NCBI GenBank assembly: GCA_024276465.1 | Contig: JAJRXD010000171.1 | Coordinates: 1-36,990 of the forward strand | Direction of reading: 5' to 3' | Length of the DNA stretch: 36,990 nt | From: Deltaproteobacteria bacterium | Lineage (GTDB): Bacteria > Desulfobacterota > WTBG01 > CAIYCZ01 > CAIRTM01 | Shown here: in pieces, positions 1-36,990 of the stretch | Numbering within the stretch: the stretch's first letter is position 1 | Layout of the letters: the number at the start of each line of letters is the position of its first letter | Position numbers and translations under genes: made by a program | The notes under the pieces: model-generated | The model's database searches: none | What the model was told of the DNA's origin: nothing | The model's input: the letters and a program-made list of their open reading frames with translations, nothing else

Positions 1-1
1 A

Positions 2-82
2 ACAGATGCATGGGCCAGCCGCGAAATTTATCTGCAATTTAAAAAAGATGGATTCAGCAAAAGCCTTACGTGCACACCTTAA
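2..82 (+). CDS. possible 3' end of an upstream gene (partial)
   Basis: A reading frame enters from the left edge and ends at a TAA 50 bases before rmuC. It encodes about 26 residues, beginning TDAWASREIYLQ. Another frame is also open here, so this is only a suggestion that a plus-strand gene ends just before rmuC. No family can be recognised from so short a tail. Confidence 0.2.
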   Translation, partial: TDAWASREIYLQFKKDGFSKSLTCTP

Positions 83-131
83 AACAAGCTCAATTTGTCA
101 TCATCATAGGTGATTGTTAAACAGAGGATCT

Positions 132-1484
132 ATGACAAATATTCTACTGCCTGCTATTGCACTTGCTGTTTTGATAACTCTTGCCATAGTTGTTTTCTTT
201 CTGTTTATCATTTTAAACAGAAAATTTTTCAGGGCTGAAAAGAGCTTTGAGTCTGTGGAAAAAATTATGGAGAGGGCCGAGTCTTCAATTAAAGAGGATA
301 TATCAAAAAACCGTCTTGAGGCAAGCCACAGTTCACAGCTTGCACGCCAGGAACTGTCAAATTCCCTGAAGTTGTTTGGCGACTCCATGCTTTTGAGAGT
401 TACGGAAATCGCAACACTTCAGAAAAATCAGCTGGACACCTTTTCAAACCAGCTTACTACTCTTGCCGGGACCACTGAACAGAGGCTTGAATTAATGAGG
501 GGAACCATTGACAAACGGCTTCAGGCTCTTCAGGAAGACAACAGCAGGAAGCTTGAACAGATGCGCCAGACAGTGGATGAAAAACTGCATGCAACCCTTG
601 AAAGGAGGCTGGGGGAGTCTTTCAAGCTGGTAAGTGAAAGACTCGAGCAGGTTTACAAAGGGCTTGGTGAAATGCAGACACTTGCAACAGGGGTTGGGGA
701 CCTTAAGAAAGTATTAACCAATGTTAAGACCCGGGGAACATGGGGGGAGATGAGCCTGGGGTTTCTTCTGGAACAGCTTTTTACCCGGGACCAGTACTCA
801 CGCAATGTTGTAACAAAAAAGGGAAGCAGTGAAAGGGTTGAGTTTGCAATAAAGCTACCCGGGCAGAATAGGGGAACAGGAGAGGTTTGGCTTCCGATTG
901 ACGCAAAATTTCCGGAATCAGACTACAGGAAACTGGTTGAAGCACATGAGCAGGCAAAGCCTGAACTTATTGAGGAATTTGCAAAAAACATTGAAAGGTT
1001 CATTAAGCTTGAGGCAAAAAAGATAAAGGAAAAGTATATAGACCCTCCCCATACAACGGATTTTGGAATAATGTTTTTGCCTGTAGAAAGCCTTTATGCA
1101 GAGGTTCTGCGGCGCCCTGGACTTTGTGAGTCCCTGCAGAGGGATTTTCGTATAGTAGTGACCGGCCCCACAACCCTTGCAGCCCTGCTAAACAGCCTGC
1201 AGATAGGCTTCAGGACCCTGGCAATAGAAAAACGTTCAAGCGAGGTATGGTCACTGCTTGGCGCTGTCAGGACAGAATTCGGCAAGTTTGGCGACATCCT
1301 TGACAAAACCCATAAAAAACTTACGGAAGCAAGCAATACTATTGAAAATGCAGCACGTAAATCCCGAACTATTGAAAGAAAACTTAAGGATGTTCAGGAA
1401 CTGCCTGCAAATGAGCATCTGAAAATTGCCGGGGATTTTGAGGAAAATAATCAGAATCAGGAAAATGAACGCTATAGAAGTTAA
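132..1484 (+). CDS. rmuC: DNA recombination protein RmuC
   Basis: RmuC-family protein, about 450 residues, the usual size for the family. RmuC is associated with limiting recombination at inverted repeats and has a nuclease-like core; its exact reaction is not established. What is seen: an N-terminal membrane segment (MTNILLPAIALAVLITLAIV and following), a long charged coiled-coil region to about residue 190, then the conserved domain with the motifs TRGTWGE, LPIDAKFP and FLPVESLYAEV. The ATG at 132 is chosen because GAGG lies just upstream; the in-frame TTG at 114 lacks such support. The 3' end overlaps the start of the ABC ATPase gene by 20 bases, suggesting coupled translation. Family assignment is firm. 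Confidence 0.93.
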   Translation: MTNILLPAIALAVLITLAIVVFFLFIILNRKFFRAEKSFESVEKIMERAESSIKEDISKNRLEASHSSQLARQELSNSLKLFGDSMLLRVTEIATLQKNQLDTFSNQLTTLAGTTEQRLELMRGTIDKRLQALQEDNSRKLEQMRQTVDEKLHATLERRLGESFKLVSERLEQVYKGLGEMQTLATGVGDLKKVLTNVKTRGTWGEMSLGFLLEQLFTRDQYSRNVVTKKGSSERVEFAIKLPGQNRGTGEVWLPIDAKFPESDYRKLVEAHEQAKPELIEEFAKNIERFIKLEAKKIKEKYIDPPHTTDFGIMFLPVESLYAEVLRRPGLCESLQRDFRIVVTGPTTLAALLNSLQIGFRTLAIEKRSSEVWSLLGAVRTEFGKFGDILDKTHKKLTEASNTIENAARKSRTIERKLKDVQELPANEHLKIAGDFEENNQNQENERYRS

Positions 1485-2415
1485 ACACCTGACTAAATTA
1501 TACGGGCCGGCAAGGGGCATTGAGGATGTTTCTTTTACGGTTAAAAAGGGGGAAATAATGGGTTTCCTGGGCCCAAACGGCTCTGGAAAAACGACAACCA
1601 TGCGAATCCTCACAGGCTTTTTCCCCCCTTCCAGCGGATCGGCCCGCATCTGTGGATCTGATATTATAAAGGACTCTATTGAGGCAAGAAGAAAGATCGG
1701 TTATTTGCCGGAAAGCGTGCCGCTTTATCTTGACATGCCGGTGTTTGCATACCTTCGGTTCTTTGCAGAAATAAAGGGTATTACCGGAAAACAGAAAAAA
1801 ACCAAAGCAGATGAAGTTATGCAGAAGTGTGGATTAACAGATGTTTCCCACCGCATCATAGGCAGACTTTCCAAAGGCTATCGTCAGAGGGTTGGGATAG
1901 CACAATCGCTTTTGAATGATCCGGAAGTTCTTATCCTTGATGAACCGACAATCGGGCTTGACCCCAAACAGATAATAGAGATCAGAAATCTGATTAAGGG
2001 GTTGGGCGACAACCGAACCGTTATTCTCAGCACACACATACTGCCTGAAGTCAGCATGACATGTGACAGAGTAATTATCATACATGAGGGCCGGCTGATT
2101 GCTGTTGACACCCCGACAAATCTTATGAACAGAGTACTTCAGGCACCTCGGGTAATGGTAAAGGCCGAGGGACCTTCTGAAAAAATTGTCAGTGCCCTGG
2201 TCAGCATTTCAGGGGTAGTAAGTGTTGCGAAAAATGGATTTGATGCTGACGGGGTTGATCTTTACCAGATTGAGACCGATGAAAATGCATACGTGATAAA
2301 TGATATTGCGCGTTCAATATACAAAAACAGCTGGAAGCTTAAAGAGATTCGGCCGGTTGACATGACACTGGAAGAGATTTTCATAAAACTGGTAACAGAA
2401 GAGAAGGGCAGATAA
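1465..2415 (+). CDS. ABC transporter ATP-binding protein, GldA-like
   Basis: ATPase subunit of an ABC-2 type exporter. It has Walker A GPNGSGKTT near residue 40, the signature LSKGYRQRVG, Walker B VLILDEPTIGLDP and the switch histidine in STH. The C-terminal 90 residues resemble the extension of GldA/CcmA-type ATPases. Start at ATG 1465 is preceded by AGGA and overlaps rmuC. The next genes encode a permease, a GldG-like protein and a DUF4340 protein, the standard order of Gld-type ABC loci. In gliding Bacteroidetes GldAFG supports motility; outside that group the substrate is unknown, so only the transporter class is claimed. Confidence 0.92.
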   Translation: MNAIEVKHLTKLYGPARGIEDVSFTVKKGEIMGFLGPNGSGKTTTMRILTGFFPPSSGSARICGSDIIKDSIEARRKIGYLPESVPLYLDMPVFAYLRFFAEIKGITGKQKKTKADEVMQKCGLTDVSHRIIGRLSKGYRQRVGIAQSLLNDPEVLILDEPTIGLDPKQIIEIRNLIKGLGDNRTVILSTHILPEVSMTCDRVIIIHEGRLIAVDTPTNLMNRVLQAPRVMVKAEGPSEKIVSALVSISGVVSVAKNGFDADGVDLYQIETDENAYVINDIARSIYKNSWKLKEIRPVDMTLEEIFIKLVTEEKGR

Positions 2416-2420
2416 AAACC

Positions 2421-3161
2421 GTGAATTTCCTTGTAATAGCCAAAAGAGAGGTAAAAGCTTATTTCACATCTTTAACCGCCTATGCTGTCATGGCTATTTT
2501 CCTGGTGATAAGCGGGTATTTTTTTTACACAAACCTTGTACTGTTTGTACTGATGGTTGGAACCTACGTAAAGCTTGGACTGTGGCAACACACTTTTTAC
2601 GATATGCGCTTTATCCTGCTGCTGCTGCTTCCTCTTCTGACAATGCGTCTTTTCTCCGAGGAAAAGAAACTTGGTACAATTGAACTTCTTTTTACCAATC
2701 CTATCCATGACATGGAAATTCTTGCAGGAAAGTACATTGCCTGCCTTTTTGTTTTTTGCATTATGTTACTTCTGACCATTCTTTACCCAATACTTCTGGC
2801 CGTGGTTTTCAGCGTGGAGACAGGGCCACTGATAGCCTGCTACTTAGGGCTTTTTCTGCTGGGATCATCCTTTATAGCATGCGGAACATTTATTTCCTCT
2901 CTCACCGAAAATCAGGTTGTTGCAGCGATAACAACAGTCGGGGTTCTGGTATTTCTGTGGTTTATTGACTGGAATGAGGGAATAGCAGAATCAGCAGGCG
3001 TGACAATTCTTCATCAGCTGTCACTTTCCGAACACTTTTTCAATTTCATAAAGGGTGTTATTGACATAGATGATGTTGTTTATTACCTCAGTTTTATCTC
3101 TTTTTTCCTTTTCCTGACTATTGGTTCTCTGGAATCCAGAAAATGGAGAGGCAAAAAATGA
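2421..3161 (+). CDS. ABC-2 type transporter permease, GldF-like
   Basis: Integral membrane permease of 246 residues with about six hydrophobic segments. It starts at GTG 2421, five bases after the ATPase stop. The N-terminal AKREVKAYFTSLTAY and the cytosolic stretch RLFSEEKKLGTIELLFTNPI are typical of ABC-2 permeases that pair with GldA-like ATPases. It should form the membrane channel of the exporter. Its stop overlaps the next gene's start in an ATGA arrangement at 3158-3161, so translation is probably coupled. Substrate unknown. Confidence 0.88.
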   Translation: MNFLVIAKREVKAYFTSLTAYAVMAIFLVISGYFFYTNLVLFVLMVGTYVKLGLWQHTFYDMRFILLLLLPLLTMRLFSEEKKLGTIELLFTNPIHDMEILAGKYIACLFVFCIMLLLTILYPILLAVVFSVETGPLIACYLGLFLLGSSFIACGTFISSLTENQVVAAITTVGVLVFLWFIDWNEGIAESAGVTILHQLSLSEHFFNFIKGVIDIDDVVYYLSFISFFLFLTIGSLESRKWRGKK

Positions 3162-4534
3162 AAAATAACCGGCCATTGTTTAGTCAGGCTGTTATTCACT
3201 GGGTAGAACTTGCAATTCTTGCAACCCTTTTTTCCGGAATTCTGATAATGGTAAACTATATCGCCTACAGGCACAACAAGCGATTTGATTTAACCCCGGA
3301 AAAAGTTTATTCCCTGTCTCCTCAAACTACCAGCATCCTTGCTTCTTTGACGGATAATGTATATGCAACGGTTTTTTACAAACCAAAAGAAAACCCGGAG
3401 ATCAGGGATCTTCTGGAGCTTTTTTCCAGAGCTTCACGCCTTTTCCATTACAGGTTTATAGACCTTGAAAAAAATCCGGCAAGGGCCGCGGCTTTTGGCA
3501 TAAAAAACTACGGGGCAGGCCTGGTAAAGTATAAGGGGAAAAAAGAAAAGGTCCAATATTTCAGCGAGGAAAAACTAATCAGCGCAATTATCCGGCTTAC
3601 TGAAAAAAGCAGCAAGATTGTACGCTTTGTCAGAGGACACGGCGAAAAAGACATATCAAGCACTGATCCTGAAAAAGGCTACAGCAATGTCAGAGAGGCT
3701 CTGAAATCAGAAAACTTCAGGGTTAGGGAGATCCTTTTGATGCAGGCTGAAAAAATTCCGGATGATACTCTTGTTCTAATTGTAAGCGGACCGCAAAAGG
3801 ATTTTTTTCAAAAAGAACTGGACAAAATAGATGAATATTTGAGAAACGGTGGCAGGGTACTGATGCTTTGTGACCCTTCGCCCCTGCCAAATATTGAAAA
3901 ATATCTTCAAAGTCTTAATATACAGCTTGCCCGTGACTTTATTATAGATGAAAAAAGCAAGCTGCTTGGGCTTGACGATTTGACACCAATCATAAATCCT
4001 GACAGGAACCACCCCATAGCAAAAAACATGAATGAAGCCGTTGTTTTTCCTGTTTGCAGATCAGTGAGGCTCCTGGGTGGGTCTGAAAAAATAATTTTTG
4101 CCAGCTCAGGTCCTGACAGCTGGGCTGAGCAGGACACCCGGAGTGTCTATGATGATAAAGTACGTTTTGATAAGGGCAAAGATATCAAGGGGCCTGTTCC
4201 TGTAGCTGTTATTGCTTCTGTTCAGCCCCTGCAGCAGGACAGGCAATCAGAAGAACCAGGGCTTCTGGTTGTGATGGGCAATTCCAGCTTTGCAGCCAAC
4301 CATTATTTCAATATTCTGGGAAACAAGGATCTGTTCCTTAATACTGTAAACTGGCTGTCCGACAAAAAGGATCTTTTGTCAACCCGCAGGAAAACAGCAC
4401 AGGCGCCAGTATCAATGCTCTTTCTTACTGAAAACGAAAACAGACTTGTTCTGTGGTCATCTGTAATCATTGAGCCTGGAATAATTCTTCTTATAGGTAT
4501 TATGGTTGTTTTCTGGAGGAGGATAAAAAGATGA
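3158..4534 (+). CDS. GldG-like ABC transporter auxiliary protein
   Basis: Large extracytoplasmic component of Gld-type ABC systems, about 458 residues. There is one membrane segment near the N-terminus (WVELAILATLFSGILIMVNY), then a soluble domain with the recognisable FDLTPEKVYSLSPQT stretch and a central RFVRGHGEKD motif, and a second membrane segment near the C-terminus followed by FWRRIKR. The ATG at 3158 is preferred over the in-frame ATG at 3143 because GGAGAGG at 3145-3151 is well placed and because it gives the ATGA overlap with the permease gene. Function is known only by association with the ATPase and permease. Confidence 0.85.
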   Translation: MKNNRPLFSQAVIHWVELAILATLFSGILIMVNYIAYRHNKRFDLTPEKVYSLSPQTTSILASLTDNVYATVFYKPKENPEIRDLLELFSRASRLFHYRFIDLEKNPARAAAFGIKNYGAGLVKYKGKKEKVQYFSEEKLISAIIRLTEKSSKIVRFVRGHGEKDISSTDPEKGYSNVREALKSENFRVREILLMQAEKIPDDTLVLIVSGPQKDFFQKELDKIDEYLRNGGRVLMLCDPSPLPNIEKYLQSLNIQLARDFIIDEKSKLLGLDDLTPIINPDRNHPIAKNMNEAVVFPVCRSVRLLGGSEKIIFASSGPDSWAEQDTRSVYDDKVRFDKGKDIKGPVPVAVIASVQPLQQDRQSEEPGLLVVMGNSSFAANHYFNILGNKDLFLNTVNWLSDKKDLLSTRRKTAQAPVSMLFLTENENRLVLWSSVIIEPGIILLIGIMVVFWRRIKR

Positions 4535-5064
4535 ATACAAACCGGCTGCTTTTCTGGGCTGCCATATTCTGTTTTTTATTCCTTTACATTGTTTTTTTTG
4601 AACAGCCAGAAGAGATAAAAGAGGATAACGATACAGAAGAAACAGCAATGGTCTTTCCGGTTGCACGGGAAAAACTTAAGGGAATAGAGATAACCTTTAA
4701 AGACAAAAAAATGTCGGTTGAAAAAAAAGACGGGTCATGGAAGCTTGTACTGCCACCTGGTGCAGCAGTTAAGAAAGAACTGATTGACAGCCTCATATCT
4801 GCTGTTCTGGATACAGTCATTATTAACGTTGTGGAAGAAAATCCTGAAAGTCTTGTCCAGTATGGACTTGATGCTCCGGAAATCAAAATAAGAGTTTTGT
4901 GTGCAGGGCATCCGGATGCCATAACACTTTTCTTAGGGCAAAAATCTCCGGCAGGAGTAAGCCTCTATGCAGGTATAGAGGGACAGAGCAGAGTGTTTTT
5001 AACTGGCGATTATATCCGTTTTTCCATAAAAACTTTTGCAAAAAGTCTTCGGGTCACTAAATAA
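4531..5064 (+). CDS. DUF4340 domain-containing membrane-anchored protein
   Basis: Protein of 177 residues with an N-terminal anchor (LLFWAAIFCFLFLYIVFF) and a soluble extracytoplasmic domain. The pattern 'KLKGIEITFKDKKMSVEKKDGSWKL' followed by 'YGLDAPEIKIRV' and 'LGQKSPAGVSLYA' is characteristic of DUF4340, which commonly sits after GldG genes. It is shorter than many DUF4340 proteins, which often carry two repeats. The start overlaps the GldG-like stop (ATGA at 4531-4534). It is the last gene of the run; only a weak CCTG/CAGG inverted repeat follows and no clear T-run. Biochemical role unknown. Confidence 0.8.
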   Translation: MNTNRLLFWAAIFCFLFLYIVFFEQPEEIKEDNDTEETAMVFPVAREKLKGIEITFKDKKMSVEKKDGSWKLVLPPGAAVKKELIDSLISAVLDTVIINVVEENPESLVQYGLDAPEIKIRVLCAGHPDAITLFLGQKSPAGVSLYAGIEGQSRVFLTGDYIRFSIKTFAKSLRVTK

Positions 5065-5123
5065 GTGAATTTTTCGGCTTGCCTGTTATACTGGAAACAA
5101 CAAACAAAGCAGGCCCCGTAAGA

Positions 5124-6959
5124 TTACAGCCTTTTATACAACCACTCCGGAATATGCATTTTTTTTCTGTTCAAAACAGCTCCTGATATATTATCATTCC
5201 ACTGTTTCATTTGACTGAGTGCACTGTTTGCCACTTCCCACCGCGTCTTTCCTGCTTTTACCACCAGTATGAAACTGTCTGTCTTTGAAGAAATAACGCA
5301 TGAATCACTATAGGTATTAACAGGCGGTGAGTCAAACAGAATCCAGTCAGCCTTTGTTTTAATATCCTCCATGAAATCCCCCCAGTTTTCTGATTGAAAA
5401 AGTAAAAACGGGTTAGGCCTGTGCAGGCCGCTGGTAATAAGCATCAGGTTTTCAATCTGTGTCTTTTTAATAACATTTTCAACCGGAATCTTTTCAGCAA
5501 GCAGATCTGCAAGACCACTGCCCCTGTCTGCTTTAAAAAGCCTGTGAAGAGCAGGGCTTCTTAAGTTTGCATCAACAACCAAAACTTTTTCCCCTTCAGA
5601 TGCCAGGGTCACAGCATAACTGAACAACACGGTTGAGGTCCCCTCTTTTTCCTTTGAACCTGAAAATAGAACTGTTTTGTTTTTCTGCTGCAGGGTTTGG
5701 GACAAATGATGTTTTATGCGATTACATTCTTTCATGATTTTATCAGGTACTTTAAACCGGTACAGAAAGCCGGTTTCCTGCCTGTCCAGTTCTGAAAAAG
5801 ATGCAACAGCAGCACAGCCAAGAGTTTCTTCCATCTCCTGCAAATTGTCAAAGGTATGTGTGAAATACTCTAAAATAAAAGCACCTGACAGTCCGCCCAT
5901 GAAACCCAGAAGGATGGAAATTGTTATAATAAAGGCCTTGTGAGGTTTTACAGGCGTTATAGGCGGCATGGCAGGCTCAATAACAGAAAAATTAACGATC
6001 TTCTGGTCATCCATTGCAGAAGATATTCTTGCTTCTTCAAGCTTTTTTGCATACAGCAGATAATTTTCTTCTTCCAGATTAACCTGCCGTTCCAGTTCTC
6101 TTAATCTGGTCTCTGTCTTGTCAAGTCTGTTCAGTTCCAGCTTATATTGAGTAATCAGCTGGTTCAGTTTTTTTTCTTTGCTCTTAAGTGCAATCAGCTT
6201 TCTCAGGATTTTTTTCTGCTCTGAAGAGGCTTTTTCTATGCTTTTTGCAAGGCCTTCCTGCTCACTGATTTCTGCGCTGACTTTTGAAACTTCTATCTCC
6301 AGTTCGGAAATCTGCAAAAGCAGCAGGCTTTTCTGCTTTGTTATTGAACTTATATTATTACTGTTTCTGAACAGACCAAGCTCACTTTGAGATGCTTTGA
6401 GTTTGTTTATCATCAGATCAACCTGCTTTTTAAAAAAGTCATATTTCTGATTCTGTTTTTGAACAGAAGGATAGTAATCAAGAAACTCCTCAATTAATTT
6501 ATTCACAACATTTGCAGCAAGAACAGGATCTGTGTGCTGAAATTTCACTATTATCAGATTACCTTTCCGCACGCTCAGGGCTTTATTAAACTCAAGAACT
6601 GCTTTTTGCAGTCCGGACAGGTTTCCAAAAAAATGTTTTCTCTCTATGTCCGGATACAGAGTTTTTACACCAGTTTCTTTTATGGTTTTTTCTATAAGAT
6701 AGCGCCCCTTTAACATCCCGACTGCCATGTCCATGGTAGAGGTCTGTTTTGCAGCTTTTTCAGATATGGGGATACCTGAGTTTAAACTGTTCTTCAGTAA
6801 TAATTTTGAATCAGCCTCATAAACAGGCAATGTAAAAAAAGAACAGAAAAGTCCGCCTGAAAATACTGCAAGAAAAACAAGGACTATAAATGCTTTATGT
6901 TTGAAGATAACAAACAGGAAATCTCTTATGGTATGGTAGGATCTTTTTCTGGATTTCAT
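5124..6959 (-). CDS. Wzz/GNVR chain-length protein fused to a BY-kinase-like ATPase
   Basis: Membrane protein of 611 residues with the architecture of exopolysaccharide co-polymerase/tyrosine autokinases. It has an N-terminal Wzz segment with a membrane helix (AFIVLVFLAVFSGGLFCSFF), a long coiled-coil periplasmic region (about 150-330), a second membrane helix (IITISILLGFMGGLSGAFILEY), then a cytoplasmic P-loop domain. That domain keeps Walker A' (VLVVDANLR) and Walker B (WILFDSPP), but the P-loop near residue 434 reads EKEGTST where GEGKST is usual, so the lysine is lost. No C-terminal tyrosine cluster is present. It stands alone here without polysaccharide genes. Family is clear; kinase activity is doubtful. 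Confidence 0.85.
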   Translation of the reverse strand: MKSRKRSYHTIRDFLFVIFKHKAFIVLVFLAVFSGGLFCSFFTLPVYEADSKLLLKNSLNSGIPISEKAAKQTSTMDMAVGMLKGRYLIEKTIKETGVKTLYPDIERKHFFGNLSGLQKAVLEFNKALSVRKGNLIIVKFQHTDPVLAANVVNKLIEEFLDYYPSVQKQNQKYDFFKKQVDLMINKLKASQSELGLFRNSNNISSITKQKSLLLLQISELEIEVSKVSAEISEQEGLAKSIEKASSEQKKILRKLIALKSKEKKLNQLITQYKLELNRLDKTETRLRELERQVNLEEENYLLYAKKLEEARISSAMDDQKIVNFSVIEPAMPPITPVKPHKAFIITISILLGFMGGLSGAFILEYFTHTFDNLQEMEETLGCAAVASFSELDRQETGFLYRFKVPDKIMKECNRIKHHLSQTLQQKNKTVLFSGSKEKEGTSTVLFSYAVTLASEGEKVLVVDANLRSPALHRLFKADRGSGLADLLAEKIPVENVIKKTQIENLMLITSGLHRPNPFLLFQSENWGDFMEDIKTKADWILFDSPPVNTYSDSCVISSKTDSFILVVKAGKTRWEVANSALSQMKQWNDNISGAVLNRKKMHIPEWLYKRL

Positions 6960-6979
6960 GCTGGTATTACCCCTGTTGT

Positions 6980-7020
6980 AAAATTTTCGTTTGCTTTTCA
7001 GGTTAACTTACGAAAATTTT
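6980..7020. promoter_or_regulatory. 11-bp inverted repeat upstream of the Wzz-type gene
   Basis: AAAATTTTCGT at 6980-6990 and its exact reverse complement at 7010-7020 are separated by 19 bases, about 20 bases upstream of the ATG of the minus-strand Wzz-type gene. It could be an operator or a leader stem-loop. No matching regulator is seen in the window. Confidence 0.45.
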
Positions 7021-7141
7021 TATTTCTTGTCAATAAAAGTCACGGCAGGGGTTTTTTGAAAATTTAGAGCTTTTTAAAAAATCTCCATTGCTCCGGAGGT
7101 CCCTGTTTGCACAGTCAACTGCAAAGGCGGGCATTTGCTTT

Positions 7142-8920
7142 TTATCGTTCCGGACAGCTGCTCAGATGGGGCTGTGCATCAGGCTCAACAGGACGACCAG
7201 TCTGCCCACCCCTCTTTTTTTTCCACCACTGCCCCAGGTCATCTATAACTATGGTAAAGACGCACGGTATCAGAAAAAGGGTGAGCAGGGTGGCTGCAGC
7301 CAGCCCCCAGAATATGGTATTGGCCATGGGCGCCCATATTTCAGACTTCCCACCCAGACCCATTGCCATGGGAAATACGCCGAACATGGTAGTAAGCGAG
7401 GTGAGAATTATAGCACGGAGCCTGAGCCTGCCAGCCTCTACTATTGAACGCCAGCGGCCCACCCCTTTTTTTCTTGCGCTGTTGATAAAGCTCAGCATGA
7501 CAATAGCGTCGTTGACCGCAATTCCGGCAAGCCCTATGAAGCCATAGAGAACCACCATTGAAAATGGTTTTCCTGTTATGACAAGGGACGAAATGGCCCC
7601 GATAAATGTGAAGGGTATTGCAAAGAGGATTATAAAGGGCTGTATGTAAGATTTAAACTGGGCACCAAGAATAATGTAGATGAGAAACAAACCCAGTAAA
7701 AAGAGCTGGCCAAGGGACGAGAACTGTTCCTTGATATCCTTGAACATGCCCTCAAAACGAACCGTATAGCCAGGATTTCTTCTGATGATTTTTTTTGCCT
7801 CTTTCTGCAGCTGCTGATTGACTTTTACAGCAGTGTTAACCGCCTTGTCCACATCAGCTGAAACAGTTGCCGCCCTGTCAAGCTTAAAATGACGTATTTT
7901 TGTGTAGCCTGGCTCAATCTTAATCCTGGCAACATTATGAAGTGGAATAAGATCACCCTGTGGGGTCGTTATTTTCAGATGTTCAATATCCTGGACAGAT
8001 TCAACATATTCCGGGTCATATTTTACAATAACGTCAACTTCTTCATCTCCCTCACGATAGACAGTTGCAACTTTTCCTTCAAAAGCATTACGTATTGAAG
8101 ATGCAACCCTGGAAATGTCAAGCCCGTAGAGAGCAGCCATATCTTCATCCACGTAGATTTTGAGGTCTTTTTTTCCATAATTGAGATCATTCTGGACACC
8201 ATAGACCCCGGGGATTTTTTTGAGATATTCTTTTATCTCTTCTGATATATCCTTTATCCTTGATAAATATTTTCCCTGTATTTTTACTTCAACAGCTTTG
8301 GGCCGTGGGGGACCGCCGCGAAGTTTTTTAAACTCTATGTTCAGGGGTCCCGGGATATCCACAACCTTTTTCCGGCAGTCTCTGATTATTTCATCAACCG
8401 AGCGCTCCCTGTCTGTTTTCTCCACAAGATCAACCATTATGTGCCCGACAGCAGTATTAAATATCCACTCATTATGTGTAATAAGAAGACCGGCATTTTT
8501 TACAATTGCAGCCACCTCGTTCTCCGGCAGCAATGCAAGCTTTTCTCCAATCTGAGAAAGAACACTGTTAGTGGCCTCAAGGTTTGATCCTTCAGGCATT
8601 GTGACATTAATATTGAATTGAGAAATTTCCTCCATGGAAAACAGGTCAACATCAATAATACCCACGGCTATGATGACAACACATCCGGCAAATACTGAAA
8701 GAACAGATCCTGTAAAGACATAACGGCGCTTTAATACATAGGTCAGTATTTTTGTGTACCTGTTTCTGAGTATGGAAATCAGACGATGGCGCAAAGGGCT
8801 CTGCCCTCCGCTGCCGCTCCACTCTGCGACGTGAGAGGGAAGAATAAAGAAAGCCTCAAAAAGAGATGCGGCAAGGGCAAGACATACAACAACCGGAACC
8901 ACACGGAGGAATTTACCCAT
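7142..8920 (-). pseudogene. RND efflux pump, C-terminal half (after an in-frame TGA)
   Basis: Second half of an AcrB-type RND transporter inner-membrane pump. It begins MGKFLRVVPVVVCLALAASL, which corresponds to TM5-6 of the family (normally '..LPG.MGKFLRV..'), runs through the second porter domain, and ends with TM7-12 including GLAGIAVNDAIVMLSF. Together with the preceding minus-strand part (453 residues) it gives about 1,045 residues, the full family length. The two parts are in the same frame, separated only by TGA and GTT. Reinitiation at the ATG three bases after the TGA is conceivable, but a half-pump is not a known functional unit. Whether this is a real nonsense mutation or a sequence error cannot be decided here. 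Confidence 0.8.
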
Positions 8921-8923
8921 AAC

Positions 8924-10285
8924 TCAGGGCAGCAGCATCAGAGGCAAAAAAACAGCTATTGTGGTAAGGCATGCGCTGAATACCGGACTTAGAACTTCCG
9001 AGGTCCCGAGAACAGCCGCCTCTCTGGGCTTCATGCCTTTCTGGATATAGCGATAACAGTTTTCAATAATAACAATTGCATCATCGACAATTATTCCAAC
9101 AACCATCATGAGGCCGAAAAGGCTGCTTGTATTGATACTTTCCCCGATAACCTGCATGAAGATAAAGGTGCACATAAGGGAGACCGGGATGCCTATTGCA
9201 GCAAACAGTGCATTGTGCCAGCCAATAAACAGACAGAGAAGAATCACAACAAAAACCATTCCGAGAAGGGCATTAATGCTCAGCTTTCCAATGGCATCTT
9301 TAATCTGTATGGAACTGTCATTACTGAAAAGAATTTCGCTTCCCGGCGGAAGACAATCAGATTCAAACTCCCCTGCTATCTTTTTTATTGTTTCAACAAT
9401 CCGGATAGTATTGCCATCCTTCTTTTTTGATATATTCAGGGTAACCCCTGGTTTGTCGTTAAAAAATGAGGTGGTGCGGGCATCCTCAAAAGTATCTTTC
9501 ACCTGTGCAATATGGCCTATTTTTACATGCCGGCCTTTTGGATCAGTTCGAATAACAACATTATTAATGGAGTCTGGCCTGTCATATTCGCCGATGGTCC
9601 GAACCAGATATTCTGAATGACCCACCTTAAGGGTGCCTCCGGGAAGGTTAAGGTTGGTTGCCTTGAGAGCAGCTGCAACCTGTTCAATGGAAAAACCATA
9701 TCCGTACAGTTTTTCAGGATCCACATTAACCCATATTTCACGCTCCCGTGTCCCTGTAACCTCAACCTTTGCAATATTTGTAATTTCCAGCAGGCGGTCC
9801 TTCAAATTATCCGAGAGTTGCTTTAACCTTTTCTCAGGCAAATCCCCGGCAATGGTAACCTGAAGCACGGGCAGCATTTCACCTGAACCAATGCCCATAA
9901 CAACAGGGTCTTCGGCATCATCCGGAAGATCAGAGATTTTATCTACTGCTGACCGGAGATCCTGGAGGATTATTTTAAAATCATTATCCGACATGTTTTC
10001 AAACTTAACAAAAAGCGTGGATTGCCCCTCTGAAGATTTTGATGATATGAAATCGATTTTATCAACATCCTTTATCTCGTCTTCAATTGGCCTGGTAATA
10101 AGCTTTTCAATCTCTTCAGGGGATGTGCCCGGGTACACGGTCATGATAAACGCCATATTAAAGGTAACATCAGGCAGAAACTCACGGGGAAGGGTTGAAA
10201 GAGAGAATATACCGAGTGCAAGCACCGCAACCATCAGGGTGTTGGCAGTGACGGGATTATTAACTGAGAGCCTTGCAATATTCAT
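8924..10285 (-). pseudogene. RND efflux pump, N-terminal half (ends at an in-frame TGA)
   Basis: First half of an AcrB-type RND pump, 453 residues. TM1 is followed by the first porter domain (FVKFENMSDNDFKIILQDLRSAVD and following), then TM2-4 with the proton-relay pair in GIIVDDAIVIIEN, and TM5 ending AVFLPLMLLP before TGA at 8924-8926. A glycine codon (GGA) is expected at that position in the family, so one base change explains the stop. It starts two bases after the adaptor stop, so adaptor and pump form one transcription unit. No outer-membrane factor gene is adjacent. The substrate cannot be inferred; the DD relay places it with drug/lipid-type HAE pumps rather than metal pumps. Confidence 0.85.
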
Positions 10286-10287
10286 TA

Positions 10288-11445
10288 TTACTCAATTATC
10301 TTAACCGGACTTCCGTTAAAAAGATTCTCTTGCCCCAGGGTGACTATCCGGTCTCCCGGATTCAGACCTTTTTTGATAATAATACTTGAATCCACAACAG
10401 CCCCCGGCTCTACAGCAATTTTTTTTGCCCGGCCACTCTCTACTGCCCACACAAAACTGCTGTCTGAAGCCTTTGAAACTATCTCCCCGGGCACGATAAT
10501 AACATTTCTGTGCATTTCAGTCTGAATCTCCACCCGTGCAAAAATGCCGGGTTTCAGCAGCGGCTCCTGATTGTTCCAGACTACAATTTCCACAGGGAAT
10601 GTAAGTGTTGCGTCATCTGCTTTCAGGCCCATGCTATAGACCGAACCTGTATATATTTTCCCGGGGTTTAAGGCAGTTGTTACTTTAACAGCCTGTCCTT
10701 CGCGTATTACGGACCACTCCTTTTCCGTGGCCCCTATCCTGATTTTAACCCTGTCTATATCCACAAGCACAGCGATTTTCTGACCAGTTACAACATTGGA
10801 TCCTAACGCTACAAAACGTTCTGCTAAAATACCGCTGAAAGGGCTTTTTATTAAGGTTTCCCGCAGGGTTCTCCTGGCAATTTTAAGGGCAGCCTGTGCT
10901 GAGGCCAAAAGCCCCTGGTCGCTTTTTTCCTTTGCCCGTGCCAGCTCAAGATCGTAAAGGGAAATAATTTTACCCTTAAAAAGCTCCTCTTTTCTTCTCA
11001 GATCGTTATTGCTGTATTGATGGTTTGCTTCAAGCTGCAGTATCTTGGCCTGCGCCTCCTCGAGCCTGTATTGAAGCATTTCGTCATCAATCTTGAGGAT
11101 TGGAGCACCAGGCTCCAGGCGGTCACCGACTTTTGCGTATAATGTTTTTACTTTCCCCGACACCTCCGAGGAAACAACAGCCTCCTGCCACGCCTGTATA
11201 ACAGCCGAGGAGCGAACAAAGCTTGCAATATCACTGTAATGGATCTCAGTCACCTTAACAGGGAATGCCTGTTCAGTTTTTTCCGATTTTTCAAGAGCCT
11301 GCAGTTTTTTCCTTTTTTGAATGCGGGCTGAAAGGGTTGCAATGATAAGAACAATCAAGACAAGTACTGCTGCTAAAATTACTTTATTTCTTTTCCCGGC
11401 TGACCTGGTTTTAGAAAAAGTTTTTGGTCGAATGCTGTTTTGCAT
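10288..11445 (-). CDS. RND periplasmic adaptor (membrane fusion) protein
   Basis: HlyD/AcrA-type adaptor of 385 residues. An N-terminal signal/anchor (KVILAAVLVLIVLIIATL) is followed by the first half of the lipoyl domain (AVVSSEVSGKVKTLYAKVGDRLEPGAPILKID), a short alpha-hairpin (about 120-190), the second lipoyl half (LIKSPFSGILAERFVALGSNVVTGQKIAVLVD), a beta-barrel and a membrane-proximal domain ending NLFNGSPVKIIE. It connects an inner-membrane RND pump to an outer-membrane channel. The pump gene follows two bases later. A TTGACA/TATACT promoter lies upstream. No regulator gene is adjacent. Confidence 0.92.
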   Translation of the reverse strand: MQNSIRPKTFSKTRSAGKRNKVILAAVLVLIVLIIATLSARIQKRKKLQALEKSEKTEQAFPVKVTEIHYSDIASFVRSSAVIQAWQEAVVSSEVSGKVKTLYAKVGDRLEPGAPILKIDDEMLQYRLEEAQAKILQLEANHQYSNNDLRRKEELFKGKIISLYDLELARAKEKSDQGLLASAQAALKIARRTLRETLIKSPFSGILAERFVALGSNVVTGQKIAVLVDIDRVKIRIGATEKEWSVIREGQAVKVTTALNPGKIYTGSVYSMGLKADDATLTFPVEIVVWNNQEPLLKPGIFARVEIQTEMHRNVIIVPGEIVSKASDSSFVWAVESGRAKKIAVEPGAVVDSSIIIKKGLNPGDRIVTLGQENLFNGSPVKIIE

Positions 11446-11482
11446 AAGTATATGTGCGGTCCTAAAAGGTTTGTTTGCTAAT

Positions 11483-11511
11483 AGTATAAAATATAAGCTT
11501 TTTTATGTCAA
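11483..11511 (-). promoter_or_regulatory. sigma70-type promoter of the efflux operon
   Basis: On the minus strand TTGACA (11506-11511) and TATACT (11483-11488) are spaced 17 bases apart, about 40 bases upstream of the adaptor ATG. This is a near-consensus promoter, so the operon looks constitutively transcribable unless repressed. Confidence 0.7.
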
Positions 11512-11636
11512 CATAAAAGCAAAAGCAGCAGGAGTTTCCCCAAAAAAGAGGGATAAAACTCAAAGCAGACAATATTGGTGGCAACAAAGCAAAAATGACA
11601 AGAGGCAAAGTGTTTTTTTAACCCATTGCACCGCAG

Positions 11637-11738
11637 CCGGGCATGAGTGTCTTTCTGCAGATGAAGGGTCCAAACTGTTTGAGTCCCGACTTGGCGGGAC
11701 GAGTTTTTGGACCTGCTGCAGAAGATGCTCATGCTCGG
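11637..11738. repeat. large imperfect stem-loop element
   Basis: About 100 bases fold into one long hairpin. CCGGGCATGAG (11637-11647) pairs with CTCATGCTCGG (11728-11738); CTGCAG boxes pair inside; then GGTCCAAA...GAGTCCCG pairs with CGGGACGAGTTTTTGGACC around the tip CTTGG. It contains no credible coding sequence and resembles the REP-like structured repeats found between genes in many bacterial genomes. Confidence 0.6.
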
Positions 11739-11802
11739 GAAGCCGCAGGCCAAAAAGCAGGTCAAAGATCCCGGGCTTGTCTCGGGAGTGCCTTTTCTTT
11801 TG

Positions 11803-11835
11803 GTACTTTTCTTTGGAGCAAGCAAAGAAAAGTAC
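11803..11835. repeat. perfect 13-bp hairpin
   Basis: GTACTTTTCTTTG (11803-11815) and its exact complement CAAAGAAAAGTAC (11823-11835) flank a 7-base loop GAGCAAG. A smaller hairpin, TCCCG/CGGGA, lies just before it near 11768-11787. There is no T-run, so it is not a standard terminator. It belongs with the preceding large stem-loop as a structured intergenic cluster. Confidence 0.6.
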
Positions 11836-11960
11836 GTATCTGCTGCCATTCTAAATCTCTCAGGATTACTGATTTTCAATCTATCCTGAAATCTTTGGGG
11901 GAAACTCCTGAAAAGCAGAGATCAGGGAAAATACATAATGAATGATTTTCAGTTGCTCAT

Positions 11961-13010
11961 TCATTCGCTGTAATTGGCATATTTTAAATGGCCCTGATCA
12001 TAATAGCTTATATGTGCAAAGTCATTTGCATCCACAGCAAGGGCTGTGTATATGCCTGTTCCCCCACTGTCAACAGTCTCAATGAGCCAGTCATTACCAT
12101 TATATCGGGCATATTTAAGGCTGAAAGCAGCAGCATCCTGATAACTTATATGGGGGTTGCTGTATGAGTCCAGAGCAAGAGACATGTAAAACATTAATCC
12201 CGTTGCTGTGTCTACTGACTCTGTTTGCCAGGTTGTACCATCACCTACAGCATATTCCAGACTGCGGGATGCAAGATCATGATAAGTAATATGGGGTTTG
12301 TCTTTTGTGCCTGAAACAAGGGAAGAAAATATACCGGATCCAGAGCTGGCTACTGTTACGATATTCCAGGTTGCATTGTCATAGACTGCATATTTTAATC
12401 CTGAATCCCCTGGCTGAAAATAACTAATGCGGGGATTACCGGATGTGTCCAGCACAAGGCTGGTATAAATCATCAATGCATATGCATTATCGACCGTTTC
12501 CATATACCAGCCTGCATCCTCACAGGTAGCATGCTTTATCACAGCATCTGTGGGATCAAAGTAACTCATATGCGGCTTTTCATTCCTGTCCAGAGTCATT
12601 GAAGTAAAACACACTAATGCATTTACTGTATCCACTGTCTCTATATTCCATTGTGTACCATCATAGCTGGCATACTTTACAGCGCTGTTTGCAGAATCGA
12701 AATAACTTATATGTGGCCTGTTATCCTGATCCACAGCAATGCAGGAATGTACTCCGTAATCACTAAAAGCTGTATCCACTGTCTCTATATTCCAATGTGT
12801 TCCGTCATACCAGGCATACTTCACACTACCGCTAATATCATCAAAATAGCTTATATGGGGGCTGCCGTCTGAATCCAGAACAATTGAAGTATATTCTCCG
12901 ATAATAGTATCACTGTCAATTGTCTCAATATTCCATCCGGCAAAAAGAGCTTTGGACATAAAAATCATTAATAAAAAAGTAAAAACTCCCAAAAACACTT
13001 TCCCTTTCAT
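11961..13010 (-). CDS. exported repeat protein with 'NPHISY' blade-like motifs
   Basis: Secreted protein of 349 residues. A signal peptide (VFLGVFTFLLMIFMSKALFA) is followed by about seven repeats of some 47 residues. Each has the pattern 'WNIETVD...SLALDS.GNPHISYYD...LKYA.YDGT'. Such repeats suggest a beta-propeller, which is inference from periodicity; no catalytic motif is seen. Start ATG 13010 follows a good GGAGGT site. The same motif occurs in the 600-residue protein at 16462-18243, so the two are diverged paralogues in one cluster of exported proteins. Function unknown; a binding or surface role is plausible. Confidence 0.75.
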   Translation of the reverse strand: MKGKVFLGVFTFLLMIFMSKALFAGWNIETIDSDTIIGEYTSIVLDSDGSPHISYFDDISGSVKYAWYDGTHWNIETVDTAFSDYGVHSCIAVDQDNRPHISYFDSANSAVKYASYDGTQWNIETVDTVNALVCFTSMTLDRNEKPHMSYFDPTDAVIKHATCEDAGWYMETVDNAYALMIYTSLVLDTSGNPRISYFQPGDSGLKYAVYDNATWNIVTVASSGSGIFSSLVSGTKDKPHITYHDLASRSLEYAVGDGTTWQTESVDTATGLMFYMSLALDSYSNPHISYQDAAAFSLKYARYNGNDWLIETVDSGGTGIYTALAVDANDFAHISYYDQGHLKYANYSE

Positions 13011-13061
13011 CGTAACCTCCTGTGCTATTCAGAGAGTATATAGATAGAATCTTGGCATTAT

Positions 13062-15749
13062 CTATTCCGTGCTCATTGCACACCGAAAACCAATGTTGGG
13101 CCTCTGTGTCCCAGGATCTCCTTCCCCTGTTCGATAGGCGGATCTCAGATAAAAACTGTAGCTGTTGTAAGCTCCTCCCCTGAAGACCCTGCCGTGTGAC
13201 GTTGAGACCCCTCCGGGATTGTCTGTAATCCCGTTTTCTTCAGCATACTTGTAATAACCTTTGGCAAACCAGTCATTAAGCCACTCCCAGACATTACCTG
13301 CCATGTCATAGATAACCATTTCCGATCTGCCCTGCTCATAGGAGCCAACTGGAGATACTCTGCCCACACACTCTACTCCGTTATACTTGAAATTTGCATA
13401 AGAACAGTCCGGTTCTGTGTTACCCCATGGATATGATCTCAGGTCTGATCCACGGGCAGCATATTCCCATTCTGCTTCCGTGGGAAGCCTCTTGCCAGCC
13501 CATTTTGCATAGGCATAAGCCTCATACCATGAGACAGCCGTTACAGGAGAATTAGCATGGTTTGAAACAGGATCGTTCAGCCAGTAGGGAGTATCTTCCA
13601 AATTCCATTCAAGAGGATGAGAGATGTTATTTTCCTCTTTCCATTTCCATCCTTTCCAGGGGTCATTTGGAAGCTCATCTTGTGTTACGTCATATCGTGG
13701 CGGGTTTTCAGGGTCATATTCATATCTGTTTATGTCAGCATCTCCATGACATACTGAGCATCTTCCATCCTGAACTAAAACATTTCCTTCGGTGATCTCC
13801 CAGTAACTCCGGGTATCATACCCACCATCATCCAAAAACTGAGAAAACTGATGGTTGGTAATCTCGTACTTGTCTATGTAATATTCGGACAGGGTAACAT
13901 CGTGCAGAGGATATTCGTCAGTATGCCCCAGGCCTTCGGGGCTCCCCATCTTAAAGGTCACCTGATTGATTAAGACCATCTCGTTTCCCGGATATTCACT
14001 GTCAATCTCAACATCTTTTCTGTTACTTGTTCCCAAAGAGTTAACAACATAAACTTCCCCGGAAACTGCCCAGAGAGGAACCGTGCATATGATTTCCTCA
14101 GGAGCCCATGAAATAACTTCTGCTTCAACACCAGGATAAAATATTACATCACCTGTTGATGAGCTGAAGTTGCTGCCTCTGATTGTAATCAGGTCTCCTG
14201 CACTGCCAGAGGAAGGTTCTATTGAATCAATTGAGGGGGCAAAATTTTCCGGATATGGAATTGACAGGAAAAACAGACCTTTTTGATTGCCCTCTGCAAG
14301 CTGAAATGAATTTTCCGGCACATAGATAAACTTTGGGATAAACAGATATCCCGGAAAATAGGGTGTTATAAAGCTGTCATTCAGTGCTATGCCCCCGAAA
14401 AAGATGCTGCCATCCTTGTCGGTCTGAACTGTTTTTTCATCTGTGCTGGTTTTCAGTTTGAAAGTTACACCTCCGGCCCGGGCTCCCTGAACCATTCCTG
14501 AAATGGATGCTCCAAGCTCGTACTGATTTACCTCACTGATTTTAAGCATGGACTGTCTCCATGCCGGGTAGTTTATTACGTTTAAATAATTGTGTTTCAC
14601 TATTCCAGAATTTTCAGCTACCCATATGGTACCTGACCTGTTGTCGTAAACATCAAGGAACTTTAAAAACTTAACCTCCTGGTAGGAGAATTTGAGACAG
14701 TCCCTGAAAGTGCCATATGGAACAGTTACATCTTCCAGTCCTGTGAGAACACTTGTAAGAATAATATCCATATTATTTGAAGAATCATCCTCCAGCTTGT
14801 TTACCAGAGATGATTCAGAGATGTCTTCAGAATACTTTCCCATACCTGCCGGATCAGGGATAAAAAGAACCGGGTCTTCAGGATGTGAAAACTTTGCATA
14901 TGTACCATTCAGGTTAAGCGCGTGTATATAGTAGCCGTTTTCATCTATTGTTTCGTAAAACCACCTTCCGGATTCTTTTCTGACCATTGTTTCCCGGCCG
15001 TTTAATGTTTGTTTTCCGTCAATAACAGTGGTATTTTCCCCACCTCCAAGCCTGGAATATGACCATGTTTTGCCCTGGTCCAGAGGAAAGTAGTCCTGGG
15101 GTGAAAACGAATCAGCCCGTGTCCCTGCTGGATGCTGGCTGCCATCAACAGACGCAGCAGTTAATGTCCATTCCACTCCATGGGTGTCAATAAATTTCAC
15201 CCGGCCTGCCTCTTTTGCCAGCCACCAGGTTTCCTGCTCGTCTCCACTTATCTCAATTTTCAGACAATTATTAAACGTGCCTGCCGGAACAGTGACATCT
15301 TCAACAGAACTTAATCTTACAGTCCTGCTTAAATTAAACTGCCTTGCCGGGATTCCTGTTTCTGTTGTATATGTGGTGACAGGGATTGACTGTGTGACAG
15401 ATTCATCAACAGACAGAGACAAGGGAAGCCATATTGCCGGGGTATCTGCACGATAAGGGCCGGTAACAGCTGCCCTGCGAAAAAAGACAAGGCCTGAATC
15501 CTTCCAAAGAAAACAGGTATACTCGCCGCTGTCTTCCATTATCCTCAGGGCCATCTCTTCAGTAAATGTTTCTTCTTTACCATTTACGACAAAAGATTTT
15601 GTCTCCTCCCCGTTAGAGTATGTCCAGTTATTGCCTAATGATAATGGGAAATAGTGCTGTAAGTTGTAATAAGATTTAGGCTCACAGGAAATCAGGATTG
15701 TTGATAAAAACAGATATATTAAATATTGTCTTTTCACAATGCACCTCAT
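13062..15749 (-). CDS. lipoprotein with TIG domain and formylglycine-generating-enzyme-like domain
   Basis: Up to 895 residues. The lipobox LISC ends a signal peptide; a GTG start at 15737, just after GAGGTG, would give a neater MKRQYLIYLF signal than the ATG at 15749. Two N-terminal repeats begin YFPLSLGNNWTYS and YFPLDQGKTWSYS. An IPT/TIG domain (about 500-585: PSIDSIEPSSGSAGDLITIRG) follows. The C-terminal 300 residues form a SUMF1/FGE fold (MVLINQVTFKMGSPEG, AVSWYEAYAYAKWAGKRLPTEAEWEYAARG, YDMAGNVWEWL, RVFRGGAYNS, IGFRCAM). The paired cysteines of true FGE after RGG are absent (AYNSYSFYLRSAYR), so sulfatase activation is unlikely. An insertion near residue 665 carries CSVCH, a c-type heme-binding pattern. 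Probably a surface protein. Confidence 0.85.
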   Translation of the reverse strand: MRCIVKRQYLIYLFLSTILISCEPKSYYNLQHYFPLSLGNNWTYSNGEETKSFVVNGKEETFTEEMALRIMEDSGEYTCFLWKDSGLVFFRRAAVTGPYRADTPAIWLPLSLSVDESVTQSIPVTTYTTETGIPARQFNLSRTVRLSSVEDVTVPAGTFNNCLKIEISGDEQETWWLAKEAGRVKFIDTHGVEWTLTAASVDGSQHPAGTRADSFSPQDYFPLDQGKTWSYSRLGGGENTTVIDGKQTLNGRETMVRKESGRWFYETIDENGYYIHALNLNGTYAKFSHPEDPVLFIPDPAGMGKYSEDISESSLVNKLEDDSSNNMDIILTSVLTGLEDVTVPYGTFRDCLKFSYQEVKFLKFLDVYDNRSGTIWVAENSGIVKHNYLNVINYPAWRQSMLKISEVNQYELGASISGMVQGARAGGVTFKLKTSTDEKTVQTDKDGSIFFGGIALNDSFITPYFPGYLFIPKFIYVPENSFQLAEGNQKGLFFLSIPYPENFAPSIDSIEPSSGSAGDLITIRGSNFSSSTGDVIFYPGVEAEVISWAPEEIICTVPLWAVSGEVYVVNSLGTSNRKDVEIDSEYPGNEMVLINQVTFKMGSPEGLGHTDEYPLHDVTLSEYYIDKYEITNHQFSQFLDDGGYDTRSYWEITEGNVLVQDGRCSVCHGDADINRYEYDPENPPRYDVTQDELPNDPWKGWKWKEENNISHPLEWNLEDTPYWLNDPVSNHANSPVTAVSWYEAYAYAKWAGKRLPTEAEWEYAARGSDLRSYPWGNTEPDCSYANFKYNGVECVGRVSPVGSYEQGRSEMVIYDMAGNVWEWLNDWFAKGYYKYAEENGITDNPGGVSTSHGRVFRGGAYNSYSFYLRSAYRTGEGDPGTQRPNIGFRCAMSTE

Positions 15750-16461
15750 TTTTTCATTGGATTTGCAGGCTGGAGGGAATTTTACGCAGTTGTCTGTTTC
15801 CCGACTGTTTTACACAATCCCCAGTTTTATTAAATCATGCCTGAAAATCTTTAAAAACTTTCTTCCGGATTTTTACGGGATTATTAGAGATTAGCATAAA
15901 ACATGTCCAAGACAAAGTTTAACTTTTTTTGTAAAGCATCTGCAATCCAGACCACTTCAATTCCCGCCCGAAAAAGTTATTGACGTCAGTCAATCCATGG
16001 AGCCGGTAAAGCAAAAACACGATTGCGCGGCTTAGGAAACAAAGCCCGACTTTAAGAGGAAAGATTCAGGGGAAGTCGCAGATTTTGCATACTTTCATTC
16101 AATTCAGCTGTTTTGATTTTACCCCATTTCTGCAGAAATCTTCCGTGTACCCTTGAAAACAAAAATAAGACAGGTGAAATATCAGCTTGAACTGAAGTTG
16201 ACTGGGTTGAGCTTGTCTATGATGATGAGGAAACTTTAAACTTGTAATATATTTTCCAATATTTCCATTAAAGAAAGATTTGTTTTTTTAAATTTATACC
16301 TTTTTCCTCTTACAGGTGACAACTATCCTAACACTGGGGGGCAGATAACAAAGTTAATCTCACAAGTGACAAAGAAAAATATTGAATATCAAAGCAAGCA
16401 GGAGGAAACTTCAAGGCGATTAAAATTGTTTTTAAGTTCCCCACATTTAAGGCAACGTAAT
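15750..16461. other. intergenic region without a recognisable gene
   Basis: About 700 bases between two minus-strand exported-protein genes. It holds a small inverted repeat, ATTGAC (15979-15984) and GTCAAT (15989-15994), and an AT-rich right half. One short plus-strand stretch near 16190-16245 encodes TEVDWVELVYDDEETLNL before a stop and could be a gene remnant. Nothing here is supported as a gene. Confidence 0.5.
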
Positions 16462-18243
16462 TTACCTAAACTTTCCGTTCCTTATATCTGTTGTCGCTTT
16501 TTCTATTATTGCTTTAAGATTGGGTGATTTTCTGTAAACCTTATCAAGAAACGATATAATTTCTTTTACTTGTGTTTCTGTAAGAGTAAAATAGTTTTTA
16601 TTAAGTATGGATTTAGCAATAGGAGAGAAATTTTCAACAATCTCGAGAAACTGTTTCTTTAATTGAGAATCAGAAATAATGATATTTGCAAGTTCACCTG
16701 TATGATGATAATATGCTCTGATATATTCTGCCCCGTCCGAAGTATTATTCAACACCTCATCTCTTAATGTTCTCAATATTTTTAGGGTAGTATCGTTTTG
16801 AATAAACTGTTCAAATAAACATTGTTGAGGTTCAATGGTTATTCCATTTTCTAAAACAAAAAAACGGTCTATAGAGTTATAGACCTCCACATTCCATGAT
16901 CCATGAACAACTTCATTGAGATCAAAGGAACAGATAATATTATTATTATTTCTTCTCCTTATCTTCGCCAGGATATCATCTTGATCTTTCCTTGTTAACT
17001 TTACAGATACACCATCAATAAAATTGCTTCCGTGAATAATTAATTGAGAATTTTCTTTATCAGATAGTGAGCTTGGAAAAACTTTCTTTACTTTAGGAAC
17101 AGGTATTCCCTCCACCCAGCGTGCATAACTGATCTGTTCAGAATTTTTGTAAACTATGTGTGGATTATCATTGCTGTCCAGTTCTAACTCAATAAAGAAA
17201 TATGTAAATGGCTGGTGGTCTATAACGTCATACATCCAATCATCTTCATAATGAACATATGTTAATTCACGTTCTTTTGCATAACTCAACACGTTGTATA
17301 CAAGGTGGGGTCTGTCCAAACTGTCTAAAACCAAAGAAACAGGGGTGCCACTATAAGCATTTTCGTCTTCGAACATGGTTTCCCAGCCCGATTCACTTTT
17401 CTTAATGAGATTAATGCTCTCAGTTGAGTGATGGTAATATGCTACCCATGGCTGATCATTACTGTCCAGCGCTATTTTTGAGATATCGAGAATACTACAC
17501 TCTTTTGTAAACTCCAGTAGTTCATGATACCATGCTATATCATTATTAATATAAAGATAATTTAATCCTATATCTCTGGGGTCTCTGGTATCGCCAAGGC
17601 ATGTAGCAGTAAAAAATGCGTGACGATTGTTATTGCTGTCAAATGCAAATGTTAAAGATCCAAAATCAGCATACCCAGTGGTTTCATAGGCGTTTTCTAT
17701 CAACCAGTCATTATCCTTATATGCATATCTGATATCATACTTGCCGTTCCATGTAGCACCGCCTTCAGACAGAAGGACTGAATACATGATCCCGGGGTTA
17801 TTATTTTGATCAATAGAAATTGAAGGTTGCCAAACGCCTTCATCAATAGTATCAGTTTGCCACGTATTATTATTTTTATGTAGATAAACCAGTTCTTCTG
17901 TAAAATCAAATGCATTTGTATAGACAATAACTGGGGTGTCTGTATGGTCAATCGCTAAATTTATATATGAAAGACCATCTGCACCAGAAAACATTAATTC
18001 TGTATTCCACTTATCTTCATAAAAACTATAATAATAATCATTTCTTTGTCCCCCTCCGTTTAATCTTTCATGCTTAATATAGGCTATATGGGGATTATCT
18101 TTAGAATCCAGGTCAAAAGAAAGCGACCATACGTCATCAGTATTATTATCTACAGTCTGAATTTGCCACGAAGCATGAACAAAAGAGGAAAAACAAAAAG
18201 TAAACAATATTAAGATCAAATAAATATATTTATTATTTTCCAT
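16462..18243 (-). CDS. exported protein with 'DNPHI.Y' repeats and an IPT-like domain
   Basis: About 593 residues. The ATG at 18243 is chosen because AAGGAA lies about 10 bases upstream and a clear signal peptide follows (YIYLILILFTFCFSSFVHA); an in-frame ATG at 18264 lacks this. Residues 30-380 hold irregular repeats of 'SFDLDSKDNPHIAYI' / 'LALDSNDQPWVAYYHH' type, matching the shorter protein at 11961-13010. A TIG-like domain follows (VPKVKKVFPSSLSDKENSQL), then a helical C-terminal region of about 130 residues. The gene is AT-rich compared with its left-hand neighbours, suggesting transfer or relaxed selection. No enzyme motif; function unknown. Confidence 0.72.
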   Translation of the reverse strand: MENNKYIYLILILFTFCFSSFVHASWQIQTVDNNTDDVWSLSFDLDSKDNPHIAYIKHERLNGGGQRNDYYYSFYEDKWNTELMFSGADGLSYINLAIDHTDTPVIVYTNAFDFTEELVYLHKNNNTWQTDTIDEGVWQPSISIDQNNNPGIMYSVLLSEGGATWNGKYDIRYAYKDNDWLIENAYETTGYADFGSLTFAFDSNNNRHAFFTATCLGDTRDPRDIGLNYLYINNDIAWYHELLEFTKECSILDISKIALDSNDQPWVAYYHHSTESINLIKKSESGWETMFEDENAYSGTPVSLVLDSLDRPHLVYNVLSYAKERELTYVHYEDDWMYDVIDHQPFTYFFIELELDSNDNPHIVYKNSEQISYARWVEGIPVPKVKKVFPSSLSDKENSQLIIHGSNFIDGVSVKLTRKDQDDILAKIRRRNNNNIICSFDLNEVVHGSWNVEVYNSIDRFFVLENGITIEPQQCLFEQFIQNDTTLKILRTLRDEVLNNTSDGAEYIRAYYHHTGELANIIISDSQLKKQFLEIVENFSPIAKSILNKNYFTLTETQVKEIISFLDKVYRKSPNLKAIIEKATTDIRNGKFR

Positions 18244-18503
18244 TATAATTAATTCCTTTAGCATAAATTTTTCACTACAGGGATGATTTAATAGGAGCTT
18301 GTGTGAATTATATACACCATCAGAGAGACTGTGTCATAATAATTGATTTGTAAAAATGGCACTATCTCAGATTAGCCCGTAATAATTATTTTTAGATATT
18401 GAAAAGTAAAAATCCCTCCCGAAAACAATTCCTTCATGGTCAAATCTAAATTATAACCCAGTCTTATAGAAGATGGTTTGTAATAGAATAATATAAATAA
18501 TAA

Positions 18504-19269
18504 TTAGTTCATTACTTTTCGTATAAGCCTTTTACACCAGCTACAATAACCTTGGTCTACCCCTGACATGCTACAATACCCAAAGGTATAAGCATGATAA
18601 GCTTGTGTAGTGCACGCGGGTGAACATCCAGCATAATTTGTATGTACTCCAGAATCAAAACAGCCTCCATCACAGTCTGGAGGACAATTTAAAGTGTCTG
18701 GACAACAATGCCATTGGGATAAACGCATACACCACCGGGTGGTTCTTGTCCTGCATTATACTCTTCATCTAAGCCCCCAAAGCTATGTCCAAATTCATGA
18801 CGTGCAACGTATTCATAACCCCATGGGTCTCTTGCCCAAACTCTTGAGAAATGATTTCTATTACCTCCGCCACAAGTGCGATCAGCATTTGACCAACACA
18901 AGTAGGAAACATCTTGATTGTGAAGTACAATAATTTCATCATAATTTGCATAGGCCTGTTCAGCTTTCTGCTGTACCGTTGTGGTATTGCAGGAAAGACC
19001 ACCGAGTTGACAAAAACAAGCACCAATATCATAATTTGAAGATCCCCAACCACGAATGTTACCATATTCATTAAAAGGAGGAGTGCTAAAAATCAAGTTA
19101 AATGTCTCGGTAGCATGATGCGCGTATAAGGGGTAATTGGAATAATCGTCTCCCAGAATAACAACGTCCAAATAACCATCACTAAATGCTCGGTTGTTAG
19201 GTTAACCACAAAGACAACAATTAATAATAAATTGTTATAAGTTTTTTTTAAATTAGAGTTTGTTTTCAT
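18504..19269 (-). pseudogene. M64-type (IgA-peptidase-like) metallopeptidase, two frameshifts
   Basis: A good GGAGGG site and ATG 19269 open a signal peptide (MKTNSNLKKTYNNLLLIVVF). Near 19191-19197 the frame must gain one base to continue as RAFSDGYLDVVILGDDYSNY, the typical start of M64 domains. The central part contains the zinc motif HEFGHSFGGLDEEY. A second shift, again one missing base, between 18689 and 18728 leads into a cysteine-rich tail (NCPPDCDGGCFDSG, then YCSMSGVDQGYCSWCKRL) that ends at 18504. Corrected length is about 255 residues, compact for the family. It may be a decayed secreted protease or an intact gene with two sequence errors. Confidence 0.7.
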
Positions 19270-19370
19270 GGGTTCCCTCCTTTTGGTTCGGTAGATACTC
19301 TACCCCTTAACTTGTGATTAATTCTTACCTAACTGCCTTGCTTTTCTATTTAAATTCATTTCTACTACAT

Positions 19371-19610
19371 TCACCCCCTTTCCCTTGTTTTTTTTGTATA
19401 AAATGCTAAAGGTAATATAGATAGTAAGTACCTGCTAACTTTAATCTGAACATTTGAACCAGGGTGTACGCTTTCATAGCAAAGCCAGTCAGTACCGTTT
19501 AAACAACCCGCACTTGGGCACAAAAAAGGCATAGCCCAATTTTGCTGTCTACGTGTAGGGACCATGAACCCGGCAGGTGGATAATTGGTGGTATGACCTG
19601 TCGGGTTTTT
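19371..19610. other. structured leader or gene remnant upstream of the M64-type gene
   Basis: An open stretch on the minus strand (19371-19565 and somewhat upstream) would encode a cysteine-containing peptide including CLNGTDWLCYESVHPGSNV, without a ribosome-binding site. The same bases contain stem-loops, such as TTGGGC/GCCCAA and, on the plus strand, ACCCGGCAGGT (19568-19578) with ACCTGTCGGGT (19596-19606) followed by TTTTT. It could be a fragment of an exported protein or a structured 5' leader. I cannot tell which. Confidence 0.3.
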
Positions 19611-19653
19611 CTTTTAGCTCTAATAAACGTTAAGCATTTTCTCTTCTATAAAA

Positions 19654-19696
19654 AAAACCGCTTTCAGGTAAATATGTTAAACCTGAAAACGGTTTT
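19654..19696 (-). terminator. strong terminator-like hairpin on the minus strand
   Basis: AAAACCGCTTTCAGGT (19654-19669) pairs with ACCTGAAAACGGTTTT (19681-19696) with one mismatch. Read on the minus strand it ends in a run of eight T, the form of a rho-independent terminator. No recognised minus-strand gene lies between here and 20.5 kb. Confidence 0.6.
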
Positions 19697-19699
19697 CTA

Positions 19700-20511
19700 A
19701 ACAATATTAGTTGAATCAATTTTTGTCAGTGTTACACTCATTACTACCCCATCAAGTAATAAGTAATAGTTTAATACTAAAACACATTTTCTTAAAAATG
19801 TTATTCACCTAACAACATAATAAAGTTTAGCGGTAACTTTGTCATTTGTCAATAAAAAATTAAAGTATTTATTATTATTTTAAGCTATAGCAAATAACAC
19901 CTCAAAATCTATAGGGATATTACCCTATATTGTCGGGAGTTTATCCTAAATATATAGGATATTATCCCGAGAAATTGGGAGAACCCCCTATATAAAACAT
20001 TATAATATCATCTTAATTATTATTTATTAATAATTTATGTTTAAAACAACAATCCCTTCTATCTGGTCACTCTTCCCACTTTCCTTGCGAAGGGTGGGAG
20101 GGAACCTGGGGGTGGTATTCATGGAAAGGAATAGACAGAAAACACAGAACAACCTAAATAATAATTACCCCTCCTTATAGGGTGTTAACATTTCAAATAA
20201 ACCAAATAATTTCGTTGAAAATGAAAAGCAATTGACACTTGTTTCTGTAACGTACTAATATCTGGGTAAATGCCAGGTACACATTTTGGAACCCCAGACT
20301 CCTGTGCGGACGACCTGTCCGCCCAGGAACTTTCATCGCTTCGCGATAAAAACATATATTTATGATTGTTATCTCCAAAGGACATTGCTTTAGACATACG
20401 GACAGGTCGTCAGTATGTCTGTCTGCGCAAGTCAGCGTGGTTCTGCGGTTCCAAACAATTCCTGTTCATATGTTCTATATTTGATATTTTAAGCAGTTCA
20501 ACTTTTTACTA
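19700..20511. other. AT-rich intergenic region with nested hairpins
   Basis: No gene is supported. It contains a hairpin ATAGGG/CCCTAT at 19911-19928; a nested one, TCGGGA...TATCCT/AGGATA...TCCCGA, at 19933-19970; a GC-richer stretch near 20080-20115; and a third block at 20309-20420 where GACGACCTGTCCG (20309-20321) is exactly complementary to 20399-20411. Short ORFs here lack ribosome-binding sites and overlap the palindromes. Confidence 0.5.
20309..20420. repeat. inverted repeats with two alternative pairings
   Basis: The 13-base arms 20309-20321 and 20399-20411 are perfectly complementary. The right arm also sits inside a smaller hairpin, AGACATAC (20392-20399) with GTATGTCT (20413-20420), so the two structures exclude each other. 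A further hairpin ATCGC/GCGAT lies at 20335-20347. The U32 gene starts 92 bases downstream on the plus strand. Confidence 0.5.
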
Positions 20512-21779
20512 ATGAACCAAAGAAATTCGGAAAACAGAAAACCTGAAATAATGTCTCCTGCAGGAGACTGGACAGCCTTAAGGGCTGCTGTTGATGCTGG
20601 GTGTGATGCGCTGTATTTTGGAATAAAAGGCATTAACATGCGGGCCGGCGCTGAGAACTTCTCGCTGGCAGACATAAAAAAGATTGCAGGGCTTTGCAGC
20701 AGCAGCGGGGTTAAGGCTTATCTTGCCCTGAATACTGTTGTTTATGAAAGTGATCTTTTAAAGATAAAAAAAATCATTCTAAAATGCAAAGAGTCAGGGA
20801 TTGATGCAATAATATGCTGGGACCTTGCAGTTATACGGGAAGCAGTAAAACAGGGAATTCCTGTTTGCATATCAACCCAGATGTCTGTTTCTAATTCTGA
20901 CAGCATTCTTTTTTTTCATAAAAACTTTGGAATTAAAAGGTTTGTGCTTGCAAGGGAGTGTTCCCTTGGTGATATTAAAAAAATCAGAAAAAATCTTGGT
21001 GTTAAATTATCCCGGGACATTGAAATAGAAGTATTTGCCCATGGAGCAATGTGCGTCTCAATCAGCGGAAGATGCTTTCTGTCACAGTTCCAGACAGGCA
21101 AGTCAGCCAACAGGGGAGAATGCCTGCAGCTGTGCAGAAGAGAATATCTGATTACTGAAAAAGATGAAAAATACAGTTTCCTGGTTGGCAATAATTACAT
21201 ATTAAGTCCCAGGGATCTGTGCACGCTTCCCTTCATCGAAAAACTGATAGAAGCCGGGGTTTCATGTTTCAAAATAGAGGGGCGAAACAGGAGTCCCGAA
21301 TATGTCGGCACTGTAACAGGAGTCTACAGAAAGGCTGTTGATTTTTATTTCAGAAACAGGGGAAAAAGAGGTTTTAAAAAGGAGTTTGAAGCTTTTAAAA
21401 AAGAGCTCTCTGCAGACCTTAAAAGGGTGTACAATCGGGGCTTATCTTCAGGGTTTTTTCTGGGAAAACCGGTAAACGAATGGACTGATACTCACGGAAG
21501 CCAGGCTTCAACGAGAAAAGAGTATGCGGGACTTGTAAAGAAATATTATAAAAAACCGGGGGTTGCAGAAGTTAAGGTTGAAAGCAATAAATTTGCAGTT
21601 GGAGATGAAATCATGTTTCAGGGTCCAACAACCGGTGTGTTTTCCCAAACTGCAGAGTCAATAGAGGTGGATCATAAAAGATTGTGCAGGCAGAAAAAGG
21701 AATGGTCGTAGCAGTAAAAACAGAACAGCTTGTGCGTGCAAACGACAGGGTTTATGTGATAAAACAGTCACCAAAGTGA
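20512..21779 (+). pseudogene. U32 family peptidase/hydroxylase protein with a 3' frameshift
   Basis: U32-family protein (PrtC/YegQ/TrhP group), several members of which act in tRNA or rRNA hydroxylation rather than proteolysis. It begins KPEIMSPAGDWTALRAAVDAGCDALYFG and carries the family signature EVFAHGAMCVSISGRCFLS with NRGECLQLCRREY (cysteines expected to bind an iron-sulfur cluster). Read directly the frame stops at 21711, but one extra base near 21676-21680 (an AAAA run) restores IVQAEKGMVVAVKTEQLV...DRVYVI to a TGA at 21779, the normal family C-terminus. Corrected length is about 422 residues. Only the last 30 residues are affected, so the protein may still function. Start ATG 20512 has a weak ribosome site. 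Confidence 0.8.
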
Positions 21780-21800
21780 ACTGTTTAAATTCGAACCTGT

Positions 21801-22115
21801 TTAACTGCTCCCTCCTCCGACGATAAGTCCGAACCAGAATTCATCTCCATCCCTGACTTTGGTTTTTAATCCATCCGGAAAGTCCTGAACCCACTGGATC
21901 CGTTTTTTGTTTAAATAAATGTTGGGTGTTTTAAAGTGCCTGCCGTCCATGGTGCCCTCAGCATACACATGGCGGCCAAAATTTTCTCCGTACTTGTCTA
22001 TCATAAAATCAAGAAATTTCTCTACAGTCATTCCCTCGGCAATCTCAATGGTTTCGCCTTCCTTTTTGGTTGCACCTAAAACATTCACAAAATATTTGCA
22101 TGTTACTTTTGGCAT
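21801..22115 (-). CDS. MoaD/ThiS-family (ubiquitin-like) protein with GGGSS tail
   Basis: 104 residues with the beta-grasp pattern of MoaD/ThiS: VTCKYFVNVLGATKKEGETIEI, the helix TVEKFLDFMIDKYG, and a C-terminal DGDEFWFGLIVGGG. In working sulfur carriers the chain ends in GG, which is adenylated and thiocarboxylated. Here two serines follow (GGGSS), so the protein would need trimming or serves another purpose. MoaD supplies sulfur for molybdopterin, which the AOR encoded 5 kb away would need, but the genes are not linked in an operon and the connection is inference. Convergent with the U32 gene. Confidence 0.75.
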   Translation of the reverse strand: MPKVTCKYFVNVLGATKKEGETIEIAEGMTVEKFLDFMIDKYGENFGRHVYAEGTMDGRHFKTPNIYLNKKRIQWVQDFPDGLKTKVRDGDEFWFGLIVGGGSS

Positions 22116-22225
22116 TTTTCTGCTCCAGATCTCATATTTCTATTTTTGTACTATATTAATTAAATAGCACCGTTTTTGTCAACTTATAATAAGGCACAGA
22201 AAAGGGCTTTCTGTTTGGGCAACAG

Positions 22226-22415
22226 CCCGTTAACCCAGGTTTTGCAGTAGGGGTCGTAGCGAGGGGCAAAACCCCTTAGCGAAACGCGTAGTTGGAACGA
22301 TTTTGAGACGAAGGCATATCAATAGATCTGTTGAGGAGCAAAATCGTGAAACAAGCTTTGCAGCAAGGGTTTTTGCACCACAGTAGATGTCTACTGCAAA
22401 TTCTGGGTTAATGGG
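22226..22415. repeat. 190-bp element with terminal inverted repeats and inner hairpins
   Basis: The ends 22226-22250 and 22391-22415 are inverted copies matching at 22 of 25 positions (CCCGTTAACCCAG at one side, CTGGGTTAATGGG at the other). Inside are GGTTTTGC/GCAAAACC (22238-22245, 22266-22273), ACGATTTTG/CAAAATCGT (22297-22305, 22339-22347) and CAGTAGA/TCTACTG (22381-22396). No ORF is credible. It lies 50 bases beyond the 3' end of the integron integrase gene. It may be a MITE-like repeat or a structured RNA. Confidence 0.6.
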
Positions 22416-22464
22416 TGAACCCTTATGTCTGGCCCTTATGTCGTGTGTGCTGACACCGGTACTT

Positions 22465-23757
22465 CTATAGATCCAGCGGACTTTTGGATTCCTTGATCGT
22501 TCTGGATTTGATGGTATGGGTATAGATCATTGTTGTTCTTACATCACTGTGCCCTAAAAGTTCCTGGATGGTTCTGATGTCATAATTGGCCTGGAGCAAA
22601 TGGCTTGCAAAGCTGTGTCTGAAGGTATGGGCAGAGGCCCTCTTAATGATTTTCGATTTTCTGACAGCACGCTTGATGGCTTTCTGTACATGGGTTTCAT
22701 GAAGATGATATCGTCGGAGTTCATTGGTATCAGCCACATGGGTTAATTCCTTTGACGGGAAAAACCATTGCCAGGTAAGCTCCCTGCCCGCATTTTTGTA
22801 TTTTTTTTCAAGTATTCCCGGTATGAATGCACCCGCATAGCCTTTGTTAAGATCATCCTGGTGCAGGGCAACAACTTTTTTAATCTGGGCTTTTAATTCA
22901 GCCTTAATAGAGGTGGGAAGAGGAACGGTCCTGTCCTTTTTACCTTTTCCGTCATGGATGGTCAGGATGTCATAATCAAAATTAAAATTATTGATCCGGA
23001 GTTTCATACATTCTGAAAGTCTGAGACCACAACCGTACAAGAGTTTCACTACAAGGTCATATGGGTAATAAAGATTACGGATAACATTGTCAATTTCATC
23101 CCGGGACAGGACAACCGGAATATAGGGTTTTCTTTTGGCCCTGACCACTCCGTCAATTTTCCCGAATTCCTTGTTCAGAACATGCCTGAAAAAGAATAAT
23201 AATGCATTAAATGCCTGGTTCTGGGATGATGCAGAAACCTTTTGTACAACAGCCAGAGAGGTCAGAAAATCTTTGACATCAGAAGAGATTAATTGTTCTG
23301 GTGGTTTGTGGTCTGTAAAGTATCTGATCTTTTCCACCCACAGTGAATAGGACTTAAGTGTTTTAGGCGAGTAATGACGCACCTTGATTTCATTACTCAA
23401 AGATTCAAGAGCAGTTTTCCAGTCTGTACTGCTCCGGGCAGTCTTAAATGATCCGGCAGATTCCCTTACCTGACTTTCGGATTCTGCCAGTGCTGATTTA
23501 ACGGTCATCCCTGCAAAGTATAACAGAACCGCCTGCCTGGCTTGATATTGTTGGGCTTGGGTCTGCTTTTTTTCTTTCAGTTTTTCAATAAACAGGGACA
23601 GACTTTCCTGTGCTGCATAAGCATGTTGATACTTTTTACAAAAATCCAGGTAATACCGTAGCCATTTTCTATAATTGTTGTGAAGCTTGGGCAGGATATC
23701 ATTTTTTTTTAAAAGAACATTATATTTTTTTTGCAATGCCTCTGGGATTTTCAACAT
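22465..23757 (-). CDS. intI: integron integrase (tyrosine recombinase, IntI type), N-terminally extended
   Basis: Site-specific recombinase that inserts and excises gene cassettes at attI and attC sites. All tyrosine-recombinase catalytic residues are visible: R246 (GCGLRLSE), K273/274 (GKGKKDR), H377 and R380 (HTFRH), H403 (LLGHSDV) and Y412 (TTMIYTH). IntI-specific features are the insertion between the active-site boxes (LEKKYKNAGRELTWQWFFPS followed by RRYHLHE) and the ending SPLD. At 430 residues it is about 90-100 longer than class 1 IntI (337). The extra N-terminal part (1-85) looks like another SAM-like core-binding domain. It is transcribed away from the cassettes, the normal integron layout. 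Confidence 0.93.
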   Translation of the reverse strand: MLKIPEALQKKYNVLLKKNDILPKLHNNYRKWLRYYLDFCKKYQHAYAAQESLSLFIEKLKEKKQTQAQQYQARQAVLLYFAGMTVKSALAESESQVRESAGSFKTARSSTDWKTALESLSNEIKVRHYSPKTLKSYSLWVEKIRYFTDHKPPEQLISSDVKDFLTSLAVVQKVSASSQNQAFNALLFFFRHVLNKEFGKIDGVVRAKRKPYIPVVLSRDEIDNVIRNLYYPYDLVVKLLYGCGLRLSECMKLRINNFNFDYDILTIHDGKGKKDRTVPLPTSIKAELKAQIKKVVALHQDDLNKGYAGAFIPGILEKKYKNAGRELTWQWFFPSKELTHVADTNELRRYHLHETHVQKAIKRAVRKSKIIKRASAHTFRHSFASHLLQANYDIRTIQELLGHSDVRTTMIYTHTIKSRTIKESKSPLDL

Positions 23758-23790
23758 AGTAGCTTTCGTAGATATTATTCGGATGGTGGT

Positions 23791-23890
23791 ATTATCCAGT
23801 TAGATATTATATACTTGACATGGATATCTATGTCAAGTATATAAATATCATGAATGATATCCAGAACTGTACAATAACTTGTTATGTGTA
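23791..23890. other. probable attI region of the integron
   Basis: The array must begin between the integrase start (23757) and the first cassette gene (23923). Two cleavage-like sites are visible: GTTAGAT at 23799-23805, an exact match to GTTRRRY, and GTTATGT at 23881-23887, which sits in the small hairpin ATAAC/GTTAT. The second gives the usual order integrase, promoter, attI, cassette. Which is used cannot be settled by reading alone. Confidence 0.5.
23808..23843. promoter_or_regulatory. palindromic divergent promoter pair (Pc and Pint candidates)
   Basis: ATACTTGACAT (23811-23821) and ATGTCAAGTAT (23830-23840) form an 11-base perfect inverted repeat. On the plus strand TTGACA (23815-23820) is 17 bases from TATATA (23838-23843), facing the cassettes. 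On the minus strand TTGACA (23831-23836) is 17 bases from TATATA (23808-23813), facing intI. Both promoters occupy almost the same DNA, so polymerase or a dimeric regulator bound there would affect both. Confidence 0.6.
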
Positions 23891-23922
23891 AAATAGTGAA
23901 TCCAAATAAAAAGAAGAAGTGA

Positions 23923-24738
23923 GTGAGTAAATTGAAAAAATTAAACTTTCCGAAAGACTTCATTGATAAGTTTATCTGTGGAAACACTATTGATGTAATG
24001 AAACAGATTCCAGATGAGTCTGTTGATTTGATTGTTACCTCACCACCTTACAATCTAAAAAACTCAACAGGTAATGGTATGAAGGATGGGCGAGGTGGTA
24101 AATGGTCAAATGCAGCTTTAATAAATGGCTATTCACATTACAAGGATAATATGCCGCATGAAAAATATGTTGCTTGGCAAAGAGAATGTTTGGAGGAAAT
24201 GCTACGAATAATCCCAGAAGATGGAGCCATATTTTATAACCATAAATGGCGTGTTCAAGCGGGTTTATTGCAAGACAGGCATGATATTGTTTCAGGTTTT
24301 CCAGTAAGACAGATTATTATATGGAAAAGAAAAGGTGGAATAAACTTTAACCCTGGATATTTTTTACCAACTTATGAAGTTATTTATCTTATAGCAAAGC
24401 CGAAATTTAAGTTAGCAAAAAAAGCTAATGCTTATGGGGATGTTTGGGAATTTGGACAAGAAAGTAGAAATAAACATCCAGCACCTTTTCCTGTTGAATT
24501 GATTGAAACAATTATTTCTTCAACAACAGCAAAAATAGTTCTTGATCCATTTATGGGTTCCGGAACAACGGCCATTGCTGCGAAAGGATTAGATCGACAC
24601 TTTATTGGAATAGATATTTCACCAGAATATTGCAAAATGGCAGAAGAACGACTTATTGATCCTTCTTCAATAATAAAGAAAAATGATAAAATGCAAACAC
24701 AACAGCCAACGTTATTTGACATTATGGAGAAAAAATGA
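23923..24738 (+). CDS. DNA methyltransferase (TSPPYN type) of a restriction-modification cassette
   Basis: 271-residue S-adenosylmethionine-dependent DNA methyltransferase that should modify an exocyclic amino group. Motif IV TSPPYN is at residues 39-44 and motif I DPFMGSGTT begins at 208. This order (catalytic motif first) is that of the beta class. SPPY is common in N4-cytosine enzymes, and partners of MvaI/BcnI endonucleases are N4-cytosine methylases, so m4C is the likely product; m6A cannot be excluded. The stop overlaps the endonuclease start (ATGA at 24735-24738). GTG 23923 is the assumed start, with a weak ribosome site. AT-rich, as expected for a foreign cassette. Confidence 0.88.
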   Translation: MSKLKKLNFPKDFIDKFICGNTIDVMKQIPDESVDLIVTSPPYNLKNSTGNGMKDGRGGKWSNAALINGYSHYKDNMPHEKYVAWQRECLEEMLRIIPEDGAIFYNHKWRVQAGLLQDRHDIVSGFPVRQIIIWKRKGGINFNPGYFLPTYEVIYLIAKPKFKLAKKANAYGDVWEFGQESRNKHPAPFPVELIETIISSTTAKIVLDPFMGSGTTAIAAKGLDRHFIGIDISPEYCKMAEERLIDPSSIIKKNDKMQTQQPTLFDIMEKK

Positions 24739-25508
24739 AGACATATACCAAAGAAAGTTTAATAAAGGCTCTTATTGAAATTCGAAATAAAGGTTGGATT
24801 CCAACAGGACGTAAAAACAATGACGGTGGTGTGGGCAATACTTTAGAAGACTTATTGGGAATTGAAGAAAATAATCTTCCTATTCCAAATGCTGCAGAAT
24901 GGGAGCTAAAAGCACAGAAGAAAGATACAACTGCATTAATTACATTATTTCATATGGAACCCTCGCCACGTGCTTACAAATTTGTTCCTTCAATACTCTT
25001 ACCCGAATTTGGCTGGAGACATCAAGAAGCGGGAATAAAACACCCTGATGATGAAAAAAGTTTTAGACAAACAATAAATGCAAATATTTATAGTAATAGA
25101 GGATTTACTGTAAAAGTAGATAGAAATCAAAGAAAAGTATTGATTAATTTTGATCATAGCAAAATTATAGATAGAGATCATCCAGAATGGATCAATTTTG
25201 TTGAAGGGAAAAGCCTTAATCCAGAACCTTACTGGGGATTTGACGACTTATATCACAAAGCTGGAACAAAATTGCATAATTGTTTTTTTGTTTGGGCTGA
25301 ATCGAAGAAGATAAATGGGATTCTCCATTTTCACTATCAAGAAATATATATGTTGAAACAATTTGATTTAGATAGATTTATAGACGCTATAGAAGCGGGT
25401 AATGTTTATATAGATTTTGATGCACGTACAGGTCATAATCATGGGACAAAGTTTAGACTAAGAAGAGAAGCGTTAATTGATTTATTTGCAGCTGTGAAAG
25501 AATATTAA
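24735..25508 (+). CDS. MvaI/BcnI-family type II restriction endonuclease
   Basis: 257 residues. MvaI/BcnI-family enzymes cut CCWGG or CCSGG sequences as monomers. Visible family features are GGVGNTLEDLLGI (about 32-43) and the catalytic EWELKAQ with E57 and K59 (ExK); the preceding acidic residue of the PD-(D/E)xK centre is probably E38. The C-terminal FRLRREALIDLF also fits. The gene directly overlaps the methyltransferase, forming a complete restriction-modification pair within one integron cassette, since no attC lies between them. The recognition sequence cannot be read from the protein with certainty; CCNGG-type is the inference. Confidence 0.85.
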   Translation: MKTYTKESLIKALIEIRNKGWIPTGRKNNDGGVGNTLEDLLGIEENNLPIPNAAEWELKAQKKDTTALITLFHMEPSPRAYKFVPSILLPEFGWRHQEAGIKHPDDEKSFRQTINANIYSNRGFTVKVDRNQRKVLINFDHSKIIDRDHPEWINFVEGKSLNPEPYWGFDDLYHKAGTKLHNCFFVWAESKKINGILHFHYQEIYMLKQFDLDRFIDAIEAGNVYIDFDARTGHNHGTKFRLRREALIDLFAAVKEY

Positions 25509-25510
25509 CA

Positions 25511-25640
25511 CATAACAAATCGCTGCAGTGGATTTTGTTCCGCTTCGCTCCACAAAACCACTGAGCTTTGTCGTTCACGCCGCCTACGGCGGCGTGAACG
25601 CCGAGTTGAACTGAGCTCTTCCGATTTGCCCCCGCCGCAG
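25511..25640. other. attC-like site plus inverted partial attC (composite)
   Basis: The left part starts with CATAACAAATCG and folds as CAGTGG(A)TTTTGT (25526-25538) against ACAAAACCACTG (25552-25563), leaving A25532 unpaired, as expected in attC. A perfect palindrome follows, GTTCACGCCGCC (25573-25584) with GGCGGCGTGAAC (25588-25599). Beyond it, the reverse complement of about 25600-25628 reads like the right half of another attC (CAACTCGGCGTT). This looks like two sites joined head to head. Confidence 0.5.
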
Positions 25641-25644
25641 GCGG

Positions 25645-25740
25645 CGTGAACAAATCGTTCGAGCTGACAAAATTGCCTGCATAACCAGCCACTTCGTATC
25701 CGTTATACAGGCAATTTTGCAGCTCAACTCGGCGTTAGCA
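25645..25740 (+). other. attC recombination site
   Basis: Layout matches classical attC sites: GAACAAATCGTTCGAGCTG on the left and CAGCTCAACTCGGCGTTAGC on the right. The inner stem GAGCTG(A)CAAAATTGCCTG (25661-25679) pairs with CAGGCAATTTTGCAGCTC (25708-25725) perfectly over 18 bases, except for unpaired A25667. Cleavage should fall after G25734 in GTTAGCA. The next cassette gene begins 17 bases later. Confidence 0.85.
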
Positions 25741-25751
25741 GGACTCAAATT

Positions 25752-26090
25752 ATGAATTTACATTATAATTATGTTTCAGCATCTGAAGCAGGTGATTATT
25801 TTCAAGTTCTTTTTGCAGAAAAACCAGATAGTGACGATAACTATTTTTTAATTCAAAGAGGATTTGAATTTGATAATAACACTTGTTACATCGAATCCCC
25901 TAATTACGATATTGTTGGTCATTTTAAAATTATTGAAAGTTCACTAACTCGAACTAATTTCTATATTGAAATTAAAAATAAAAATAGTTTTAGTATTTTT
26001 TTTAAAACTTCAGAAGATAATTTTAAAGAAGTTAAAAAGATTTTAAAGATTATACTATCAGGTTTTAATTGTTTTCAAATAAAATGCTAA
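25752..26090 (+). CDS. integron cassette protein of unknown function
   Basis: 112 residues, acidic then basic, with no signal peptide or membrane segment. It begins MNLHYNYVSASEAGDYFQVL and ends FNCFQIKC. I recognise no family. Strongly AT-rich. Its start lies just after the attC cleavage site, typical of cassette genes that rely on transcription from the upstream cassette promoter. Like many cassette proteins it is short; a role as antitoxin, immunity protein or phage-defence factor would be guesswork. Confidence 0.65.
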   Translation: MNLHYNYVSASEAGDYFQVLFAEKPDSDDNYFLIQRGFEFDNNTCYIESPNYDIVGHFKIIESSLTRTNFYIEIKNKNSFSIFFKTSEDNFKEVKKILKIILSGFNCFQIKC

Positions 26091-26152
26091 CATTTTCTTG
26101 CAGTTAAACAAGTCAGAAATTTGATCCTGAAATATCACCTTCGTATTGGAGA

Positions 26153-26371
26153 ATGACGATGGATAAAAGATACGAAATCATCATTTTTTGGAGTTCTGAG
26201 GATAATACCTGCGTAGCCGAGGTTCCGGAACTCCCCGGATGCATGGCCGACGGTAAGACTTATCAGGAGGCTCTCGGCAACGCGGAGCAAATCATTGATG
26301 AGTGGATCGAAACTGCCACGAAACTCGGCAGATCCATTCCTCAACCTAAGGGACGTCTTGCATATGCCTAA
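26153..26371 (+). CDS. HicB-like antitoxin-family protein (orphan cassette)
   Basis: 72 residues of the short HicB/UPF0150 fold: YEIIIFWSSEDNTCVAEVPELPGCMADGKTYQEALGNAEQIIDEW. HicB proteins neutralise the HicA RNA-degrading toxin. Here the 62 bases before it are too short for hicA and none follows, so it is an orphan. Short HicB-like genes without a toxin are frequent in integron cassettes. Either ATG 26153 or ATG 26159 could start it; GGAG upstream favours the first. The stop codon lies inside the following attC-like sequence GCCTAAC, a common cassette arrangement. Confidence 0.8.
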   Translation: MTMDKRYEIIIFWSSEDNTCVAEVPELPGCMADGKTYQEALGNAEQIIDEWIETATKLGRSIPQPKGRLAYA

Positions 26372-26440
26372 CAACGCTGGTCGCACAATGGGATGAAGAT
26401 GGACGGGCTTTATCCTGCGGCCTTGATAAGGACGTTATTA
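26366..26440 (+). other. degenerate attC-like site at the end of the array
   Basis: GCCTAAC (26366-26372) fits the RYYYAAC left core and is followed by AACGCTGG. On the right, GACGTTATTAGCTCAAC (26431-26447) resembles the right half but does not match GTTRRRY. Pairing between the halves is poor apart from TTATC/GATAA. It probably marks the last, decayed cassette boundary. Confidence 0.4.
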
Positions 26441-26522
26441 GCTCAACTTATTTGCTTCCCCACCTATTCCGAGGTTCAATCCGCCCACCATTCGCCAGAG
26501 TCACAATTTGACATCATTACTG

Positions 26523-26554
26523 CAACATGATAATTTTTAAAAATACTCATGTTG
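26523..26554. repeat. hairpin downstream of the integron array
   Basis: CAACATGA (26523-26530) pairs perfectly with TCATGTTG (26547-26554) around a 16-base AT-rich loop that is itself nearly palindromic. It may end cassette transcription, though no T-run follows. Confidence 0.4.
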
Positions 26555-26592
26555 TCTCCGCAATTCTGCAAACGACGACAGATAATTACATG

Positions 26593-26630
26593 TTGACACG
26601 GTAAATATCAGTATGATAAATATGTATTTT
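26593..26630 (+). promoter_or_regulatory. possible promoter of the AOR operon leader
   Basis: TTGACA at 26593-26598 is followed by an AT-rich stretch with a poorly defined -10 (GATAAA near 26615). Transcription from about 26630 would include the whole riboswitch-like leader. Confidence 0.4.
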
Positions 26631-26659
26631 TGTATTTTGCTGTTTATTATATTCTGTTT

Positions 26660-26795
26660 TATCGCTGAGATATCTATTAGGTGTTCCGAGCTGCCATTTA
26701 AAGAAGGGAGCCGAAAAGGTTGAAAGATTTTCAGCCCGCCGTATTTGCAAAGGAAGCCTGAAGGGGGTGAATAATCTCTTTCAGGCTTTTTTAAA
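26660..26795 (+). promoter_or_regulatory. probable molybdenum/tungsten cofactor (Moco/Tuco) riboswitch with terminator
   Basis: A long leader precedes the AOR operon and contains stretches resembling the Moco RNA motif: TTCCGAGCTGCC, GGGAGCCGAAAAGGTTGAAA, CAGCCCGCCG, and GCCTGAAGGGGGTGAA. GAGAT (26667-26671) can pair with ATCTC (26774-26778) to close the whole domain. That pairing falls inside the loop of a perfect terminator, AAGCCTGAA (26754-26762) with TTCAGGCTT (26780-26788) and six T. Moco/Tuco RNAs are known upstream of Mo/W enzymes, so the context fits. I matched it from memory, not with a covariance model. Confidence 0.55.
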
Positions 26796-26928
26796 GGCAA
26801 AATTTAATAAATGTAACGAAAGGAGGTGTATAGATTAACTGCTCAGGTTTCCGGACAGGAAACACAAAAGAATTAAAGCTAAAAGTTTTATATGTGTTTG
26901 ACCCGTTTTGAAAGGAGGGTTTTTGGCT

Positions 26929-27429
26929 ATGAGTAACTGTAAAGTTTTGATGTACAACCATGAAAAGTGCAGTGGTTGCAGAAGTTGTGTAGTGGGTTGC
27001 TCTCTTTACCACGATGGAGAATGCGGCAAAGTGGTATCACGCATAGCTGTTGTCAGGAATGAAAGGTTCGGAGAGTCATTTCCTGTAGGCTGTGATGCGT
27101 GTACAGATGCTCCCTGTGTAGCAGTGTGTCCCACAGGGGCCTGTGCAATGGATTGTGGAGCAGGAATTGCAAAAATTGACACTGAAAAATGCATCGGCTG
27201 CAAGGAATGCGCTATGGCCTGTCCTTTCGGTGCAATCAACATGCATTACAAGACAGGAAAAGCCTTCAAATGCGACCTTTGCGAAGGAAGAGAAGAGGGC
27301 CCTGTTTGTGCTGACTGGTGTCCGGGCGGTGCAATAACTTATGAGACCCCTGACGTAAGCTTTAAACTCAAACGCAGGGAAAAACTCACTGAAAGATTAA
27401 AAGCTGCAAAAGTTGGAGAGGAGGGATAA
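26929..27429 (+). CDS. four-cluster ferredoxin, electron partner of the AOR
   Basis: 166-residue iron-sulfur protein with cysteine motifs for four [4Fe-4S] clusters: CSGCRSCVVGC (14-24), CDACTDAPCVAVCPTGAC, CIGCKECAMACPFG and CDLCEGREEGPVCADWCPGG. This is the HycB/DmsB-like polyferredoxin type. ATG 26929 is chosen over an in-frame start 21 bases upstream because of AAAGGAGGG about 10 bases before it. It overlaps nothing and is four bases from the AOR gene, so it probably passes electrons between the AOR and a cellular carrier. The arrangement resembles BamC with BamB of class II benzoyl-CoA reductase, but the other bam genes are absent from the window. Confidence 0.88.
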   Translation: MSNCKVLMYNHEKCSGCRSCVVGCSLYHDGECGKVVSRIAVVRNERFGESFPVGCDACTDAPCVAVCPTGACAMDCGAGIAKIDTEKCIGCKECAMACPFGAINMHYKTGKAFKCDLCEGREEGPVCADWCPGGAITYETPDVSFKLKRREKLTERLKAAKVGEEG

Positions 27430-27432
27430 GCT

Positions 27433-29397
27433 ATGTACGGATGGGCAGGACAAAGACTTCGTGTCGACCTTACAACAGGAAAAATTACAAAAGAACCTCT
27501 GTCATATGAATACAGGCGCAAATGGATGGGGGGCCGTGGTTTCAATTCGGATATTATCTATAATGAAGTACCGCCTCACCTTGATCCCTATGATCCTAGG
27601 GCAAGGGTATGCTTTGGCATGGGACCGGTAAGCGGTACAGCTGCTCCTTCAACAGGCCGTGTGACGGTTTCCTGCAAAAGCCCCTTAACCGGGGGGTTTG
27701 GTGACTCTAACATGGGCGGTCACTGGGGAGCAGAGGTTAAATATGCAGGATATGATCAGATCGTTGTGCAGGGAAGAGCAAAGCACCCCGTTTACATATG
27801 GATTGATGATGACAAGGTTGAAATCAGAGATGCACGTCATGTCTGGGGCAAGTTTCCTCGCGAAGCTGACCAGATGATTAAAGAAGAGCTGGGGGATGAG
27901 GACATCCATATGATGATGATCGGGCCGGCTGGTGAGAACATGGTCCGGTTTGCATGTACTTTCAATGATGTGTGGCGCGCTGCAGGCAGGACTGGAACCG
28001 GGGGTGTAATAGGTTCCAAAAACCTGAAAGCCATCGCAACCCGCGGATCAGGTACAGTCAAGATAGCTGAGCCTAAAAAAATGATGGATATCTGCAACAG
28101 GCTCCGCCAGGCATTTAAAACCGACCCGATGGGACAGGGGCTTTATGCAATTGGAAGCCTTGCACTGATAAACGTTGCCAACCGTGATGGATGGCTTCCC
28201 TGGAAAAACATGCAGGGTGGTGCAACTCCCCTGGCAAATAATATATCAGGTGAGGTTCACTCTCAGACAGTTTTGAAGCACCGTGAAGGCTGTTACGCAT
28301 GCCCGATCTGCTGTGGGCGTTTTACACAGATAAAGGACGGTAAATACGCCGGGGAGGAATTTGGCGGACCAGAATATGAACATGCTGTACCCACAGGGCC
28401 ACGGCTTGGAATAATTGAAGATGCCAATGATGTATGGCATAATGCACGCCTGACAAACGACTATGGTATGGACGGTATTGAAACAGGTGGTGTTATCAGT
28501 ACTGCCATGGAGTGGTATCAGAGAGGATTTATCACAACCAAGGAAACAGGGGGCCTTGAGCTTGAGTGGGGAGATGCAGAAACCGTCAGCAGGCTTATCC
28601 CGATGATAGCCAGGCGCGAGGGATTTGGCGCAATCCTTGCCGAAGGAGGAGAAAGAGCAGCAGACAAGCTTGGACTTCCTGATGAAGCCCGCTATTACAC
28701 ACTTACAACGCGCGGCATGACTCTGCCAGGCGATGATCCGCGCGGTCTTGGTTTTGGTTACGGGCTTTCATTTTCCGTGGGTACAAGGGGTGGTTGCGAC
28801 CATCTCCGTTCATTATGCTGCCTTGAGCTTTCAGGCGCTCTTTATCCCGGACTGAACACAAAAATTCTTGGGGACGAGCGGGGCAACAAACCTATTACAA
28901 CTGCTAACAAACCCTACATGGTGTTTTATGAAGAGAATCAGAAGGGAACAACAGATTCCCTCCAGGTATGCTGCTTCACCACGCACTGGTCATATGCTGT
29001 GCTGACGCCTGATCAGGTTGAGTATCTGAACGCGGTAACAGGGCTGGATTTCACAGAAGAAGAGTTCCAGGAAATCGGAGAGCGTATTGTTAATCTCGAG
29101 CGGGCATACTGGAACCGCATTATGTCAGGTGCACGGGAGGATACGGTTCCTGAGCGTTTCACTACTGAGCCCATGCCTCAGGGTGTTGAATACCAGACAA
29201 ATGTTGGCGTTGTGTTCCCGCTTAATGACATGCTGAAACAGTATTACAAATACCGTGACTGGGACCCGAAGACAGGATTCCCCACTGAAAGAAAGCTGAA
29301 ACAGCTGGGACTTGAATACGTTGCCAAAGACCTTGCACCACTCAGAACTAAATACCTGTCAGAGGCTGAGAAAAAAAAGAAAAAATATCATTATTAA
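27433..29397 (+). CDS. tungsten-dependent aldehyde:ferredoxin oxidoreductase family protein
   Basis: 654 residues, matching the AOR/BamB family. It should bind a tungsten (or molybdenum) bis-pyranopterin and one [4Fe-4S] cluster. Visible are the N-terminal GRGFNSDIIYNEV and MGPVSGTAAPSTGRV; the cluster motif CYACPICC (C287, C290, C294), with the fourth ligand in DSLQVCC (C513 or C514); and GGCDHLRS (455-459) near the pterin. AORs oxidise aldehydes to acids with ferredoxin; BamB-type members reduce aromatic acyl-CoA rings instead. The sequence alone does not tell me which. A GGAGAGGAGGG site precedes ATG 27433. Expression is probably controlled by the cofactor riboswitch upstream of the ferredoxin gene. 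Confidence 0.9.
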   Translation: MYGWAGQRLRVDLTTGKITKEPLSYEYRRKWMGGRGFNSDIIYNEVPPHLDPYDPRARVCFGMGPVSGTAAPSTGRVTVSCKSPLTGGFGDSNMGGHWGAEVKYAGYDQIVVQGRAKHPVYIWIDDDKVEIRDARHVWGKFPREADQMIKEELGDEDIHMMMIGPAGENMVRFACTFNDVWRAAGRTGTGGVIGSKNLKAIATRGSGTVKIAEPKKMMDICNRLRQAFKTDPMGQGLYAIGSLALINVANRDGWLPWKNMQGGATPLANNISGEVHSQTVLKHREGCYACPICCGRFTQIKDGKYAGEEFGGPEYEHAVPTGPRLGIIEDANDVWHNARLTNDYGMDGIETGGVISTAMEWYQRGFITTKETGGLELEWGDAETVSRLIPMIARREGFGAILAEGGERAADKLGLPDEARYYTLTTRGMTLPGDDPRGLGFGYGLSFSVGTRGGCDHLRSLCCLELSGALYPGLNTKILGDERGNKPITTANKPYMVFYEENQKGTTDSLQVCCFTTHWSYAVLTPDQVEYLNAVTGLDFTEEEFQEIGERIVNLERAYWNRIMSGAREDTVPERFTTEPMPQGVEYQTNVGVVFPLNDMLKQYYKYRDWDPKTGFPTERKLKQLGLEYVAKDLAPLRTKYLSEAEKKKKKYHY

Positions 29398-29430
29398 TTC
29401 TGATTAATCAGGTAAAGGAGGTCAGATACC

Positions 29431-29673
29431 ATGGCTGTTATGACAAAAGATCAGGCCAAAAAATTTATTGAAATGGATGATAAAATGATAGATGTTCTTG
29501 ACCTTTTAAAGGCCAGGGGCGTCATCGATGCCAGACTGCACAGAACAATTCTGCTGGAAGGTTATAAAAGGCTGGTGGAAGAGATGCAGGAGAAAAAACT
29601 TATAAATGCAAAAGAATCCAGGGAGGCAATAAAGGGCGGATTCAATTATCTGCTTCCCAGGCTGGCCAGATAA
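29431..29673 (+). CDS. small helical protein of the AOR operon
   Basis: 80 residues, predicted mostly helical, without cysteines or membrane segments: KFIEMDDKMIDVLDLLKARGVIDARLHRTILLEGYKRLVEE. A strong AAAGGAGG site precedes ATG 29431, and the gene ends 12 bases before the operon terminator, so it is co-transcribed with ferredoxin and AOR. I do not recognise the family. A role as assembly or small structural partner of the AOR is suggested only by position. Confidence 0.7.
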   Translation: MAVMTKDQAKKFIEMDDKMIDVLDLLKARGVIDARLHRTILLEGYKRLVEEMQEKKLINAKESREAIKGGFNYLLPRLAR

Positions 29674-29684
29674 CAAAAAACCTG

Positions 29685-29724
29685 AAGGCCTGAAACTTTA
29701 ATTAAGAGTTTCAGGCCTTTTTTT
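29685..29724. terminator. bidirectional terminator between AOR operon and hydrolase gene
   Basis: AAGGCCTGAAACT (29685-29697) pairs perfectly with AGTTTCAGGCCTT (29707-29719), followed by a T-run on the plus strand. The right arm also encodes the last residues of the minus-strand hydrolase, so the convergent genes share the structure. Confidence 0.9.
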
Positions 29725-30510
29725 ATCCATAAAGCGTAAGACAGAATTGTTAAACTCTTCGGGTGCTTCCATCATAACCATGTGACCTGCTCCCGGGATG
29801 ACCTTAAGCTGGCTTCCTGCAATGTGGCGTGAGATGTCTCTGGAAAGCACACAGGGTGTTATTTTATCTTCGCTGCCGCAGATTACAATGGCCGGGTTCC
29901 TGACTGATGAAATCCACACTGTGCTGTTAAACTGATCACATGTCAGCATATCACCATACAGCACCTTTTTTCCGTTTTTCCTGAGCATTTCATAGCCCTT
30001 TTCATAAAGTTCTTTTGTAACAGACAGGGAATATGCGCTGGCACATGACGTTTTGACTGCTGTTTCAAAATCACGCAGAATAAGCAGAAGATACTCCTTT
30101 AAAATATTAAACCTTGCTCCTGTTCCTGCAAGTATAAGCCCCTTCACTTTTTTTGGAAAAGCACGGGCAAATTCCTGCACAATGGCGCCGCCAAGTGAAT
30201 GACCAGCAAGAAAAAAGGAGGGGATTTTTAATTTTTCGGTGAACATGTCTAACCAGTAAGCATACTTTGCTGCAGTAGCAAAAACATCCCCCTCTGATTT
30301 TCCATGACCAGGCAGATCAGGAACTATTAATTTACAAGCTTTGCCAAGCAGCTTTAACTGGTATTCCCACACTGAACCGTCACCCCCGGCCCCATGGATA
30401 AAAACAGCAGTTTTATTGTCACTGCCTGTTTTGTCAGACAGCCTGTAATAGCAGGTTGTATTATCAATTGTTACTTTAGGCACAGCTCTGTCTCCGGGGT
30501 TATTTATCAT
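29698..30510 (-). CDS. alpha/beta hydrolase
   Basis: 270 residues with a complete alpha/beta-hydrolase triad: nucleophile S105 in GHSLGG, acid D215 in CGSEDKITP, and H243 in GAGHMVMM. The oxyanion region is FIHGAGGDGSVW. It lacks a signal peptide and is probably cytosolic; the substrate (ester, lactone or thioester) cannot be told. It starts two bases after the polA stop and is likely transcribed from the polA promoter. The last codons lie within the shared terminator. Confidence 0.88.
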   Translation of the reverse strand: MINNPGDRAVPKVTIDNTTCYYRLSDKTGSDNKTAVFIHGAGGDGSVWEYQLKLLGKACKLIVPDLPGHGKSEGDVFATAAKYAYWLDMFTEKLKIPSFFLAGHSLGGAIVQEFARAFPKKVKGLILAGTGARFNILKEYLLLILRDFETAVKTSCASAYSLSVTKELYEKGYEMLRKNGKKVLYGDMLTCDQFNSTVWISSVRNPAIVICGSEDKITPCVLSRDISRHIAGSQLKVIPGAGHMVMMEAPEEFNNSVLRFMDKKRPETLN

Positions 30511-30512
30511 GC

Positions 30513-33182
30513 TCAGTGTGCTTCCCGCCAGTTAGCCCCCCAGTTTATGTCAACCTTAAGCGGGACCTTCAGCTTAATCACGTTTTCCATTGCCTGCTTC
30601 ACAAGTATGATCAGATCTTCTGTCTCCTGCTCCGGCACTTCGAAAACAAGCTCGTCATGCACCTGAATGATCATCCTTGCCCGCAGGCCATTTTTTTCAA
30701 GTGCTTCTGAAATACGAAGCATGGCCATTTTAATAAGATCAGCAGCACTGCCCTGAACCGGTGCATTAATAGCTGTTCGCTCGGCAAACTTCCGCACTGA
30801 TGCATTTTTTGCCTTTATCTCCGGCAGATACCGCCGTCTGTTCATAAGGGTTGCAACATAGCCTTCTGCCCGTGCGAAATCAAGAACCCTGTCAAGATAA
30901 CTTCTTACCCCGCGATATTTTTTAAAATAGTCATCAATGTAAGCCTGCGCAACTCCGGGTCCAATATCAAGCTCTTTTGCAAGCCCGAAGGAACTCATCC
31001 CGTAAATTATACCGAAATTTATCACCTTTGCTTCTCTTCGCATCCGGGCTGTTACTTCCCGGGGCTTTACTCCCCAGATTTCTGAGGCAGTACGGGAATG
31101 CACATCTTCATCTTTTAAAAACGCATCAACAAGTGTCTCATCTTCTGACAGATGTGCAAGGACCCTTAACTCAATCTGTGAATAGTCCGCAGAAAGCATC
31201 TTCCAGCCAGGCTCGGTGACAAAGGCCTCTCTGATTCTTACCCCCTCTTCAGTCCGTATTGGAATGTTCTGGAGATTGGGATTGCTGCTGCTTAAACGCC
31301 CGGTCGCTGTTATGGTCTGATTGTATGAGGTGTGAACCCGTCCCGTGGCTGGATTAATAATGTCCGGCATATTGTCAATGTATGTGGATTTGAGCTTTGC
31401 AAGGCTCCTGTAGGATAGAATTTCAGCTGGCAATGGATGAATCTTTGAAAGTTCGTTAAGGGTTTCAACATTTGTTGAATACCCTGTTTTTGTTCTCTTT
31501 TGCACGGGCAGGTTCAGTCTTTCAAAAAGTATTTCTCCAAGCTGTTTAGGGGAGTTGATATTAAATTCTATCCCTGCAAGCTCATATATTTTTTTCTCAA
31601 TTCCTTCAAGCTCCCTGCCAAATTCCTCTGAGAGTTCTTTTAAGTGTTTCTGATCCACCTTTACACCGGTCATTTCCATCAGGGCTAAAACTTCAATCAG
31701 AGGTATTTCAACCTGGTAATAAAGCTCTTTGAAACCACCATCATTAATCTTTGTTAAAAGTTTTTGAGACAGCAAAAATGTGACGTCCGAATCCTCGCAT
31801 GCGTAGTTTTTTGCAGCCTCAACAGGCACCTGATCAAATGTAAGGGCGTTTCTGCCTGTTCCCACTACATCTTTATAGGTGGTAGTCCTGAAATCAAGAT
31901 AATCAAGGGAAACTGCATCCAGGTTATGACGGTACTTTGACGGGTTGATGATATATGAAGCTATCATGGTGTCAAAAGAGATGCCCCTGAGATTTATCCC
32001 GTGCCTTTTAAAAAGAATATATTCATATTTTATATTATGCCCTGTTTTTTTTATTCTGCTGTCTTCAATAACAGGCTTCAACTCGGAAAGAACAAATTCC
32101 CGGTCCGGCTGACCTTCAAGGTCCTTGTGTGCGATTGGAATATAGTATGCCTTGTTTTCCTGAAAGGAAAAGGATATACCAACAATTTCAGCCAGCATTG
32201 GATTTTCTGAGGTGGTTTCAAAATCCAGAGCAAAAAACCCATGGGACCTGAGATCTGAAAACAGGTTTCTGATCTGCTCATTGTCTGTCAGGAGCTGGTA
32301 TGTCTTCTCGACCTGCTTTTCAGGGGTAAGTTGCTTTAAAAGCCTGGCAAACTCAAGTTTCCTGTAAAGCTGTCTCAGGTTTTCTTCATCAGGCGGAACT
32401 GCGCTTAAATCCTGCCAGCTTTTGTCAAGGGGAACTCTGGTATCGATGGTTACAAGCTCGCGACTCAGATATGCCTGGTCTTTAAACTCAATTAAACTCT
32501 GCTTTACATTTTTTTTTCTGATTTCAGACAGATTCTTATATATTCCATCTATGCTTCCAAACTGTTTTATTAATTGCTCTGCTGTTTTTGGCCCGATCCC
32601 GGGGACACCTGGAACATTATCCGAAGCATCTCCGATCAGCCCGAAAATTTCAATTATTTTGTCAGGACCCACCCCGAATTTTTTCTCAACAGTTTCCACA
32701 TCAAAAACAGAGTCCTTCATGGTGTCAAGAATGGTAATCCCCTGGCTTACCAGCTGAAGCATGTCCTTGTCGCCGGAGATTATAACGACCTCCATACCGC
32801 TCTTTTCCGCCTGTCTGGCAAGGGTTCCGATAATGTCATCTGCCTCGAACCCGGGTTTTTCAATAGCAGGGATATTAAAGGCTTGAATGATCTTTTTAAT
32901 ATAGGGTATCTGGGCTGACAAATTATCTGGCATCTTTGGCCTGTTTGCCTTATATTCATGATAGACTTCATGCCGGAAAGTGGGTTCAGGACAGTCAAGT
33001 ATTGCTGCCAGACAGGCAGGATGGTGTTCCCTTATAAGCTTCTGGAGCATGGTTGTAAATCCGTATATGGCATTTGTTGGAAGCCCGTCAGAGGTGGAAA
33101 AATATGGAAGAGCAAAATATGCCCTGTAAAAATAGGAACTCACATCAATCAGGAAAAGCTTTCTGTTTTCGTTCACTTGCAA
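30513..33182 (-). CDS. polA: DNA polymerase I
   Basis: 889 residues, full length. An N-terminal 5'-3' exonuclease (FLIDVSSYFYRAYFALP, KPGFEADDIIGTLA, ISGDKDMLQLV, helix-hairpin-helix GVPGIGPKTAEQL) is followed by a 3'-5' exonuclease with intact metal residues (LDFETT, NIKYEYILF, YACEDSDVTFL), so proofreading should be present. The polymerase domain has motif A SADYSQIELRVLAHLS, motif B RREAKVINFGIIYGMS and motif C IQVHDELVFEVP. It fills gaps and removes primers during repair and lagging-strand synthesis. No anomalies seen. Confidence 0.97.
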   Translation of the reverse strand: MQVNENRKLFLIDVSSYFYRAYFALPYFSTSDGLPTNAIYGFTTMLQKLIREHHPACLAAILDCPEPTFRHEVYHEYKANRPKMPDNLSAQIPYIKKIIQAFNIPAIEKPGFEADDIIGTLARQAEKSGMEVVIISGDKDMLQLVSQGITILDTMKDSVFDVETVEKKFGVGPDKIIEIFGLIGDASDNVPGVPGIGPKTAEQLIKQFGSIDGIYKNLSEIRKKNVKQSLIEFKDQAYLSRELVTIDTRVPLDKSWQDLSAVPPDEENLRQLYRKLEFARLLKQLTPEKQVEKTYQLLTDNEQIRNLFSDLRSHGFFALDFETTSENPMLAEIVGISFSFQENKAYYIPIAHKDLEGQPDREFVLSELKPVIEDSRIKKTGHNIKYEYILFKRHGINLRGISFDTMIASYIINPSKYRHNLDAVSLDYLDFRTTTYKDVVGTGRNALTFDQVPVEAAKNYACEDSDVTFLLSQKLLTKINDGGFKELYYQVEIPLIEVLALMEMTGVKVDQKHLKELSEEFGRELEGIEKKIYELAGIEFNINSPKQLGEILFERLNLPVQKRTKTGYSTNVETLNELSKIHPLPAEILSYRSLAKLKSTYIDNMPDIINPATGRVHTSYNQTITATGRLSSSNPNLQNIPIRTEEGVRIREAFVTEPGWKMLSADYSQIELRVLAHLSEDETLVDAFLKDEDVHSRTASEIWGVKPREVTARMRREAKVINFGIIYGMSSFGLAKELDIGPGVAQAYIDDYFKKYRGVRSYLDRVLDFARAEGYVATLMNRRRYLPEIKAKNASVRKFAERTAINAPVQGSAADLIKMAMLRISEALEKNGLRARMIIQVHDELVFEVPEQETEDLIILVKQAMENVIKLKVPLKVDINWGANWREAH

Positions 33183-33330
33183 TCACCTGTCTTTTAAGTA
33201 AACAGCCGGCCCGGAAGGGACCGGCTTGCTTTTGCATCCCTGTGCAGAGCACCGGGTTTTGCAGACAATAAACAATTATACCAAAAGCCATCAACAGTCA
33301 AAGAAAATTGCTTCTGTCCATATTTTATAT

Positions 33331-34263
33331 ATGAAATATTTCAGTAAAGTTCTGAGAGGATGTCCGGGAATAAGCCTCCTGATGATGTTGTTTTATTTTA
33401 CTCTTTTTCACGCCCATGCTTATCAAAGGGCTGAAACCGGTTTTTTTACGATCTCCTATCACAAAGATGATACAAAAGCTGCACAGGTTTTAATGCAAAA
33501 TGCTGACAGGATAACAGAAAAAGTTTCAGACATCCTCGGCTTTCCCCTCACAGAAAAGGTTGATGTTATTATCTCCTCAACATACAACGAATTTCAGAAC
33601 GCCCAGCCAAAAGGCACCCGCATCCCCATCTGGGCAGTCGGCGTTGCCTACCCCTCAAAAAATCTCATTATAATTCTGAAAAAAAAGCGCGTTGACCTCA
33701 TGAAAACATTCACTCATGAAATAACTCATATTCTGCTGGGACAGTCCTTCAGGGGAAAGGAAGGGGTGCCTCGATGGCTCAATGAAGGGCTGGCCCTGAT
33801 TGTGGCTGGCGAGTGGAGCATGTCCCGGCTTTCAACAATTACCGGTGCGGTTCTCACAGATTCTCTTCTTCCCATGGAGACCATTACACACAGTTTTCCA
33901 GGCGACTTAAGAAATGCAGAACTTGCCTATTGTCAGAGCTTTTACTTTATCTCTTTCCTCAAGGGAAAATTCGGCAATGACAGGTTTAAGGCTTTTCTTA
34001 AAGAATACAGCAGGCATAAAAATTTTCATAATGCCATTAGAAAAACATACCGTATGAACTGGGATAAAATGGAGGATTTGTGGCTGGGTTATTTAGGGCT
34101 GCGGTTCAGCTGGATCCCGATTCTTGCCAGCACCGGCTTTTTGTGGTTTGCTGCAAGCATTATTTTCATTATAGGGTATTTTGTAAAAAAAAGGAAAAGC
34201 CGCATTAAAATGCAGCAATGGGATTTAGAGGAAAAATTTCTGTTTGATGACGAGGATGAATGA
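33331..34263 (+). CDS. membrane-anchored gluzincin (peptidase MA-like) metalloprotease
   Basis: About 310 residues. N-terminal hydrophobic segment (ISLLMMLFYFTLFHAHA) as signal or anchor, an extracytoplasmic domain with zinc motif HEITH followed by WLNEGLA (the glutamate ligand), and a C-terminal membrane helix (ILASTGFLWFAASIIFIIGYFV) with a charged tail ending FLFDDEDE. This layout matches the peptidase MA / M1-like gluzincin group. Substrate unknown. ATG 33331 is preferred because the open frame upstream of it (from 33226) has no signal-like sequence; the ribosome site is weak. Divergent from polA, with 148 bases between. Confidence 0.82.
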   Translation: MKYFSKVLRGCPGISLLMMLFYFTLFHAHAYQRAETGFFTISYHKDDTKAAQVLMQNADRITEKVSDILGFPLTEKVDVIISSTYNEFQNAQPKGTRIPIWAVGVAYPSKNLIIILKKKRVDLMKTFTHEITHILLGQSFRGKEGVPRWLNEGLALIVAGEWSMSRLSTITGAVLTDSLLPMETITHSFPGDLRNAELAYCQSFYFISFLKGKFGNDRFKAFLKEYSRHKNFHNAIRKTYRMNWDKMEDLWLGYLGLRFSWIPILASTGFLWFAASIIFIIGYFVKKRKSRIKMQQWDLEEKFLFDDEDE

Positions 34264-34506
34264 TAACAGAGATAAAAATGAATATTTTCTTAAAACAATC
34301 ATTCCAGGCAGAAAAGCAACCAGGCAATAGAATAAAAATTTGACATAACCAACACAATAGAGAAGGAGACATCCCCTTATTATTGACTTGTTTTTTGGGG
34401 AGGCCATCTATGATCAAACCCAAAATTCTAAATTTTCGGCAAATTCTACTTATGCCTCAGGACAGGACATTGATTCCGCTTTTAGTTTATAAATAACAGC
34501 ATATAT

Positions 34507-34791
34507 TTAACTTCGAGAGGAAATTCTTTTTTTTCTGCGTTTTATATCCTTTTCAACGCCTTCACTAAGCAAGTATTTTATGTAGGCTTGATAAGGAATG
34601 TCCATATTGGTGGAAAATGCTCTGATCTCATTATAAAGTTTTGTAGGAAGCCTGATGCTCAGCACCTTTGTCGGGCTTTCCTTTGGTAATTTAAAACCTA
34701 AATCACGAAGTTTGAGAGGTTTTTTAGAATCAATAAAATTCGTCGTATCGTTTTTATCATAAACAGTTATTTCTTCTTTATTTTTGCTCAT
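34507..34791 (-). CDS. BrnA/CopG-like antitoxin
   Basis: 94 residues. The C-terminal half (KVLSIRLPTKLYNEIRAFSTNMDIPYQAYIKYLLSEGV) is a ribbon-helix-helix DNA-binding domain; the N-terminal half should wrap the toxin. It overlaps the BrnT-like gene by 14 bases, downstream of it, the usual toxin-first order of BrnTA. As in other BrnTA systems it probably represses its own promoter, for which a palindrome is present upstream of brnT. It ends in a basic tail, KRRKKRISSRS. Confidence 0.82.
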   Translation of the reverse strand: MSKNKEEITVYDKNDTTNFIDSKKPLKLRDLGFKLPKESPTKVLSIRLPTKLYNEIRAFSTNMDIPYQAYIKYLLSEGVEKDIKRRKKRISSRS

Positions 34792-35062
34792 AAACTTCCC
34801 TTTCTTTTTTTGATGCCCGCCGTGCTGAAATAATGCTAATTTTCTTTTTCCGAATTGTAAATGCAGCCATCAGGACATTGTGATAAGCGCTTTTACCATA
34901 GCAAATCCATCTTTTTTCTTTATGAGTGGCGTGCTGCTTATCTTCGTAAATTTGCAGTTTCTCATCGTAAAAAACAGATTCAGCTTCTAAAATTGAGATA
35001 CCGTGTTTTGTTTCGTTTTTCTGTATGTTCCACAGATCCCAATCAAAAATAAGCTCATTCAT
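34778..35062 (-). CDS. brnT: BrnT-family toxin
   Basis: About 94 residues from ATG 35062 (MNELIFDWDLWNIQKNETKH), chosen because the BrnT fold starts there; an in-frame ATG lies 18 bases upstream. Family motifs are FDW, the KHGISILEAESVFYD segment, HATHKEKRW and the C-terminal ISARRASKKEREVYE, which matches the conserved ISARRA of BrnT. BrnT is a RelE-like ribonuclease that stops translation until bound by BrnA. A consensus sigma70 promoter and an operator lie directly upstream. Confidence 0.88.
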   Translation of the reverse strand: MNELIFDWDLWNIQKNETKHGISILEAESVFYDEKLQIYEDKQHATHKEKRWICYGKSAYHNVLMAAFTIRKKKISIISARRASKKEREVYEQK

Positions 35063-35069
35063 ATATAAA

Positions 35070-35105
35070 ATTATAAGCATTTTCTATGTAGTGTCAAGCA
35101 CTACA
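35070..35105 (-). promoter_or_regulatory. brnTA promoter with overlapping operator
   Basis: On the minus strand TTGACA (35092-35097) and TATAAT (35070-35075) are spaced 16 bases apart, both perfect consensus. The -35 box lies inside the inverted repeat TGTAGTG (35087-35093) / CACTACA (35099-35105). Binding of the ribbon-helix-helix antitoxin there would block polymerase, fitting autorepression. Confidence 0.75.
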
Positions 35106-35110
35106 GCCAA

Positions 35111-35168
35111 CGTGATTGTCATTTGCAAATTAAAAGTGCACCCTTTTAATTTGCAAATGACAATCACG
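35111..35168. repeat. perfect 26-bp inverted repeat with 6-base loop
   Basis: Bases 35111-35136 are the exact reverse complement of 35143-35168; the loop is TGCACC. The stem begins CGTGATTGTC and is AT-rich in the middle. No T-run follows in either direction. It lies between the divergent brnT and carboxyltransferase promoters. Confidence 0.9.
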
Positions 35169-35183
35169 ATCACGCTGTTTTCC

Positions 35184-35211
35184 TTGACAACAATCTCTCA
35201 ATAAATATAAA
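35184..35211 (+). promoter_or_regulatory. sigma70-type promoter of the carboxyltransferase gene
   Basis: TTGACA (35184-35189) and TATAAA (35206-35211) are 16 bases apart, about 65 bases before the ATG at 35278. The perfect hairpin ends 16 bases upstream of the -35 box. Confidence 0.65.
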
Positions 35212-35277
35212 TTAAAAGATTATCAGTTAGTTCAGCCTGCTCTAACTGCAAAGTGATTTCGAGAAGGAGAATATGTA

Positions 35278-36831
35278 ATGGGCAATGTTAAGGAAAAAAT
35301 TGAGGATTTAATAAAGAGACAAAACAAGATTATGGAAATGGGTGGTCAGAAGGGTGTTGAAAAGCAGCACGCAAAGGGGAAACTTACAGCACGCGAGCGC
35401 ATTGATTACTTTTTTGACCCTGGAACATTCCAGGAACTTGATCTGTTTGTAAAACACCGCTGCAGCTATTTCAACATGGATAAAATGGAAATCCCATCAG
35501 ACGGCGTTATTACAGGATATGGAAAAGTACAGGGTCGTACAGTATATATCTTTTCTCAGGACTTTACAGCCAGAGGCGGAACCCTGGGTGAAATGCATGC
35601 AAAAAAAATTACCAAGGTAATGGACCTGGCCTTAAAGGCTGGTGCACCCTTTGTAGGCCTTAATGATTCAGGCGGGGCCCGTATTCAGGAGGGAATTGAT
35701 GCTCTTTTCGGATTTGGCGAGATTTTTTTCAGAAATTCCACTGCATCAGGGGTTATTCCACAGATTACATGTATTATGGGGCCCACAGCCGGCGGTGCAG
35801 TGTATTCCCCTGCAATGACAGACTGGATTTTTATGGTGCAAAATTCAAGTTACATGTACATTACCGGTCCTGAAGTAATAAAGGCTGTAACAGGGGAAGA
35901 AACAACCCATGAAGCCCTGGGCGGAGCAATGATGCACAATTCTAAAAGCGGGGTGGCCCATTTTGCAGGGGACAATGACAAACATACCCTTGACCTGACA
36001 AAGGAGCTTCTCAGCTACATCCCGTCCAATAACATGGAAGATGCTCCCTATGTTGAAACAGGCGATGACCCTGACAGAAAAAATCCTGATCTTGAACAGC
36101 TCATACCTGATAATCCAAACCAGCCCTATGATATTAAAAAGGTTATTGCCTCAATAGTGGATAACAAAACCTTTTTCGAACCCCATGAATTTTATGCTCA
36201 AAATATAGTTGTTTGCTTTGCCCGCCTGAACGGTGATGTTATCGGCATTATAGCCAACCAGCCAATGATGATGGGCGGAGCCCTGGATGTCGATGCTTCT
36301 GATAAAGCCACCAGGTTCATACGTTTCTGCGATGCCTTCAATATCCCCCTGCTGACCATTGTCGATGTCCCGGGGTATCTTCCAGGCACTGATCAGGAGT
36401 TTAACGGGATTATCAGGCATGGTGCCAAGCTTCTCTGGTGCTACTCTGAAGCAACTGTTCCCAAACTGACATTAATAACAAGAAAAGCATACGGCGGTGC
36501 ATATATTGCAATGTGCAGCAAACATCTCGGGGCTGATTTTGTTTATGCATGGCCAGGCGCCCAGATAGCTGTCATGGGAGCAGAGGGTGCTGCAAACATT
36601 ATTCACCGAAAAGAAATTAAAGCAGCAGATGACCCCGGGGCAAAGCGCCAGGACAAAATTGACGAATACAAAAATCTTTTCTCCAACCCGTATATAGCAG
36701 CAACCAGGGGATATGTTGACGCAATTATTATTCCCGGAGAGACAAGGAAAACCCTTATTCGTTCTCTTGATGCTGTGAGGAACAAGAGGGAAACAAGACC
36801 GGCAAAGAAGCATGGAAATATCCCAATGTAA
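35278..36831 (+). CDS. acyl-CoA carboxyltransferase (propionyl-/methylmalonyl-CoA carboxylase beta type)
   Basis: 517 residues, the normal length for PccB/MmdA. It transfers carboxyl groups between biotin and acyl-CoA. Seen are the N-terminal GKLTARERIDYFFDPGTFQE, the first oxyanion loop LNDSGGARIQEG, the GPTAGGAVYSPAMTDWIFMV segment, and in the C-domain VDVPGYLPGTDQEFNGIIRHGAKLLWCYSEA and RKAYGGAYIAMCSKHLGADF. A GAAGGAG site precedes the ATG. In sulfate reducers such enzymes serve the methylmalonyl-CoA route of propionate or acyl-CoA metabolism; the exact substrate is not proven by sequence. Biotin-carrier and biotin-carboxylase genes are not in the window and may follow to the right. Confidence 0.93.
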   Translation: MGNVKEKIEDLIKRQNKIMEMGGQKGVEKQHAKGKLTARERIDYFFDPGTFQELDLFVKHRCSYFNMDKMEIPSDGVITGYGKVQGRTVYIFSQDFTARGGTLGEMHAKKITKVMDLALKAGAPFVGLNDSGGARIQEGIDALFGFGEIFFRNSTASGVIPQITCIMGPTAGGAVYSPAMTDWIFMVQNSSYMYITGPEVIKAVTGEETTHEALGGAMMHNSKSGVAHFAGDNDKHTLDLTKELLSYIPSNNMEDAPYVETGDDPDRKNPDLEQLIPDNPNQPYDIKKVIASIVDNKTFFEPHEFYAQNIVVCFARLNGDVIGIIANQPMMMGGALDVDASDKATRFIRFCDAFNIPLLTIVDVPGYLPGTDQEFNGIIRHGAKLLWCYSEATVPKLTLITRKAYGGAYIAMCSKHLGADFVYAWPGAQIAVMGAEGAANIIHRKEIKAADDPGAKRQDKIDEYKNLFSNPYIAATRGYVDAIIIPGETRKTLIRSLDAVRNKRETRPAKKHGNIPM

Positions 36832-36910
36832 GCAGGGATTTACATACCACCTAAGCTGAGCGATTTTTCAGATAAAGACAGCATAGTGTAACAGCATTTC
36901 ACTCATTCTC

Positions 36911-36981
36911 AGCAGACATCCATGTCTGCTTCCGAGGTAAGCATTACACTTCACCATCCAGGTGAAGCTTATGTAATGCTT
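36911..36981. repeat. two adjacent hairpins after the carboxyltransferase gene
   Basis: AGCAGACAT (36911-36919) pairs with ATGTCTGCT (36922-36930). AAGCATTACA (36939-36948) pairs with TGTAATGCTT (36972-36981), and within it CTTCACC (36949-36955) pairs with GGTGAAG (36961-36967). No T-run. It may be a structured intergenic repeat that continues past the window. Confidence 0.6.
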
Positions 36982-36990
36982 AAATCCGTT

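Follow-up and report, generated by a model that had tools for sequence, protein, structure and literature searches.

Gene-less integron cassettes of Desulfobacterota in which an attC site is joined to an inverted copy of itself

An integron with a composite cassette between two gene cassettes

The window, that is the whole stretch of 36,990 nucleotides that we analysed, contains an integron whose integrase gene is followed by an attI region, a restriction-modification cassette, a short cassette lacking any gene (hereafter E) and a further gene cassette (Table 1). The integrase has an N-terminal extension of ∼110 residues. Long integrases of this kind (430–485 aa, with extensions of ∼110–170 residues preceding a normal integron-integrase domain) were seen in the window (22465-23757) and at two other loci, L112 (9905-11362) and L114 (9850-11307). 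TIGR02249 scores above the cut-off were obtained for the integrases of the window, L009, L040, L047, L112 and L119.

Table 1. Features of the integron and parts of the composite cassette E
Feature	Position	Strand	Description
Integron integrase gene	22465..23757	-	430 aa; TIGR02249 378.5 bits (cut-off 265); PF00589 + PF13495
attI region (approximate)	23758..23881		Between intI and first cassette; junction G|TT at 23881/23882, read from sequence
Cassette 1	23882..25573	+	PF01555 + PF15515: N6/N4 methyltransferase, MvaI/BcnI-family endonuclease; own attC; borders read from sequence
attC of cassette 1	25510..25579	+	R'' ACATAAC, L''/L' stem, single unpaired base near stem
Gene-less composite cassette (E)	25574..25734	+	161 bp, G|TT to G|TT
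P1 hairpin	25574..25598	+	25-base palindrome TTCACGCCGCC TAC GGCGGCGTGAA; 11/11 pairs
a, inverted L' arm	25599..25611	-	12/13 complementary to a'
b, inverted L'' arm	25622..25628	-	7/7 complementary to b'; a-b interval without terminal stem
Inverted R'' box	25628..25632	-	Core GTTC changed to GCCC
P2 hairpin	25632..25644	+	CCGCC GCA GGCGG; left side is the altered inverted R'' box
Inner attC	25645..25736	+	R'' AAC 25649-25651, L'' 25657-25667, L', R' GTT 25734-25736
b', partner of b	25651..25657	+	Last part of R'' plus first part of the L'' side
V...V', terminal stem-loop of attC	25668..25719	+	18-nt inverted repeat, 94%
a', partner of a	25722..25734	+	L' arm and last base before TT
Next cassette	25735..26090	+	Begins TTAGCAGG...; ORF 25752-26090, 112 aa

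Cassette 1 encodes a complete type II restriction-modification pair (23923-25508); the cassette adjoining a related element at another locus, L039 (ORFs of 317 and 526 aa), likewise resembles such a pair. The R'' box of the cassette 1 attC is complementary to the cassette start, GTTATGT at 23881, and the DNA fold of this site has −13.5 kcal/mol (z −3.8). This is the second hairpin with one unpaired base that the sequence-only reading had placed to the left of a well-formed attC; it is the attC of the preceding cassette. On the other side of E, the 112-aa ORF gave no match in a Pfam search. Further downstream, a 72-aa ORF (26153-26371), which by eye resembles a HicB-type antitoxin, is followed by an attC-like sequence (26369-26450) and makes up a further cassette.

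The well-formed attC itself, with its single unpaired base, was also recovered, as the right half of E. Its L'' has two extrahelical bases, C25660 and A25667 (G and T on the bottom strand). When the bottom strand of this site was folded alone, as had been advised for checking, a hairpin with one unpaired base (A25667 on the plus strand) was obtained with z −5.1, a value equalled by 0/200 shuffles.

For the left half of E, the sequence-only reading had named a perfect palindrome and, attached to it, one half of an attC in inverted orientation. We found both: the palindrome arms (25572-25584 and 25588-25600) match at 100% over 13 nt, and AACGCCGAGTTGAACTG (25597-25613) forms with CAGCTCAACTCGGCGTT (25720-25736) an inverted repeat of 17 nt at 94%. 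The description as a half was, however, incomplete, the L''/R'' half of the inverted copy having been overlooked: b, CGATTTG at 25622-25628, matches the inverted CAAATCG at 25651-25657. Since this half is included too, the module amounts to a whole inverted attC minus the terminal stem. The order of parts in E is thus P1, a, b, P2, R'' AAC, b'/L'', the V stem-loop, L'/a' and R' GTT.

Among the listed ORFs (at least 40 aa) the only one that overlaps E is an antisense frame of 54 aa, and a G|TT junction stands on both sides of E, towards cassette 1 and towards the cassette of ORF 25752-26090. We concluded that E is one complete gene-less cassette in a real integron with a TIGR02249 integrase. 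The earlier suggestion of a minimal gene-less cassette was borne out in that cassette borders lie at both ends and E appears, from its sequence, to move as a unit. Gene-less cassettes with promoter activity have been published (PMC11014356), and E might accordingly carry a promoter, as in Vibrio superintegrons. A pattern search confined to sigma-70-like promoters found no such site within 25573-25736, E is largely GC-rich hairpin and its conservation is structural, so that we regard a promoter function as very improbable.

Copies, borders and a family across the phylum

The sequence-only reading was to be dropped if the left part proved unrelated to attC sites elsewhere in the genome. Relatives do exist there: a second integron in the same genome, on contig C134, holds two deletion variants of E. 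One of them consists of P and attC (112 nt; 97% identity over 105 bases) and is the first cassette, directly at attI; the other is a 52-base remnant of P1 and a/a'. Beyond this genome, the whole unit is 93% identical in G193 and 86% identical in G086 (Candidatus Desulfaltia), each from another class of the phylum; in G193 the flanks are unrelated. The idea of an aberrant event at this locus was therefore abandoned: the composite is inherited, and its architecture is conserved over the phylum.

Several near-identical copies per genome are common in the family, and G373 has two that lie 1.8 Mb apart. In near-identical copy pairs (159/159, 161/162, 182/184 and 151/162 bases), identity begins at G|TT and stops at R|TT, exactly at the cassette junctions, and the 30-base flanks are unrelated. 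Some units adjoin attI itself and others follow a gene cassette's attC, again with exact cassette borders, and in the arrays listed they share the array orientation, on the strand opposite intI. From these exact-border copies we infer that IntI excises and inserts the unit.

Some loci showed further arrangements. In one array of G545 (L107), attI-like sequences of ∼90 bases without an integrase are duplicated (8370-8456 and 11410-11498) and stand upstream of two unit copies. At L044 and L021, a unit lies at an attI-like sequence beside short remnants of an integrase N-terminus; these are probably decayed integrons that retained the unit. We also considered a rule by which every gene is preceded by a unit. 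It seemed to hold in G772 and failed in other arrays, several ORFs lying between units.

A covariance model of the left half of the unit, R1, was built from seven members, one of them the window unit, which as a training sequence scores 115 bits. At E ≤ 0.01, R1 had matches in 25 of 395 genomes in a set spanning the phylum, and in 39 of 389 when a single class was searched; the relatives that have names are Deltaproteobacteria, Desulfobacteraceae and Desulfaltia. The best matches are very divergent in sequence and retain the same order of parts, and a' is complementary to a at 10 or more of 13 positions in 62 of 68 parsed matches; these 62 belong to ∼45 genomes. The model search covered Desulfobacterota and Spirochaetota. 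In the latter, taken as outgroup, one of 120 genomes gave a match at E ≤ 0.001, which on inspection was a tandem REP-like repeat and not a member of the family. Viral contigs searched with three family-specific patterns and a terminal-loop pattern, plasmids and phages searched by DNA similarity, and the window searched against Rfam at gathering scores gave no match.

The same arrangement in dozens of genomes is more than chance would give. As the architecture recurs in ∼45 genomes of Desulfobacterota, relatives of sulfate reducers, we regard these tiny mobile DNA elements as a genuine family and not a one-off accident. A single head-to-head attC fusion at the locus, or an assembly fold-back at the palindrome, we consider next to impossible. 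Palindromes do yield fold-back contigs, and contig C120 of G396 (L049), in which the two sides of P1-P2 repeat each other in inverted orientation, is probably such an artefact; its sequence was used only up to P2. Independently assembled genomes from other classes (G193, G086 and HyVt-17) nevertheless carry the same composite, as do several large single-contig assemblies, and this recurrence rules out a one-off fusion or artefact at this locus.

In attC sites, AAC in R'' and GTT in R' are described as invariant (PMC2727003). AAC is kept in R'' almost throughout the family. In R', the core is ATT in about half or more of 38 representatives and outnumbers GTT, which the window unit has; the integrases of ATT-core members may tolerate an ATT core. 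In the L'' box of the bottom strand, a subset of members (L087, L107 and L054; b' region) has C where the extrahelical G is otherwise conserved.

Predicted competing folds and conserved pairing

We folded the 38 representatives with DNA parameters, the resulting energies leaving out IntI, SSB and supercoiling. For E, a stretch of 149 nt folds with z −9.5. The full unit is predicted to form a three-way junction on both strands. On the bottom strand, 36 of 38 folds contained the a-a' helix, and none of the 38 unconstrained ones showed the canonical L''-L' pairing of attC; the attC hairpin is the preferred bottom-strand fold of attC alone, not of the full unit. When a and b were forbidden to pair, the folds became less stable by 20.8 kcal/mol on average and attC-type pairs appeared in 23 of 38. 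In 33 of 38 representatives the bottom strand had the more stable fold (mean 5.9 kcal/mol), the top-strand fold being stable too. Helices that join arms 160 bases apart may fail to form in vivo.

The pairing is conserved while the sequences are not. The arms a/a' and b/b' remain complementary although they diverge strongly, and P1 keeps its pairing despite changes on both of its sides. Own a/a' partners match at 11.97 of 13 positions, against 5.95 of 13 for swapped partners (37 distinct a sequences; the swapped comparison was not realigned). In a small alignment 91.8% of cells pair, compared with 33–51% for slid-partner controls. Covariation also links the cassette's last base to the base that follows P1 (T-A 16, C-G 11, C-A 3, T-G 2; Fisher p 1.9e-4), so that R' tracks the inverted copy, though R'' is almost always AAC.

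The mismatches that do occur have a modest bias towards the bottom strand, the one used by IntI. With one count per cluster, those that are A-C on the top strand and hence G-T on the bottom strand exceed top-strand G-T by 33 to 14 (p 0.008); the elements share ancestry, 62 of them forming 11 loose clusters, and the strand counts are therefore only partly independent. At the positions of the inverted copy that face the AA of R'', T (paired) or C stands almost always and G never: the non-Watson-Crick changes are C in 45/52, A in 7/52 and G in 0/52. Such a C gives a G-T wobble on the bottom strand and abolishes the GTT core of the inverted box. Transition bias together with an unchangeable R'' may be a partial cause of the excess of C.

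The sole attC substrate of IntI, for binding as for cutting, is the folded bottom strand, and L'-R' is the place of recombination (PMC2727003). Our main reading, to which we give a probability of about 0.5, is that these units are IntI-mobilised, gene-less miniature cassettes of Desulfobacterota whose attC would be held in a competing and more stable fold. Mobility, borders, the family and conserved pairing are supported by sequence comparison; the fold and its energy are computed. The right half is an ordinary attC that would provide borders and mobility; the left half, P1 and the inverted copy without terminal stem and with its R'' box disabled, would pair in cis with the arms of that attC. 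One arm of the predicted junction would be formed by inverted L' with L', a second, capped by P2, by inverted L'' with L'', and the third by the V stem, with P1 alongside.

The junction and the recombinogenic hairpin would be mutually exclusive, and as the junction is predicted to be far more stable, attC would be active only transiently. With the attC arms in two different helices of the full unit, IntI should miss its substrate at equilibrium. It is tempting to go further and to propose, phylum-wide, a cis-acting anti-attC, in which the inverted copy switches attC between the active hairpin and an occluded bottom-strand junction and so makes a self-regulating site; this we hold tentatively, and with clear reservations. 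On the bottom strand the first, 5' part contains the inner attC, which could fold ahead of the junction when the strand is newly single. A brief period open to recombination, while the compact hairpin forms first, might then give way to lock-out; of all the steps this one is the least certain. Lock-out would limit excision and stabilise the cassette, and would yet permit insertion and spread. Occlusion and its effect on recombination are what we infer from the modelled folds, and a self-locking attC is odd for a selfish element.

Template switching during replication is an established route to perfected inverted repeats. The main rival builds on it: the same mobile gene-less family, with the inverted module a functionless palindromic relic kept complementary by quasi-palindrome correction. 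Such correction can keep inverted repeats perfect without selection, and module-free variants persist in cassette positions (the 112-nt first cassette of C134 and a second attC type in G085). A relic would, however, be expected to show G-T and A-C equally on the two strands, against the modest 33 to 14 bias found. The missing terminal stem, the changed inverted R'' core and the order of parts, all kept over a very divergent family, also speak against it. We find an unselected palindrome doubtful.

If the unit served as a structured RNA leader, with transcription starting at Pc or in a cassette upstream, its top-strand fold could adjust how the gene that follows is translated or terminated. The constant array orientation of the unit, its frequent location a few tens of bases before the next ORF and the stability of the top-strand fold would agree with such a role. 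Compensatory wobble favours, on the contrary, the bottom, non-transcribed strand, which is also the more stable in most representatives; the window has no Rfam match and the unit no terminator-like site. This makes an RNA leader unlikely.

Relation to known cassettes and mobile elements

A cassette is usually viewed as a gene plus an attC. A minimal gene-less cassette, with a conserved architecture spread over a phylum, suggests that an attC by itself can be a selfish mobile element. Should the inverted module indeed occlude attC, the structure of the DNA would itself hold a control over recombination, and the family would offer a natural set of variants for studying how attC folding limits cassette movement. 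The units could also mislead software for attC detection, whose output may be a single attC, a pair of sites that point in opposite directions, or nothing.

Gene-less cassettes are already known; what sets the present ones apart is an attC whose predicted fold is non-canonical and whose core is often not GTT. In the open-licence papers searched we came upon neither an inverted attC module nor such a family, also when looking for gene-less, inverted, palindromic or three-way-junction attC, for miniature non-autonomous cassettes and for integrons of Desulfobacterota, which leaves their absence from the literature unproven.

The unit resembles REP sequences and MITEs in being short, non-coding, palindromic, multi-copy and moved in trans by a recombinase. 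Its borders and insertion points are, unlike theirs, integron cassette junctions and not transposase ends, and neither terminal inverted repeats of a transposon nor target duplication were seen at the units. With the gene-less cassettes of Vibrio superintegrons it shares the lack of an ORF and mobility through attC (PMC11014356). Those were studied for promoter activity, in a text that names no hairpin, palindrome or inverted repeat, whereas the present family has one conserved DNA architecture over a phylum. With attC (59-base element) itself it shares R'' AAC, an L''/L' stem with extrahelical bases, an unpaired spacer, a variable terminal stem-loop, a more stable bottom strand and a G|TT junction. 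It differs from an ordinary attC in that many members have ATT and not GTT as R' core, and in that its attC is part of a larger fold, to which two palindromes and an inverted copy of the site, lacking the stem, also belong.
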